Shown: piece by piece, positions 1 through 64,000 of the stretch
Position numbering within the stretch: the first letter of the stretch is position 1
How the letters are laid out: every line of letters starts with the position of its first letter
Assembly: GCA_018268455.1 (NCBI GenBank)
Contig: JAFDWM010000295.1
Span: forward strand, 20,991-84,990
DNA length: 64,000 bases
Direction of reading: 5' to 3'
Origin: Actinomycetota bacterium
GTDB taxonomy: Bacteria; Actinomycetota; Actinomycetes; Actinomycetales; Microbacteriaceae
Program-made: the position numbers and the translations under genes
The notes under the pieces: generated by a model
What the model was told of the DNA's origin: nothing
What the model saw: only the letters and a program-made list of their open reading frames with translations
Databases searched by the model: none

Positions 1-306
1 GAGTCGGCACGGCAGAACCTGCCGATCGCCCCGTTCGGGCACATCACCACCCGCTACCAGATCACGCTCGAGCTCGCCGATGTCACCGGTGTGCTCGCCA
101 CCGTCGCGGGGATCCTCAGCGAACACGGTGTCTCGATCGCGACCGTGCTGCAGACCGTCGACGCAGGCGGCGACAGCGCCACCGCGCGCGTCGTCATCGG
201 CACGCACCGTGCGACCGAGCAGGCGCTCAGCGACACCGTCGCGCGCCTTGCCGACGTGGACGCCGTCACCCGCGTGGTCTCCGTGCTGCGCGTCGAAGGC
301 GAGTGA
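1..306 (+). CDS. hom: Homoserine dehydrogenase, C-terminal end (partial)
   Basis: The window opens inside this gene; the last 101 codons are visible. The segment IAPFGHITTRYQITLELAD followed by GVLATVAGILSEHGVS is the C-terminal ACT domain of actinobacterial homoserine dehydrogenase, which makes homoserine from aspartate semialdehyde and is usually where threonine feedback acts. The catalytic NAD(P)-binding part lies outside the window. The stop is one base ahead of the GTG of thrB, so the two genes are almost certainly one transcript. The call rests on the ACT domain plus the thrB neighbour; with only the C-terminus visible another ACT-containing enzyme cannot be strictly excluded. Confidence 0.88.
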   Translation, partial: ESARQNLPIAPFGHITTRYQITLELADVTGVLATVAGILSEHGVSIATVLQTVDAGGDSATARVVIGTHRATEQALSDTVARLADVDAVTRVVSVLRVEGE

Positions 307-307
307 C

Positions 308-1279
308 GTGGGCGTGAGCGAGCGCGCCGCGGAGGCGCACGTGCCCCTCGGTCGCACGGTCGAGATCAGCGTCCCCGCGACGAGCGCGAACCTCGGGCCC
401 GGCTTCGACACCCTCGGACTCGCGCTGAGCATGTACGACGAGCTGGAGGTCGCCGCCCTCGAGGCCGGGCGCCTGGAGATCGAGGTCTCCGGATCCGGAG
501 CCGCGGAGATCGCACGCGACGAGAGCAACCTCGTGGTGCGCTCGATCGCGCACGTGTTCGCCGATGCGGGCGTGCCGATGCCGGGAATCCGGCTCGTCGC
601 TCGCAACGGCGTGCCGCACGGTCGCGGACTCGGATCCAGCGGGGCGGCCGTCGCCGCCGGCGTGCTGGCGGCGAAGGGACTGCTCGCGGGAATCGTGCGG
701 CTGGATGATGCCGCACTGCTGCGGCTCGCGACCGAGCTCGAAGGACATCCGGACAATGTCGCTCCCGCCCTCTTCGGCGGTCTCACGATCGCCTGGACCG
801 CCGAGCGCGGACCGCAGCACAAGAAGCTGCTGGTGCACCGCGGGGTCTCGCCCCTGGTGCTCGTGCCCGGCTACACGATGTCCACCAAGGCGGCGCGCAG
901 CCTGCAGCCGCAGCAGGTGCCGAGCGAGGACGCCGTCTTCAACGTCTCGCGCTCCGCGCTGCTCATCGCGGCGCTCACGCAGAGCCCCGATGTGCTGCTG
1001 GACGCGACCGAGGACCGGCTGCATCAGGACTACCGTGCCCCCGCGATGCCGGAGACCAGCCGGCTCGTGCGCGCGCTGCGTGCAGAGGGCTTCGCGGCGG
1101 TCGTCTCAGGCGCCGGCCCCAGCGTGCTCGTGCTGTGCGACGGGCCGGGTCATCGGCTCGACGCCGTGCGCATCGCGGATCAGGCGACGGACACTCCGTG
1201 GGAGCACCGGTTGGTCGCCGTCGATGTGCGAGGTGGTACAGTGAGGGAACGAGCGGAGGGTTCTTCGTCACAATCGTGA
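308..1279 (+). CDS. thrB: Homoserine kinase
   Basis: A 323-residue GHMP-family kinase that phosphorylates homoserine on the way to threonine. The N-terminal signature PATSANLGPGFDTLG is at about residues 23-37 and the glycine/serine-rich ATP loop PHGRGLGSSGAA at about 102-113. Length matches the family. GTG at 308 is chosen because it nearly abuts the hom stop; a second GTG at 314 is also possible. The gene is the last of the threonine cluster and its 3' end contains the best -10 candidate for the rho transcript. Confidence 0.93.
   Translation: MGVSERAAEAHVPLGRTVEISVPATSANLGPGFDTLGLALSMYDELEVAALEAGRLEIEVSGSGAAEIARDESNLVVRSIAHVFADAGVPMPGIRLVARNGVPHGRGLGSSGAAVAAGVLAAKGLLAGIVRLDDAALLRLATELEGHPDNVAPALFGGLTIAWTAERGPQHKKLLVHRGVSPLVLVPGYTMSTKAARSLQPQQVPSEDAVFNVSRSALLIAALTQSPDVLLDATEDRLHQDYRAPAMPETSRLVRALRAEGFAAVVSGAGPSVLVLCDGPGHRLDAVRIADQATDTPWEHRLVAVDVRGGTVRERAEGSSSQS
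1237..1242 (+). promoter_or_regulatory. Candidate extended -10 box for rho
   Basis: TACAGT preceded by TGG (extended -10 form) sits in the last codons of thrB. It would give a rho leader of about 230 nt. A loose TTGGTC at 1211 is 20 bases upstream, longer than ideal, so the -35 is unconvincing. The 196 bases between thrB and rho (1280-1475) contain no gene; a long leader is common for rho, which often controls its own synthesis. Confidence 0.35.
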
Positions 1280-1475
1280 TCCCGACCCGCGACGCACTTC
1301 CTGCGTCAGCCGCACAGCACCCGAAACCGCATCGCGAGCCGAATCCTGAGCTCGTCGTGAGCGTGTTCTCCGGGTGGCATGCCGGGGACAGCCTGTTCTC
1401 TGCATGATCGTGCGGTCGCGCCCGGCCATCGCCGTGCGCCCGCCGAATTGCCCACGACTTACAAGAGGAGTACTC

Positions 1476-3446
1476 GTGGAGACCATCTCCGAGACCCAGA
1501 CCGACACCTCGGCGCCCGTCGATTCGACGCCGTCCGCACAGGCCCCCGAAGCGGATGCACCCAAGGCACCGCGCAAGCGCGCGCCGCGCCGCGCCACCAC
1601 CGCCTCGGCGGCGGCCAAGGCCGCGGAGGCCGACAGCGCGGTTGTGGCCTCCGATGCCGCCCCGGCCGACAGTGCCCCCGCGGCGTCCGAGGCTCCGGCC
1701 GAGGAGGCCCCGAAGGCGAAGCGCCCGTCGCGCAGCCGGGCGAAGAAGACCGTGGAGGCCCCGGCCGACACCGATGCTCCCGCTGCCGAGACGGCGACCG
1801 AGACCGCGGCCGAGGCTTCGGCCGAGGAGGCCCCGAAGGCGAAGCGCCCGTCGCGCAGCCGGGCGAAGAAGACGGTGGAGGCCCCGGCCGACACCGACGC
1901 CGCAGCCGAGACGGCCGCCCCGCAGCCCGCCGAGGCACCCGCGACCGAGGCGCCCGCGACGGACGGCGCCGAGGCGACGCCTGCCGAGCCGCAGGCCGAG
2001 ACCCCCGCCGAGGCGGGTGACGAGTCGTCGACGCGCTCGCGCTCGCGCTCCCGTTCGCGCAGCCGCAACCGCGGCCAGGACGGCACCGGCCAGAACGGCC
2101 AGAACCAGGCGGCGCAGAACCAGAGCAACCACAACCAGAACGGCCGTGGCGGATCCGCTGACGCCGACGAGGACGGCGGCTCGGGCCGCGGCCGGCAGCG
2201 CAACAAGCGTCGCGGCGGCGGCAACCAGAACGTCGACGAGTTCGAGACCGAGATCGGCGAGGACGACGTCCTCATCCCGATTGCCGGCATCCTCGACGTG
2301 CTCGACAACTACGCCTTCGTGCGCACCACAGGCTACCTGTCCGGCCCCAGCGACGTGTACGTCTCGCTCGGTCAGGTGAAGAAGTACAACCTGCGCAAGG
2401 GCGACGCCGTCGTCGGCGCGATCAAGCAGCCCCGCGAGGGCGAGCAGCAGGGCCGGCAGAAGTACAACGCACTGGTCAAGGTCGACTCCGTCAACGGCCT
2501 GAGCACCGACGACGCCGCGGCACGCGTGGAGTTCTCCGCGCTCACCCCGCTGTACCCGCAGGAGCGCCTGCGCCTGGAGACGGCGCCGGAGAAGCTCACG
2601 CAGCGCATCATCGACCTCGTCGCCCCGATCGGCAAGGGCCAGCGCGGCCTCATCGTCGCGCCCCCGAAGGCGGGCAAGACGATCGTGCTGCAGCAGATCG
2701 CCAACGCGATCGCGATCAACAACCCCGAGGTGCACCTCATGGTCGTGCTCGTCGACGAGCGCCCCGAAGAGGTCACCGACATGCAGCGCACGGTGAAGGG
2801 CGAGGTCATCGCCTCGACCTTCGACCGTCCGGCGGAGGATCACACCACGGTCGCCGAGCTCGCCATCGAGCGTGCCAAGCGCCTGGTCGAGCTCGGCCGC
2901 GACGTGGTCGTGCTGCTCGATTCGATCACCCGTCTCGGCCGCGCCTACAACATCGCCGCCCCGGTGTCGGGCCGTGTGCTCACCGGTGGTGTCGACGCGT
3001 CGGCGCTGTACCCGCCGAAGCGGTTCTTCGGCGCCGCGCGCAATATCGAGAACGGCGGATCCCTGACGATCCTCGCCACCGCGCTCGTGGAGACCGGATC
3101 CAAGATGGACGAGGTCATCTTCGAGGAGTTCAAGGGCACCGGCAACAGCGAGCTGCGCCTGAGCCGCGCACTGGCCGACAAGCGGATCTTCCCGGCGGTG
3201 GACGTCAACGCGTCCTCGACCCGTCGCGAGGAGATGCTGCTGAGCCCCGACGAGGTCAAGATCACCTGGAAGCTGCGCCGCGCCCTCGCCGGGCTCGACC
3301 CGCAGCAGGCCCTGGAGGTCGTGCTCGGCAAGCTCAAGGAGACCGACTCCAACGTCGAGTTCCTGCTGCAGATGCAGAACGCGCAGCTGGGGAAGCCGTC
3401 TGCGGGCACCGGCCACAGCCACGCGTCCGAGAACAGCATCCGCTGA
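1476..3446 (+). CDS. rho: Transcription termination factor Rho
   Basis: A 656-residue hexameric RNA-dependent ATPase/translocase that ends transcription. GTG at 1476 is chosen because AAGAGGAG lies five bases upstream. Residues 1-260 are a low-complexity actinobacterial insertion, first Ala/Glu/Lys/Pro-rich with a duplicated 41-residue unit, then an Arg/Ser run and an Asn/Gln/Gly/Arg stretch. The RNA-binding domain starts at about 265 (GILDVLDNYAFVR). Walker A PPKAGKT is near 396-402 and the Walker B region VVVLLDSITRL near 476-486. The R-loop (GAARNIENGG) and Q-loop (KGTGNSEL) regions follow. E. coli Rho is about 419 residues, so nearly all the extra length is the basic N-terminal insertion, which probably adds RNA affinity. 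Confidence 0.96.
   Translation: METISETQTDTSAPVDSTPSAQAPEADAPKAPRKRAPRRATTASAAAKAAEADSAVVASDAAPADSAPAASEAPAEEAPKAKRPSRSRAKKTVEAPADTDAPAAETATETAAEASAEEAPKAKRPSRSRAKKTVEAPADTDAAAETAAPQPAEAPATEAPATDGAEATPAEPQAETPAEAGDESSTRSRSRSRSRSRNRGQDGTGQNGQNQAAQNQSNHNQNGRGGSADADEDGGSGRGRQRNKRRGGGNQNVDEFETEIGEDDVLIPIAGILDVLDNYAFVRTTGYLSGPSDVYVSLGQVKKYNLRKGDAVVGAIKQPREGEQQGRQKYNALVKVDSVNGLSTDDAAARVEFSALTPLYPQERLRLETAPEKLTQRIIDLVAPIGKGQRGLIVAPPKAGKTIVLQQIANAIAINNPEVHLMVVLVDERPEEVTDMQRTVKGEVIASTFDRPAEDHTTVAELAIERAKRLVELGRDVVVLLDSITRLGRAYNIAAPVSGRVLTGGVDASALYPPKRFFGAARNIENGGSLTILATALVETGSKMDEVIFEEFKGTGNSELRLSRALADKRIFPAVDVNASSTRREEMLLSPDEVKITWKLRRALAGLDPQQALEVVLGKLKETDSNVEFLLQMQNAQLGKPSAGTGHSHASENSIR
1689..1777 (+). 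repeat. Direct repeat in rho insertion, copy 1
   Basis: About 89 bases, repeated at an offset of 123 bases (41 codons) with only three mismatches seen by eye. It encodes the unit EAPAEEAPKAKRPSRSRAKK and the following residues. The offset is a multiple of three, so copy-number change would keep the frame. Confidence 0.85.
1812..1900 (+). repeat. Direct repeat in rho insertion, copy 2
   Basis: Second copy of the 89-base unit starting at 1689. The near identity at DNA level, not only at protein level, suggests a recent duplication or gene-conversion-like homogenisation. Confidence 0.85.
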
Positions 3447-3489
3447 TCCACGCACGCTGATCAGCTGCTGATTCACGGATCCGGTCGTC

Positions 3490-4569
3490 ATGTTCGAACA
3501 GGTCGAGGCGCTGCGCGACGAGCATCGCAGGGTGGAGAGGGAGCTCTCCGACCCCGAGGTGCACGCCGACGCGGCACGGGCGAAGCGCGTCAATCGCCGC
3601 TACGCCGAGCTCAGCCGCATCGTGAAGGCGCATGACGACTGGACCGCCGCCGGCGACGATCTCGAGACCGCACGCGAGTTCGCGCGCGAGGACGAGAGCA
3701 TCGCCGCGGAGATCCCGGCCCTCGAAGACGGTCTGCAGGCGGCGCAGGAGAAGCTGCGCCGTCTGCTGATCCCGCGGGATCCGGATGACGCACGCGACGT
3801 GATCATGGAGATCAAGGCGGGGGAGGGCGGAGCCGAATCCGCGCTCTTCGCCGCCGACCTGCTGCGCATGTACGTGCAGTACGCCGCGTCGCAGGGCTGG
3901 AAGACCGAGCTCCTCGAGCGCACCGAATCCGATCTCGGCGGCTACAAGGACGTGCAGGTCGCGATCAAGGGATCATCGACGGACCCGTCCCAGGGCGTGT
4001 GGGCGCACCTCAAGTACGAGGGCGGCGTGCACCGCGTGCAGCGGGTCCCCGCGACCGAGTCGCAGGGGCGCATCCACACCTCCACGACGGGCGTGCTGGT
4101 GTTCCCCGAGGTCGATGAGCCCGACGAGATCGCGATCAACCAGAACGACCTCAAGATCGACGTGTTCCGCTCGTCCGGCCCCGGCGGACAGTCCGTGAAC
4201 ACCACCGACTCCGCCGTGCGCATCACGCACGTGCCGAGCGGGATCGTCGTCTCCATGCAGAACGAGAAGTCGCAGCTGCAGAACCGCGAGGCGGCCATGC
4301 GCGTGCTGCGCGCCCGCCTGCTCGCCAAGCAGCAGGAGGAGCTCGACGCCGCGGCCTCCGACGCGCGGCGCTCGCAGATCCGCGGCATGGACCGCTCGGA
4401 GCGGATCCGCACCTACAACTTCCCCGAGAACCGGATCGCGGATCACCGCACCGGATTCAAGGCCTACAACCTCGACCAGGTGATGGACGGGGCGCTCGAG
4501 CCCATCATCGAGTCCGCGATCCACGCCGACGAGGAAGCGCGCCTCGCCGCACTGGGCACCGAGGGCTGA
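3490..4569 (+). CDS. prfA: Peptide chain release factor 1
   Basis: A 359-residue class I release factor that reads UAA and UAG and triggers peptidyl-tRNA hydrolysis. The catalytic GPGGQSVN motif is near residues 231-238, and the RF1-type anticodon-like tripeptide PAT (VPATES) near 187. RF2 would have SPF, so this is RF1. Full family length. The Shine-Dalgarno is weak (GGATCC ahead of ATG). The methyltransferase that modifies the GGQ glutamine, prmC, is 2 kb downstream. Confidence 0.97.
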
Positions 4570-4583
4570 GACCGCCCAGCCAG

Positions 4584-4589
4584 TATGCT
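4584..4589 (+). promoter_or_regulatory. -10 box TATGCT, leaderless spacing
   Basis: TATGCT ends six bases before the ATG at 4596, the spacing expected if transcription starts at the initiation codon. No Shine-Dalgarno is visible ahead of this gene. Confidence 0.5.
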
Positions 4590-4595
4590 CCGGCT

Positions 4596-5030
4596 ATGGG
4601 CCTCTTCTTCCTGCGCACGCTGATCTTCCTGGCGTCGTCCGCGCTCGGGCTGATCGTCGCCGACCTGCTGCTCTCGGGGTTCCTGATCGAATGGGAGCAC
4701 TGGTGGGGCTTCGTCATCTGCATCGTGATCTTCACGGTGCTGCAGAGCCTGCTCGCGCCGTGGATCACCTCGATGGCGAATCGCTACGCACCGGTGCTGC
4801 TGGGCGGCATCGGGATCATCTCGACGTTCGTCGCGCTGCTTGTGGTCGTGCTGCTGCCGATCGGAGGCCTGCGGATCTCCGACCTGCTCGCGTGGATCCT
4901 CGGACCGGTGATCGTCTGGCTCGTGACGGCGGTCTGCACCGTCGTGCTGCCGCTGCTGCTCATCAAACGCGAGGTGCGTGAGGCGGCGGCGACGGCCAAG
5001 GCGGCCAAGGCCGCACGCCGGGCCCGCTGA
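4596..5030 (+). CDS. Phage-holin-superfamily (DUF 4-TM) membrane protein
   Basis: A 144-residue protein with four hydrophobic segments (about residues 4-26, 35-57, 66-90, 97-122) and a short Ala/Lys/Arg-rich cytoplasmic tail. Length and topology fit the mycobacterial-type four-helix family named for similarity to holins (PF04020-like). There is no phage context, so lysis is not implied; the function is unknown. It converges on cysE with a 31-base gap. Confidence 0.7.
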   Translation: MGLFFLRTLIFLASSALGLIVADLLLSGFLIEWEHWWGFVICIVIFTVLQSLLAPWITSMANRYAPVLLGGIGIISTFVALLVVVLLPIGGLRISDLLAWILGPVIVWLVTAVCTVVLPLLLIKREVREAAATAKAAKAARRAR

Positions 5031-5061
5031 CCCCGCGCCGTCACCGGGCGCCGTGCAGGCG

Positions 5062-5655
5062 TCAGATCGAGTAGTCGGAGGAATCGGGCACGGACAGGAT
5101 CCGCGCGCCGTGGTCGCCCTCGACACGTGCGCGGGCGCGCGCCGGCACACCGGTGAGCACGGAGTCCGGCGGCGCATCCTTGGTGACGACGGCGTTGGCT
5201 CCGATCGCCGAACGGGCGCCGATGACGATCGGTCCGAGGATCTTCGCCCCCGCCCCGACGAGCACGCCGTCCTCGAGCGTGGGGTGGCGCTTGCCGGCGT
5301 CGCGGGTGCGACCGCCCAGCGTCACGCCGTGATAGAGCATCACGTCGTCGCCGATCTCCGCGGTCTCCCCGATGACCACGCCGGAGCCGTGATCGATGAA
5401 GAACCGGCGCCCGATCGTCGCGCCGGGGTGGATCTCGATCCCGGTGAGCCAGCGCGCGAGCTGAGAGCCGAGGCGGGCGGGGAAGCGGAACCCGCGCACC
5501 CACAGCGCGTGGTCGATCCGGTGCGCCCAGATCGCATGCAGCCCCGGGTACAGCAGGGCGATCTCGATGCCGCCGCGGGCCGCGGGGTCGCGGAGCCGGG
5601 CGGATGCGATGTCTTCGCGCATCCGCCCGACCCAGCTCATCCCGGTGCGTGGCAT
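5062..5655 (-). CDS. cysE: Serine O-acetyltransferase
   Basis: A 197-residue enzyme that acetylates serine with acetyl-CoA, the first step of cysteine synthesis. The left-handed beta-helix hexapeptide repeats run from about residue 75 ([19 protein letters not shown]) to [20 protein letters not shown], with the active-site-type [16 protein letters not shown] and LYHGVTLGG stretches. The N-terminal helical domain is the short form common in actinobacteria and Bacillus. Its ATG overlaps the cysK stop in a TGATG arrangement, so it is translationally coupled to and cotranscribed with cysK. Confidence 0.93.
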
Positions 5656-6593
5656 CAGTCCTCGCGCAGGTCCTCGAACAGCGCCGTGGACAGGTACCGC
5701 TCGCCGGTGTCGGGCGCGATCACGACGATCGTCTTGCCGGCGTTCTCCTCGCGTGCGGCGACCTTGAGCGCCTGTGCGACGGCGGCGCCGCTGGAGATGC
5801 CGACGAGCAGACCCTCCTTCGCCGCGAGCGCGCGCGCCGTGGCCAGGGACTCGTCGAACTCGGCGGTCAGCACGTCGTCGATGACCTCGCGGTCCAGCAC
5901 CGCGGGGACGAAGTTCGGGCCGATGCCCTGGATCTTGGCCGGGCCGACGCGCCCCTCGCTGAGCAGCGGGGAATCCTTCGGCTCGACCGCGTAGACCGTC
6001 ACGTCGGGCTTGGCGGCCTTGAGCGCCTGGCCCACGCCGCTGACGGTTCCGCCGGTGCCGACGCCGGCGATGAAGATGTCCACGGCGCCGTCGGTGTCGC
6101 GCAGGATCTCCTGAGCGGTGGTCTCACGGTGGATCCGCGGGTTGGCGGCGTTCTCGAACTGACGCGCCCACACCGCGCCCGGCGTGGTGTCGATGATCTT
6201 CTGGAGCTCCTCGATCGCGCCGCTCATGCCCTTGGTCGGGTCGGAGAGCACGAGCTCGGCGCCGAAGGCCTTCAGCAGCACACGGCGCTCCTTCGACATG
6301 GACGCGGGCATCGTGAGGATGACGCGGTAGCCGCGCGCGGCGCCGACCATCGCCAGTGCGATGCCCGTGTTGCCGCTCGTGGCCTCGACGATCGTGCCGC
6401 CCGGCTTGAGCTCGCCTGAGGCCTCTGCGGCATCGACGATCGCGATGCCGATGCGGTCCTTGACGCTGGAGGCCGGGTTGAACGACTCGAGCTTGACCAG
6501 CACCGTGGCGCCGAGTCCCTCGGTGACGTGGTTCAGCTTGACCAGCGGGGTGTCGCCGAACGTGCTCGTGATGTCGGAGTGGATGCCTGCCAT
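5655..6593 (-). CDS. cysK: Cysteine synthase A (O-acetylserine sulfhydrylase)
   Basis: A 312-residue PLP enzyme that makes cysteine from O-acetylserine and sulfide. The PLP lysine is K45 in [11 protein letters not shown]; the substrate loop TSGNTGIAL and the phosphate-cradle loop GTGGTVSG follow. ATG at 6593 is chosen because GAAAGG lies seven bases upstream; an in-frame extension upstream has no homologous look. First gene of the cysK-cysE operon, whose products form the cysteine synthase complex in many bacteria. Confidence 0.96.
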
Positions 6594-6669
6594 GTCTGAC
6601 CTTTCGATGTGCTCTGCGTCGGTGATGCGAAGGCGCTGCTCGCTCGTCGCCGAGCGCACGGCCGAGCAC

Positions 6670-6675
6670 AGCCTA
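6670..6675 (-). promoter_or_regulatory. Candidate -10 box for cysK-cysE
   Basis: Reads TAGGCT on the minus strand, about 76 bases from the cysK ATG. The gene starts from a normal Shine-Dalgarno, so a leader of roughly 70 nt is implied. No good -35 was found. Confidence 0.35.
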
Positions 6676-6729
6676 GGACGCGGGTGTGTGCGGAGGGTGA
6701 ATGTGACGACCGGATTACGCTGGATGTCT

Positions 6730-7632
6730 ATGTCTGATCCCGTCGCGTCCGCAGACCCCGCCTCCTCCGGCACCGCAGCCTCCCTCGTCGTCGACCTGCT
6801 GCGTGGCGCCGCCGCGCGGCTCGCCGGCGCCGGTGTCGCGGATCCGTCCGTCGACGCGGAGCTGCTGCTCGGGCATGTGCTCGGCGCGAGCAGGGGAGAG
6901 GTGCAGGCCGCCGCGATCCGGGGCGCGGAGGTGTCTCCAGTCGAGGCCGCGGCCTTCGGCGCGCTGGTGGTGCGCCGGGCCGCGCGGGAGCCGCTGCAGC
7001 ACCTGACCGGTCTCGCGCCGTTCCGTCACCTCGAGCTCGCCGTCGGACCGGGGGTGTTCGTGCCGCGGCCGGAGACCGAGATCGTCGCGCAGTTCGCCAT
7101 CGACGCGCTCCTGAGTGCGGCGTCGCCGGAGCCGATCGGCGTCGATCTGTGCGCCGGGTCCGGGGCGATCGCCCTGGCGTTGGCGACGGAGGTGCCGCAC
7201 GCGCAGGTGCATGCGGTCGAGCTGTCGCCGCAGGCGCACGCCTGGGCGGCGCGCAACACCGCAGGCCGGCAGAATCTCCACCTCGTGCTCGGCGATCTGT
7301 CCGACGAGCTCATCGAGCTGGACGGCACGGTCGACGTCGTGATCTCGAACCCGCCGTACGTGCCGGACGACGCGATTCCCCGCGATCCGGAGGTGCGCCT
7401 GCACGATCCGGCGCTCGCCCTGTACGGCGGAGCGGACGGTCTCGACGTGGTGCGTGCGATCAGCCGGCGCGCCTGGGCACTGCTGCGGCCGGGCGGAGCA
7501 CTCGTGCTGGAGCACGCCGAGGTGCAGGGCGCGGCGGTCCGTGCGCTCCTGGACGCGGACGGCTGGCATGCGACCGCGACGCACCGCGATCTCACCCAGC
7601 GCGATCGCGCGACGACCGCGATCCGGCCCTGA
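6730..7632 (+). CDS. prmC: Release factor glutamine N5-methyltransferase
   Basis: A 300-residue SAM-dependent methyltransferase that modifies the glutamine of the release-factor GGQ motif. The SAM-binding motif DLCAGSGAIALAL is near residues 139-151 and the catalytic NPPY at 207-210 (SNPPYVPDD). The N-terminal helical domain is LRGAAARLAGAGVADPSVDAE-like, typical of PrmC. Two in-frame ATGs (6724, 6730) are close together; 6730 fits better with a TACGCT -10 box at 6716. Confidence 0.94.
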   Translation: MSDPVASADPASSGTAASLVVDLLRGAAARLAGAGVADPSVDAELLLGHVLGASRGEVQAAAIRGAEVSPVEAAAFGALVVRRAAREPLQHLTGLAPFRHLELAVGPGVFVPRPETEIVAQFAIDALLSAASPEPIGVDLCAGSGAIALALATEVPHAQVHAVELSPQAHAWAARNTAGRQNLHLVLGDLSDELIELDGTVDVVISNPPYVPDDAIPRDPEVRLHDPALALYGGADGLDVVRAISRRAWALLRPGGALVLEHAEVQGAAVRALLDADGWHATATHRDLTQRDRATTAIRP

Positions 7633-7702
7633 CCCCGCTCGGGACGGACCCGGCCGCCCGGAGCCGCGATCGGCGCTCAGCGGGATCGATGCGAGTGCCC
7701 CG

Positions 7703-7708
7703 TAGACT
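7703..7708 (+). promoter_or_regulatory. -10 box TAGACT for tsaC
   Basis: TAGACT lies nine bases ahead of the ATG at 7718, giving a leader of at most a few nucleotides. No Shine-Dalgarno is visible. Confidence 0.4.
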
Positions 7709-7717
7709 GGGCCGGTC

Positions 7718-8392
7718 ATGACCTCCCTCTTCGATAGCCGCGATGCGGATCAGATCCTCGGCGGCATGCGACAGGCGCGCCTGGCCATCGGCCGCGGTGA
7801 GCTCGTCGTGCTCCCCACCGACACCGTGTACGGCGTCGGCGCCGACGCCTTCAACCCCGCAGCCGTGCAGCGACTGCTCGACGCGAAGGGGCGCGGCCGG
7901 CAGCAGCCCCCGCCCGTGCTCGTCGGCGGTACCGCGACGCTCGCGGCGCTCGTCGAGAGCGTGCCGGAAGCGGTGCAGCGTCTCGTGGACGAGTTCTGGC
8001 CCGGCGGGCTGACCATCGTGCTGCCGTCCCAGCCGTCGCTGGTCTGGGACCTCGGCGAGACGCACGGCACGGTCGCGGTGCGCATGCCCGATCACAAGGT
8101 GGCCCTGGCGCTGCTCGAGGAGACCGGCCCGCTCGCGGTCTCCAGTGCGAACCTCACCGGACGTCCGGCCGCGGTCGAGGTCGCCGAGGCGCAGGACATG
8201 CTCGGCGACACCGTGTCGGTCTACCTCGACGCGGGGACGGCGGCGCTCGGCGTCTCCTCCACGATCGTCGATGCGACCTCGCTGGTGCGGCAGGTCGACG
8301 ACGAGCCCAAGGTGCGGGTGCTGCGCGAGGGCGCCGTCCCGCGCGCCGAGCTCGTCCGGGTGCTCGGCGACCTGCTCGAAGAGCAGCCCTGA
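7718..8392 (+). CDS. tsaC: L-threonylcarbamoyladenylate synthase (Sua5/YwlC/TsaC)
   Basis: A 224-residue enzyme that makes threonylcarbamoyl-AMP from threonine, bicarbonate and ATP for the t6A37 tRNA modification. The N-terminal motif LVVLPTDTVYGVGADAF and the later AVRMPDH and PLAVSSANLTGRPA are hallmarks. It has only the YrdC catalytic domain; the extra Sua5 domain of longer homologues is absent. The position between prmC and the wecA-like gene is the same as in mycobacteria. Confidence 0.93.
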   Translation: MTSLFDSRDADQILGGMRQARLAIGRGELVVLPTDTVYGVGADAFNPAAVQRLLDAKGRGRQQPPPVLVGGTATLAALVESVPEAVQRLVDEFWPGGLTIVLPSQPSLVWDLGETHGTVAVRMPDHKVALALLEETGPLAVSSANLTGRPAAVEVAEAQDMLGDTVSVYLDAGTAALGVSSTIVDATSLVRQVDDEPKVRVLREGAVPRAELVRVLGDLLEEQP

Positions 8393-8416
8393 TCCTCGAC
8401 GGATGAGGACGACGAC

Positions 8417-9562
8417 GTGAAGCAGTATCTGTTCACCGTGATCCTGACGGCGGCGGTCACCCTCGCCTGCTCCTGGGCGGTGTGGCAGCTGAGCCTGCGC
8501 TTCAAGCTGTATCCGGGGATCCGCGAGCGCGACGTGCACACCACGCCGACCCCGCGCCTCGGCGGCGTCGCCATGCTCCTCGGCATCCTCGCGGCATTCG
8601 CGGCCAGTGCGGCGAGCCCGTTCTTCCACCTCATCTGGGCACAGCCGCAGACGATGTGGTCCGTGCTGGGCGCGGTGCTGCTGATCGCGATCGTCGGCGT
8701 GATCGACGACCTGTGGGATCTCGACTGGATGATCAAGCTCGGTGCGCAGTTCCTCGCCGCAGGGCTCGTCACGATCGTCGGCGGTCTGCAGATCGCGTCG
8801 CTTCCGCTCGCGGAGCCGGTGATCGGATCCAACTGGCTGAGCATCGTGATCACGATGTTCGCGATCGTGATCGTGATGAACGCCGTGAACTTCATCGACG
8901 GGCTGGACGGCCTCGTCGCGGGCGTGTGCCTGATCGCGAACGGCGTGTTCTTCGCCTACTCCTACATCATCGCCCGCGACATCGGGCAGTCCAGCTACTT
9001 CAGCCTCGCCCCGTTCATCGCCTCGGTCCTGATCGGCGCGTGCCTGGGCTTCCTGCCGCTGAACTGGAGCCCGGCGAAGCTGTTCATGGGTGATTCCGGT
9101 GCGCTCGTGATCGGCCTGCTGATGGCCACCAGCGCCGTCGCCATCACCGGCCAGCTGAACCCCGCCGTGCTCACCAACGCGCAGATCGGCCGTTCTCAGC
9201 TGCTCGGCGCGTTCATCCCGATCCTGCTCCCCGTCGTCGTCGTGCTGCTGCCGCTGCTCGACTTCGGCCTCGCGGTGCTGCGGCGGATGAGTGCGGGGAA
9301 ATCCCCGTTCTCACCCGATCGCAAGCACCTGCACCACCGCATGCTCGACCTCGGCCACCGCGGCCGCGACGCGGTGCTCATCTTCTACGCCTGGACCGCG
9401 ATCATCTCGCTCGCCGTCCTGCTGATGTACATCGGATCCCGCGAGGGCTGGTACGGCGAATACGCCGCCGGAGTGATCTTCGGCGTCGTGGGTGCCGCAG
9501 CCTGCCTCGTCGTCACCCTCATCCCGTCGCACCCGCGCGCCACGCAGAAGGACCGTCCATGA
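8417..9562 (+). CDS. wecA: Undecaprenyl/decaprenyl-phosphate N-acetylglucosaminyl-1-phosphate transferase (WecA/TagO family)
   Basis: A 381-residue polytopic enzyme (about 11 membrane helices) that moves a sugar-1-phosphate from UDP to a polyprenyl phosphate, the first step of linkage-unit and wall-polymer synthesis. The Asp-rich motif IDDLWDLD is near residues 96-103, NFIDGLDGL at about 157-165, and the cytoplasmic HLHHRML loop of WecA near 304. The HHR-type loop separates it from MraY. It overlaps the next gene by ATGA, so it is coupled to it. The mycobacterial homologue is rfe/wecA at the same locus; the exact polymer made here is unknown. Confidence 0.9.
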   Translation: MKQYLFTVILTAAVTLACSWAVWQLSLRFKLYPGIRERDVHTTPTPRLGGVAMLLGILAAFAASAASPFFHLIWAQPQTMWSVLGAVLLIAIVGVIDDLWDLDWMIKLGAQFLAAGLVTIVGGLQIASLPLAEPVIGSNWLSIVITMFAIVIVMNAVNFIDGLDGLVAGVCLIANGVFFAYSYIIARDIGQSSYFSLAPFIASVLIGACLGFLPLNWSPAKLFMGDSGALVIGLLMATSAVAITGQLNPAVLTNAQIGRSQLLGAFIPILLPVVVVLLPLLDFGLAVLRRMSAGKSPFSPDRKHLHHRMLDLGHRGRDAVLIFYAWTAIISLAVLLMYIGSREGWYGEYAAGVIFGVVGAAACLVVTLIPSHPRATQKDRP

Positions 9563-10098
9563 GCTCCGTGAGCCCGAATCCCGTCACCAGCACCCCGATC
9601 CTGCGCACGGCGCTCATCGCGTCCGGGATCGCCGCCGTCGCTCTCGCGATCGTCGCCGGCATCATCGGGGGAGTGCTCAAGGGAGCCCCCGGGGTGTGGA
9701 GCGGCCTGATCGGCGCGCTCATCGCCGTGCTCTTCGGCGCGATCACCGCCGGCAGCATCCTCATCGCGAACCGGTGGTTCGGGCAGGAGCTGTACGTACA
9801 GCTGTTCTTCGCGATAGTGATGGGCGGCTGGTTCCTCAAGCTCGGGTTGTTCTTCGTGCTGATCCTCGTGCTGCGGGGGCAGCCCTGGCTGGAGCCGGTC
9901 GTCTTCTTCTGGGCGCTGCTCGCGGGAGTCGTGGTCTCGCTCGCGATCGACGCCGTGGTGTTCCTGAAGATGCGCCTCCCCGTCGTCAGCGACGCCTCCC
10001 TGCCGACCGTCGCTCCGGAGGACGTCGCACCGTCGGCGCGGGACAATAGCGCTTCCCAGCAGGATCCGGGAGCGGATTCAGGCAACTCACTGGTCTGA
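9559..10098 (+). CDS. AtpI-like membrane protein upstream of ATP synthase
   Basis: A 179-residue protein with four membrane segments (roughly residues 17-40, 47-70, 80-108, 112-137) and a hydrophilic C-terminal tail rich in Ala/Asp/Ser/Gln. Location directly ahead of atpB and topology fit the AtpI/Rv1303-like family, which may assist c-ring assembly. Sequence similarity to AtpI is loose, so the role is inferred from position. ATGA overlap with the preceding gene. Confidence 0.7.
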   Translation: MSSVSPNPVTSTPILRTALIASGIAAVALAIVAGIIGGVLKGAPGVWSGLIGALIAVLFGAITAGSILIANRWFGQELYVQLFFAIVMGGWFLKLGLFFVLILVLRGQPWLEPVVFFWALLAGVVVSLAIDAVVFLKMRLPVVSDASLPTVAPEDVAPSARDNSASQQDPGADSGNSLV

Positions 10099-10104
10099 TA
10101 AGAT
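10099..10104 (+). promoter_or_regulatory. Candidate -10 box TAAGAT for the atp operon
   Basis: TAAGAT directly follows the stop of the AtpI-like gene and lies about 84 bases ahead of atpB; a weak TTCAGG is 16 bases upstream. It may add an operon-internal promoter so that atp genes can be expressed apart from wecA. Confidence 0.4.
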
Positions 10105-10187
10105 CGATCGTGAGCCCGCTCGTTTCGCGAGCGCTGCGCCGTGAAGCACATCGACCGACGCCCTGGTAACCCCGGGGTGCCCCGAAG

Positions 10188-11295
<1,108 letters not shown>

Positions 11296-11324
11296 TCCGC
11301 ACCCGAACCCCGTAAGGAGACAGG

Positions 11325-11876
11325 ATGCTCAACGCTCTTGTCACGCACCTCGCGGCCGAGGGTGAGACGAAGAACCCGATTCTTCCCGAGACCTATGATC
11401 TCGTGTGGTCGGGCCTGTTCTTCCTGATCATCCTGTTCGTGGTGTGGAAGGTCGCTCTTCCCCGGTTCACGAAGATGCTCGACGAGCGCTCCGCGGCCAT
11501 CGAGGGCAACATCGCCAAGGCCGACGAGGCGCAGAAGCAGGCCGAGGCCGCGCTGGAGGAGTACACCCGCCAGCTCGCCGAGGCGCGCACGGAGGCCGGC
11601 ACGATCCGCGAGACCGCCCGTGAGGACGGCAAGAAGATCGTCGCCGAGGCCAAGGACACCGCAGCCGCCGAGGCCGCGCGTCTGACTGCTGCCGCGTACT
11701 CGCAGATCGAGGCCGAGCGCCAGACCGCGTTCGTGTCGCTGCGCAACGAGGTCGGTGGCCTCGCTCTCGACCTCGCCGGCGGCGTGGTCGGCGAGACGCT
11801 CTCCGACGACGCTCGCGCGACGGCCGTCGTGGACCGCTTCCTGGCGGACCTCGAGGCCTCTGAGGCGGCCAAGTAA
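11325..11876 (+). CDS. atpF: F1Fo ATP synthase subunit b
   Basis: A 183-residue stator subunit: one membrane helix at about residues 27-48 (LVWSGLFFLIILFVVWKVAL) followed by a long Ala/Glu/Lys/Arg-rich coiled coil. A clear Shine-Dalgarno (AAGGAGA) precedes the ATG. Its stop overlaps the atpH start by one base (TAATG), giving tight coupling. Confidence 0.95.
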   Translation: MLNALVTHLAAEGETKNPILPETYDLVWSGLFFLIILFVVWKVALPRFTKMLDERSAAIEGNIAKADEAQKQAEAALEEYTRQLAEARTEAGTIRETAREDGKKIVAEAKDTAAAEAARLTAAAYSQIEAERQTAFVSLRNEVGGLALDLAGGVVGETLSDDARATAVVDRFLADLEASEAAK

Positions 11877-12664
11877 TGGGCAGCGCGACCGCTCAGGCCC
11901 TCGTGGCGTCGAGCAGCGCTCTGAACGCCGCGCAGGGGATCACCCTCGACGCCGCCGGCGAGCTGTTCTCCGCCACGCGCCTGATCGGTGAGTCCTCCGC
12001 GCTGAGCGGCGCGCTCTCCGACCCCGCGGCTCCGGCCGAGGCTCGTGCGGCACTGGTGTCGCGCGTCTTCTCCGGCGCCTCGGCGCCGGTTCGGGCCGTG
12101 CTGACCGCTGCTGTCTCGCAGCGCTGGTCCTCTGCCGCCGACCTGGTCGACGGCGTGGAGGAGCTGGCCGTGCGCGCCACGGCGATCGCCGCGCCCGACG
12201 CGGACATCGAGGGCGAGCTGTTCTCGGTGTCGCGTCTGGTCGCCGACAACGCCGACCTCGAGCTGGCCCTGGGCGGTCGTCTCGGCGGCGGCGACGGCAA
12301 GGCCGCGCTCGTGCAGAAGCTCGTCGGGACGCAGCTGCACCCGGCCACGTCGCTGATCGTCACCTCCGTGGTGCGCCAGCCGCGAGGACGCCGCGTGCGC
12401 CGGCTGCTGAGCCGTGCCATGCGCATCGTGTCCGCGCAGCGGGATCGGATCGTCGCGACCGTGCACACCGCCGCAGCGCTCACCGCATCGCAGCGCGACC
12501 GGCTCCGCGCCGTGCTCGCCGGCCGCTACGGCCGCCAGATCGCTCTGAACGAGGTCCTCGATCCCTCCGTCGTCGGGGGCCTGCGCGTGCAGGTCGCGGA
12601 CGACGTCATCGACGGCAGCATCGCCGCCCGCCTTGCCGATCTCCGGCAGAAGCTCGCGGGCTGA
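11876..12664 (+). CDS. atpH: F1Fo ATP synthase subunit delta
   Basis: A 262-residue protein with the delta/OSCP-type C-terminus (YGRQIALNEVLDPSVVGGLRVQVADDVIDGSI). It is longer than the E. coli subunit (about 177) as is usual in actinobacteria, but it is not fused to a b-type segment as in mycobacteria. It connects the stator stalk to the top of F1. Overlaps atpF by one base. Confidence 0.95.
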   Translation: MGSATAQALVASSSALNAAQGITLDAAGELFSATRLIGESSALSGALSDPAAPAEARAALVSRVFSGASAPVRAVLTAAVSQRWSSAADLVDGVEELAVRATAIAAPDADIEGELFSVSRLVADNADLELALGGRLGGGDGKAALVQKLVGTQLHPATSLIVTSVVRQPRGRRVRRLLSRAMRIVSAQRDRIVATVHTAAALTASQRDRLRAVLAGRYGRQIALNEVLDPSVVGGLRVQVADDVIDGSIAARLADLRQKLAG

Positions 12665-12712
12665 AACACGACTTCGCGCGGGAAGCCGCGCACCCAGAAA
12701 AAAGGGAAGACA

Positions 12713-14353
12713 ATGGCAGAACTTTCGATCAGCCCCGACGTCATCCGTGACGCGCTGAAGGACTTCGTCGCCGCGTACGAGCCCACGTCCGGCACCGCGA
12801 CCGAGGTCGGCACCGTCATCGACGCAGCGGATGGAATCGCGCACGTCGAGGGACTGCCCGGCGTCATGGCGAACGAGCTCGTGACCTTCGCGGACGGCAC
12901 CAAGGGCCTCGCGCTGAACCTCGACGAGCAGGAGATCGGCGTCGTCGTCCTCGGCGACTTCACCGGTGTCGAGGCCGGCCAGGAGGTCACCCGCACCGGC
13001 GAGGTGCTCTCCGTGCCGGTCGGCGACGGCTACCTCGGCCGCGTGGTTGACCCGCTCGGCAACCCGATCGACGGTCTCGGCGCGATCGCCGCGGAAGGCT
13101 CCCGTGAGCTCGAACTGCAGGCACCCGGCGTCATGCAGCGCAAGAGCGTGCACGAGCCGATGCAGACCGGCATCAAGGCCATCGACGCGATGATCCCGGT
13201 CGGCCGCGGCCAGCGCCAGCTCATCATCGGCGACCGCCAGACGGGCAAGACCGCGATCGCGATCGACACGATCATCAACCAGAAGGGCAACTGGGAGTCC
13301 GGCGACGTCAACAAGCAGGTGCGCTGCATCTACGTCGCGATCGGCCAGAAGGGCTCGACCATCGCCTCCGTCAAGGGTGCGCTGGAAGAGGCCGGCGCCC
13401 TGGAGTACACGACCATCGTCGCTGCTCCGGCGTCCGACCCGGCCGGCTTCAAGTACCTCGCGCCCTACACCGGATCCGCGATCGGTCAGCACTGGATGTA
13501 CGGCGGCAAGCACGTCCTGATCATCTTCGACGACCTGTCGAAGCAGGCCGAGGCCTACCGTGCCGTGTCGCTCCTGCTGCGCCGCCCGCCGGGCCGCGAG
13601 GCCTACCCGGGTGACGTCTTCTACCTGCACTCCCGCCTGCTGGAGCGGTGCGCGAAGCTGTCCGACGAGCTCGGCGCGGGATCGATGACGGGTCTGCCCA
13701 TCATCGAGACCAAGGCGAACGACGTCTCCGCGTACATCCCGACCAACGTGATCTCGATCACCGACGGCCAGATCTTCCTGCAGTCCGACCTGTTCAACGC
13801 GAACCAGCGTCCGGCCGTCGACGTGGGCATCTCGGTGTCCCGCGTCGGTGGTGACGCCCAGGTGAAGTCGATCAAGAAGGTGTCTGGAACGCTGAAGCTC
13901 GAGCTCGCGCAGTACCGCTCGCTCGAGGCCTTCGCGATGTTCGCCTCCGACCTCGACCAGGCCTCGCGCCGCCAGCTGGCGCGCGGTGCCCGCCTCACCG
14001 AGCTGCTCAAGCAGCCGCAGTACTCGCCGTACCCGGTGGAGGACCAGGTCGTGTCGATCTGGGCCGGCACCAACGGCAAGCTCGACTCGATCGAGGTCGA
14101 CGACGTGCTGCGCTTCGAGCGCGAGCTGCTGGACCACCTGCGTCGCAACACCAGCGTGCTGGAGACCCTGCGCGAGACCAACGTGCTGGACGACGCCACC
14201 GTCGCCGAGCTGGAGAAGGCGACCGACGCGTTCGTCCTCGAGTTCCAGGGCGGCACGGGGCGCGGCATCGCAGCCCCCGGTCACGAGGAGCACACCGCCG
14301 CGGACGTGGACGACGTGAACCAGGAGAAGATCGTCAAGGGCCGCCGCGCGTAA
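12713..14353 (+). CDS. atpA: F1Fo ATP synthase subunit alpha
   Basis: A 546-residue regulatory nucleotide-binding subunit of the F1 hexamer. Walker A GDRQTGKT is at about residues 173-180 and the alpha signature [17 protein letters not shown] is near 364. AGAAAAAAGGGAAGA-type purine-rich sequence precedes the ATG. The C-terminus extends beyond the core with an acidic/His stretch, as in other actinobacteria. Confidence 0.98.
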
Positions 14354-14374
14354 GCGCGGGGGAGACTGACCGCT

Positions 14375-16734
<2,360 letters not shown>

Positions 16735-16736
16735 CC

Positions 16737-16997
16737 ATGGCTCTGCACGTCAGCCTCGTCTCCGCGGATGCGGAGGTCTGGACGGGGGAGGCCTCGCTCG
16801 TCGTCGCCAAGACCGTCGAGGGCGAGCTGGGCTTCATGGCCGGGCACGAGCCGGTGCTCGCGATCCTCGCCGAGGGCCAGGTGCGCATCACCCAGCTGGA
16901 CGGCACGAAGGTGCTCGCCAGCGCTCGGGACGGCTTCGTCTCGATGGAGGGTGACGTGCTGACGATCGTCGCCGGCAACGCCGCACTGGTCGCCTGA
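16737..16997 (+). CDS. atpC: F1Fo ATP synthase subunit epsilon (short form)
   Basis: An 86-residue epsilon subunit comprising only the N-terminal beta-sandwich domain (ALHVSLVSADAEVWTG, GELGFMAGHEPVLA). The usual C-terminal two-helix inhibitory domain (about 45-50 residues in E. coli) is absent, and the operon terminator follows at once, so this is not a frameshift in visible coding sequence. It links gamma to the c ring but should lack the helix-based brake on ATP hydrolysis. Confidence 0.93.
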   Translation: MALHVSLVSADAEVWTGEASLVVAKTVEGELGFMAGHEPVLAILAEGQVRITQLDGTKVLASARDGFVSMEGDVLTIVAGNAALVA

Positions 16998-17014
16998 CGC
17001 CTTCTCACCGCCTC

Positions 17015-17050
17015 GGAAGCGCCGGATCCCCTCGGGGGTCTGGCGCTTCC
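17015..17050 (+). terminator. Hairpin at the end of the atp operon
   Basis: GGAAGCGCCGGATCCCC, loop TCG, then GGGGTCTGGCGCTTCC forms a long GC-rich stem with a small mismatch. No T-run follows, as is usual for actinobacterial terminators. It lies 17 bases after the atpC stop. Confidence 0.7.
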
Positions 17051-17086
17051 GCGTCCCCCCTCGACTTGCCACATCGGAGCCGCCGC

Positions 17087-17851
17087 ATGATGATCCTGCT
17101 TCCGCCGTCCGAGACCAAGCGTGCGGGCGGCGTCCGCGGCCCCGTGGACACCGGCGCCTGGGCGCTGCCCGGCCTGCGGGCGCAACGCGAGCAGGTTCTC
17201 GATGCGCTGGTGGCGCTCGCGGCGGACCCGGAGGTGACGCGCCGGGTGCTCAAGCTGAGCGACAAGCAGCTCGCCGAGGCCGTGCGCGACAATGCGTCGC
17301 TGCGCACGGGGCCACTGATGCCGGCGGTCGACCGCTACACGGGCGTGCTCTTCGACGCGCTGGATGCGGCCTCGCTCGACGGCTGGGCGCGTCGCTGGCT
17401 GGGCGCGCACGTTCTCGTGCACGGCGCCTCCTTCGGACCGATCGGCGCGCTGGATCCGATCCCGTCGTACCGGCTCGGCGCCGGCGCGTCGGTGCCGGGC
17501 CTTCCGGCGCTGCGCCGACTCTGGGCGGACGTCGTGTCGGCGGCGCTGGCCGACGCCGCTCCCGGCTTCGTGCTGGATCTGCGCTCCGAGGCGTACGTCG
17601 GTCTGGGGCCGGTCCCGGTGGGGACGGCCTCGGAGTACGTGCGGGTCGTCACCACCGAGGGCAAGGCGCTGAACCACTTCAACAAGCACGCGAAGGGGCT
17701 GCTCGTGCGTCGTCTCGCTCTCGAGCGGCCGAAGATCGCCTCACGCCGGTCGCTGCTGAGCTGGGCCGGCCGCACCGGGATCGAACTGCGCAGCACGGGG
17801 GAGACCGGAATATTGGAGCTGGTGACGGATCAGCCGACGTCCCGAAGATAG
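17087..17851 (+). CDS. yaaA: YaaA-family (DUF328) peroxide stress protein
   Basis: A 254-residue protein with the family N-terminus MILLPPSETK, the central GLRAQR and LKLSDKQ segments, and the C-terminal NHFNKHAKGLLVR motif. In E. coli YaaA limits free iron and oxidative damage; the biochemical activity is debated and DNA-binding has been described. Either of two adjacent ATGs (17087, 17090) may be used. Stands alone after the atp terminator. Confidence 0.88.
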   Translation: MMILLPPSETKRAGGVRGPVDTGAWALPGLRAQREQVLDALVALAADPEVTRRVLKLSDKQLAEAVRDNASLRTGPLMPAVDRYTGVLFDALDAASLDGWARRWLGAHVLVHGASFGPIGALDPIPSYRLGAGASVPGLPALRRLWADVVSAALADAAPGFVLDLRSEAYVGLGPVPVGTASEYVRVVTTEGKALNHFNKHAKGLLVRRLALERPKIASRRSLLSWAGRTGIELRSTGETGILELVTDQPTSRR

Positions 17852-17877
17852 TTCGTGAGTGCGGCATGCCGACGCGG

Positions 17878-17883
17878 TAGGGT
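17878..17883 (+). promoter_or_regulatory. Candidate -10 box TAGGGT
   Basis: Lies about 80 bases ahead of the ATG at 17963, within the 111-base gap after yaaA. No convincing -35. A purine-rich Shine-Dalgarno (CCGGAGGA) precedes the downstream gene, consistent with a leadered mRNA. Confidence 0.3.
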
Positions 17884-17962
17884 GTTTCGCGTCGAGGCAC
17901 TCGGCTGATTCCCAGTCGGCGAGCCCGACGCCTGTGCATCTCAACCTGTTCCGGAGGAACAC

Positions 17963-18826
17963 ATGAACGACTACGGATACGACAGCGGAGTGGGCGTAGC
18001 CGCGATCCTGATCGGCACGCTGGTCTATCTGGTCTTCGCGATCGGATTCTACGTTCTCGCTTCGATCTTCATGATGAAGATCTTCGACAAGGCCGGGGTC
18101 CAGGGCAAGTGGCGCGCCTGGGTGCCGATCTACAACGGCATGGTCTTCCTGAAGCTCGGCGACCTGAGCCCGTGGCTGGTCCTGATCGCCATGGGCGCGT
18201 CGATCGTGCTCGGCTGGATTCCCGTGATCGGCTGGCTGCTCATCCTGGCGACTGCGGCTCTGTGGGTCATCGCCGCGTGGCGCGTCGGCCTCAAGCTGCA
18301 GAAGAGCGCGGGCTGGGTCGTCCTCTACGTCTTCCTGAGCATCGTCTGGTACGGCATCAACGCCTTCGACGGCTCGCGCTGGAACCCGAACATCGCTCCT
18401 GCGCCGTGGGCCGGCAACGGCTTCCTCGGCGACCGCACCGTCTGGCAGGGCATCCCGGTGCAGCCGTCCGCGGCACCTGCGGCCCCCGCCGCCGGCTACG
18501 GCGCCCCGCAGGGCTACCAGCCACCCGCTGCCCAGGGCTACGCGCCGCCGCAGCAGCCCGGCTACGCCCAGCCGCAGGCCCCGCAGTTCGGTCAGCCCGC
18601 CGCGCCGCAGGCCCCGCAGGCCCCGCAGTTCGGCCAGCCGCAGCAGGGCTTCCAGCCGCCGGCACCGCAGGCGCCGCAGCCGAGCTTCCAGCCGCCCGCC
18701 GCTGGGCAGGCTCCGGCCGCACCGGTGACGCCGCCGGCACCGCCGGCGCCTCCGGCTCCGCCGGCGGCGGCACCGGACGCTCCGGCGCCGGAAGCACCCG
18801 CGGACGGCGACAAGCCTTCCGAGTGA
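17963..18826 (+). CDS. Membrane protein with DUF5684-like domain and Pro/Gln-rich tail
   Basis: A 287-residue protein. Residues 1-145 hold three or four membrane segments separated by short loops with conserved-looking motifs (FDKAGVQGKWRAWVPIYNGM, WRVGLKLQKSAGW), typical of a small actinobacterial integral-membrane family often labelled exoprotein or DUF5684. Residues 160-287 are low complexity, rich in Pro, Ala, Gln, Gly and Tyr, with imperfect repeats such as GYAPPQQPGYAQPQAPQFGQ. The tail is probably disordered. Function unknown. Confidence 0.65.
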   Translation: MNDYGYDSGVGVAAILIGTLVYLVFAIGFYVLASIFMMKIFDKAGVQGKWRAWVPIYNGMVFLKLGDLSPWLVLIAMGASIVLGWIPVIGWLLILATAALWVIAAWRVGLKLQKSAGWVVLYVFLSIVWYGINAFDGSRWNPNIAPAPWAGNGFLGDRTVWQGIPVQPSAAPAAPAAGYGAPQGYQPPAAQGYAPPQQPGYAQPQAPQFGQPAAPQAPQAPQFGQPQQGFQPPAPQAPQPSFQPPAAGQAPAAPVTPPAPPAPPAPPAAAPDAPAPEAPADGDKPSE

Positions 18827-18834
18827 ACCACCGA

Positions 18835-18879
18835 GGAAGCCCCCGTCCGCGACGCATCGACGTCGGGTCGGGGGCTTCC
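18835..18879 (+). terminator. Hairpin terminator after the DUF5684-like gene
   Basis: GGAAGCCCCCG pairs with CGGGGGCTTCC across a 23-base loop that itself contains smaller self-complementary segments. It is eight bases after the stop codon. Confidence 0.65.
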
Positions 18880-18897
18880 CGCATGTCCGCGGGTTGG

Positions 18898-18903
18898 TAG
18901 TTT
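18898..18903 (+). promoter_or_regulatory. -10 box TAGTTT, leaderless spacing
   Basis: TAGTTT is followed by six bases and then ATG at 18910, placing the expected transcription start on the initiation codon. The six bases GGAAGC could also act as a very close Shine-Dalgarno. Confidence 0.5.
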
Positions 18904-18909
18904 GGAAGC

Positions 18910-19881
18910 ATGAGCGCAGATCGTCGTGTCGGGACCTCCGGTCTTGTCGTCTCGGCCGTGGGGCTGGGCTGCAACAACTTCGGGCGCGCGGGCACGGCGA
19001 CCGAGACGCTGCAGGGCACGCAGAACGTGCTCGACGCGGCGATCGACCACGGCGTCACGTTCCTGGACACCGCCGACATGTACGGCAAGGACCCCGGTCT
19101 CAGCGAGACCCTCATGGGGGAGGCGCTCCAGGGCCGTCGCGATCGCATCGTGCTCGCCACCAAGTTCGGCTATGCGACGGCCGACATGGGCTACGACTTC
19201 CCGGCGGGGCTCGGCTCACGCCGGTACGTCCGCAAGGCGGTCGACGAGTCGCTGCGCCGGCTGCGTACGGACTGGATCGATCTCTACCAGTTGCACTGGC
19301 CGGATCCGATCACGCCGATCGAGGAGACGCTGGACGCACTGGACGAACTGGTGCGCGAGGGGAAGATCCGCTACTTCGGGCACTCCAACTTCAGCGGCTG
19401 GCAGATCGCCGAGGCCGAGCTGAAGGCCGACCGCAGCGCGCGCTTCATCTCCGCGCAGAACCAGTACTCGCTGCTGTCCCGCGCAGCGGAGCGCGAGGTG
19501 CTCCCCGCGGTGAACCGGTTCGGACTCGGCTTCTTCCCCTTCTTCCCGTTGCACAACGGGCTGCTCACCGGCAAGTTCACGCGCGACGGCGGCCCCGAGC
19601 AGAGCCGCATCATGCGCACCCGCGCGCAGTTGTGGCAGAACGCGCCATGGGATGCCCTGGACGCGTACCGGGCATTCTGCGACGAGCGCGGGATCACCAT
19701 GCTCGAGGCGACCTTCGGTTGGCTTCTGGCACAGCCCGGTGTGGCCTCGGTCATCGCCGGGGCGACCTCGCCCGAGCAGATCGAGGCCAACGCGCGGGCC
19801 GGGGCGGCATGGGCGCCCTCCTCGGACGATGTCGCCGCGATCGATGCGATCCTGCCGCTGCCGCGGGATCCGGCGGTCTGA
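18910..19881 (+). CDS. Aldo/keto reductase
   Basis: A 323-residue NADPH-dependent TIM-barrel oxidoreductase. The catalytic tetrad is visible: Asp and Tyr in LDTADMYG, Lys in LATKFG and His in LYQLHWPD. The C-terminal NADP-binding segment SVIAGATSPEQIEANARA is also present. Similar to the YhdN/general-stress 69-like branch; the substrate cannot be told. Its start is supported by the leaderless -10 box. Confidence 0.88.
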   Translation: MSADRRVGTSGLVVSAVGLGCNNFGRAGTATETLQGTQNVLDAAIDHGVTFLDTADMYGKDPGLSETLMGEALQGRRDRIVLATKFGYATADMGYDFPAGLGSRRYVRKAVDESLRRLRTDWIDLYQLHWPDPITPIEETLDALDELVREGKIRYFGHSNFSGWQIAEAELKADRSARFISAQNQYSLLSRAAEREVLPAVNRFGLGFFPFFPLHNGLLTGKFTRDGGPEQSRIMRTRAQLWQNAPWDALDAYRAFCDERGITMLEATFGWLLAQPGVASVIAGATSPEQIEANARAGAAWAPSSDDVAAIDAILPLPRDPAV

Positions 19882-19906
19882 TGCGCCCGCCGAAATGGCG
19901 ATCCAC

Positions 19907-19912
19907 TACGAT
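19907..19912 (+). promoter_or_regulatory. Candidate -10 box TACGAT ahead of PP2C gene
   Basis: TACGAT lies about 50 bases ahead of the ATG at 19964, which has its own Shine-Dalgarno (GGGGAGAA). Weak -35 only. Confidence 0.3.
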
Positions 19913-19963
19913 GTGTGAGATTTCAGCGGTCGCTCCGATCGCCCGAGGATGGGGAGAACCGCG

Positions 19964-20779
<816 letters not shown>

Positions 20780-20836
20780 TCCACCGATCGCGCAGGGTGG
20801 CCACCACCGCAGGGTCTGCGGCGGTGGGATGGGGGT

Positions 20837-23681
20837 ATGGATCCCGCAGACACGATCGTCCTCCCCGCTGCTCCCGCCGAGGCACCGCGCGGGTCGCTCC
20901 CGATGCTCGCCGCGATCGTGCCGGTGGTGTCGGGCATCGTGCTGTTCGTCGTGACCGGATCGGTGTTCGCGCTGTGCTTCGCCGCACTCGGACCCGTCAT
21001 GATCCTGGGCTCGTTCCTCGACGGGGTGCGGCAGCGCCGGCGTGCCCTGCGCGTGGCGAGGGCGGAGGAGGCGAAGGCCTGGGCTGCGGTGGAGGCCGAC
21101 GTCGCGGAGCGCGAAGCGGCAGAGCGCACGCGGCGCAGGCGTGCGGTGCCGGATGCCGGTACGTGCCTCGCCGACGCCCCGCTGCGAGCGGCCGTGCTGG
21201 CCCCCGCGACCGAGATCGCGGTGGGGCGCGGAGCCGGCGTCGCCGTGCTGCGCTTCAGCGGGGCCGGCGAGCGCGCTGAGGCGTTCCGCGCCGCGCACCG
21301 CACCCTTCCCGGAGTGCCGCTGGCGGTGCCGCTCGACGACGGTGTCTGCGTGCGCGGCCCGGAACCGCTGGCGGCGGCGGTCGCTCGCGCGCTCGTGCTG
21401 CAGCTGTGCCTGCGCCATGCGAACGGGGCGATCGGCTTCACCGGCGACGGGATCGCGGCGATTGGCCTGGCCGGCCTGCCGCAGGCGCACGGACTCGGTC
21501 ACGACGCCGCGGCGATCCATGTGGCCTCGACCCGGTTCGTCTCGTCGGGGCCGCGCCTGTGCGTCGTCGGCCCCGCCGTTGCGCCGCCCCCGGGCTACCG
21601 AGCGGTGCTCGACGTGACGGAGCCGGGCGTGTCGCGATTGCGCACCGCGACGGGCTCAGCCGAGTGCGCGGTGTCGGGAATCTCGGCTGAGCAGGCCGAG
21701 GCGCTGGCGCGGGACTTCGCCGCCGAGCGGGGGAGTGCGGGCGGAATCCCCGCGGCGGTCGCGCTGGGCGACGTGCTCGCCGCGCGCGCCGCGAGCATTG
21801 GCGGACCGGTGCGGGCCGGACTGGCGGTCGCCCTCGGATGCGATGCGGACGGACCCGTGACGGTCGATCTGGTCGGCGATGGCCCGCATGCGATCGTGAC
21901 CGGTGTGACGGGCGCCGGCAAGAGCGAGCTCCTGGTCAGCTGGGTGGCGGCGATCGCCGCGGCGCATGCCGCGGACGAGGTGAGCTTCGTGCTGGCGGAT
22001 TTCAAGGGCGGGACGGCCTTCGAGCCGCTGCGACGGCTGCCTCATGTCGCGGCGATCATCACCGATCTGGACGCGGCAGGGGCCGAGCGCGGTGTGCGGA
22101 GCCTGCGCGCCGAGCTGCGGCGCCGGGAGGCGCTGCTCTCCGACGCGGGTGCCCGCAGCATCGATGAGGCGACGGACGTGCTCGCACGGCTCGTGATCGT
22201 GGTGGACGAATTCGCCGCCCTGCTGCAGGAGCACCCCGAGCTGGGCGCGGTCTTCACCGACATCGCCGCGCGCGGCCGCGCCCTCGGCATGCACTTGATC
22301 CTCGGCACGCAACGCGCGACAGGCGTGATCCGGGACGCGCTCGCGATGAACTGCCCGCTGCGCATCGCGCTCCGTGTGACGGATCCGGCCGACAGCAGGG
22401 CGATGATCGGCACCGATGCGGCGGCAGGGCTTCCCGGCGACGCCGCGGGCCGCGGACTCGCACACCTGCGGCGGCCGCAGGACGCCACCTCCGTCGTGCT
22501 CCGCATCGCGCGCACCGGCGTCGACGACCTCGACCGCATCGTCGAGTGCGGGAGAGGTGCGGCCCGCGCGCGCAGCCCGTGGACGCCTGTGCTGCCGACG
22601 CAGCTGCATCGCGCAGCGCTGTCCATGCCGCCCGCGGGTGCGGCCGTGCTCGGTCTCGCCGACGAGCCGGAGCAGCAGCGGCAGATCGTGCGCCTGCTGC
22701 GGATCGGCACCGATCGCGGTCTCATGGTGTTCGGCGGACCGGCCTCGGGCAAGAGCAGCGTCGTACGCGCACTCGCCGAGCAGGTGCCGGGCGCCGTGCT
22801 CGTGCCGCAGGATCCGGAACACGCGTGGACGATCGTCGACGAGCTGGCCGAGGGACGACGCGACCTGCCACCGCTGCTCGCCGTCGATGATGCGGACCGG
22901 CTGATCGCGGCATTCCCGCCCGAGTATGCGAGTGCCTGGATCGAGCGCCTGCATCGGCTGGTACGGCGAGCCGCGGACTGCGGGAGCACCGTCGTGCTCA
23001 CCGCCACGCGCTGCAGCGGCCAGCTCGCGGCGCTCGCCGACCAGCTCCCCGAACGCGCGCTCCTGCGTGCATCGAGCCGGTCCGAGCACCTGACCGCCGG
23101 AGGGGACACGGCCACCTGGGATCCGAGCCGGCCGCCGGGGCGCGCGGTGCTCGGTGCCACGGAGCTGCAGTTCGCGCTCGCGGAGGACGTCGCGCCGAAC
23201 GTCACCGGCGGCGGGGTGTGGTCCCCTGCCGATGCGCACTGGGATCCTCGCTCCGCGCTGGTCGGCGTGGTCAGCACGACACCGCAGCGCACGGCGGACC
23301 AGCTGCGCGGCAGATTCGGTGCCGCCGCCGTGCAGATCCTCGACGGTGCCCAGGCAGCGCCGGGCGCGTCCCCGCTCGTGCCGACCGGCGACGCGGCGGT
23401 GCGCTCGGCCGCCGGCCGAGACGGGCTCGCCGCAGACGACGGCGGACTCCTGCTGCTCGTCGGCGATTCTGACGCCTGGCAGCGGCAGTACGCGCTGTGG
23501 CAGCGCGTGCAGCGTCAGGGGGAGGTCGTCGTGCTCGCCGAGGCGGCACGCGACCTGCGCATGCTCGCCGGCGTGCGCGAACTCCCGCCGTACGCGATGC
23601 CGTACGCGGGGCGGGCATGGACGGTGGATCCGGACGGTCGTCCGGTCCGGGTCGTCCTCACGCCCGCCCCGCCGGCGCCGA

Positions 23682-23710
<29 letters not shown>
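20837..23710 (+). CDS. FtsK/SpoIIIE-type ATPase resembling type VII secretion EccC/EssC
   Basis: A 957-residue protein. Two membrane segments are at about residues 22-58, followed by a coiled region and a long poorly conserved part. The first FtsK/SpoIIIE ATPase module has Walker A GVTGAGKS at about 356-363, the [12 protein letters not shown] motif, Walker [13 protein letters not shown] near 452-463, and the [10 protein letters not shown] sensor region. A second P-loop GGPASGKSS is near 632-640 with an acidic AVDDADRL. The N-terminal membrane pair plus tandem ATPases is the EccC/EssC layout, but there is no FHA domain and no WXG100, EccB, EccD or EccE gene nearby. Its 3' end overlaps the convergent ald gene by 29 bases. 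Confidence 0.75.
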
Positions 23711-24797
<1,087 letters not shown>

Positions 24798-24843
24798 CGT
24801 GGCTCCTTTCCTTCCCAGTGGGATATGGCCCCTTGTGAGGGCT

Positions 24844-25839
24844 TCAGATTCCGGCAGTGGGGCGGATGACCCCCACGCCGCTGCCGCCGCCGAGGACGGC
24901 AAGTGGAAGGGCCGATGCGAGGTTCTCCACCTGCGCATCGGTCAGTGCGCCCGCACGGGCGAGCAGGGTCGCGGCGACGATCGTCCCCACGCGGCCGGAT
25001 CCGTCGAGCGTCTTGAGCGCGACGGTCGTGCCGTCCGGTGCGATCATGACCATCACACCCTCCACGCCGTACTTCGCGAACACGCCGAGTCGCTCGATCG
25101 CGAGCGTGTCGGGACGGCCGGTGCCCTGGATCGTCCACGGGTTCTCGCGCACCGCGCGCACGAGCGCACCGGCGACGCGATGCAGGGCGAAGGGCGACTT
25201 CTCCGATGCCGAGCCGATGCGGTGCATCGCGCGCGCGAGCCCGAGCAGGGTGAGTGCGTGCACCGGAGCGCCGCACCCGTCGATCGCCGTCGCCGCAACG
25301 CGCTCGCCGCTGAGCCGCTCCACGACCTCCTTGATGTGCACCTGCAGCGGGTGCAAGAGCTCGAGATAGGTCTCGGTGGGCCAGTCGTTCTCGACGCAGG
25401 CGCGCAGCATCGCGGCGTGCTTGCCCGAGCAGCCCATCCGGATCCGCGTCTTGCCGAGATGCTCGCGCACGAGCTCGTCCCTGGTCGTCGAGTCACCCGG
25501 CCAGTCCGCCGGGCAGCCGAGGTCGTCCTCGGTGAGTCCGCCCGCGGCGAGTATGTCGCGCACGACGGCGACATGGCGGTCCGTGCCGACGTGACTCGCG
25601 GTGGCCAGACCCAGCTGCTCGCCCTCGAGGGACACGCCCGCGGTGAGACAGCCCACGGCTTGCAGGGGCTTGAGGCTCGATCGGGGCAGCATCAGCGCCT
25701 CGGCGTCGCCGTGGCGGGCGGCGATCTCGCCGTCGGGGGAGAGCACGACCGCCGCTCCGATGTGGCGGGATTCGACGAAGCCGTTGCGCTCGACGACGGC
25801 GAGTTCCACGGCATCCTGGACGGTCAGACTCTGCACCAC
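24844..25839 (-). CDS. Asparaginase (PF06089 family)
   Basis: A 331-residue protein of the asparaginase family first known from Rhizobium etli, distinct from E. coli AnsA/AnsB. The motif GCSGKHAAML, the early SSLKPLQAVG stretch and TAIDGCGAPVHALTL are characteristic. It should release ammonia from asparagine. The GTG start at 25839 has a TAGGCT -10 box at leaderless spacing. Probably cotranscribed with ald downstream. Confidence 0.88.
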   Translation of the reverse strand: MVQSLTVQDAVELAVVERNGFVESRHIGAAVVLSPDGEIAARHGDAEALMLPRSSLKPLQAVGCLTAGVSLEGEQLGLATASHVGTDRHVAVVRDILAAGGLTEDDLGCPADWPGDSTTRDELVREHLGKTRIRMGCSGKHAAMLRACVENDWPTETYLELLHPLQVHIKEVVERLSGERVAATAIDGCGAPVHALTLLGLARAMHRIGSASEKSPFALHRVAGALVRAVRENPWTIQGTGRPDTLAIERLGVFAKYGVEGVMVMIAPDGTTVALKTLDGSGRVGTIVAATLLARAGALTDAQVENLASALPLAVLGGGSGVGVIRPTAGI

Positions 25840-25845
25840 GGGATC

Positions 25846-25851
25846 AGCCTA
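25846..25851 (-). promoter_or_regulatory. -10 box TAGGCT, leaderless spacing
   Basis: On the minus strand TAGGCT is followed by GATCCC and then GTG at 25839, exactly the TANNNT-N6-start pattern. Confidence 0.55.
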
Positions 25852-25888
25852 GTGGCCCGCAGAGCCGCAGATCCGGTGGGATGCGACG

Positions 25889-26371
25889 ATGGGGGACATG
25901 ACCCTCGGCACGCACGACTACGCCCTCACCACGACCTGGACCGGCAACCGCGGCACGGGCACCTCCGGCTACCGCGACTACGACCGGGCGAGCACGATCC
26001 GCGTCGCCGGGAAGCCCGAGCTGCTCGCCTCCTCGGACAAGCCGTTCCGCGGGGATCCGACGCGCTGGAACCCGGAGGATCTCCTTCTTGCGGCGCTCAG
26101 CGAATGCCACCTGCTGAGCTACCTGCACGCCTGCGTGACGGCGGGCGTCATCGTCGTCGACTACCGCGACGACGCGACCGGCACGATGCGGGAGGACGGC
26201 TGGGGTGGCGGGGCGTTCACGGAGGTGGTGCTGCGACCGGTGGTGACGATCGCGGAGGAGTCGATGCGGGAGGCCGCCGAGGCCGCGCACGCGCAGGCGA
26301 ACGCGTGGTGCTTCATCGCGAACTCGGTGAACTTCCCGGTGCGGCATCAGGCGACCATCCTGGTCGCCTGA
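25889..26371 (+). CDS. OsmC-family protein
   Basis: A 160-residue OsmC/Ohr-fold protein: KPELLASSDKPFRGDPTRWNPEDLLLAALSECHLLSYL holds the conserved WNPEDLL helix and a redox-type cysteine (SEC), and a second Cys lies in NAWCFIANSVNFPV. These two cysteines would reduce organic hydroperoxides. Two starts are possible, ATG 25889 (GGTGGGA eight bases upstream) and ATG 25898; the shorter form begins MTLGTHDY. Confidence 0.87.
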   Translation: MGDMTLGTHDYALTTTWTGNRGTGTSGYRDYDRASTIRVAGKPELLASSDKPFRGDPTRWNPEDLLLAALSECHLLSYLHACVTAGVIVVDYRDDATGTMREDGWGGGAFTEVVLRPVVTIAEESMREAAEAAHAQANAWCFIANSVNFPVRHQATILVA

Positions 26372-26391
26372 TCGCTCGGAGGCGACGGCGG

Positions 26392-27186
26392 TCAGCGTCG
26401 CTCGTGCGGGAGTGCCTGGCGGATCTTCTCGATCGCACCCTGTGCGGGCACCTCGTTGTAGACGCCCGCGAGCTCCTGCTCGCTGAGGGCGTGGATCGCG
26501 GCCATGATCTCGTCGGTCGCTCCGCGACGCGCGCGCCCCGAGTTCGCGGGGCCGTGCGAGGAGAGATCGAGCGGCTCGCCGAAACGCACCGTCACGCGGG
26601 TGCCGAACCGCGGCATGGTCGCGCCGACCGGCATCGCCTTGTCGGTGCCGATCAAGCCGACCGGAACCACCTTCGCGCCGGTCTGCAGCGCGAGGAACGC
26701 GACACCGGTGCGGCCCTTGTACAGCCGCCCGTCGGTCGAGCGCGTCCCCTCGGGGTACAGGGCGACGGCGAGCCCTTCCTCGAGGAGGCGACGCTGCATG
26801 TCCAGCGCATCGAGCGCTGCCTGCCCGGCGCCGCGGCGCACGGGGATCGCTCCGACCGCGCGCATGAAGCTCGCGACGAGCCGGCCCTTCAGGCTCGTGC
26901 CCTCGAAGTAACTGGACTTGGCCAGGAAGTGCACTCGGCGGGGTGCGACGACGGGGATCGCGATCGAGTCGATGAACGACAGATGATTCGACGCGAAGAT
27001 GACAGGTCCGGTCTTCGGCACGCCTGCGCGGCCCTCGATGCGCGGCCGGTACACGATGCGCGCGAGCGGGGAGAGGATCATCCGCCCGATCAGATAGGTG
27101 GCACCGGCCCGGTGCACCTCCTCGTCGACATCCATGGCCTCCGCGTCGGCGTTCGCGGGCGCGTCAGGTGCGGATTCCGGAGTCAC
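26392..27186 (-). CDS. plsC: 1-acyl-sn-glycerol-3-phosphate acyltransferase
   Basis: A 264-residue acyltransferase that makes phosphatidic acid. The catalytic HX4D motif is NHLSFID and the glycerol-phosphate-binding motif is YPEGTRS. A hydrophobic segment precedes the active site. GTG at 27186 is taken as start; an ATG about 17 codons in (position 27135) is an alternative. Convergent with the OsmC gene. Confidence 0.9.
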   Translation of the reverse strand: MTPESAPDAPANADAEAMDVDEEVHRAGATYLIGRMILSPLARIVYRPRIEGRAGVPKTGPVIFASNHLSFIDSIAIPVVAPRRVHFLAKSSYFEGTSLKGRLVASFMRAVGAIPVRRGAGQAALDALDMQRRLLEEGLAVALYPEGTRSTDGRLYKGRTGVAFLALQTGAKVVPVGLIGTDKAMPVGATMPRFGTRVTVRFGEPLDLSSHGPANSGRARRGATDEIMAAIHALSEQELAGVYNEVPAQGAIEKIRQALPHERR

Positions 27187-27316
27187 CCGTCAAGGGTAGA
27201 TCAGGGTCCATTCCGGTATCGGAATGGTCACGACGCGCCCGACGGGGAGCCCTCCCAGCATCGGCAAAGCCCGCTGAGGCAGGATAGGCGGGTTCCCTAC
27301 GTCTCGAGGTCTTCCC

Positions 27317-28279
27317 GTGCGCATCCGCCTTGCCGCCGCCCTGTCCGCCGTCGCCGCGACGGCCCTCCTGCTCTCCGGCTGCGCCGGTGCCGGCAGCCCC
27401 GATGCCTCGCCGTCGCCGTCCGCATCGTCGTCCTGCCTGCTGAACGCCAAGCCGGGCAAGGCCTCTGACGCGGTGAAGGTGGCAGGATCCGGCAAGGACC
27501 TCGCCGTCACCGTGCCCGCCGGCACCGATGTGGACGCACTGACCAACGCGGAGCGCACCGTGGTGACGAAGGGCGACGGCAAGGAGGTCGTGCCGGGTGA
27601 TCTCGTCGCCGTGACCTACCGCATCGTCAACGCCACCGACAACTCGGTGCTCGACACCAGCGCTCACGGGACCGACGACCAGGTGCCGGCGCTGCTGGAT
27701 CCGAGCGCGCAGTCGCTGTTCGTGGTCGCTCTGGAGTGCCAGCCGCTCGGCTCGTCGGTCGTGCTCGCCGTCCCCGGCAAGATGATGGGCTCGGGGCAGC
27801 CGCCGATCGTGGTCTACGCGCAGTCCGTGAAGAAGCTCCCGACGGTCGCGACCGGCAAGGAGGTCGCCCCGGTCGAGGGCATGCCCGCCGTGAAGCTCGC
27901 CAAGGACGGGGCGCCGACGATCACGATCCCCAAGGCCGACCCGCCGACCGAGACGAAGATCGCGAACCTGAAGCAGGGCGACGGTGCGACGGTCGGCAGC
28001 GGCGACTACGTGATCGTGCAGTACCGCGGCGTCACCTGGGCCGACGGCAAGGAGTTCGACTCCAGCTGGAAGCGCGGCGCGCCCGCACAGTTCCAGACCA
28101 CGGGAGTCGTCACCGGCTTCAAGAAGGCGCTCGAAGGGCAGAAGGTCGGATCCCAGGTGCTCGTGGTGATCCCGCCGGCCGACGGCTACGGATCCCAGGC
28201 GCAGAGCGGCATCCCGGCGAACTCCACCCTTGTGTTCGTGATCGACATCCTCGGCACGGTTCCGACCTCGGCCCCGTGA
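27317..28279 (+). CDS. FKBP-type peptidyl-prolyl isomerase lipoprotein
   Basis: A 320-residue exported lipoprotein. The signal peptide ends in the lipobox LLSGC with the acylated cysteine at residue 22, followed by a Ser/Pro/Ala linker. Two FKBP-like units follow: a diverged one at about 75-170 and a canonical one at about 228-316 (VIVQYRGVTWADGKEFDSSW, then VLVVIPPADGYG). It should help proteins fold outside the membrane. GTG at 27317 is the start that gives the signal peptide. Confidence 0.9.
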   Translation: MRIRLAAALSAVAATALLLSGCAGAGSPDASPSPSASSSCLLNAKPGKASDAVKVAGSGKDLAVTVPAGTDVDALTNAERTVVTKGDGKEVVPGDLVAVTYRIVNATDNSVLDTSAHGTDDQVPALLDPSAQSLFVVALECQPLGSSVVLAVPGKMMGSGQPPIVVYAQSVKKLPTVATGKEVAPVEGMPAVKLAKDGAPTITIPKADPPTETKIANLKQGDGATVGSGDYVIVQYRGVTWADGKEFDSSWKRGAPAQFQTTGVVTGFKKALEGQKVGSQVLVVIPPADGYGSQAQSGIPANSTLVFVIDILGTVPTSAP

Positions 28280-28297
28280 TCGGACCGCGTGCACGCC

Positions 28298-28303
28298 TAG
28301 GCT
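28298..28303 (+). promoter_or_regulatory. -10 box TAGGCT, leaderless spacing
   Basis: TAGGCT, six bases, then ATG at 28310. This supports the ATG over the GTG at 28304 as the dxr start. Confidence 0.55.
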
Positions 28304-28309
28304 GTGGGC

Positions 28310-29392
28310 ATGCGTCGCGTCATCGTTCTCGGATCCACGGGATCCATCGGCACCCAGGCCCTCGACGTCATCAGGGCGCACCCCGATCGCTTCGAGCTCG
28401 TCGGACTTGCCGCCGGCACTCAAGCCGAGGCCCTCGAGGCGCAGGCCGAGGAGTTCGGGGTCGACGACATCGCGCTCGGCGCCGCCGAGGCGGAGCAGCT
28501 CGTGCGCGACGTCGAGGCCGACGTGGTGCTGAACGCGATCACGGGATCCATCGGCCTGGGCAGCACGCTCGCCGCGCTCAGGGCGGGGCGCACACTCGCG
28601 CTCGCCAACAAGGAGTCGCTCATCGTGGGCGGCGCGCTGGTGACCGCGCTCGCCCAGCCGGGCCAGATCGTGCCGGTCGACTCGGAGCACTCGGCGATCG
28701 CTCAGGCGCTGCGTTCCGGAACGAAGCAGGAGGTGCGCCGCTTGGTCGTGACCGCATCGGGCGGACCTTTCCGGGGGCGCAGCCGCGAGCAGATGGCCGA
28801 CGTCACGCCGGCCGAGGCGCTCGCACACCCGACGTGGGACATGGGACGGATGGTCACGACGAACTCCGCGACGCTCGTGAACAAGGGCCTCGAGGTGATC
28901 GAGGCGCGTCTGCTCTTCGATGTCGACTACGAGCACATCGACGTGGTCGTGCACCCGCAGTCGATCGTGCACTCGATGGTCGAGTTCGTGGACGGATCCA
29001 CGATCGCCCAGGCGTCTCCGCCGGACATGCGGCTGCCGATCTCGCTGGGGCTGGACTGGCCGAGCCGTGTGGGTGGCGTCGGCCGGCCCCTGGACTGGAC
29101 CAAGGGCGCGGCCTGGACGTTCGAGCCGCTGGACAGCAAGGCCTTCCCGTCCGTGGCGCTCGCCAAGGCGGTCGGCCGCGCGGGCGCGACGTTCCCCGCC
29201 GTGTACAACGCCGCGAACGAGCAGGCCGTCGACGCCTTCCACGAGGGGCGGCTGGGCTTCCTCGGCATCGTCGACACGATCGAGCGTGTCATCGACGCGC
29301 ACGAGCCGCCCGACGCGCTCACGGTCGAGTCCCTCGCCGACGCGGAGGCCTGGGCCCGCGCGACCGCAGATCGGCTCATCGCCGAAGGCTGA
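28310..29392 (+). CDS. dxr: 1-deoxy-D-xylulose 5-phosphate reductoisomerase
   Basis: A 360-residue enzyme of the non-mevalonate isoprenoid pathway that converts DXP to MEP with [14 protein letters not shown] at residues 8-16 binds [25 protein letters not shown] and the [18 protein letters not shown] motifs bind metal and substrate. ispG, a later pathway enzyme, is 5.7 kb downstream on the same strand. Confidence 0.96.
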
Positions 29393-29437
29393 GCACCTGC
29401 ACAGCGCCGGCACGGGCGTTTCCTAGACCGACCCGGG

Positions 29438-29443
29438 TACCGT
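29438..29443 (+). promoter_or_regulatory. -10 box TACCGT, leaderless spacing
   Basis: TACCGT is followed by six bases and then GTG at 29450. Confidence 0.5.
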
Positions 29444-29449
29444 TGCGGG

Positions 29450-30766
29450 GTGGAGATCCTGCTTTACGTCGGCGGCCTGCTGTTCGTGCTCGTCGGTCTC
29501 GGCGTGTCGATCGCGCTGCACGAGCTGGGCCACCTCGTGCCCGCGAAGCTCTTCGGTGTGCACGTCGGCCAGTACATGGTCGGCTTCGGGCCGCGGCTGT
29601 TCTCCAAGAAGATCGGCGAGACCGAGTACGGCGTCAAGGCGCTGCCGATCGGCGGCTTCATCTCGATGTCCGGGATGTACCCGCCGTCGCCGAAGGGCGA
29701 CGATCCGGCGGCTCGAGGCATGTTCCGCGCGCTGATCCAGGACGCGCGCGCCGCCAACGACGAGACCATCGATCCCGCACGCGCGGGGCGCGTCTTCTAC
29801 CTGCTGCCGGTGTGGAAGCGGGTCATCGTCATGTTCGGCGGCCCGTTCATGAATCTGGTGCTGGCGGTCGTGATCTTCAGCGTGCTGCTCAGCGGCATCG
29901 GACTGCAGCAGGGCACCACGACCATCGCATCGCTGTCGGAGTGCGTGCTGCCCGCCGGATCCGCACAGACCACCTGCACGGCGGCGGACCCGGTCGCTCC
30001 CGCCGCCGCCGCGGGCATCAAGCCAGGAGACCGGATCCTCTCCGTCGACGGCACGGAGGTGCGCACCTTCGCCGAGGCCAGTGCGATCATCCAGGCCTCG
30101 CCCGGCAAGACCATCCCGCTGATCGTCGAGCGCGACGGATCCCCGGTCACGCTGCAGCTCACGCCGGTCGCCGCGCAGCGTCAGGAGGTGGACGCAAACG
30201 GCCGCCCTGTCGTCGACGACAAGGGTAACGCCGTGATGCACAGTGTGGGGTACGCCGGCGTCTACGCCCAGCTCGCCTACGTGCAGCAGCCGCTCTCCGC
30301 CGGATTCGAGCAGGCGATGGCGAACGCCGGCGGCGTGGTGCAGCTCATCGGAAACCTGCCGGTGCGGCTCTGGGACGTCGGAGTGTCGCTGTTCACCGGA
30401 GCGCCGCGCGATCCGAACGGCCCCCTCAGCGTGATCGGCGTCGGCCGGATCGCGGGTGAGGTGGCCGCCGCGGACGCACCGCTGTTGAACCGCTTCGCGG
30501 TGCTGTTGAACCTGATGGGCTCACTCAACATCGCGCTGTTCGTTTTCAACCTCATCCCGCTTCTGCCGCTGGACGGTGGTCACATCGTCGTCGCACTCTG
30601 GGAGGGCCTGAAGAAGGTCTGGGCCAAAATCGCCCGGCGCCGCACGCCGAAGCCGGTCGACGCGACCCGCCTCGTGCCGCTCACGGTCGTCGTCGCCGGC
30701 GTGCTGATCGTGATGAGCGGGCTGCTGATGGTCGCCGACCTGATCAACCCCGTCGCGATCGGCTGA
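29450..30766 (+). CDS. rip: Site-2 intramembrane metalloprotease (RseP/Rip1 family)
   Basis: A 438-residue M50 protease. The zinc motif HELGH is at residues 24-28 in the first membrane helix, a PDZ domain lies at about 180-260 (AAAGIKPGDRILSVDGTEV), and the second zinc motif LPLDGGH is near 372-378 in a late helix. Such proteases cut anti-sigma factors and other membrane substrates. The dxr-rip pairing is standard in actinobacteria. Confidence 0.94.
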   Translation: MEILLYVGGLLFVLVGLGVSIALHELGHLVPAKLFGVHVGQYMVGFGPRLFSKKIGETEYGVKALPIGGFISMSGMYPPSPKGDDPAARGMFRALIQDARAANDETIDPARAGRVFYLLPVWKRVIVMFGGPFMNLVLAVVIFSVLLSGIGLQQGTTTIASLSECVLPAGSAQTTCTAADPVAPAAAAGIKPGDRILSVDGTEVRTFAEASAIIQASPGKTIPLIVERDGSPVTLQLTPVAAQRQEVDANGRPVVDDKGNAVMHSVGYAGVYAQLAYVQQPLSAGFEQAMANAGGVVQLIGNLPVRLWDVGVSLFTGAPRDPNGPLSVIGVGRIAGEVAAADAPLLNRFAVLLNLMGSLNIALFVFNLIPLLPLDGGHIVVALWEGLKKVWAKIARRRTPKPVDATRLVPLTVVVAGVLIVMSGLLMVADLINPVAIG

Positions 30767-30913
30767 GGCCGAAGGCACGGCGGGGGCGATCCGGTCCGGC
30801 ACAAAAGGTGCGGCTGTCCCCGGTATCGGCGCGTGCTAGCACTGATGCCGCGGTGATCATGCGGGCGTAGCGTGCGGGCGTCCGCTGTCCTCCTCCTTCG
30901 AAAGGTCCGTCCG

Positions 30914-32974
30914 ATGAATGCCGCCCAGACGGTGCGGCGCACGGCGATCGCAGCACTCGCCGCCACCCTGTTCACCGTCGTCCTCACACCGACCGCCGCG
31001 AATGCCGCCCCGGCCGCACAGACTCAGCCGATCGCCTGGAGCCAGGCGTTCGATCTGCCCGACGTCGCACCGACCCTCTCCGGAGTCGTGAGCGGCACCG
31101 TCGGCCTCTCCACGCATCTCTCCTTCGCGCAGACCGATCAGCTCTCGGTCGGCTGGGACGACAGCACCGTCAAGCAGGGCGGGGCGCTCGACCCGATCGC
31201 GACGCGCCAACCCGGCCCCGGCACGCTGACGGTCGATCAGAAGGTGCACTTCACGGGCACGGCCGGGGTGCAGGGGAGCACCGTGGACATCTCCTTCCCG
31301 ACGCAGAACATCAGCGCGAGCACTCCGTGCAGTCTCGGAGCGGACGGCGACACCGCGACCTGTGTCACCGACTCGTCGGACGTCACCGTCATCCCGCCGA
31401 CATGCCCCGACATCCCCGCATCCGTGCCCGACGCCAACACGTGCCCGCTCGACCCGCAGGTCTCCGTGAAGCTGCGCACCACCAGCACGTTCTCGGTCTC
31501 GGCCGTCACCGCGGCGCGGATGCTGCACGGTGCTGCCGGTTCCGTGGACCTCGGCACCGGGCAGCCCGTCACAGACACCGTCTCCGTGCCGTGCACGACG
31601 CCGGTGGGGGATCCGCTGGCATACGAACTCTCCAGCTTGTCGCTGCAGGCCGCCGTGCACACGGTCACCGAGCTGGTGTGGACCGTGACGGTGTCGGCAC
31701 CCGTCGTGATCCCCGTGTTCGTGCCCGTGCCGCCCACCTTCTCCGTGCCGGGCGCGCCGAACATCGACGTGTACGACTCGCCCGACACCCTCGCTGCGCA
31801 GGACAGCACGCTCGCCGCGACCGCGCCCGACGTGAGCTTCGCCGTCGGGGCCGTCACGAAGAACAACGTGCCGCCGACGGTCAGTCTCGATCCGATGTTC
31901 ACCGGAGACGAGGGCAGCCCCATCGCCTTCGGCGCCACCGCCGCAGGACCGTGCGCGGCGGGCGCCACCTTCACCTGGAACTTCTCCGACGGCGGCGTCG
32001 CCTACGGCGACCAGACCACGCATACGTTCACGGATGCCGGGCCGTTCACCGGCCAGGTCATCGCGACCGATGTGACCGGTCTGTCCGGCACGGCGGACTT
32101 CGGTGCATCCGTGACGAATCTGCCCCCCGCGGTCACGGTCACGCCCGCGGCGCCGGTCGTCGCGTGGGGCCGATCGCTGACGCTGCAGGCGCAGGCGGTG
32201 GATCCCGGATCCGCGGAGCAGTCCACGCTCACCTACGCGTGGGACTTCCACGACGGATCCGCGGTCACCTCCGGCGGACCGTCCGAGGCACATGTCTGGG
32301 CTGATCCCGGATCGCCGACCGTCACCGTGACCGTCTGCGACAGGCACGGGGGCTGCACGTCGAAGGACGTCGTCGTCACCGTCCGTGCGCGGACCACGAC
32401 CACGTCCTACACGGGCGACACGACGGCGACCTACTCCGCGCCGGTCACCTACAGCGGCTCGGTGATCGACGAGTTCAGCCGGCCGGTGGTGGGGGCGACG
32501 GTCGGATTCGCGACGGGCTCGACGGTGCTCGGGACGGCGACGACCGGCGGATCCGGATCCGCGTCCACGACGGTGGCCGACACGCTCAGCGGCGGCTCGT
32601 ACCCGCTCACGGCGTCCTATGGCGGCGATTCCCGGTACGTCGCGAGTTCGTCCGCGCCGGTCAGCGTCACCGTCACCTCGATGGCGACCGCTGTGACCTA
32701 CACCGGCACACTGTCGAGCAAGCCGAATGCCAAGATCCCGCTGTCCGCGACCGTGACCGACGTGCGCGGAGTGCCGCTGCCCGGACAGACCGTCACGTTC
32801 ACGATCGGCAAGCAGACGGTGACCGCGCAGACCGGCGCGAACGGCGTCGCCTCGACCACGCTCAAGCTGGCGCAGAAGCCGGGCAGTTACCCGGTGGCCG
32901 TGTCGTGGCCGGGAGCAGCCGGCACCTATGCCGCGGCGAGCTGGACGGGCGTGTTCAAGCTCAACACCAAGTAG
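30914..32974 (+). CDS. Secreted protein with PKD and Ig-like repeats
   Basis: A 686-residue exported protein. Residues 1-32 form a signal peptide ending NAA. The middle has no recognised enzyme motif. Two PKD-like domains follow, with FTWNFSDGG near 352 and YAWDFHDGS near 440, and then two bacterial Ig-like repeats (about 495-590 and 590-686; SYGGDSRYVASSSAPVSVTV in the first). There is no LPXTG signal or C-terminal membrane anchor, so it is either released or bound non-covalently. GAAAGG precedes the ATG. It separates rip from ispG. A role in adhesion or carbohydrate binding is possible but not shown. Confidence 0.72.
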   Translation: MNAAQTVRRTAIAALAATLFTVVLTPTAANAAPAAQTQPIAWSQAFDLPDVAPTLSGVVSGTVGLSTHLSFAQTDQLSVGWDDSTVKQGGALDPIATRQPGPGTLTVDQKVHFTGTAGVQGSTVDISFPTQNISASTPCSLGADGDTATCVTDSSDVTVIPPTCPDIPASVPDANTCPLDPQVSVKLRTTSTFSVSAVTAARMLHGAAGSVDLGTGQPVTDTVSVPCTTPVGDPLAYELSSLSLQAAVHTVTELVWTVTVSAPVVIPVFVPVPPTFSVPGAPNIDVYDSPDTLAAQDSTLAATAPDVSFAVGAVTKNNVPPTVSLDPMFTGDEGSPIAFGATAAGPCAAGATFTWNFSDGGVAYGDQTTHTFTDAGPFTGQVIATDVTGLSGTADFGASVTNLPPAVTVTPAAPVVAWGRSLTLQAQAVDPGSAEQSTLTYAWDFHDGSAVTSGGPSEAHVWADPGSPTVTVTVCDRHGGCTSKDVVVTVRARTTTTSYTGDTTATYSAPVTYSGSVIDEFSRPVVGATVGFATGSTVLGTATTGGSGSASTTVADTLSGGSYPLTASYGGDSRYVASSSAPVSVTVTSMATAVTYTGTLSSKPNAKIPLSATVTDVRGVPLPGQTVTFTIGKQTVTAQTGANGVASTTLKLAQKPGSYPVAVSWPGAAGTYAAASWTGVFKLNTK

Positions 32975-32986
32975 CACCGCTCGCAT

Positions 32987-33019
32987 ACGGAGGCGCCGTC
33001 CTCAGGGCGGCGCCTCCGT
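32987..33019. terminator. Bidirectional hairpin between convergent genes
   Basis: ACGGAGGCGCCG and CGGCGCCTCCGT form a perfect 12-base stem with a 9-base loop, between the PKD-protein stop (32974) and the PhzE-like stop (33023). It can serve both strands. Confidence 0.8.
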
Positions 33020-33022
33020 GCG

Positions 33023-34930
33023 TCAGCGTTCCAGGGCGTGGGCGACCAGGCGCTGCAGCGTCGTCATCCCGTCGCGCGACAGGATCGACTCCAGGTGCCC
33101 CTGCACCGACGCGAATGCGGGGCCGCGCAGGGCGTACACGTCGCCGGTGTCCGGATCTGCTGACACCTCGGCGACGCCCGCCTCGGTGGTGCCGGGCTCG
33201 ACGGCCGCGGTGAAGGTGTTGTAGAACCCGATCGAGGCGTCCTCGCCGAATACCGGCACCGACTTCTGCAGCCCCTGATGGGGGCTGCGCAGCGGCGCCA
33301 GGGCGATGCCCAGCGAGTCGGCGAGGATCTGATGACTCAGGCACACCGCGAGCAGCGGCTGCCCTGTCTCTCGGCGATGGGCGACGAGGGCGCGCATGCG
33401 GGCGATGCGCGGCGACGAGGCGTCGCGGGGATCGCCGGGTCCCGGCCCCGCCACGAGCAGGTCGGTGGCGTCGATCGTGTGGTCGTCGGCGGCAGACCAG
33501 GGCAGGATCCGCACATCGAGACCGAGGTGGCGCAGCTGGTGCGCGAGCATCGTGGTGAAGCGGTCCTCCGCGTCGACCACGACCGCCGTCCGGCCGGCGA
33601 AGGGCGCGGCGGCGACGGTGTCGGTGCCGGCGTCCTGCGGGTTCATCCAGAACTCCGCGAGTCGCGCGTTGCGGGACGTGAGCAGCTGCTGGATCCGCGG
33701 ATCCTCGGCGGGAGAGGCCCCGGATCCCGGATCGTCGGCGTCCTCGCGCGCCTCGGCGGCGGCGTCGCGCGCGATCGCGCCGATCGCTCCGAGCACTCCG
33801 GCCGCCTTGCCGTGCGTCTCGCCGACCTCACCGGCCGGATCCGAGTGCCGCACCAGGGTCGCGCCGACGGGCACGCTCAGCGCGCCGTCTTTCAGATACA
33901 CGGTGCGGATGAGGATCGGCGCGTCCAGGTCATGTCCGCCCGCGTCGTTCGGGGTGAACAGCGCGGCGACACCCGAGTAGTAGCCGCGGGGCTTGCTCTC
34001 GTGCCGGCGGATCACCGTGCACGCGTTCTGCATCGGGGATCCGGTCACGGTCGGCGCGAACATGGTCTCGCGCAGGATCTCGCGGGGGTCGAGCCGGCTG
34101 CTGCCGCGCAGCATGTACTCGGTGTGCGTGAGGCGCGACATCTGCTTCAGATGGGGGCCGGTGATCCGTCCGCCGTCCGAGCAGACCGCGCTCATCATCT
34201 TGAGTTCCTCGTCGACGACCATGAACAGCTCCTCGGTCTCCTTCGTCGAGGAGAGGAACTCGGTGAGGGCCGCCGTGGTGGATCCGCCGACCGGGTGCCG
34301 GAAGGTGCCCGAGATCGGGTTCATCGTGACGACGCCGCCCTGCGCGACGACGTGCGCCTCCGGACTCGCGCCGACCGCGATGACGCCGGGGGTCACGACG
34401 GCGAAGGTCCAGTACGCACCACGCTCATGCTCGAGCAGTGCGCGGAACCAGGTGAGCGCCGCCGTGCGCTCGGCGTCGGGTGAGGAGGTGTCGATGGTCG
34501 CGGTGTAGTCGCGGCGGATCACGAAGTTCGCGCCCTCGCCGCGGCCGATCTCGTCGGCGATCACGCGCTCGACGATCGCGGCGTAGTCGTCGTCGCTGAG
34601 ATCGAAGCCGCCGTCGTGCAGCGGTATCGGATCCGCTGGAAGCGCCCGGCGGACCTCGTCCGCGGGCAGGTGCAGGTGCTCCTCCACCAGCAGGCAGCGC
34701 AGCGGAGCGCCGTCATCCTGCGCCTCGAAGCCGCGCTCGCGCACCTGGCGGTACGGGACGAGGGCGAAGACCTCGCGCGGCGTGCCGCCCTCGTCCAGCG
34801 GGATGTCGGCGAGGTGCTCCACATCGCGGATCCGCCCGGTGAGAAGCTCGACGGTGTCGGAGCCCTCGCGGGCGAGCAGCACGAAGGAGGTCTCGTCCGC
34901 GAGCGCGCGGATCCGATCGGCAGTGGTCAT
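33023..34930 (-). CDS. PhzE-type fused chorismate-utilising synthase/glutamine amidotransferase
   Basis: A 635-residue fusion. Residues 1-430 are a TrpE/PhzE-like chorismate-binding domain (FVIRRDYTATI, NPISGTFRHPVG, MSRLTHTEYMLRG, ETMFAPTVTGSPMQNAC, PRGYYSGVAALF). The C-terminus is a class I glutamine amidotransferase with nucleophile Cys in AVCLSHQIL and His/Glu in VQGHLESIL. CLSHQ, the FGEDASIGFYNTF segment and domain order resemble PhzE (2-amino-2-deoxyisochorismate synthase) more than separate TrpE plus TrpG. However the leader is a tryptophan attenuator, so an anthranilate-synthase role is equally likely. No other trp or phz gene is adjacent. Confidence 0.82.
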   Translation of the reverse strand: MTTADRIRALADETSFVLLAREGSDTVELLTGRIRDVEHLADIPLDEGGTPREVFALVPYRQVRERGFEAQDDGAPLRCLLVEEHLHLPADEVRRALPADPIPLHDGGFDLSDDDYAAIVERVIADEIGRGEGANFVIRRDYTATIDTSSPDAERTAALTWFRALLEHERGAYWTFAVVTPGVIAVGASPEAHVVAQGGVVTMNPISGTFRHPVGGSTTAALTEFLSSTKETEELFMVVDEELKMMSAVCSDGGRITGPHLKQMSRLTHTEYMLRGSSRLDPREILRETMFAPTVTGSPMQNACTVIRRHESKPRGYYSGVAALFTPNDAGGHDLDAPILIRTVYLKDGALSVPVGATLVRHSDPAGEVGETHGKAAGVLGAIGAIARDAAAEAREDADDPGSGASPAEDPRIQQLLTSRNARLAEFWMNPQDAGTDTVAAAPFAGRTAVVVDAEDRFTTMLAHQLRHLGLDVRILPWSAADDHTIDATDLLVAGPGPGDPRDASSPRIARMRALVAHRRETGQPLLAVCLSHQILADSLGIALAPLRSPHQGLQKSVPVFGEDASIGFYNTFTAAVEPGTTEAGVAEVSADPDTGDVYALRGPAFASVQGHLESILSRDGMTTLQRLVAHALER

Positions 34931-34965
34931 CGAGGAGCTCCTCAGAAGGGGATCCGGCGCGGCGG

Positions 34966-34995
34966 AAACGACAAGACCGCCCCGGAAGGCGGTCT
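34966..34995 (-). terminator. Attenuator terminator of the PhzE-like gene
   Basis: On the minus strand AGACCGCC, loop TTCCGG, GGCGGTCT is followed by TGTCGTTT. The upstream arm can instead pair with AGGCGGT at 35017-35023, which overlaps the stop codon of the leader peptide, forming an antiterminator. That segment can in turn pair with CCGCCT at 35027-35032 inside the leader coding sequence. This is the classic 1:2, 2:3, 3:4 arrangement. Confidence 0.88.
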
Positions 34996-35021
34996 GTTCT
35001 CGAGTACGCGAAAGACACCGC

Positions 35022-35057
35022 CTAGAAGGCGGGCCACCAGGTGGTGTTCGCGGACAT
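35022..35057 (-). CDS. Tryptophan leader peptide (attenuation)
   Basis: An 11-codon reading frame, MSANTTWWPAF followed by TAG, lies 92 bases ahead of the PhzE-like gene. Two adjacent Trp codons sit just before the pairing segments, so ribosome stalling when charged tRNA-Trp is scarce would free segment 2 to form the antiterminator. A -10 box (TAGTTT) ends six bases before its ATG, so the leader mRNA is probably leaderless. Too short for routine gene callers. Confidence 0.88.
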   Translation of the reverse strand: MSANTTWWPAF

Positions 35058-35063
35058 GCGCCG

Positions 35064-35069
35064 AAACTA
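35064..35069 (-). promoter_or_regulatory. -10 box TAGTTT of the attenuated transcript
   Basis: On the minus strand TAGTTT, six bases, then ATG of the leader peptide at 35057. Only about 30 bases separate it from the divergent ispG -10 box. Confidence 0.6.
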
Positions 35070-35099
35070 CCACACGGATCCCGTTCAGCCGCGCGCGGG

Positions 35100-35105
35100 T
35101 AACCT
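35100..35105 (+). promoter_or_regulatory. -10 box TAACCT, leaderless spacing
   Basis: TAACCT, six bases, then GTG at 35112 of ispG. Divergent from the tryptophan-leader promoter. Confidence 0.55.
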
Positions 35106-35111
35106 TGATCT

Positions 35112-36263
35112 GTGCCAGCCGTGAACCTGGGGATGCCCAAGATCCCCGATGTCCTCGCCCCACGTCGCAAGAGCCGCCAGATCAAGGTCGGCAAGGTGCT
35201 CGTCGGCGGCGGTGCGCCTGTCAGCGTGCAGTCCATGACGACGACGAAGACCACCGACATCAACGGGACCCTGCAGCAGATCGCCGAACTCACCGCCTCG
35301 GGCTGCGAGATCGTGCGCGTCGCCGTGCCGTCGCAGGACGACGCCGACGTGCTGCACATCATCGCGGCGAAGAGCCAGATCCCGGTGATCGCCGACATCC
35401 ACTTCCAGCCCAAGTACGTCTTCCAGGCGATCGATGCCGGCTGCGCGGCTGTGCGCGTCAACCCGGGCAACATCCGCAAGTTCGACGACCAGGTCGGCGC
35501 CATCGCCCAGGCGGCGACCGCGGCCGGTGTGTCGCTGCGGATCGGCGTGAACGCCGGATCCCTCGACCCGCGCCTGCTGGAGAAGTACGGCAAGGCCACC
35601 CCGGAGGCGCTCGCGGAGAGCGCGCGGTGGGAGGCGTCGCTGTTCGAGGAGCACGACTTCCACGACTTCAAGATCTCGGTCAAGCACAACGACCCGGTCG
35701 TGATGGTCAAGGCCTACCGCCTGCTCGCGCAGATGGGCGATTGGCCGCTGCACCTCGGCGTCACCGAGGCGGGGCCCGCGTTCCAGGGCACGATCAAGTC
35801 GGCGACCGCGTTCGGGATCCTGCTCGGCGAGGGCATCGGCGACACGATCCGGGTGTCGCTCTCGGCCCCGCCCGCCGAGGAGGTCAAGGTCGGCCACCAG
35901 ATCCTGCAGTCGCTCAACCTGCGCGAGCGCAAGCTCGAGATCGTGTCCTGTCCGTCCTGCGGGCGCGCGCAGGTCGACGTCTACACCCTTGCGGAGAACG
36001 TCACCGAGGGCCTGAAGGACATGACCGTCCCGCTGCGCGTGGCCGTGATGGGTTGTGTCGTGAACGGGCCGGGTGAGGCGCGCGAGGCAGACCTGGGCGT
36101 CGCGAGCGGCAACGGCAAGGGGCAGATCTTCGTCAAGGGCCAGGTCATCAAGACCGTGCCGGAGGAGGACATCGTCGCCACCCTCATCGAGGAGGCGAAC
36201 CGCATCGCCGCGGAGATGGGCCCTGAGGCCCCCCTCGGCACGGCACAGGTCGTCACGAAGTGA
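35112..36263 (+). CDS. ispG: 4-hydroxy-3-methylbut-2-enyl diphosphate synthase
   Basis: A 383-residue iron-sulfur enzyme (GcpE) of the MEP pathway. The N-terminal TIM-barrel part includes [12 protein letters not shown] and [11 protein letters not shown]. The C-terminal cluster-binding part has [11 protein letters not shown] and [10 protein letters not shown], supplying three Cys and the Glu ligand. In related genomes it usually follows dxr-rip directly. GTG start supported by the leaderless -10 box. Confidence 0.96.
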
Positions 36264-36592
36264 CCGTGCCCGTGATCCCCGCGCCCGTGCAGCGCATGGT
36301 CGACGCGATCAACGACGGCGACACGGAGGCGTTCGTCGCCGCTTTCACCCCCGCCGGTTTCGTCAGCGACTGGGGGACGATCAAGGCCGGCCCCGAGGGC
36401 GTGCGCAGCTGGGCCGGATCCGATGCGATCGGCGCGACTGCCCGCATGACGGTGCTGTCGGCCGAGACCGACGGGGACACCACGCGGATCCGCTTCGGCT
36501 GGCGCAGCAGCGTGTTCAACGGCGAGTCGGACGGCATCTTCGTGGTCGAGGGAGACCTCCTCGCCAGCTTCACCATCCCGCCGAACCACTGA
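36260..36592 (+). CDS. NTF2-like (SnoaL-type) small protein
   Basis: A 110-residue alpha+beta cone protein: the N-terminal helix [20 protein letters not shown] and [13 protein letters not shown], then strands [20 protein letters not shown]. This pocket fold appears in isomerases, cyclases and many proteins of unknown role. Overlaps ispG by GTGA and is therefore coupled to it. Confidence 0.75.
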
Positions 36593-36669
36593 GCCGCGCC
36601 CGCCGCCGGGATCCGCGGCAAGCACCTCGCTCACGGCGGACCGAGCGCCGCGTCTGGCAGAGTGGACGG

Positions 36670-37542
36670 ATGCCGCAGACCGCACTCGCACACCCCACGA
36701 TCGTCACATTCCCGGACGGCTCTCTGACGGGTGAAGGGACGGTGCTGCTCGTCGATCGCGACGCCGGGGTGATCGTCGTGGACGCCACGCCGTTCCACCC
36801 GGTCGATCACACCTGGCCCGATCAGCCGGGAGACGCCGGCACGATCATCGCCGGCGAGGACCGCGCCGTCGTGGCGGAGGCCGTGATGGCCGCCGTCAGC
36901 GACGAGGGAGTGCTGGCCGTGGGCGCCGACATCCCCGTGAAGCGTGGTGGGCAGGGGTGGACGTGGCTCGTCGGTCACCGCTCGGACGGGGAGATCCCGG
37001 CCTCGGTCGTCGCCGGTGCGCAGGTGTCGCTCGAGGTCGATGCGACCCGTCGGGCCTCGCTGAGCCGCGGACACACCGCGTGTCATCTCGCCTCCCTGGC
37101 GCTGGATGCGGTGCTGGCCGACCTCTGGCGCAAGGAGATCGGGGTCGACCCACTGGGCAATCCGGACTTCGAGGGACGCGCGAACCAGACCAGTTTCATC
37201 CACCCCGACGGCAGCGTCGACGAGTACCGGCTCGGCAAGAGCCTGCGCAAGGCCGGCTTCGACTCCGAGGGCCTGGCGGGGTCGCTCGCCGAGCGCGAGG
37301 CGCGCATCAACGAGCTGCTGGCGGGCTGGGTCGCCTCCGGCGGAGCAAGCCGCATCGACACGGAGGGGCTGAGCATCGTGGATCGCCGAACCTGGCGCTG
37401 CGAGTTGCCCGACGGCGAGGTCGGCTTCCTCTGCGGTGGCACGCACGTGCGTTCGCTCGCCGAGTTCTCGTCGATCACGGTGTCGCTGGATCTGACGGAT
37501 CCGCAGCTGCTCGTCATGACGACGACCGCTGTGCCGGCGTAG
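36670..37542 (+). CDS. AlaX-like alanyl-tRNA editing hydrolase
   Basis: A 290-residue stand-alone editing-domain protein. The zinc site is HTACH (about residues 135-139) plus CGGTH (255-259), the same HxxxH/CxxxH set as in the alanyl-tRNA synthetase editing domain. It should remove serine or glycine wrongly attached to tRNA-Ala. A sequence CAGAGT sits at the leaderless -10 position ahead of ATG, but it lacks the first T. Confidence 0.84.
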   Translation: MPQTALAHPTIVTFPDGSLTGEGTVLLVDRDAGVIVVDATPFHPVDHTWPDQPGDAGTIIAGEDRAVVAEAVMAAVSDEGVLAVGADIPVKRGGQGWTWLVGHRSDGEIPASVVAGAQVSLEVDATRRASLSRGHTACHLASLALDAVLADLWRKEIGVDPLGNPDFEGRANQTSFIHPDGSVDEYRLGKSLRKAGFDSEGLAGSLAEREARINELLAGWVASGGASRIDTEGLSIVDRRTWRCELPDGEVGFLCGGTHVRSLAEFSSITVSLDLTDPQLLVMTTTAVPA

Positions 37543-37624
37543 GCGGAGGTCTTCCGATCCGCACGGGCTCGGCTCGGCACTCGTGCGCGACGAGCCTCCG
37601 GCCGGATCGTCAGCGCCGATGATC

Positions 37625-38986
37625 TCACCGCCGATCCAGCCCGCGGTCGTCGATCCAGGTGTGCCACGGCGACACCCGACGCACGTACGCGACGGCGTCG
37701 AAGGCGTCTCGGGCACGACCGGGCTGGAGGACATCGCCGTTGTGCCATCCTGTCGTGCGATCCAGCGCCTGCGCGGACAGCGCGGGCATCCCGCGCAGAT
37801 CGATGAGCGCATCGCCGATGCCGCTGCCGGTGAGCGCGGCATCGAGGCTCGTCGGCTGCAGCGGGCCCAGCGTGGCGGTGAATGGGCGGGAGTGTCCGGG
37901 CGGATCCTCCGGCACAGGGCGGTGCAGCCACTGCTCGCCGCCGCCGAACGCGGTGCCGATCACGACCAGATCCGCGCCGAGCCGATCCGACAGGTGCCCG
38001 CCCATCGTCGTCATCGGATCCGGCACGAACGGGGGCGCCGAGAAGGCGGTGCGCTGCACGTGTCCGTTCGCCGCGGCGATCACGATGCGGGGCTCGCGGT
38101 CGAGGATCCACTCGACCGTGTCGGCCATCCACGCGTCCCGCACATTCGCCGGCGGCCAGGTGCGCGTCGGCCCGGCGGTCATCGCCTCCAGGAAGGCGTC
38201 GGCCGCGCGAGCGCTCTCCGCCGCGCGGATGGCGAGATCCACCCGCTCCGATGCCCTCGGGCCCGTGAGCGCTGCGATCTCCTCGCGCCGCCGCGCGCGG
38301 ACCCGCGCCGCGAGGTCGGCGATCCCGACGGTGATCTCCGCCCGTCTGGCAGCGGGCAGCTCCAGGTACGCCTGGATCGCCGGCGCCGCGCGGGCCAGGC
38401 CGGTGCGATCCTCCGGCAGATAGTCGAAGAGCGGGACGACACGCGTGCGGACGTGCTCCGCGTACGACGGATCCGCGATGTCGAGCATCTCGATCGCGGC
38501 CAGCACTCCGGGCAGTGCGCTCGCGGAGGAGTCCGGCAGATCCATCCCGTACCAGCGCGGTACGGGGTGTCCCGTCGCCGCGCGCTCCCGCATCCAGGTG
38601 AGCTGGTCGAGCATCTCCTGGCAGGCGCCGAAGCCGTAGCCGACGCCATCGCGCAGGACCGTCCGCAGGCTGCCTCGGCCGGTGCGGATCCAGTCGTCGA
38701 CCCGGCCGCCCTCCGGCAGCCCGCTCTCCGTCACCAGCGCGGTGAAGCCGGCCCGCCGGTGCAAGAACCGGAACACCCGATGCCGGAGCGCGAGGAACTC
38801 GTGCGAGCGGTGCATCGATTCACCGATCGCGACGACGCGCGCATCGCCGATGATCTCCCGCAGCGGCTCCAGATCGGCGTCGTCCTCCTCGTCGGGATCC
38901 AGCGTGCGCAGGCGCCGCGCGTTCGTCCGGATCCAGCTCGACAGAACACCGTCCGGATCGACCGTCGAGGCATCAGACTGCGGCAA
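37625..38986 (-). CDS. Erythromycin-esterase-like protein
   Basis: A 453-residue member of the EreA/EreB/succinoglycan-biosynthesis family (PF05139). ARVVAIGESMHRSHEFLALRHRVFRFL holds the conserved Glu and His residues of the active site, followed by ALVTESGLPEG and late IAAANGHVQRTAF. Some relatives open the macrolide lactone ring; many others have unknown substrates, so resistance is only a possibility. The start is uncertain: TTG at 38986 overlaps the end of the upstream RNB gene by 14 bases; the ATG at 38973 is in a different frame. Confidence 0.78.
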   Translation of the reverse strand: MPQSDASTVDPDGVLSSWIRTNARRLRTLDPDEEDDADLEPLREIIGDARVVAIGESMHRSHEFLALRHRVFRFLHRRAGFTALVTESGLPEGGRVDDWIRTGRGSLRTVLRDGVGYGFGACQEMLDQLTWMRERAATGHPVPRWYGMDLPDSSASALPGVLAAIEMLDIADPSYAEHVRTRVVPLFDYLPEDRTGLARAAPAIQAYLELPAARRAEITVGIADLAARVRARRREEIAALTGPRASERVDLAIRAAESARAADAFLEAMTAGPTRTWPPANVRDAWMADTVEWILDREPRIVIAAANGHVQRTAFSAPPFVPDPMTTMGGHLSDRLGADLVVIGTAFGGGEQWLHRPVPEDPPGHSRPFTATLGPLQPTSLDAALTGSGIGDALIDLRGMPALSAQALDRTTGWHNGDVLQPGRARDAFDAVAYVRRVSPWHTWIDDRGLDRR

Positions 38987-40451
38987 AGGCGACCTGGCCC
39001 TTCGCGACGTCTGCCGAGACGAGCCGGATCCGCAGCGCCGTACCGGGCGTCGCGGAGGCCGGCAGCGCCATCGAAGCCGTGACCGGCGGCTCGGCGATCT
39101 GCACGGTGCCACGGGTGGGTGCAGGTGCCGGCGTGGCGCTGTTCCCGGGTGTGCCGTCCTTCCCGCCGTCCTTGGCGGCGTCGCGGCGGATCACCGATGC
39201 GTCGAACACGTCGCCCACGTGCGGGGCGAGCAGCGCCGCCTCGACGAGGTTGAGGGTGCGGGAGTTGAGCGTCGAGGACCTCTGCGACGAGACCCGCATC
39301 AGCTCCGGCACCTGCGGAAGGCTCTCCCGCACCCACTCCGGAATCGGCTGCTCGGCGCTCACCGCGAGCGACACGGTGAGCGACCAGCGATCCACCAGCC
39401 GGCGCAGCGGGGCCGTGGCGTGCGCGTACGGCGCGCCGATCGCAGCCTGGGTGGTGTCCTCCGGCACCTGCCCGTCGAAGGCGACGTAACCCGCGCCGCG
39501 GAACAGGGCAGTGGCCGCCTGCAGCACGGACAGGGTGCGCGGGTCGTTGCGGTCGAGATCCCTGAGGTAGTCGCCGTACCGGCCGCTCGTCCACGGGAGG
39601 CCCAGTGCCGCGGTCTGATGCCGGAACGTCTCGAACGCGGCGTCATCGGGCTGCGGCATCACGCGCAGCACGCCGACCTTCGCGTGCAGCATGAACTGCG
39701 CAGCCGCCATCCCGGTCATCAGCGACAGCTGCGCGTTCCAGTCCTCGATCGGAAGCGGGCTGCGTCGCTCGATCGCATAGCTGCCGTCGGCGTGGCGCAC
39801 GACCTCCTCGTCCGGAAGGTTGAGGCTCGCGCCTCCGCGCTGCGCCTCCTGAGCAAGCCGGAGCCGGCCGATCTCGGGCAGGAGAGCGGCGGGGGAATCC
39901 CGCTTCGCGTCGAGGTCGGCCTGCGCCGTGACGTAGTCGAGCTTCGCGCGGGAGCGGATCAGCGCCCGCTCGAGCCGCGTGTCGGTGACGGTGCCGTCGG
40001 CATCGAGCGCGAACGTCCAGACCAGGGCCGGCCGGTCCTGATCCGGCAGCAGCGAGGCGTGATCCTCGCTCAGGATCATCGGATGCAGCGGGATCGTGCT
40101 GTCGGCGGCGTACAGCGTCTCGCCGCGTGCGCGGGCGGCGGCATCGACGGCGCCACCCGGCGCGACGAACGACGGAACATCCGCGATCGCGTAGCGCACC
40201 CGGAAGCCGGATCCGCTGCGCTCGAGCTGGAAGGCCTGATCCAGATCCATCGAGCCGGCCGGATCCAGCGTGGCGAACGGGACGTCACGGAGATCGAGCT
40301 CCGGCGCGGGCGGCGTGGCGCTGGCGGCTTCCGCCAGCGCCTCGGGGGAGAACACGGTGGGCGCGTCGAGCTCGGTGCGCAGAGCCGCGAGCGCCGTGGC
40401 GAGCGCGCTCTGCGCGGCGGACGGGGCGACGTGCGATCGGCGCTGAGGCAT
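38973..40451 (-). CDS. RNB-domain ribonuclease
   Basis: A 492-residue exonuclease of the RNase II/R type, reduced to the RNB catalytic domain with a short N-terminus and a small C-terminal region (SMALPASATPGTALRIRLV) that could be a remnant S1-like fold. The metal-binding motif is LDPAGSMDLDQA with Asp63, Asp69 and Asp71; the fourth acidic position is Gln72. This DLDQA form is common in actinobacterial homologues as far as I recall. It likely degrades RNA from the 3' end. The next gene overlaps its stop. Confidence 0.88.
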   Translation of the reverse strand: MPQRRSHVAPSAAQSALATALAALRTELDAPTVFSPEALAEAASATPPAPELDLRDVPFATLDPAGSMDLDQAFQLERSGSGFRVRYAIADVPSFVAPGGAVDAAARARGETLYAADSTIPLHPMILSEDHASLLPDQDRPALVWTFALDADGTVTDTRLERALIRSRAKLDYVTAQADLDAKRDSPAALLPEIGRLRLAQEAQRGGASLNLPDEEVVRHADGSYAIERRSPLPIEDWNAQLSLMTGMAAAQFMLHAKVGVLRVMPQPDDAAFETFRHQTAALGLPWTSGRYGDYLRDLDRNDPRTLSVLQAATALFRGAGYVAFDGQVPEDTTQAAIGAPYAHATAPLRRLVDRWSLTVSLAVSAEQPIPEWVRESLPQVPELMRVSSQRSSTLNSRTLNLVEAALLAPHVGDVFDASVIRRDAAKDGGKDGTPGNSATPAPAPTRGTVQIAEPPVTASMALPASATPGTALRIRLVSADVAKGQVAFAAV

Positions 40452-40507
40452 GTGCTCAGCCTAAGCGCCGGTCCTCGGCGCGCCCGGCAGCGGCTACGGC
40501 GCCGCGC

Positions 40508-40822
40508 TCACGCCGCACGCCGGATGAGGATCCGCCAGCGCTCCGGTCCCTCATCCAGGTAGCGGGTGCGGAAGGCCTCGCCATGCTTCGCCGCCAGCTG
40601 CGTGAGCAGCGGCACCGGGTCGTGCGTGGCGGAGACGACCATCGCGGCACCGGGGCGCAGCGACTCGATCGCACCGAAGATCGCGGCATGCCTGATCGCG
40701 TGCGGGATCGTCTGCACGTCGAGCTCCGGCAGCTCTTCGTCATGCTCGCCGCAGGTGCAGCCGGCCGTCGGGTTCTGATCGACGGCCTCCTCGCGGGAAC
40801 GCTGGATCTCGATGTGCGCCAT
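40508..40822 (-). CDS. DUF2249-domain protein
   Basis: A 104-residue protein whose second half (ELDVQTIPHAIRHAAIFGAI and MVVSATHDPVPLL) is the DUF2249 fold. The N-terminal part has CTCGEHD, a possible metal site. DUF2249 genes often sit beside nitrite/nitric-oxide reduction genes, which fits the NirK operon on the other side of the shared promoter region. The exact function is unknown. GGAG precedes the ATG. Confidence 0.8.
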   Translation of the reverse strand: MAHIEIQRSREEAVDQNPTAGCTCGEHDEELPELDVQTIPHAIRHAAIFGAIESLRPGAAMVVSATHDPVPLLTQLAAKHGEAFRTRYLDEGPERWRILIRRAA

Positions 40823-40873
40823 GTCTGCTCCGTTCTGGGCGGGACTGATAATCGGTGGGGAAGGGAAGACAAT

Positions 40874-40887
40874 TTAACTATAGTTAA
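40874..40887. promoter_or_regulatory. Perfect 14-base palindrome, likely operator
   Basis: TTAACTATAGTTAA is AT-rich in a very GC-rich region and lies five bases from the regulator start. TATAGT (40879-40884) inside it is a good -10 box on the plus strand and, by symmetry, on the minus strand (toward DUF2249). A repressor bound here would block both promoters. Confidence 0.72.
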
Positions 40888-40891
40888 CAGC

Positions 40892-41584
40892 GTGGAAAAG
40901 ATTCCAGCGCCCGGTCTGCGGCGCACCGCGGACGGCCGTCGGCATTCCCCGCCACGGGAGCGGCTGCTGCGCGCGATCGAATCGCGCGGCGACGCGTCCA
41001 CCGCCGAGCTCGTCCAGGCGCTCGGCCTGCACGAGAACACGGTGCGACAGCATCTGGAGAGCCTGCTCCGAGACGGGCATGTGCGACGCGAGCGCGAGCC
41101 GTCGACCGGCCGCGGACGCCCGGCGTGGCGCTGGCACGCGGTCACCGCGGCGCACCTGAGCCCCTACGCGGGGCTTGCCTCCACTCTCGCCGATGCGCTC
41201 TCCATGGTGTCCGAGGACCCCTTCGCCGACGCCCGGCGTGCGGGAACGGCATGGGGGCGCGCACTCGCCCAGGAGCGCACCACGGCCCACCCCGGCGACG
41301 CCGCGGCGCAGGCGCTCATCGTCGATGTCATGCGAGAACAGGGCTTCGCGCCGGAGTCGGCAGACCAGCCGGCCGGCGCGACATCCGAGTCCGCCGGGAT
41401 GACGCTGAGGCTGCGCACCTGCCCTCTGCTCACAGCGGCGACGGAGAATCGCACGGTCGTGTGCGCGGTGCACGAGGGCATGATCGAAGGGATCGCGCGC
41501 ACGGCCGGATCCGATCTCACCGGCCGGCTCGAGCCGTTCGCCGACGCGGAGACCTGCCTGCTTCATCTGCGGACGACGGCGTGA
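40892..41584 (+). CDS. HTH transcriptional regulator with putative Fe-S site (SufR-like)
   Basis: A 230-residue winged-helix regulator. The helix-turn-helix is about residues 27-62 (ASTAELVQALGLHENTVRQH, then wing RGRPAWRW). The C-terminus carries Cys177, Cys191 and Cys222 in the context LRTCPLL, VVCAVHEGMIEG and AETCLLHL, the layout of iron-sulfur SufR-type regulators that sense oxygen, NO or iron status. GTG at 40892 lies seven bases after the palindromic -10. It overlaps the next gene (GTGA), so it heads the nitrite-reductase operon and probably controls it and itself. Confidence 0.83.
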   Translation: MEKIPAPGLRRTADGRRHSPPRERLLRAIESRGDASTAELVQALGLHENTVRQHLESLLRDGHVRREREPSTGRGRPAWRWHAVTAAHLSPYAGLASTLADALSMVSEDPFADARRAGTAWGRALAQERTTAHPGDAAAQALIVDVMREQGFAPESADQPAGATSESAGMTLRLRTCPLLTAATENRTVVCAVHEGMIEGIARTAGSDLTGRLEPFADAETCLLHLRTTA

Positions 41585-42687
41585 GCACGACCGCTGTCGG
41601 CAGGCGCCCGTCCTGGCGGCTGATCTGGATGCTTCCCGCCGGTCTCGGCCTGCTCGCCGGACTCGACGCGGGTCTGCTGCTGCTCGGGCTGCCCGCCCCG
41701 GTTGCCGCAGCGCGACTGCCGCAGGTGCACGGGATGCTGCTGGTGCTCGGCGTGGTCGGCACCCTCATCGCCCTGGAGCGCGCCACGGCGCTCGACCGGT
41801 GGTGGGGCTATCTCGCACCGGGACTGCTCGGGCTGGGCGGCATCGCGCTCCTCACGCCCGCCGTGCCCCTGCTCCTGGCGAAGGGCATCGTCGTCGCGGG
41901 GTCCGCGGCGTTCACGCTCGTCTACCTGCCGCTGTGGCGCCGGCAGTACGACGCGGCGACGCTCACACAGCTCGTCGGCGCCGCGCTCGCGCTCGCCGGA
42001 TCCGTGATCTGGCTCGGGCAGGACGACTTCGCCCGCGTGGTGCCCTGGATGATCGGCTTCGTGGTGCTCACGATCGCCGCCGAACGCGTGGAGCTGGCCC
42101 GTATCACGATGGGACCCGGCGCCGGAACCCGGCTGCTCGTGCACGCGTGGCTGCTCACCGCGGCGCTCGTCGTCGGCCTCGCGGCCCCGACGGCCGGCGC
42201 GATCCTGCTCGGGCTGGTGCTGCTGGCGCTCACCGCGTGGCTGATCGTCCATGACGTCGCGCGGCGCACGATCCGCGCCGGCGGGGTCACCCGGTACATG
42301 GCCGCCTGCATCCTCGCCGGCTACGCCTGGCTGGCACTCGCCGGTCTCGTGCTGCTGCTGGGCGCGCCGACCTCGCCGCATCGCTACGACGCGGTGGTGC
42401 ACGCCGTCTTCCTCGGCTACACGTTCTCGATGATCATGGCGCACGCCACGACGATCCTCCCCGCGGTGCTGCGGGTGGACGTGCCGTTCCGGGCGGCCTT
42501 CTGGATCCCCGCCGTGCTGCTGCAGCTCGCGCTGATCGCGCGGATCTGGATCGGCGACGGACTGGGACTGGTCGACGGGTGGCGATGGGGCGGGGTGCTC
42601 GGCGTGGCGGCGCTCCTGCTGCTCGTGCTGACCGCGGTCCTCAGTGCCGTGGCGAGCAGTGCATCGAAGAGAAGGGGAACGACGTGA
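41581..42687 (+). CDS. Polytopic membrane protein of the nitrite-reductase operon
   Basis: A 368-residue protein with about 12 membrane helices. Motifs with possible heme or metal ligands are QVHGMLLVLGVVGTLIALERA and AVFLGYTFSMIMAHATTILPAV. The HxxxM-type arrangement and the context recall NnrS-type proteins linked to denitrification, but the match is weak. The N-terminal membrane part of the next protein looks like the same kind of domain. GTGA overlaps with both neighbours, so the three genes are tightly coupled. Confidence 0.65.
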   Translation: MSTTAVGRRPSWRLIWMLPAGLGLLAGLDAGLLLLGLPAPVAAARLPQVHGMLLVLGVVGTLIALERATALDRWWGYLAPGLLGLGGIALLTPAVPLLLAKGIVVAGSAAFTLVYLPLWRRQYDAATLTQLVGAALALAGSVIWLGQDDFARVVPWMIGFVVLTIAAERVELARITMGPGAGTRLLVHAWLLTAALVVGLAAPTAGAILLGLVLLALTAWLIVHDVARRTIRAGGVTRYMAACILAGYAWLALAGLVLLLGAPTSPHRYDAVVHAVFLGYTFSMIMAHATTILPAVLRVDVPFRAAFWIPAVLLQLALIARIWIGDGLGLVDGWRWGGVLGVAALLLLVLTAVLSAVASSASKRRGTT

Positions 42688-45416
42688 GGATCCCGTCGCA
42701 GCGGCCGGCCGAGGGCATCGAAGGGGAGCGGTCCGGATCCGACGATCCACGACGCAAGGCACCAGCGCGCGGCTTCTGGTTCGCCCGCGACATCCCGACC
42801 GCGGCCTGGCTCGTGCTCACGGTGGCCGCGGTGCTCGTGCATCGCAACCTGCCGCATCCCGAGTGGCTCATGATCCACCTGCTGCTGCTCGGGGCGGTGA
42901 CCCACGCCATCCTGGTGTGGAGCCAGTACTTCTCCTTCGCCCTGCTGCGCAGTGCGTCGACCGTGGCCGACCGGCGGATGCAGAACGCGCGCCTGGCGCT
43001 GGCGAACGGGGCGGCGGTGCTCGTGCTCCTCGGGGTGCCCCTCGAGATCTGGGTGCTCTCGCTGATCGGGGCGGCGCTGCTGATCGTCGCCGTGGTGTGG
43101 CATGGCGCGAGTCTGCTGCGGCGCCTGCGGAGGAGCCTGCCCGGCCGCTTCGGACACACGACCCACTACTACATCGCATCCGCCGCGATGCTCGCGGTCG
43201 GCGCGGGCCTGGGCGGATGGCTCGCCCGCGGCGACGCATCGCCGAGCCTCGTGCTCGCGCACGCCGTGCTGAACATCCTCGGTTGGATCGGGATCACCGT
43301 CGCCGGGACTCTCGTGACGCTCTGGCCGACGATCCTGCGCACCCGCGCAGATCCGTCCGCACCGTCCGGCGCCGTGCGCGCCCTGCCGCTGCTCGCTGCG
43401 GGTGTGCTGGTGGCAGCGGGGGGCGCGGCGATCAGCCTGCTGCCCGTCGTCGCGCTGGGACTCGTCGCCTATCTCGCGGGCCTCGCCGTGATCGCGGTGT
43501 CGCTGTGGCGCGCCGCGCGCCAGGCGGCCCCGCACAGCTTCGCCGCGCTCTCGGTGGGCGCCGCCCTGCTTTGGTGGGCGGGCTGCGTGATCTCCCTGGC
43601 CGTGGGCGCGAGCGCGCTCAGCCTGGGCGGGGAAGCCGCGGGCGAACGCGCGATCGCCGCCTTCGACCCCATCCTGCAGCAGAGCGTGCCGTACCTCGTC
43701 GCCGGTTTCGCGGCACAGGTGCTGGTCGGCGCGCTGAGCTACCTGATCCCCGTCGTGCTCGGCGGCGGGCCCACCCCCGTGCGCATCGGCACGGCCGTGC
43801 TGGACCGGCTGGGGCCGCTGCGCGTGACGACCGCGAACGCGGCGCTCATCGTGTGCGTGCTGCCCGTGTCCAGCCTCATGCGGGTGGTCGCCTCGGTGCT
43901 CTACCTCGTGGCGACGGCCTCGTTCCTCCTGTTCATGTTCCTCGCGATGCGGGCGCAGCGCCGGGCGAAGTCCGACGGGATCCGCCTCTCCGACGAACCG
44001 GGAGCCGCCGCCCGCCGCGGCCCGATCGCACCGGAGGGCGCGCAACCGCACGGCCGCCGCACCGGTCAGGCCATGGCAGGCCTGCTCGCGGTGGTGCTGG
44101 CTGTCGCCGTCTGTGCTGCAGTGGATCCGACGCCGCTTCCCGGTGCGGGCGGCTCGGCGGCGGGCGACCCGAACGCACCGGTCAAGACCGTGCAGGTGCA
44201 CGCCGCCGACATGCGCTTCACGCCGAGCCGTATCGAGGTGCCGACGGGCACGCGGCTCGTGATCGAGCTGACCAACACCGACGCCTCCCTGGTGCACGAC
44301 CTGGTGTTCGCGAACGGCGCCGGTGGCACCCGGCTCGCACCGGGGCAGACGGAGAAGATCGATGTCGGCGTCATCACGGCGAACGTCGACGGCTGGTGCT
44401 CGATCATCGGGCACCGTCAGATGGGCATGACGCTCACCGTCGTCGCTGTCGGCGCGACCGGTGGCGGATCCGCAGACGGCGGGAGTGACGGCGCGGGCTC
44501 GGGCACCGCGCACGGCGGCATGGACGCAGGGTCCATGCCCGGCATGGCCCAGGCGACGCCGGGTCCCGGGTTCCGTCCGCATGACGCCGTACTGGATCCG
44601 CTCCCGCCGCAGACCGGGCCGGTCACGCGCCGGGTCACCCTCACCGTGACCGACACGAAGACCGAGGTCGCGCCGGGTGTCGAGCAGACGTTGTGGACCT
44701 ACAACGGCACAGCGCCAGGTCCGACCCTGCACGGGCGGGTGGGCGACACGTTCGTGGTGACGCTCGTGAACCACGCCACGATGGGTCATTCGATCGACTT
44801 CCACGCCGGCTCGCTCGCGCCGGACGAGCCGATGCGCACCATTGCGCCCGGGGAGAGTCTCACGTACACGTTCACTGCCACGCGGGCGGGGATCTGGGCC
44901 TATCACTGCTCGACGATGCCCATGTCGGCGCACATGGCGAACGGCATGATCGGCGCGGTCGTGATCGAGCCGCCGGATCTCGCGCCGGTCGCTCACAGCT
45001 ACGTGCTGGTGCAGAGTGAGTACTACCTCGGGACGCAGGGCGGCGAGGTGGATCCCGCCAAGGTCGCCGCGGATACGCCCGACCTGGTCGTCTTCAACGG
45101 CTATGCCGATCAGTACGACCACGCGCCGCTGCCGGCGAAGGCGGGGGAGCGCGTGCGGGTCTGGGTGCTCGACGCGGGCCCGAACCGGGCCAGCAGCTTC
45201 CACGTCGTCGGCGGCCAGTTCGACACGGTCTGGTCGGAGGGAGCGTTCCTGCTGGATCATTCCGCCGACACCGGATCCCAGGCGCTCGCCCTGGCTCCGG
45301 CGCAGGGCGGCTACGTCGAGCTGACCTTCCCGGAGCCGGGCAGCTATCCGTTCGTCTCGCACTACATGATCGATGCCGAGCGGGGCGCGCACGGCATCTT
45401 CACGGTCTCGAAGTGA
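42684..45416 (+). CDS. Copper nitrite reductase fused to a membrane domain and a cupredoxin
   Basis: A 910-residue fusion. Residues about 35-450 form 10-12 membrane helices. A further helix near 460-480 leads to an external cupredoxin with a complete type 1 copper site (His538, Cys572, His577, Met580). After a Gly/Ser linker comes an AniA/NirK-like reductase (about 620-910). It keeps the HSIDFH motif (type 1 His702, catalytic Asp705, type 2 His707), YHC (type 2 His741, type 1 Cys742), His750, Met755, catalytic-type His813 in YDHAPL, and type 2 His840 in SSFHVVGG. It should reduce nitrite to NO at the outer face of the membrane, with the extra cupredoxin as electron relay. GTG start after AGAAGGGGAA. 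Confidence 0.9.
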   Translation: MRIPSQRPAEGIEGERSGSDDPRRKAPARGFWFARDIPTAAWLVLTVAAVLVHRNLPHPEWLMIHLLLLGAVTHAILVWSQYFSFALLRSASTVADRRMQNARLALANGAAVLVLLGVPLEIWVLSLIGAALLIVAVVWHGASLLRRLRRSLPGRFGHTTHYYIASAAMLAVGAGLGGWLARGDASPSLVLAHAVLNILGWIGITVAGTLVTLWPTILRTRADPSAPSGAVRALPLLAAGVLVAAGGAAISLLPVVALGLVAYLAGLAVIAVSLWRAARQAAPHSFAALSVGAALLWWAGCVISLAVGASALSLGGEAAGERAIAAFDPILQQSVPYLVAGFAAQVLVGALSYLIPVVLGGGPTPVRIGTAVLDRLGPLRVTTANAALIVCVLPVSSLMRVVASVLYLVATASFLLFMFLAMRAQRRAKSDGIRLSDEPGAAARRGPIAPEGAQPHGRRTGQAMAGLLAVVLAVAVCAAVDPTPLPGAGGSAAGDPNAPVKTVQVHAADMRFTPSRIEVPTGTRLVIELTNTDASLVHDLVFANGAGGTRLAPGQTEKIDVGVITANVDGWCSIIGHRQMGMTLTVVAVGATGGGSADGGSDGAGSGTAHGGMDAGSMPGMAQATPGPGFRPHDAVLDPLPPQTGPVTRRVTLTVTDTKTEVAPGVEQTLWTYNGTAPGPTLHGRVGDTFVVTLVNHATMGHSIDFHAGSLAPDEPMRTIAPGESLTYTFTATRAGIWAYHCSTMPMSAHMANGMIGAVVIEPPDLAPVAHSYVLVQSEYYLGTQGGEVDPAKVAADTPDLVVFNGYADQYDHAPLPAKAGERVRVWVLDAGPNRASSFHVVGGQFDTVWSEGAFLLDHSADTGSQALALAPAQGGYVELTFPEPGSYPFVSHYMIDAERGAHGIFTVSK

Positions 45417-45465
45417 GCCTGGGCACGGACAGGCCGGATCCCGCCCCGGCAGCGGCCATGCCCAT

Positions 45466-45471
45466 TAGCGT
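45466..45471 (+). promoter_or_regulatory. -10 box TAGCGT, leaderless spacing
   Basis: TAGCGT, six bases, then ATG at 45478. No Shine-Dalgarno. Confidence 0.55.
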
Positions 45472-45477
45472 GGACTC

Positions 45478-46251
45478 ATGACCACCACTGCAGACAAGGC
45501 CCGCACCCTCCGTTCGCTCTATGACGCACCCGCGATCCTGCGCGTCGTGAACGTCTGGGATGTCGTGTCCGCCCGGGCCGTCGCGGCGCTGCCCGAGACC
45601 GTCGCGATCGCGACAGCCGGCCACTCCATCGCCGCCTCCTTCGGCTACGCCGACGGCGCGATCCCGCGCGAGCTCATGATCGACATGGTCGGTCGCATCG
45701 CCGCCGCAGTCGACCTGCCGGTCACGGCCGACCTGGATGACGGCTACGCCGATGCGGGCGAGACCACGCGCCTCGCGATCGGCGTCGGAGTCGTCGGGGC
45801 GAACATCGAAGACCGTCTGCGGCCGCTGGCCGAGTCGGTCGCCCGTGTCGAGGCGATCGTGCGCGCCGGCGAGGGCGAGGGCGTGCCGTTCGTGCTGAAC
45901 GCGCGCACCGACGCGTTCGTGCGCGGGGGCGGCCGGCCGGTGCAGGAGTCGATCGCGGATGCCGTCGAGCGCGGCCGCGCCTATCTCGAGGCCGGCGCGG
46001 CGAGCGTGTTCGTGCCGGGGATCCTCGACGCGGACACCACCCGCGCGCTCGTCGAGGGGATCGGCCACGGCAAGGTCAGTGTGATCGGCCTGCCCGGCGC
46101 ACTCACCTCGACCGAGTACGAGACGCTCGGTGTCGCCCGCATCTCCTACGGCCCGATGCCGCAGCGCGTCGCCCTCACCGCACTGCAGGACAACGCCGCA
46201 GAGCTGTACGCCGGAGGCATCATCCCCGCGGGCACTCGCGCCCTGAACTGA
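45478..46251 (+). CDS. Isocitrate lyase/PEP-mutase superfamily protein
   Basis: A 257-residue TIM-barrel enzyme. TADLDDGYADAGETT carries the Mg-binding Asp cluster, GANIEDRL the conserved Glu, and FVLNARTDAFVRGG the catalytic-loop region. It lacks the KKCGH loop of true isocitrate lyase. Members include 2-methylisocitrate lyases, oxaloacetase-like and phosphonopyruvate enzymes; the substrate cannot be named. A strong terminator follows. Confidence 0.85.
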   Translation: MTTTADKARTLRSLYDAPAILRVVNVWDVVSARAVAALPETVAIATAGHSIAASFGYADGAIPRELMIDMVGRIAAAVDLPVTADLDDGYADAGETTRLAIGVGVVGANIEDRLRPLAESVARVEAIVRAGEGEGVPFVLNARTDAFVRGGGRPVQESIADAVERGRAYLEAGAASVFVPGILDADTTRALVEGIGHGKVSVIGLPGALTSTEYETLGVARISYGPMPQRVALTALQDNAAELYAGGIIPAGTRALN

Positions 46252-46262
46252 CAGATGGTCCC

Positions 46263-46304
46263 CGAAGGCCCGGCCCATGCAACCCGCATCGGGCCGGGCC
46301 TTCG
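46263..46304 (+). terminator. Strong hairpin terminator
   Basis: CGAAGGCCCGGCCC pairs perfectly with GGGCCGGGCCTTCG, and the loop contains a second ATGC/GCAT pair. It separates this gene from proS. Eight bases after its end lies the proS -10 box. Confidence 0.85.
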
Positions 46305-46311
46305 CCGTCGG

Positions 46312-46317
46312 TAGACT
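46312..46317 (+). promoter_or_regulatory. -10 box TAGACT, leaderless spacing
   Basis: TAGACT, six bases, then GTG at 46324 of proS; a second GTG follows immediately. Confidence 0.55.
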
Positions 46318-46323
46318 TGTGCC

Positions 46324-48081
46324 GTGGTGACTCGTCTCTCGAACTTCTTCCTCCGCACGCTCCGCGAAGACCCGGCCGGCGCCGAGGTCGCGAGCCACAA
46401 GCTGCTGATCCGCGCCGGATACATCCGACCGCAGGCGGCCGGCATCTTCGCGTGGCTCCCGCTGGGGCTGCGCGTGAAGGCGCGGATCGAGAAGGTCGTC
46501 CGTGAAGAGATGGCTGCGGCCGGCGCGCAGGAGGTGCACTTCCCGGCGCTCATGCCGCGTGAGGCATACGAGGCCACCGGCCGGTGGGAGGAGTACGGCG
46601 ACCTGCTGTTCCGCCTGCAGGACCGCAAGGGCGGCGACTACCTGCTCGCCCCCACGCACGAGGAGGCGTTCACGCTGCTCGTGAAGGACCTGTACTCCTC
46701 GTACAAGGACCTGCCGCTCACGATCTACCAGATCCAGGACAAGTACCGCGACGAGGCGCGCCCCCGCGCCGGACTGCTGCGCGGCCGCGAGTTCACGATG
46801 AAGGACGCCTACTCCTTCGACGCCAGTGACGCCGGCCTCGATGCGAGCTACCAGGCCCAGCGCGATGCCTACGAGCGCATCTTCCAGCGTCTCGGGCTGG
46901 AGTACGCGATCGTGCAGGCCGACGCCGGCGCGATGGGCGGATCCCGCAGCGAGGAGTTCCTGCACCCGACTCCGGTCGGTGAGGACACGTTCGTCCGCTC
47001 CGAGGGGGGCTACGCGGCCAACGTCGAGGCCTTCCGCACGGAGGCGCCCGCCCCGGTGCCGTTCGACGCCGACGCCGAGCCGGTGGTCTTCGACTCGCCG
47101 AACACGCCCACGATCGACAGCCTCGTGGGACACGTCAACGCGCATCTCGACGGCGAGTACACGGCCGCCGACACGCTCAAGAACGTGGTGCTCGCCCTCA
47201 CCCACCTCGACGGCACACGCGAGCTGGTGGTCGTCGGGATCCCCGGGGACCGCGAGGTCGACGAGAAGCGCGCGGAGGTCGCGTTCGCGCCGGCCGAGGT
47301 GGAGCCGGCGACGACGGACGACTTCGAGAAGAACCCGCTGCTGGTCAAGGGATACATCGGCCCCTGGTCGCCCACCGGCGCCGTGCTCGGCGAAGAATCC
47401 GCGACCGGGATCCGCTTCCTCGTCGACCCGCGCGTCTCCGAGGGCAGCAGCTGGATCACCGGCGCGAACCTCGACCAGAAGCACGCCCACTCCGTCGTCG
47501 CCGGCCGTGACTTCGCCGCAGACGGCGTGATCGAGATCGCCAACGTGCGCGACGGCGACCCGGCCCCCGACGGATCCGGTCCGGTGCACCTCGCCCGCGG
47601 CATGGAGATCGGCCACGTGTTCCAGCTCGGCCGCAAGTACGCCGAGGCGCTGGGGCTGAAAGTCCTCGACGAGAACGGCAAGCTCGTGACCGTCACGATG
47701 GGCTCCTACGGCATCGGCGTGACCCGGATCCTGGCGATCATCGCCGAGCTCAACAACGACGAGAAGGGCCTCATCTGGCCGGCCTCCGTCGCGCCGTTCG
47801 ACGTGCACGTCGTCGCCGCCGGGCGCGACCAGGTGGCGTTCGACGTCGCCGCGGACGTGTCGGCGCAGCTCAAGGCGGCCGGCCTCGACGTACTGTACGA
47901 CGACCGTCCCAAGGTCTCGCCCGGTGTGAAGTTCGGCGATGCCGAGCTCGTCGGCGTGCCGCGGGTGCTCGTCGTCGGCCGGGGTGCGGCCGACGGCCAG
48001 GTCGAGCTGTGGGACCGCCGCACCGGCGATCGCGACACGCTCTCGATCTCCGACGCCCTGCGGGTGCTCGCCGCGCGCTGA
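46324..48081 (+). CDS. proS: Prolyl-tRNA synthetase
   Basis: A 585-residue bacterial-type class II synthetase. Motif 2 region is [26 protein letters not shown]; the insertion (editing) domain spans roughly 225-390; motif 3 region [16 protein letters not shown] and a C-terminal anticodon-binding domain follow. The length and inserted editing domain show the prokaryotic type rather than the short archaeal type. Usually linked to the nusA cluster; here 14 kb of other genes lie between them. Confidence 0.97.
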
Positions 48082-48165
48082 AGCCACGCGGTTCGTCCGT
48101 CCGCGCCGGTGGCGCACGGATCCGTGCTCGCACCGATGCGTGCGGCGCGCTCCGATGGGAGGATG

Positions 48166-48185
48166 GCAACAGCCGAGGCTGTTGC
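48166..48185. promoter_or_regulatory. Perfect inverted repeat ahead of glycosyltransferase, likely operator
   Basis: GCAACAGCC-GA-GGCTGTTGC is a 20-base inverted repeat with 9-base arms, 21 bases before the ATG at 48207. It is a plausible repressor site or leader hairpin. It does not match the TGAAC-type sites further along, so it is probably read by a different protein. Confidence 0.55.
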
Positions 48186-48206
48186 GTCTCGCCCAGGAGG
48201 GAAGCC

Positions 48207-49493
48207 ATGGCGAGGTTCCTGCTCACGAGCATGCCGTACACGGGGCACGTCGCTCCGGTGCTGGCGGTCGCTCGCGAGCTGGTGCGTCGTGGTCACCACG
48301 TGCGGTTCTACACGGGTTCCCGGTTCCGGACCCGGATCGAGGCGGCCGGCGTCCGCCTCGTGCCATGGGAGCACGCGCCCGACTTCGACGAGAACGACAT
48401 CGCGGCGACGTTCCCGCGCATGGTCGGCGAGAAGAGCATGCGGCAGCTGTTCATCAACATGGTCGACTGCTTCATCCGGACGGCGCCGGGCCAGGTCGCG
48501 GACCTCACTGCCGAGTGGGAGCGCGAGCCGTGGGAAGCGCTCGCCGCGGACGAGACCTCGGCGGGCGCCGTCCTGTTCTGCGAGACGGTCGGGCGCCCCT
48601 GGTCGACGTTGGCCGTGCTGCCCCTGAACCTCCTCGGACCCGGCGGTCCCCCCAGCGGCATGGGGATCCGGCCCGGCGCGAACCCGGTCACGAAGCTGCG
48701 CGATGCGGCGCTGCGCGGGCTCGTGCCGCTGATCTCCCGCCCGCTGATCAGCGCGCTCGACAGCGCGCGCCGCGACGTGGGGCTGGAAGCGCGAGGCCGG
48801 AGCTTCGATCGGCTCACGTTCTCGCCGACGCTCATCCTGGCCAGCGGCGCACCGGGCCTCGACTATGCGCGCACCGACAGGCCGGAGCATCTGCACTTCG
48901 TCGGGGAGCTCACCGGGCGCAGCGGCCCGAGATCGACACCGCTGCCGCCGTGGTGGGGCGATCTGGACGGCAGGCGCGTCGTGCTCGTGACCCAGGGCAC
49001 CCAGAACATCGACCCGGAGGATCTGATCCGTCCGGCGCTGACCGCCCTGGACGGCCGTGACCTGATCGCCGTCGCGACCACCGGGATCCCGGGTGTCGAC
49101 GCGTTCGAGTTCGATGTGCCCGCGAACGCCCGCACGATCGGTTTCGCGCCGTTCGCCGAGCTGCTGCCGCGCGTCGATCTCGCCATCACGAACGGCGGCT
49201 GGGGCGGCACCCTGGCGATGCTCGCCCAGGGCATCCCGCTCGTCGTCGCCGGGGGAGACCTGGACAAGCCGGAGGTCGCGGCGCGGGTGGCCTTCAGCGG
49301 CGCCGGGGTGAATCTGCGAACGGGCACCCCGCGCGCGGCGGCCGTCGGCGCCGCCGTGGACCGCATCCTGACGGACGGATCCTTCCGCGCCTGCGCGCAG
49401 CGGATCTCCACCGCACTGAACGAGCTCGGGGGTGCGGCGCACGCGGCCGATCTGCTCGAGCGGGCGGCGCAGGCGCCGGTCAATCCGTCGTGA
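48207..49493 (+). CDS. GT1-family glycosyltransferase (MGT/UGT type)
   Basis: A 428-residue two-domain GT-B enzyme. The N-terminal acceptor domain starts ARFLLTSMPYTGHVAPVLAVARELVRRGHHV; the C-terminal donor domain has VVLVTQGTQNIDPEDL, VDLAITNGGWGGTLAMLAQGIPLVV and GGDLDKPEVAARV, matching the nucleotide-sugar-binding signature. It probably glycosylates a small hydrophobic compound. AGGAGGGAA precedes the ATG. Its 3' end overlaps the convergent TetR gene by 14 bases. Confidence 0.87.
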   Translation: MARFLLTSMPYTGHVAPVLAVARELVRRGHHVRFYTGSRFRTRIEAAGVRLVPWEHAPDFDENDIAATFPRMVGEKSMRQLFINMVDCFIRTAPGQVADLTAEWEREPWEALAADETSAGAVLFCETVGRPWSTLAVLPLNLLGPGGPPSGMGIRPGANPVTKLRDAALRGLVPLISRPLISALDSARRDVGLEARGRSFDRLTFSPTLILASGAPGLDYARTDRPEHLHFVGELTGRSGPRSTPLPPWWGDLDGRRVVLVTQGTQNIDPEDLIRPALTALDGRDLIAVATTGIPGVDAFEFDVPANARTIGFAPFAELLPRVDLAITNGGWGGTLAMLAQGIPLVVAGGDLDKPEVAARVAFSGAGVNLRTGTPRAAAVGAAVDRILTDGSFRACAQRISTALNELGGAAHAADLLERAAQAPVNPS

Positions 49494-50082
49494 ACGCGCA
49501 GTCCAGCGCGAGCGACGCGTACGACAGGATGTTCGCCCGGGAGGCCGCGGCTCCCAGCTCCAGTCCGATCAGCGGATAGAGGTCGTAGGCGTCCTCCAGG
49601 GCGACGATGTTGCGCGCGATCGCGGTGAGGTCGGCCGTGGGGCGGAACGCTCCGAGGGCGGCCCCGATCTCGATCGTGGAACGGTACAGCGCCACCTGGC
49701 GCTCCACGATCGAGCGATGCAGCGGACGGTACTGCGGCTGCTCCCGCAGCAGCGGGATGCTCTCGTACGCCATGCGCAGATGGTCGCTGATCTCGTCGGG
49801 CACGCCGGCCTTGACGAGCTTGGCGAGGCGGCGCACCGGATCCGGCTCCTGCTCGGCGATCGTCCTGCGCTGCTCGTACATCTCCTCGAGCACGCCCTCG
49901 ACCGTCGCGTACATCAGGTCGTCGAAGCTGGGGAAGTAGTACAGCACGCTTCCCGCGCTCACGGAGGCCTCGGCGGCGACCGCACGCACATTGGTCGCGT
50001 TCAGCCCGCTGCGGCCCGCGACGCGGCGCGCGGCGGAGATGAGCGCGGCGCGGCGCGCGCTGTGCTTGTGCGGTGCCGACAC
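49480..50082 (-). CDS. TetR-family regulator of the permease/peptidase locus
   Basis: A 200-residue regulator with an N-terminal helix-turn-helix (ALISAARRVAGRSGLNATNVRAVAAEASVSAGSVLYYFPSFDDL in the region about 12-55) and a variable ligand domain. GTG at 50082. It lies 57 bases downstream of the APC permease gene on the same strand, so they are likely cotranscribed. Two matching TGAAC-N4-RTTCA sites between the permease and the divergent peptidase gene are its probable operators. Confidence 0.88.
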   Translation of the reverse strand: MSAPHKHSARRAALISAARRVAGRSGLNATNVRAVAAEASVSAGSVLYYFPSFDDLMYATVEGVLEEMYEQRRTIAEQEPDPVRRLAKLVKAGVPDEISDHLRMAYESIPLLREQPQYRPLHRSIVERQVALYRSTIEIGAALGAFRPTADLTAIARNIVALEDAYDLYPLIGLELGAAASRANILSYASLALDCAFTTD

Positions 50083-50139
50083 GGCGACCCCTTCCTGCGA
50101 GCCGACGATGCCCCGGTGTCCCGATCGAGAGGAGATGAC

Positions 50140-51636
50140 TCAGCCCTCGTCATCCACGACGACCGTGGTCAGCTCAGCATAGTGCCGGGGATTGCGGGCC
50201 TTGAGCACGAAACCGACCACGATCCCGATGAGGAACAGCACGGGAGTCGGGGCCAGGAGGGCGATGTTGATCGGTCCCTCCACGCCGGAGACGAGGCTGA
50301 AGTTCGTCGCGATGAGCACCCATCCCACGATGAGACCGATCGCGCCCAGCGCGGGCGCGATGAGCACCCGCCAGGCGCTGTGTCCTCGCCGGTCGCGCAG
50401 GAAGAATCCGACCACGGCGATCGCCGCGACCGCCTGTGCGAAGACGAGACCCGCGACGCCCACCGAGTACACCGGCAGGGCGAAGCCGAGGAACGGATCC
50501 GCACCGCTGGCGAGGGTGATCACGATGGCCGCGAGCGAGATGATGCTCATCACAAGGCTGGCGTGGTGCGGAGCCTGGGTCTTGATCTGGGTGCGTGCCA
50601 GCCAGGCCGGCAGAAGTCGTTCGCGCCCGATCGAGAACAGGTAGCGGGTGCAGGCGTTGTGGAAGGCGAGGAGGCACGCGAAGAAGCTCGTCACGATGAG
50701 GATCCGCATGGTGATCGACGCCCTCAGGCCCAGATGCTGCTCACTGGCGTTGAACACCATGTCCTGGAAGGTGTCCTGCTGCGCGAGTTTGAGCACGCCG
50801 TCCACCCCGAAGGCGACCGTGAGGATCCAGAACGTGAAGGCATAGAAGACGCCGAGGAATGCGATGGCGATGTAGGTGGCCATCGGCACTGTGCGGGTCG
50901 GACGGATCGCCTCCTCCGTGTAGATCGCCGTGCTCTCGAAACCGAGGTAGGCGCCGAAGCCGAACACGAACAGGGCACCGCTGCCGGCCGCGAAGAATAC
51001 GTTCTGCGGGGCGAACGAGGCGAACGAGATCGGCTCAGGTCCGCCCTGGGCGAGCACGCCGATCGCGAGGATCAGCAGGATCGCGACCTCGGCGGTGAGC
51101 AGTACCGCGAGCACCTTCGCACCGACATCGATCTTGCGATACCCGAGGATCCCCACGGCGAGGAAGGCGATGAGCGCGTAGACGGTCCAGGGCAGCTTGA
51201 TCCCGAAGAGTGCGTCGAAGGTCATCTCGCCGAAGAATCCGACGAAGCCGTAGAAGCAGATGCACAGCGCCGCGTAGGAGAAGATCGTGACGAACACGAT
51301 CCCGATGCCCACCGGTTTGCCGAGGCCCTTCGCCCCGTAGATGTAGAACGCTCCCGCGTTGCGGACGTAGCGCGACATCGCGGTGAACCCGACCGCGAAC
51401 AGCATCAGCACGACGCCGGAGGCGAGCATGGCACCGGGGCCGCCGATCCCGGCGAGGCGGAAGTCGGTGGGCGCGGCGCTCGCGACGACGGTGAGGGGCG
51501 CCGCCGCGGAGATCACGAAGAAGACGATCGCCCACACGCCCAGCCGGCGTCGGGCGAGTGAGGTGCCGCCTGTCAGGGCGGTGTCGGCCGCTGCGGCGGC
51601 GACCGCGGGATCGGCGGGGGAAGGTCGAGACATCAT
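50140..51636 (-). CDS. APC-family amino acid permease
   Basis: A 498-residue transporter with about 12 membrane helices. The N-terminus VWAIVFFVISAAAPLTVVASAAPT and the FVFGFGAYLGFESTAIYTEEA segment are typical of APC transporters. Substrate unknown. Two adjacent ATGs (51636, 51633) are possible. Its promoter has a perfect TTGACA -35 and a -10 that overlaps an operator. Divergent from a DmpA-type aminopeptidase, which suggests uptake of peptides or amino acid derivatives that the peptidase handles. Confidence 0.9.
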   Translation of the reverse strand: MMSRPSPADPAVAAAAADTALTGGTSLARRRLGVWAIVFFVISAAAPLTVVASAAPTDFRLAGIGGPGAMLASGVVLMLFAVGFTAMSRYVRNAGAFYIYGAKGLGKPVGIGIVFVTIFSYAALCICFYGFVGFFGEMTFDALFGIKLPWTVYALIAFLAVGILGYRKIDVGAKVLAVLLTAEVAILLILAIGVLAQGGPEPISFASFAPQNVFFAAGSGALFVFGFGAYLGFESTAIYTEEAIRPTRTVPMATYIAIAFLGVFYAFTFWILTVAFGVDGVLKLAQQDTFQDMVFNASEQHLGLRASITMRILIVTSFFACLLAFHNACTRYLFSIGRERLLPAWLARTQIKTQAPHHASLVMSIISLAAIVITLASGADPFLGFALPVYSVGVAGLVFAQAVAAIAVVGFFLRDRRGHSAWRVLIAPALGAIGLIVGWVLIATNFSLVSGVEGPINIALLAPTPVLFLIGIVVGFVLKARNPRHYAELTTVVVDDEG

Positions 51637-51679
51637 CGGCTCCTGGTTCGGTCCGCGGTCGCGGGACGGCGACCACGCT

Positions 51680-51693
51680 TGAACAGTGATTCA
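51680..51693. promoter_or_regulatory. Operator 1, TGAAC-N4-ATTCA
   Basis: TGAACAGTGATTCA, extended by one more pair to TTGAA-N6-TTCAA. It covers the -10 box of the permease promoter. Same pattern as the site at 51747. Confidence 0.75.
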
Positions 51694-51717
51694 AGAGAGT
51701 TAACCAGACAATGTCAA
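51689..51717 (-). promoter_or_regulatory. Promoter of the permease-TetR operon
   Basis: On the minus strand TTGACA (51717-51712) is 17 bases from TTGAAT (51694-51689). This is the best sigma-70-type promoter in the window and is overlapped at its -10 by operator 1. Confidence 0.72.
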
Positions 51718-51738
51718 GCAGAACAGGCGATATTGCCC

Positions 51739-51744
51739 TAAACT
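51739..51744 (+). promoter_or_regulatory. -10 box TAAACT of the peptidase gene
   Basis: TAAACT lies just upstream of operator 2 and about 36 bases ahead of the ATG at 51781. No clear -35. Confidence 0.45.
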
Positions 51745-51746
51745 TC

Positions 51747-51760
51747 TGAACATTCGTTCA
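51747..51760. promoter_or_regulatory. Operator 2, TGAAC-N4-GTTCA
   Basis: TGAACATTCGTTCA is a perfect 5-base-arm inverted repeat placed over the expected start of the peptidase transcript. Shares the TGAAC-N4-RTTCA form with operator 1. Confidence 0.75.
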
Positions 51761-51780
51761 AAGCAGATCGGAACAGCTGT

Positions 51781-52935
51781 ATGACTTCGCAACCCCGCAT
51801 CCATCGTCCGGACGTGCGCGCTCGTCACCTCGGCATCGTCTTCGACGGGGAGCCGGGACTCTGGGATGCGATCACCGACGTGCCCGGTCTCGAGGTCGGC
51901 ATCACGACGCTCATCGACGGTGAGGGGCCGCATGCCGTGCGCACCGGAGTCACCGCGATCCTGCCGCGGGGGCGTGGCGGGATCGGTGACGCGTGCGCGG
52001 CTGCCGTGCACTCCTTCAACGGCAACGGCGAGCTGACCGGACGGAGCTGGATCGACGAATCCGGATCCCTGGCGCTGCCGATCGCGATCACGAACTCGCA
52101 CGCCGTCGGGGCAGTGCACGCGGGCGTGGACGCCTGGCTGGCGGAGAACCGTGCCGACCTCGCGGCGCAGTGGCTGCTGCCGGTGGTGGGTGAGACCTGG
52201 GACGGCTACCTCAATGACATCAACGGCGGCCATGTGCGTCCGGAGCACGCGGCTCAGGCGATCGACGCGGCCGCGGGTGGGCCGGTGCCGGAGGGCAACG
52301 TCGGCGGCGGGACCGGCATGAACTGCTACGGGTTCAAGGGTGGCACCGGTACGGCGTCGCGCATCGTTCGCCACGGCGACGAGGAGTACGTGGTCGCGGC
52401 GCTGATCCAGGCCAACTTCGGCTCGCGCTCCGAGCTGCGCCTCGGTGGCATCCCGGTCGGGCTTGAGACCGCCGCACCGAACCCGATGGACGACACGGAC
52501 TGGTTCGCCCAGGACCGCGCGCGCGGTCGGGCTGTCGCCGGTGCCGGATCCGCGATCGTCGTCATCGCCACCGACGCCCCGCTGCTGCCGGGGCAGTGCG
52601 CGGCACTCGCCCGGCGCGGAGCCCTCGGGCTCGGGCGCAGCGGAACGGCCGGCAGCCACTTCTCCGGCGACATCGTGCTGGCGCTGTCGACAGCGAATCG
52701 GGGAGCGCTGAGCTCCTCGTTCCCGGACGAGGAGCCGGCGGGCTACGAGCAGCTGACGTTCGTGCCGTGGGGGCGGATCGATCCGTTCCTCACCGCTGCC
52801 GTGCAGGCCGTCGACGAGGCCGTGTGGAACGCGCTGGTCGCCGCCGAGGACATGACAGGACGCGACGGGCACGTCAGCCCCGCGCTCCCGCACGACGAGA
52901 TCCGCGCGGTCGTCGCGCGGCTCGCGGCGCGCTGA
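51781..52935 (+). CDS. P1-family (DmpA/BapA-type) aminopeptidase
   Basis: A 384-residue N-terminal-nucleophile hydrolase. GNVGGGTGMNCYGFKGGTGTASR is the family hallmark; the self-cleavage point should be the Gly-Ser in GTAGSHFSGDIVLALSTAN, where the new N-terminal Ser is the nucleophile. Relatives act on D-amino-acid amides, N-terminal D/L-Ala or beta-peptides. Its regulation together with an amino acid permease fits a catabolic unit for unusual peptides. Confidence 0.88.
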   Translation: MTSQPRIHRPDVRARHLGIVFDGEPGLWDAITDVPGLEVGITTLIDGEGPHAVRTGVTAILPRGRGGIGDACAAAVHSFNGNGELTGRSWIDESGSLALPIAITNSHAVGAVHAGVDAWLAENRADLAAQWLLPVVGETWDGYLNDINGGHVRPEHAAQAIDAAAGGPVPEGNVGGGTGMNCYGFKGGTGTASRIVRHGDEEYVVAALIQANFGSRSELRLGGIPVGLETAAPNPMDDTDWFAQDRARGRAVAGAGSAIVVIATDAPLLPGQCAALARRGALGLGRSGTAGSHFSGDIVLALSTANRGALSSSFPDEEPAGYEQLTFVPWGRIDPFLTAAVQAVDEAVWNALVAAEDMTGRDGHVSPALPHDEIRAVVARLAAR

Positions 52936-52957
52936 GCCGGGGGCGGGGCGGCTCCTG

Positions 52958-52963
52958 CATGAT
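52958..52963 (+). promoter_or_regulatory. -10-like CATGAT, leaderless spacing
   Basis: CATGAT (one mismatch to TATGAT) followed by six bases and ATG at 52970. Confidence 0.35.
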
Positions 52964-52969
52964 GGACCC

Positions 52970-53569
52970 ATGGACACCGTCACCGCCGCCTGGCTGCGCG
53001 CACGCCCCGCGCTCACCGGAACCGCACCCGCGCTGCACAGGGACTCGACCCCGCAGGAGCCGCTGGCGCTGTTCCAGAACTGGATCACGGCGGCTGCGGA
53101 GGACGGCGTTCCGGAGCCGCACGCGATGACGCTCGCGACCGTGGATGCGGACGGCCTGCCGGACGCGCGCACGCTCCTGCTCAAGGACGTCGACGAGCGC
53201 GGCTGGGCTTTCGCGGGCCCGCGTTCGTCTGCGAAGGGACGGCAGCTGGCGGCGAACCCCGTGGCCGCTCTCAGCTTCTGGTGGCAGCCGGTGCTGCGGG
53301 CCGTGCGGGTGCGCGGCCCGGTGCAGGAGGCCTCGCGCGAGGACAGCGCGGCCGATCTGGCCACCCGTTCCGCCGCGGCGCGCGCCGGAGTGGCAGAAGG
53401 GGACTGGGTGCTCTGGCGCGTCGTGCCCACCCGGGTCGAGTTCTGGCAGGGGGCGCCGGATCGGCGCCACACCCGGATCGTCTACACACCGGACGCCGAT
53501 GGTTGGCGTCATTCCTGGAACCAGGAGGAACGTCCGCGCCGGGGCGCGGACGGGGAGGAGTACGAATGA
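52970..53569 (+). CDS. Pyridoxamine 5'-phosphate oxidase-like protein
   Basis: A 199-residue FMN-binding split-barrel protein. PEPHAMTLATVDADGLPDARTLLLKDVD and FWWQPVLRAVRVRGPV carry the FMN-binding segments, and RVEFWQGAPDRRHTRIVY is the C-terminal PdxH-type motif. It probably makes PLP from PNP/PMP, although several PdxH-like paralogues in actinobacteria have other roles. ATGA overlap with the following cupin gene. Confidence 0.82.
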   Translation: MDTVTAAWLRARPALTGTAPALHRDSTPQEPLALFQNWITAAAEDGVPEPHAMTLATVDADGLPDARTLLLKDVDERGWAFAGPRSSAKGRQLAANPVAALSFWWQPVLRAVRVRGPVQEASREDSAADLATRSAAARAGVAEGDWVLWRVVPTRVEFWQGAPDRRHTRIVYTPDADGWRHSWNQEERPRRGADGEEYE

Positions 53570-53997
53570 GCGACTACGAGGTGACGAGCATCGGGAGCCC
53601 CGATGAGTGGCGATCCTTCCACGGCGGCTTCGACGCGGCGCGGTCGCGGGACGGCCGCCGAGTGGTCGATCACGAGCTGACCATGCAGTACATCGGGATG
53701 ACGGCCAACGCCCTGCTGCCCGGAGAGGAGGCCGGTTACTGGCACACGCACGCGCGGATCGAGGAGCTCTACGTGTTCCTCGCCGGACGCGGGCAGATGG
53801 GCGTCGGCGACGATGTCGTCGAGGTCGAGGCGGGCACCGTGGTGCGGGTCGGCCAGGGCGTCGCACGCACCTGGCGGGCGAGACCGGACAGTGCGGGCGA
53901 GCTGCGTTGGCTGTGCATCCGCGCCGGCGGCGAGCAGCTGCCGCACCTGCCGGATGACAGCGCGCGCATCCCGGAACGCGCGATGCCCTGGGACTGA
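53566..53997 (+). CDS. Cupin-domain protein
   Basis: A 143-residue single-cupin protein. The metal-binding motif is GYWHTHARIEELYVFLAGRGQ (His, His, Glu), and the second motif lies at about residues 85-105 (EVEAGTVVRVGQGVARTW), where the usual His is not evident. It may be a small metalloenzyme or sensor. Translationally coupled to the PdxH-like gene. Confidence 0.8.
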   Translation: MSDYEVTSIGSPDEWRSFHGGFDAARSRDGRRVVDHELTMQYIGMTANALLPGEEAGYWHTHARIEELYVFLAGRGQMGVGDDVVEVEAGTVVRVGQGVARTWRARPDSAGELRWLCIRAGGEQLPHLPDDSARIPERAMPWD

Positions 53998-54085
53998 ACT
54001 GCGCCCATCCTCACGCCGACGGTGTGGCCGGACGTTCATCGGCGCGTGAAACGCCATGTTCACCGGATGGTGCCACGCTGGAGGC

Positions 54086-55126
54086 ATGACCGAGGAACTG
54101 CTGCCACCGACCCTGCGTGCCGAGTTCAACACGCTGCTCGACGACGCGGGAGTGCACACCGACCGCCGGCTCGTCATGCGCATGCTGCAGACGGCCGTGC
54201 TGCTCGGTGAGGATCGCACCGATCGGCTCGACCTGAAGATCGCGTCGGCGGCTCTCAGTGAGATGCGCGACGCGTTCCGGCTGTTCGCGCCGTTCCACGG
54301 TGTGCCGAAGGTCACGGTGTTCGGATCCGCGCGCACCGCGCAGGACGATCCCCTCTATCGGCGCGCGCGGGACGTGGCGGCCGCACTCGCCGACGCGGGG
54401 TGGATGGTGGTCACCGGCGCCGGTCCCGGCATCATGCAGGCCGCCGCGGAGGGGGCAGGACCCGAGCGCTCACTGGGTGTGTCGATCCGGCTGCCGTTCG
54501 AGGAGAAGCCGAACGAGGTCGTCAACGAGCAGGACCACGTCGTGGCGATGAAGTACTTCTTCACCCGCAAGCTCATGCTTATGAAGGAGTCGCGCGGCTT
54601 CATCTGCCTGCCCGGAGGGTTCGGCACGCTGGACGAGATGTTCGAGCTGCTCACGCTGCAGCAGACGGGCAAGGCCGAGCCGATGCCGATCGTGCTGCTC
54701 GATCAGGAGGGCGGCACGTTCTGGCGCGGGCTGGAGCGCTTCGTGCAGGAGGACCTCGCCCCGGCGGGGGTGATCTCTCCGGGCGACTTCGACCGGGTGC
54801 TCGTCACCGACTCCGTCGAGGCGGCGACGGCGGCGATCACCGGATTCTGGCGCAACTACGACTCGCTGCGCTGGGTGGGCGATCTGCTGGTGCTCCGTCT
54901 GCGGGCCGAGCCGACCGCCGCCGAGATCGCGGATCTCAACGAGCGCTTCGGATCCCTGCTGACGACGGGGCGGATCGAGGCGAGCGCTGCGCTGCCGGTC
55001 GAGCTCGCCGACAGAGACGCCCCCGACATGCCGCGGCTGACGCTGCGCCTCGACCAGCGCACCGTCGGGAGCCTGTTCCGGATCATCGACGCGATCAACC
55101 GACTCGGATCCGCCCCCGTCGGATGA
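54086..55126 (+). CDS. LOG-family protein (TIGR00730 type)
   Basis: A 346-residue protein. The Rossmann-like LOG domain includes KVTVFGSARTA, VVTGAGPGIMQAAAEGA and the signature LPGGFGTLDEMFE. LOG enzymes release cytokinin bases or other nucleobases from nucleoside 5'-monophosphates. The extra N- and C-terminal parts place it in the longer actinobacterial branch. ATG at 54086 has GGAGG immediately upstream; an in-frame ATG at 54056 exists but looks non-coding. Stops four bases from a convergent gene. Confidence 0.82.
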   Translation: MTEELLPPTLRAEFNTLLDDAGVHTDRRLVMRMLQTAVLLGEDRTDRLDLKIASAALSEMRDAFRLFAPFHGVPKVTVFGSARTAQDDPLYRRARDVAAALADAGWMVVTGAGPGIMQAAAEGAGPERSLGVSIRLPFEEKPNEVVNEQDHVVAMKYFFTRKLMLMKESRGFICLPGGFGTLDEMFELLTLQQTGKAEPMPIVLLDQEGGTFWRGLERFVQEDLAPAGVISPGDFDRVLVTDSVEAATAAITGFWRNYDSLRWVGDLLVLRLRAEPTAAEIADLNERFGSLLTTGRIEASAALPVELADRDAPDMPRLTLRLDQRTVGSLFRIIDAINRLGSAPVG

Positions 55127-55129
55127 GGG

Positions 55130-55483
55130 TCAGGGCTCGGGAGGCGTGTCGGGCAGGTTGCCGCGGCAGGCGTCGCCCGGGTTGAAGTCGCCCATCGCCG
55201 CCTTCATCTCCTTGTTGCGCATGAACATGCCGAAGTTCTGCACGCCGTGATAGCCGTTCTTCTGGTTGCCGCGCATCGCGAGCGCGTCGTCACCGCCGAT
55301 CTCCGGCGGGTTCGGCTCGATGTCGTCCGAGGTGTCCTGACCCGAGAAGGCGCACTCCGACGACGCGTGGCTCGCGCCCTGGGCGTCCTTCCCGTTCCCT
55401 GTCACCTCGCCGGCGTGCGCGGCTCCCGCTCCGGCCAGGATGAGGGCCAGCGCAACGACGGACCCCAGTGCCATTCGCTTCAT
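55130..55483 (-). CDS. Small secreted protein of unknown function
   Basis: A 117-residue protein with a signal peptide (MKRMALGSVVALALILAGAG, cleavage after AHA). The mature part is about 94 residues, rich in Gly, Asp and Asn, and has only two cysteines (ECAFSG and DACRGN), which may form one disulfide. The pattern SSECAFSGQD is seen in a family of small actinobacterial secreted proteins of unknown role. GAAAGG precedes the ATG. Confidence 0.72.
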   Translation of the reverse strand: MKRMALGSVVALALILAGAGAAHAGEVTGNGKDAQGASHASSECAFSGQDTSDDIEPNPPEIGGDDALAMRGNQKNGYHGVQNFGMFMRNKEMKAAMGDFNPGDACRGNLPDTPPEP

Positions 55484-55534
55484 GATCTGCCTTTCGTTCG
55501 ACGAGACGCGTCCCTGCGACTCGTTCCGTGAGCC

Positions 55535-55540
55535 ACGCTA
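55535..55540 (-). promoter_or_regulatory. Candidate -10 box TAGCGT for the secreted protein
   Basis: TAGCGT on the minus strand about 52 bases ahead of the ATG at 55483. The remaining gap up to the glycosyltransferase stop at 55621 shows nothing else. Confidence 0.3.
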
Positions 55541-55620
55541 TGCAGGCGCTGTGCGCCGCGCATCGGTGCTGGCACGGAGACATGCCGATGCCGCGCGTTC
55601 CGAGGCCGCGACGCCGGCAC

Positions 55621-56724
55621 TCACCCTGCGACCGTCGTGGCGAGCAGCTCCTGCACGGCATCCGCCGCCCGCGACGCGCCATCGGAGTCGCGCAGACGCT
55701 CGCCGATCGCCGCGGCGGTGGCGGCGAACGAGGCGTCCTGCAGGATCCGCGTCGTCGCGGCCGCGATCACTTCGGGCGTCGCGGTGCGCCGGATCATGAG
55801 GCCGGCTCCCGCGCTCTGCACCGAGCGCGCCACCATCGGCTGGTCCATCAGCGGGTTCATCGGCAGCAGCAGCAGCGGGACGCCGTGCGCGAGAGCGCGG
55901 AACGCGGTGCTGAGGCCGCCGTGACTGATCACGAGCGAGGCGCGCGGGAAAAGCTCCGCGTGCGGCGCGAACCCGCGCAGCTCGACGTTCGGCGGTGTCC
56001 GGCCGTGCTCCAGCTCCGCGCCGCCGACGGTGACGATCGCGCGCACGGGCAGGGTGCCGAGCGCCGCGATGATGCGGCGATAGGCGTCGGCCTGACCGGG
56101 AAGCTCCGACGTCGACAGGCTGGCCACGACGAGGGGCGGATCCTCCCGTTCCGCGGCGACGCCGCGCTCGCAGCTGCCCGTCCACACGGTCGCTCCGGAC
56201 GGGCGCACGCTCGGATCGAGCATCTCGTCGCACATCACGATCCGCAGGTCGGCTGCGGCCCAGGAACGCAGCATGGAGCGACCCCGGAGCGTGGTGAGCA
56301 TGCCGACGGGGCCGCGTCCGACGCTCTTCGTCCAGAAGTCGAGGTAGGTGTGGAAGAGGACGACGGTGCGGTAGCCCACCGCGGCGGCACTGCGCGCGCA
56401 GCCGCTGACGAGGCAGTCGACCAGGACGACGTCGGGACGCAGCCGGCGGAGTTCGGCGAGCACGCGGCGTTCGAGTGGACGGTCTGACTGCAGGCGTACC
56501 ACCTGGGCGAGTGAGGTGGGCACGGAGCGGGCCACGGACCAATCCCAGAACTCCATCTCGGGCAGCGGCACGAACGGTGCTCCGACGTCGGTCGCGGACC
56601 GGGCGACATCGGGGGCGGCGAGGACATGCACCTCATGTCCTCGCGCCATGAGCTCCGTCACCATCCGCATCAGCGGGGGAAGGTTCCCGCCACCGGGGAA
56701 CGTGATCAACGCGAATCGTGCCAT
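55621..56724 (-). CDS. GT1-family glycosyltransferase
   Basis: A 367-residue GT-B enzyme. The acceptor domain begins ARFALITFPGGGNLPPLMRMVTELMARGHEV; the donor domain contains PPLVVASLSTSELPG, FPRASLVISHGGLSTAFRALAHGVPLLLLP and MNPLMDQPMVA. GAGGAGGA precedes the ATG at 56724. It follows a TetR gene by 22 bases and so is probably controlled by it. Closely related in sequence to the shortened gene at 57387. Confidence 0.87.
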   Translation of the reverse strand: MARFALITFPGGGNLPPLMRMVTELMARGHEVHVLAAPDVARSATDVGAPFVPLPEMEFWDWSVARSVPTSLAQVVRLQSDRPLERRVLAELRRLRPDVVLVDCLVSGCARSAAAVGYRTVVLFHTYLDFWTKSVGRGPVGMLTTLRGRSMLRSWAAADLRIVMCDEMLDPSVRPSGATVWTGSCERGVAAEREDPPLVVASLSTSELPGQADAYRRIIAALGTLPVRAIVTVGGAELEHGRTPPNVELRGFAPHAELFPRASLVISHGGLSTAFRALAHGVPLLLLPMNPLMDQPMVARSVQSAGAGLMIRRTATPEVIAAATTRILQDASFAATAAAIGERLRDSDGASRAADAVQELLATTVAG

Positions 56725-56746
56725 GGCTCCTCCTCGAGCTCGGGCC

Positions 56747-57328
56747 TCAGAGCGTGTCGAGAACGGCCGACACCAGCCGCCGCATCCGCCGCAGCGTCTC
56801 GTCGCGGGAGAGCCCGCGATCGCGCCGCAGCAGCGAATAGGTGTAGAGATCGGTGGCCACGACGAGCAGATCCGTGGCCTCCTCCGGATCCGCAGTCGCG
56901 GCGAGGGAGCGCGCGAAGAGCTGCTCGACCCATTCCCGATGCAAGGCCTTGCCGTTGCTCGTGATCCGCGCCGCGAGCGGCTCCCAGCTCTCCTGCGCGA
57001 GCAGCAGCAGCGTCTGCGCGCTGGTGCGCTCATAGTGGTCGATGAGTGCCGCCAGCGAGGCATCGAGGTCGTCGGCGTCGATCGTGCGCTCGGCGATCAC
57101 GGCGGACTGGCCGAATTCCACCGCGGACTCGAACAGGCCGTCGCGGCTGCCGAAGTTGCGCAGCACGGTCTGCACGGTGACCGCGGCGCGCTCGGCGATC
57201 CGTGGCAGCGTCACCGCGGCGAGCGGAAGCTCCGCGGCGAGCTCGATGAGCGCGACGAGGATCGCCGAGCGGGTCTGCTCGGCCTGAGCGGAGCGCCGGG
57301 TCATGTCGTAATCGCGAGGTGCATTCAT
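56747..57328 (-). CDS. TetR-family regulator between two glycosyltransferases
   Basis: A 193-residue regulator. The helix-turn-helix is near residues 15-60 (ILVALIELAAELPLAAVTLPRIAERAAVTVQTVLRNFGSRDGL in that region). ATG at 57328 begins MNAPRDYDM. Its promoter (TTGACA/TTCAAT) lies within an inverted repeat, suggesting autoregulation. It probably controls the downstream glycosyltransferase. Confidence 0.86.
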   Translation of the reverse strand: MNAPRDYDMTRRSAQAEQTRSAILVALIELAAELPLAAVTLPRIAERAAVTVQTVLRNFGSRDGLFESAVEFGQSAVIAERTIDADDLDASLAALIDHYERTSAQTLLLLAQESWEPLAARITSNGKALHREWVEQLFARSLAATADPEEATDLLVVATDLYTYSLLRRDRGLSRDETLRRMRRLVSAVLDTL

Positions 57329-57336
57329 GTTAATCA

Positions 57337-57370
57337 CTATTGAAACGGATTTGAGAATTCATGTCAATAG
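57337..57370. promoter_or_regulatory. Inverted repeat CTATTGA-N20-TCAATAG around the TetR promoter
   Basis: The two 7-base arms (57337-57343 and 57364-57370) flank the promoter. ATTCATGTTAAT at 57323 and ATTCATGTCAAT at 57358 are also near-identical direct repeats. One or both may be the regulator's binding sites. Spacing is wide for a single TetR dimer. Confidence 0.45.
57339..57367 (-). promoter_or_regulatory. Promoter of the second TetR gene
   Basis: On the minus strand TTGACA (57367-57362) is 17 bases from TTCAAT (57344-57339). The ATG at 57328 follows closely. Confidence 0.55.
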
Positions 57371-57386
57371 CAGTTCGCATCGAATA

Positions 57387-58187
57387 TCAGCCGTCGGCGA
57401 GCTCCTCGATCCGGTCTGCGGCGGTACGCGCGCCATGCTGTGCGCGCAGGCGCCCTCCGGTGCGCGCGGCGCGTGCGCGCAGGTCTTCGTTGCCCAGGAT
57501 CCACCGGATCGCGTGCGCCAGCTGGGCTGCCGACGACGCACGCGGCAGCGTGACTCCGAGGCCCGCATCCTGCACGATCCGTCCGATGAGGGGCTGGTCG
57601 CTCGTGCGGTTCATCGGCAGCACGAGCAACGGCACGCCGTGCGCGAGTGCGGCGAGCGTGGTCGAGTGCCCGCCGTGCCCGATGACGAGGTCTGCGCGCG
57701 GCAGCAGCGCCGCGTGCGGAGTGTGTCCGCGCAGCTGCACGTTCGGCGGCACGACTCCGTCGTACTCGTCGTCGGGCACCGCGGGGCCGCGCGCCATCCG
57801 CCTGTTCCAGACCGCGCCGAAGGAGTGGAACAGAGCCGCCACAGGCTTCCCGGTGCGCTCGGCGGCGCGCAGGGAGCTGATCATGATGCCGTCCACGACG
57901 ACCGCATCGGGGGAGCGCTCCGCGATCACCGTGCCGACCTCGCGTCCGAGTGCCGGACTCATGCCCATGCGCATCATGCCCTTCATCTGAGCGGCGCCCG
58001 TCCGTGCCGGGCCGGGTTCGCGGCCCGAGATCGCCGTGAGCATCACCGACTCGCCGATGCGGCCTGGCGGGGTGAGACCAGCGAACGCGATCCGGTGCCC
58101 GCGGTCGGCGAGCTCTGTGGCGACGGCCCGCATCGGCGGCACATTCCCGCCCGCATCAGCCCCGACGAAGAGGATGTCCTTGCCCAT
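57387..58187 (-). CDS. Shortened GT1-family glycosyltransferase
   Basis: A 266-residue relative of the 55621 gene product. The N-terminal domain (DILFVGADAGGNVPPMRAVATELADRGHR) and the end of the donor domain (PPNVQLRGHTPHAALLPRADLVIGHGGHSTTLAALAHGVP) both match that paralogue. About 95 residues between GRGP and PPNV are missing, including the linker and first strand of the donor domain; the junction is at about 57751-57795. The frame stays open. It is 22 bases downstream of the response-regulator stop and probably in that operon. Likely impaired or altered in function. Confidence 0.72.
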   Translation of the reverse strand: MGKDILFVGADAGGNVPPMRAVATELADRGHRIAFAGLTPPGRIGESVMLTAISGREPGPARTGAAQMKGMMRMGMSPALGREVGTVIAERSPDAVVVDGIMISSLRAAERTGKPVAALFHSFGAVWNRRMARGPAVPDDEYDGVVPPNVQLRGHTPHAALLPRADLVIGHGGHSTTLAALAHGVPLLVLPMNRTSDQPLIGRIVQDAGLGVTLPRASSAAQLAHAIRWILGNEDLRARAARTGGRLRAQHGARTAADRIEELADG

Positions 58188-58209
58188 GTCGTGCCTCGAT
58201 CCGCGCGGA

Positions 58210-58851
58210 TCAGGTGCTGCTGGCCTCGAGATAGGCGAGGATCGCGCGCACTCGGCGGTTCCCGTCCGGGGAGTCGGCGAGGGCGAGCTTGGCGAAGATG
58301 CTGCCGGTGTGCGTCTCGACCGTGCGCGCCGACAGGAACAGTCGCGTGCTGATCGCCGCGTTCGACCAGCCCTCGGCCATGAGTCGGAGCACGTCGAGCT
58401 CGCGCGGGGTCAGCGCGTCCAGCACCGTGCCGGCGCGGGCTGCGCCGAGCAGGCGGGTGACGACCTCCGGATCGAGCGCGGTGCCACCGGATGCGACCCG
58501 CTCCAGCGCCGTGAGGAATTCATCGACGTCGAGTACCCGGTCCTTCAGCAGATAGCCGATGCCGCCGGTGGTGACGAGCTCGACCGTGCGCCGTGTCTCC
58601 ACGTGCTGCGAGAGCAGCATGACGGGCGTGGGCGGGTCCCACGCACGGATCTCCAGGGCCGCGGCGATGCCCTCGTCATCGGACGGCATGCGGATGTCGA
58701 GCACGACGACGTCGGGCCGGTGCGCCCGCACCTGGGCCACGGCGGCGGGTCCGGAATCGGCGCGTCCAACGATCTCGTGACCCGCGCTGGACAGCAGCGC
58801 GGCCAGCCCTTCGCGGAACAGGGCAGAGTCCTCTCCGATCACGATGCGCAC
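58210..58851 (-). CDS. NarL/FixJ-family response regulator
   Basis: A 213-residue regulator. The receiver domain has the acidic pair in VIGEDSA and the phosphorylated Asp52 in VVVLDIRMP; the C-terminal LuxR-type helix-turn-helix is LTPRELDVLRLMAEGWSNAAISTRLFLSARTVETH in the region about 150-190. GTG at 58851 overlaps the histidine-kinase stop by 13 bases, so they are a coupled pair. Confidence 0.92.
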   Translation of the reverse strand: MRIVIGEDSALFREGLAALLSSAGHEIVGRADSGPAAVAQVRAHRPDVVVLDIRMPSDDEGIAAALEIRAWDPPTPVMLLSQHVETRRTVELVTTGGIGYLLKDRVLDVDEFLTALERVASGGTALDPEVVTRLLGAARAGTVLDALTPRELDVLRLMAEGWSNAAISTRLFLSARTVETHTGSIFAKLALADSPDGNRRVRAILAYLEASST

Positions 58852-60752
58852 GGCAGCACCGCCTCGATCGTCGTGCCCGTCCCCGCGTCCGAGGTCAGCC
58901 GCAGTGCGCCGCCGAGCGTGCTGACCCGGTCGGAGAGCCCGGTGAGACCCCCCGTCGCGCGGGCGATGGCTCCGCCGCATCCGTCGTCGGCGACGCGGAC
59001 GCGCAGCACCCCGTCGACATGGCGCACGTGCACGTGGATCCGTGACGGCTCCGCGTGCCGAAGAGCGTTCGCGACGGCCTCGCTCACGACGTAGTACGCC
59101 GTGACGGCCACAGCGTCCGGGAGCTCGCCCGCGCGCACGTCCAGCTCGATGACGTCAGGGGAGATGCGCTCCAGTTCGGCGAGCGCCGTGCCGAGCCCGT
59201 CGTCCAGGGCGCTCGGGCGCACGCCGTGGGCGAGTCGACGCAGCTCCGCCACGGCCGTGCCGAGCTGCGCGACGGCGGCGTCGAGGCCGTCGGCGATCGC
59301 CGGATCCTGTGCGACCGTGCGCTGCAGCACGCGCAGCTGCATTCCGAGTGCGACCAGGCGTTGCTGCGCGCCATCGTGCAGATCGCGCTCCAGGCGTCGG
59401 CGCTCCTCGTAGCCGGCGCGCAGCAGTCGCTCGCGGGAGGCCTCCAGTTCGGCGGCGGCATTGGCCAGCTCGGAGCGGGATCGCACGGCATCCAGCAGCG
59501 GCGCTGCGGCTCGTGCGATCGACACCGATGGACGCTTCACACGGGTCGCGGACGGAATGATCGCGCCGATCTCCTCGCCCCGCACGCGCACCACGGCTGT
59601 CGCGTCGTTGACGACCTGCGAGGCACCGTCCAGGCCGACCAGGGCGCGATCGGCCAGACGTCGGTAGGTGACGGTGAGCCCGCGGTCGCGCAGCGCACGG
59701 CGCAGCACCTCCTCGATCTCCTCGGGCGGTGCGGATCCGGCGTCGACCCGTCTGGAAAGATGCCGCAGCCCGCTGATCGCGCGTCCGCGATCCGGGAACA
59801 GGATCCGTTCGAAGCCTCGCCGCGCGAACGCGAACGCGACGACGCCGGCGAGGGTCACGGTGGCGGTCGTCGCCGCCGCCGGGATCGTCGCCCATTCGGA
59901 CATCGGGCGTCCGATCGACACGCTGAGCAGGGTCAGCACGGTGAGCCCTGTCGCGAACAGCGCCAGGGCCGTGACGCCCGCCGACGTTGCACGGTCGATG
60001 TCGAACAGCTGCGGTCGGGTGAGGGCGATCGTCGTGCCGAGGGGGATCGCGAGCAGTATCGCGATGAGTCCGAAGCCCACCAGCGCCGCCGTGCCGAGGA
60101 TGAGATAGCTGGCCCAGCAGAGCATCAGCGTGAGCGGCAGGGACAGCCCGGCGATGAGCACCCAGCGCAGCCGCATCCGCTCGAGCTCATCCGCCGCGCG
60201 GTAGCGCACGAACGGTGCGACAGCGCAGGCGATGAGCAGCCCCAGGAACGCCACCAGCAGGATCGTCCCGGCGATCGCGAGGGGTTCGTCTGCGGGCGGC
60301 CACAGTGTCTGCACGGCGACCAGGAGGAGGAACGATGTCACGACCACGCCGAGCGCGATCCCGACCCCGCGCCAGCGGCGCGTGCGGGGGTGGCCGGTCG
60401 GAACGACGAGCAGCAGGAGCGCGAGCGGCAGGTAGAGGAGCATCCAGGATCCGCCGAGTGCGGGGATGACCACGCCACGCGGGGCATTCGTGACGATGAC
60501 GATGAAACCCTGCGCGGCAAGCAGCACCGCTACGGCGTTGCCGGGCGCGAACCGCAGGACGATCAGCGCCAGGACGATCTGCAGCAGTCCGATCGCGATC
60601 ACCGTGGCGGAGTCCGCGATCGGATTCAGCGCGTCCGCACCGAGCGTGAGCAGCAGCGCGATCGCGACGATCGTGACGGCGCTCAGAGTGAGCGTCGTCG
60701 TGGCCGTCCACGGCGCGCGTCGCACCGCAGGCATCCCCAGCGCCGACTGCAT
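58839..60752 (-). CDS. NarL-type sensor histidine kinase
   Basis: A 637-residue kinase. The first half has about 8-10 membrane helices. A GAF-like linker follows, then the HisKA_3 box RRLERDLHDGAQQRL with His459, and the ATPase domain (VSEAVANALRHAEPSRIHV, VADDGCGG, GLTGLSDRVSTLGG). The many-helix sensor part suggests a membrane or lipid-soluble signal. ATG at 60752 is chosen because a TACAGT -10 box lies at leaderless spacing; longer upstream reading is antisense-like. Confidence 0.9.
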   Translation of the reverse strand: MQSALGMPAVRRAPWTATTTLTLSAVTIVAIALLLTLGADALNPIADSATVIAIGLLQIVLALIVLRFAPGNAVAVLLAAQGFIVIVTNAPRGVVIPALGGSWMLLYLPLALLLLVVPTGHPRTRRWRGVGIALGVVVTSFLLLVAVQTLWPPADEPLAIAGTILLVAFLGLLIACAVAPFVRYRAADELERMRLRWVLIAGLSLPLTLMLCWASYLILGTAALVGFGLIAILLAIPLGTTIALTRPQLFDIDRATSAGVTALALFATGLTVLTLLSVSIGRPMSEWATIPAAATTATVTLAGVVAFAFARRGFERILFPDRGRAISGLRHLSRRVDAGSAPPEEIEEVLRRALRDRGLTVTYRRLADRALVGLDGASQVVNDATAVVRVRGEEIGAIIPSATRVKRPSVSIARAAAPLLDAVRSRSELANAAAELEASRERLLRAGYEERRRLERDLHDGAQQRLVALGMQLRVLQRTVAQDPAIADGLDAAVAQLGTAVAELRRLAHGVRPSALDDGLGTALAELERISPDVIELDVRAGELPDAVAVTAYYVVSEAVANALRHAEPSRIHVHVRHVDGVLRVRVADDGCGGAIARATGGLTGLSDRVSTLGGALRLTSDAGTGTTIEAVLPCAS

Positions 60753-60758
60753 GACAGC

Positions 60759-60764
60759 ACTGTA
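60759..60764 (-). promoter_or_regulatory. -10 box TACAGT, leaderless spacing
   Basis: On the minus strand TACAGT, six bases (GCTGTC), then ATG at 60752 of the histidine kinase. Confidence 0.5.
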
Positions 60765-60837
60765 GATCCGCGCGGAGCCGAGCGGTATCCGTGCGAGCAC
60801 CGGGAAGCCTGTCCGTGCCCGCCCGAGGTCGCTCGCG

Positions 60838-62214
60838 TCAGGCCTCGGTGCCCCGGATCCCCTGGGCGAAGGCGGCGAGGTCGACCGTGCGGCCGAGGAT
60901 GCGCTCCGCGGCGCGCACGCCCGAGGCGTAGGCTCCGCCGACCGTGGCCGGCTCCGCGCCCCAGGTCGCCTCGCCGGCGAAGTGCAGCGTGTCGTCGACC
61001 GGACCGGCGAGCGCATCATGATCGTGGTGTGAGGATCCCGTCGCGATGTGCGAATAGGAGCCGAGGCTGAAGGGATCATCGCCCCAGTGCGTGACCCAGT
61101 GCGCCGACGGCTCGATCACCGCCGCCCCGTACAGCCTGCGCAGTGCGGTGAGCGCGTCGGCGAGGATTCCCGCATCGTCGAGCTCCTGCATCCGCCGGCC
61201 GAAGGGCCCGGCGGCGAAGGTCAGCAGAGTGGGGAGCCCGCTGATCGCCGAGACGTCGTACCAGGAGTGCCAGTGCTCGCCCGGCTCGCCGAGGGCCCGG
61301 ATCGCGTAGGCCCCGTCTTCCCAGAACCGCTGGGGGAACTGCAGGAAGACCTTGTTGAACACGCCCATGCCGAGTCTGGCGATGGGGCCCGCGACGGCGT
61401 CGGGCAGCGGCGGGTCGAATGCGATCGAGCCTGCCTTCAGCACCCCCAGTGGCACGGTCACGACGACCTTCCGAGCCGTGAAGGTTCCGAGATCGGTCTG
61501 CACCCGCACGCCATCGGCGCCCCGGGCGATCCGCCGCACGGCGTGCCCGAGCCGCACGTCCAGCCCCGCTGCGATCCGCCGGGGCAGCTCGTCGTAGCCG
61601 CGCGGGAAGATCACCTCGTCGCCGTCGATCGCGTCCTCGTCGAGCCCGTGCGCGTCGAGATCGCCGATCCAAGCGCCGCACTGCTCCTCGACGCGATGCC
61701 GGAAGAACTCGCGGATCTCGTCGATGCGCTCCGGATCCATCGCGGCCTCGAGCCGCTCCAGTCCGTCCAGCGCGCGCTCGGTGACGTCGAGGTAGGTGTC
61801 GCCGGGGGAGGAGCGTTCGATCTCCCGCTGGGTCGCGCGGTCGGCGGCGGCGACGTCTGCGACCCACTGCGCGCCGGTGTCCGCCGGCATGAGTCGCCCG
61901 TCGCCGTCGAAGTTCGCGATCGGACGGCCACCCGCCTGGAAGCTGCCGACCGTGAACTCGATCGTGGGCACGCCGAGGGTCTGCACGAGCTCGGCGAGCC
62001 GGGAGTCGTCGATGCCGTGGATCCACGATGCCCCGAGGTCGACGGGAAAACCCGCCGTGCGATCGGTATGCATGCGGCCACCGACCCGATCCCGTCCCTC
62101 GAGCACCACAACGCGGAGTCCCGCATCCGACAGCGCACGCGCGGCCGTCGCTCCGGACATGCCTGCGCCGACGACGATCACGTCATGCTGTGTCGCGATG
62201 TCACCTGTCGACAT
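60838..62214 (-). CDS. Flavin monoamine oxidase family protein
   Basis: A 458-residue FAD enzyme. The dinucleotide-binding motif VIVVGAGMSGATAARALSDAG is near residues 13-33, the LEGRDRVGGRMHT segment follows, and the FAD-binding C-terminus is LHFAGEATWGAEPATVGGAYASGVRAA. It oxidises an amine or amino acid of unknown identity. ATG at 62214 is preceded by AGGAGGA; a GTG five codons upstream is possible. Divergent from nusA. Confidence 0.88.
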   Translation of the reverse strand: MSTGDIATQHDVIVVGAGMSGATAARALSDAGLRVVVLEGRDRVGGRMHTDRTAGFPVDLGASWIHGIDDSRLAELVQTLGVPTIEFTVGSFQAGGRPIANFDGDGRLMPADTGAQWVADVAAADRATQREIERSSPGDTYLDVTERALDGLERLEAAMDPERIDEIREFFRHRVEEQCGAWIGDLDAHGLDEDAIDGDEVIFPRGYDELPRRIAAGLDVRLGHAVRRIARGADGVRVQTDLGTFTARKVVVTVPLGVLKAGSIAFDPPLPDAVAGPIARLGMGVFNKVFLQFPQRFWEDGAYAIRALGEPGEHWHSWYDVSAISGLPTLLTFAAGPFGRRMQELDDAGILADALTALRRLYGAAVIEPSAHWVTHWGDDPFSLGSYSHIATGSSHHDHDALAGPVDDTLHFAGEATWGAEPATVGGAYASGVRAAERILGRTVDLAAFAQGIRGTEA

Positions 62215-62274
62215 GGGTCCTCCTGACACCGCGCGGCGAGCGTCGGTCGATCGCGCAGCGGTGTCCGACCAAGG

Positions 62275-62280
62275 TATCGT
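62275..62280 (+). promoter_or_regulatory. Candidate -10 box TATCGT for nusA
   Basis: TATCGT would start an mRNA about 47 bases ahead of the nusA ATG, which has a good Shine-Dalgarno (GGGAGG). No -35 is visible. It would be the promoter of the nusA-ylxR-infB operon. Confidence 0.4.
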
Positions 62281-62333
62281 TGTACGGATGTCGCGCGTGC
62301 GAACGCCGACGAGAGCTGAACAGGGAGGCCGTC

Positions 62334-63320
62334 ATGGATATCGATCTCGGATTGCTGCGCACGATCGAGCGGGAGAAGGAGATCCCCTTCGACGAGCTGG
62401 TGGCGATCATCGAACAGGCCGTCCTCACCGCTTACGCCAAGCACGACTCCAACGACGGTGTGCTGACCGAGGGCACCCGCGTCGAGCTCGACCGCAAGAC
62501 CGGCCACGTCGCCGTGCTCGTTCCGGTCCTCGACGAGGAGGGGGCGGTGATCGGCGAGGAGGACTCGACCCCCGACGACTTCGGTCGCATCGCCGCGTTC
62601 GCCGCCAAGCAGGTCATCGGCCAGCGCCTGCGCGACATCGCTGATGACGCCGTGCTCGGCGAGTTCCGCGGCAAGGAGGGCGATATCGTCGCCGGCGTGA
62701 TCCAGCAGGGTCCGAACCCGCGGATGGTGCACGTGGATCTCGGTTCGGTCGAGGCCATCCTCCCGCCGGAGGAGCAGGTCCCCGGCGAGGAGTACACGCA
62801 CGGATCGCGGATCCGCGTCTACGTCACCTCGGTGGCGAAGGGCGCGAAGGGTCCGGCGATCACGGTCTCGCGCACGCATCCCGGACTGGTGCGCAAGCTC
62901 TTCGCGCTCGAGGTGCCGGAGATCGCGAACGGCCTCGTCGAGATCGTCGCCCTGGCCCGCGAGGCGGGACACCGCAGCAAGATCGCGGTGAAGGCCAATG
63001 ACCCCTCGATCAACGCCAAGGGCGCCTGCATCGGCGAGATGGGGCGCCGGGTGCGCGCCGTCACCGAGGAACTCGCGGGCGAGAAGATCGACATCGTCGA
63101 CTATCACCAGGATCTGGCGACCTTCGTCGCGCATGCGCTGTCTCCGGCCAAGGTGACCAGTGCGTTCGTGCTCGATGCGGCCACCAAGGCGGTCCGGGCC
63201 CTGGTGCCCGACTACCAGCTCTCGCTCGCGATCGGCAAGGAGGGCCAGAACGCCCGACTCGCCGCGAAGCTCACGGGTGCGAAGATCGACATCCAGCCGG
63301 ACTCGGTGCTCGACTCCTGA
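62334..63320 (+). CDS. nusA: Transcription elongation/termination factor NusA
   Basis: A 328-residue actinobacterial-size NusA. It has the N-terminal RNA-polymerase-binding domain, an S1 domain (about 105-175, GDIVAGVIQQGPNPRMVHVDLG), and two KH domains (KANDPSINAKGACIGEMGRRV and LAIGKEGQNARLAAKLTGAKI). The acidic repeats of E. coli NusA are absent, as expected. The rimP gene that commonly precedes nusA is not here; the upstream gene is a divergent amine oxidase. Confidence 0.96.
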   Translation: MDIDLGLLRTIEREKEIPFDELVAIIEQAVLTAYAKHDSNDGVLTEGTRVELDRKTGHVAVLVPVLDEEGAVIGEEDSTPDDFGRIAAFAAKQVIGQRLRDIADDAVLGEFRGKEGDIVAGVIQQGPNPRMVHVDLGSVEAILPPEEQVPGEEYTHGSRIRVYVTSVAKGAKGPAITVSRTHPGLVRKLFALEVPEIANGLVEIVALAREAGHRSKIAVKANDPSINAKGACIGEMGRRVRAVTEELAGEKIDIVDYHQDLATFVAHALSPAKVTSAFVLDAATKAVRALVPDYQLSLAIGKEGQNARLAAKLTGAKIDIQPDSVLDS

Positions 63321-63394
63321 GCGAGTCCGCCGCCGCGGCGCCGAGGGGACCGGTCCTGAACGCGGCGCAGATCCACCCGGAACCGAGGTGTAGG

Positions 63395-63685
63395 ATGGAA
63401 CCCGTACGAACATGCGTCGGTTGTCGTGCTCGTGCATCTCGCACCGCCCTGCTCAGGGTGGCAATCCGCAGCGGTGAACTCGTCTTCGACGAGAGCGCCG
63501 TCCTGCCGGGGCGGGGTGCGTGGGTGCATCCGACGCCGGAGTGCGTGATGGCTGCTGTGCGGCGACGCGCCTTCGCCCGTGCGCTCCGTGTGTCCACTGC
63601 AATGGAATTCCCGGAAGCAGAGAACACGCAGACCCTCGAGAAACGGCTGAACGGCTATGGAAACAAAGTGAACGGCTCGAAATGA
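63395..63685 (+). CDS. ylxR: YlxR-family (DUF448) RNA-binding protein
   Basis: A 96-residue protein with the family motif [19 protein letters not shown] and [27 protein letters not shown]. YlxR is a small nucleoid/RNase P-associated protein normally found between nusA and infB, as here. The C-terminal 25 residues are a variable tail. Confidence 0.92.
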
Positions 63686-63703
63686 GACCCGTCCGCGACT
63701 AGT

Positions 63704-63726
63704 GGTCTGCCCTGCCAGGGCGGACC
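63704..63726 (+). other. Hairpin between ylxR and infB
   Basis: GGTCTGCCC, loop TGCCA, GGGCGGACC gives a 9-base stem with one G-T wobble and no T-run. It lies 21 bases ahead of the infB start and could be a leader structure, an attenuator or a processing site. Confidence 0.45.
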
Positions 63727-63746
63727 GACCCCCTGACAGGAGAATT

Positions 63747-64000
63747 GTGGCTGGTAAACCACGCGTGCACGAGATCGCCGCTGAACTCGGCGTCGACAGC
63801 AAGTTCGCTCTCGCGAAGCTCAAGGAGCTCGGAGAGTTCGTGAAGTCCCCCTCATCGACCATCGAGCCCCCGGTCGCGCGCAAGCTGCGCGCCGCCATCG
63901 AGGCCGACAAGCCCGCGGGCGGAGCCGCGGCGGCGCCGAAGCCCGGTGCTGCTCCGAAGCCGGGCGCTGCCCCGCGCCCCGGCACGCCCGCACCCGGCGC
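63747..64000 (+). CDS. infB: Translation initiation factor IF-2, N-terminal end (partial)
   Basis: The first 84 codons. [20 protein letters not shown] is the IF2_N domain, and the sequence then enters the low-complexity Ala/Pro/Gly/Lys linker ([16 protein letters not shown]) usual in high-GC actinobacteria. GTG at 63747 follows a GACAGGAGAATT Shine-Dalgarno. The GTPase domain lies beyond the window. Confidence 0.93.

Follow-up and report, generated by a model that had tools for sequence, protein, structure and literature searches.

The locus considered here raises a question of assignment: does a fused gene whose product resembles PhzE, read behind a tryptophan leader, encode the Trp-regulated anthranilate synthase of the cell, or is it a phenazine- or ADIC-type branch enzyme wired to the charging of tRNA-Trp? 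Both alternatives had been put forward in a preliminary description of the window (the whole 64,000-nucleotide stretch of DNA analysed). The window belongs to Microbacterium; among named relatives, Microbacterium sp. Au-Mic1 comes closest, its best segment being 90 % identical, and this genus accounts for 48 of the 80 named homologous loci kept.

The coding sequence, on the minus strand like all other features described below, occupies positions 33023..34930, its start having been corrected to 34930, and encodes a protein of 635 aa (P0001) annotated from domain and profile searches as a PhzE-like fused anthranilate synthase, TrpEG. Domain searches place a chorismate-binding domain (PF00425, aa 113-375, 33806..34594) and a class-I glutamine amidotransferase domain (PF00117, aa 450-628, 33047..33583, with Cys530, His612 and Glu614) in one PhzE-like chain, as in TrpEG of the S. 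venezuelae type. The same searches detected no Anth_synt_I_N domain (PF04715) in the protein. As had been described, neither a trp nor a phz partner adjoins the gene: upstream lies a divergent ispG, and the ORF that follows downstream is on the opposite strand, its translation having been judged by eye. Among the homologous loci, ispG was found in 56/157, nearly all of them from Microbacterium; it is upstream and divergent, though not in every case adjacent (0.2-3.5 kb away), except in L062, where it lies downstream of the fused gene.

The presence of an attenuator in front of the gene is confirmed. A short leader ORF (35022..35057, ATG at 35057, TAG at 35022) encodes the 11-residue peptide MSANTTWWPAF, as reported earlier, and its two adjacent Trp codons (35034..35039), which would act as the sensor, can be read directly from the sequence. 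A promoter-like -10 hexamer, TAGTTT (35064..35069), with TG one base upstream as in an extended -10 element, ends 6 nt before the leader start. Four segments, namely segment 1 (CCCGCC, 35028..35033), segment 2 (GGCGGT, 35017..35022), segment 3 (AGACCGCC, 34988..34995) and segment 4 (GGCGGTCT, 34974..34981), can pair alternatively as 1:2, 2:3 and 3:4 at positions within 1-2 bases of those first proposed, and the core of the Microbacterium attenuator reads CCGCC-GGCGG-CCGCC-GGCGG. The 3:4 pairing constitutes an intrinsic terminator (34974-34995; nine pairs, six of them G-C, in the terminator scan). The stem thus stands as it had been proposed; the tail behind it (TGTCGTTTCC, 34964..34973, from the sequence and the terminator scan), previously called T-rich, is only modestly so, its U-tract being weak and interrupted. 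No Rfam family matched the window at gathering thresholds.

The RNA folding called for in the preliminary description gave -42.8 kcal/mol for 35057-34965 against a shuffle mean of -30.0 (z -3.68), and the leader folded better than 199 of 200 shuffles, only 1/200 being as good. The antiterminator and the terminator are mutually exclusive and, according to folding and geometry, are placed for a choice between stalling and completion of the leader peptide, the 2:3 helix lacking covariation. RNA polymerase would start at or beside the leader AUG, and a transcript beginning there implies that the ribosome loads on a bare 5' end. When tRNA-Trp is charged, the ribosome would get to the UAG and cover segment 2, upon which the 3:4 terminator would form and the gene would be off. 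With uncharged tRNA-Trp, the ribosome would stall at either UGG and cover segment 1, leaving segment 2 free to pair with segment 3 while segment 4 has yet to be synthesized, so that the gene would be read. When the ribosome footprint is set at +15 from the P site, nascent RNA extending to base 34985 folds into the 2:3 helix with a ribosome at either Trp codon (-15.5/-15.1 kcal/mol); with a ribosome at the leader stop, segment 2 is covered and -2.6 kcal/mol is left. The full-length RNA favours the terminator even when the ribosome is stalled, so that antitermination must be kinetic, as the decision is in classical attenuation.

Support for the individual helices was assessed by pair counts in 42 leaders hand-picked from the 54 listed. 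For the 3:4 helix, 99.7 % of cells are paired and 3/8 pairs show changes on both sides, although this percentage is somewhat flattered because the 12 leaders left out include five (L139, L144, L145, L148 and L153) whose stems are weak or oddly placed according to the simple finder. The 1:2 helix is paired in 91.9 % of cells and contains no pair changed on both sides, and the 2:3 helix in 88.1 %, with one pair changed on both sides, a number within the range given by shuffles. These counts bear on the proposal that the gene does encode an anthranilate synthase but that its leader acts mainly via translation (by coupling or reinitiation) or via Rho, and not through an intrinsic terminator. Reinitiation at actinobacterial leaders has been proposed earlier, according to the account in PMC4833913. 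The interrupted U-tract would also fit such a mode of action, as would the variation among relatives, in which the simple finder detects a terminator stem in 126/130 loci and none in 4/130, and the number of T residues in the 10 bases after the stem ranges from 0 to 8 across the 126 loci. Nevertheless, the near-constant pairing of the terminator helix in the chosen leaders, together with its changes on both sides, speaks for the terminator itself, some 90 nt separate the leader stop from the start of the CDS, and the structural gene has a Shine-Dalgarno-like GAGGAG of its own (34938..34943). A mainly translational or Rho-dependent mode of action is consequently regarded as distinctly unlikely.

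Conservation of the leader was followed across 157 homologous loci, comprising the locus itself, those from the 36 remaining family genomes that carry the gene (37 in total), 40 selected from a scan of the class, where 147/394 genomes had the gene, and 80 named loci; the pairs L108/L176, L048/L166 and L051/L168 are apparently duplicate entries. The absence of leader and hairpins from relatives had been named in advance as an argument against the attenuator. A short ORF with adjacent Trp codons lies upstream of the same gene in 130/157 loci, and the stem accompanies it in 126 of these 130. Short ORFs and hairpins might arise by chance in GC-rich intergenic DNA, and some short ORF with two adjacent Trp codons was indeed encountered in 39/2905 control windows; such an ORF with a promoter at the same spacing, however, occurred in 0/2905, and a leader common to 130 homologous loci makes a chance origin hardly credible. 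A covariance model of the leader, applied to 150 first-pass candidates in each genome (150/6400 in the own genome), scored the leader of the window at 84.4 bits, the only match with E <= 0.01 among the candidates scored there. A strong match precedes the fused gene in 14 of the 15 genomes searched, the exception being G027 (1.4 Mb), and four of the 15 have one extra weak match of 22.9-28.9 bits among the 150 candidates scored per genome.

The position of the promoter-like hexamer is equally constant. TANNNT ends 6-8 nt before the chosen leader start in 130/130 loci (62, 65 and 3 loci), a figure to be read with the fact that the choice of start codon favoured starts with TANNNT upstream; when only the 3'-most start is considered, the hexamer is found at 5-8 nt in 115/130 loci. 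As a background, TANNNT stands at 6 or 7 nt before 8/1650 other starts. A Shine-Dalgarno-like 4-mer precedes the leader start in 4/130 loci and the main CDS in 91/130. On account of this spacing and of the rarity of Shine-Dalgarno-like motifs before the leader, the mRNA probably begins at the start codon of the leader ORF, which would then be translated leaderless. The trpL1 leader of S. lividans is likewise described as transcribed leaderless in PMC8079986.

The leader does not accompany the gene everywhere. Among the 27/157 loci that lack an ORF with adjacent Trp codons, 17 belong to the clade of cluster PhzE proteins discussed below, two (L146 and L152) are cut at a contig end, and two (L059 and L067) have a single Trp codon and are still matched by the covariance model. 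The other six (L070, L113, L114, L116, L186 and L190) have no leader, yet their proteins carry the trp-type Leu at residue 274; in L070, L113, L114 and L116, a TANNNT hexamer is found directly 5' of the main start. These six trp-type or unplaced loci speak against a universal rule. Within the family (n=37), two loci have one Trp codon only (L059 and L067) and one is without a leader (L070). In the last (G027, CDS 7934-6063, minus strand, in a genome of 1.4 Mb), the divergent ispG is kept, canonical TrpE was not detected and the attenuator is gone.

Whether the fused enzyme is the only one of its kind in the cell was addressed by searching the genome from which the window derives. The PF00425 search returned three proteins, namely PabAB (assigned by TIGR00553 over its cut-off), isochorismate synthase (TIGR00543 over its cut-off) and P0001, and neither the chorismate-binding-domain searches nor the TrpE searches detected another TrpE. 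The search for a separate trpE that had been suggested earlier therefore found none, and the slot in the his-trp operon is empty as well. The genes trpB, trpD, trpC and trpA are all present, trpC and trpA lying beside trpB, and the operon reads hisG-PF00977-hisI-Trp_oprn_chp-trpC-trpB-trpA-lgt without trpE. In it, Trp_oprn_chp directly follows the gene that we take, from its sequence, to be hisI. In 5/5 canonical-TrpE loci examined (L037-L040, all from genus g35, and L200, from a Microbacterium), trpE is located between these two genes. No TrpE remnant was recognized in the two stretches of the own genome searched; the assembly consists of 310 contigs, so that a trpE could have been lost in a gap. 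Given the lack of any other detected TrpE, the operon slot that is empty in comparison with five relatives, and a leader that marks the trp-type branch, the first of the two alternatives is supported, and the fused gene is best read as the Trp-regulated anthranilate synthase TrpEG of the cell and not as a phenazine/ADIC enzyme. It is thus held with high confidence that a ribosome-mediated transcription attenuator precedes a monocistronic fused TrpEG, which is very probably the sole anthranilate synthase of this Microbacterium and whose product would be that of such an enzyme. The other two chorismate-binding proteins contain low-complexity sequence: in PabAB (L001 67-2208, C277), repeats (GSDPGVP..., LAAADP...) lie both between the domains and within them, and isochorismate synthase (L002) has a similar low-complexity stretch near its end.

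The opposing view, that the gene encodes a PhzE-type ADIC synthase for phenazine or another secondary metabolite and is regulated by Trp since chorismate is shared, draws on the resemblance of the proteins. The best solved relative of P0001 is by far 3r74 (E 5.7e-154; next best 9.6e-20), which we take to be PhzE of Burkholderia; it has the same domain fusion and overall sequence, and the earlier statement that the product is closer to PhzE than to a normal TrpE holds at the level of sequence. None of the best 25 NCBIfam models listed reaches its cut-off for P0001, and the alphaproteobacterial type of fused TrpE (TIGR01815) was rejected as a candidate, with 136.4 bits against a cut-off of 739.15. 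The positions described in PMC5906492 as differing between PhzE and anthranilate synthase are Ser217, Ser368 and Thr369 of PhzE. With an assumed numbering offset of 2, P0001 has Ser (Ser207), Ala (Ala357) and Thr (Thr358) there, and hence the PhzE residue at two of the three positions said to separate the enzymes; these positions do not decide, because the members L084, L093 and L097 of the PhzE clade also have Ala at the remaining one, that of Ala357. Moreover, likeness to PhzE does not imply a phenazine function, since TrpEG of S. venezuelae, as described in PMC3111181, is also PhzE-like.

Phylogeny and gene content argue against the phenazine reading. A tree had been asked for in the preliminary description, and a quick maximum-likelihood tree with SH-aLRT support only was built from 111 of 158 rows, after most named Microbacterium rows had been thinned out and those that were broken, cut or duplicated had been removed. 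In this tree, which did not contain the S. venezuelae protein, P0001 groups with trp-attenuated proteins and lies outside an 18-row clade (99) formed by all six loci with phzA/B nearby, 11 other loci without a leader, and PhzE 3r74. The PhzE proteins of phenazine clusters thus differ from P0001 in forming a separate clade, in their cluster context and in having no trp leader: none was found in any member of the clade, and the covariance model, run against 36 sources, matched 0/17 cluster-PhzE loci at E <= 0.1. At residue 274, 85/85 leader rows have Leu and 18/18 clade rows Ile, a split that may reflect phylogeny rather than chemistry. Two long branches meet in the cluster clade (L086 with PhzE) and the L070 branch is long, which calls for caution; the state of the leader changes at least 6 times over the 111 rows. 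In a search of 70 chosen genomes with PF03284 (phzA/B), the own genome (G000) gave 0 matches; strong matches near the gene were confined to the cluster-PhzE clade, and weak ones were found elsewhere in G486, G199 and G399. A phenazine enzyme would also leave trpD, trpC, trpB and trpA without any detected anthranilate synthase to feed them. On the combined grounds of the PF03284 search, the tree and the leader model, the phenazine reading, and with it the second of the alternatives first proposed, is rejected for this gene as very unlikely.

The assignment as TrpEG is paralleled by the distribution of the gene. Among 198 Microbacterium genomes, the fused gene was found in 195, the three others being assemblies of 480-650 contigs; only one (L200, G763) had canonical TrpE (E <= 1e-100), together with an attenuated fused gene elsewhere in the same genome. 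In a scan of 299 genomes of the family, 37 had the fused gene and 255 canonical TrpE (NF010086, E <= 1e-120), distributed as fused only in 18, both in 19, canonical only in 236 and neither in 26; the association of the fused gene with the lack of TrpE has a Fisher p of 9e-8, with kinship not corrected. At the thresholds used, the 26 genomes with neither gene are possibly those of Trp auxotrophs, or reflect divergent TrpE or gaps. PF00425 matches number three in every one of the 18 family genomes with the fused gene only (one of the three being weak and partial in G027) and four in every family genome that has both genes (n=19), as also in G763; in G053, which has both genes, the four matches come from three proteins, since one protein is split into two pieces. 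Since 19 family genomes have canonical TrpE too, the fused gene may be a second enzyme there. On the protein tree, which is not a species tree and gives no direction, 34 rows show 5 changes of the fused-only state. No f24 or f34 rows were among the genomes matched by the canonical TrpE search, other TrpE types lying outside that search. There seems to be about an even chance that a PhzE-type fused enzyme under a leaderless trp attenuator replaced TrpE in practically all Microbacterium, as well as separately in other Microbacteriaceae, and thereby placed the first step of Trp synthesis, formerly in the his-trp operon, under tRNA-Trp control, and that cluster PhzE/ADIC synthases may descend from attenuated TrpEG through loss of the leader and of the lyase step.

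Parts of this arrangement are already known from Streptomyces, namely an attenuated PhzE-like TrpEG and a leaderless trp leader. The S. venezuelae trpEG and its trp attenuator were the subject of work by Lin, Paradkar and Vining 1998 and Ashenafi et al. 2008, 2015, and the title of Ashenafi et al. 2008 presents the fused TrpEG as an anthranilate synthase, not an ADIC synthase (both as cited in PMC4833913, PMC5897657 and PMC3111181). As far as these sources describe it, the S. venezuelae system shares with the present one a fused anthranilate synthase highly similar to PhzE and a trp attenuator on the anthranilate synthase gene. The f26 genomes (presumed Streptomyces) differ in that all 39/39 with the fused gene also have canonical TrpE, which is hardly ever the case in Microbacterium, and their leaders are longer than the Microbacterium leader, with three Trp codons in 6/7 of those fetched. 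For trpL1-trpE of S. lividans, PMC8079986 describes a leaderless leader, MFAHSTRNWWWTAHPAAH, a terminator of the Rho-independent type and a monocistronic trpE. The likeness is one of description, not of enzyme alignment, and the Microbacterium leader differs from trpL1 in having two versus three Trp codons, 11 residues and a different sequence. Attenuators predicted in Corynebacterium and Streptomyces by Seliverstov et al. 2005 (PMC1262725) have tandem UGG codons, a competing antiterminator and a GC-rich terminator in common with the present one; their core is given as gGCC-rGCy-GGCC, compared with CCGCC-GGCGG-CCGCC-GGCGG here. Leifsonia xyli was part of that survey, and the account in PMC1262725 does not report a trp attenuator for it. 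Judged by titles, no literature on the fused gene in Microbacterium was found, and what appears to be added here is the genus-wide replacement, or near-complete absence, of canonical TrpE in Microbacterium, as suggested by the genome comparisons.

The fused gene would be the most likely route by which Microbacterium starts tryptophan synthesis, and PhzE-like genes in actinobacterial genomes, taken alone, are no evidence of phenazine production. Loci that differ in the presence of canonical TrpE and of the leader provide a natural comparison set for asking how an anthranilate synthase becomes an ADIC synthase, and the compact, probably leaderless attenuator offers a test case for the sensing of tRNA charging by ribosomes that begin translation directly at an mRNA 5' end. 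Several fused genes in the family deviate from the usual form. There is an in-frame stop in that of L065 (G148), a short C-terminus in that of L069 (G224), and an insertion or long form in that of L076 (G053); because no canonical TrpE was detected in G224, the short form there is either odd or due to an assembly error. In L066 (G001, CDS 7881-6034, minus strand), whose genome keeps canonical TrpE, the amidotransferase His is replaced by Gln (QGQLES), which points to a possible loss of glutaminase activity in this fused protein.
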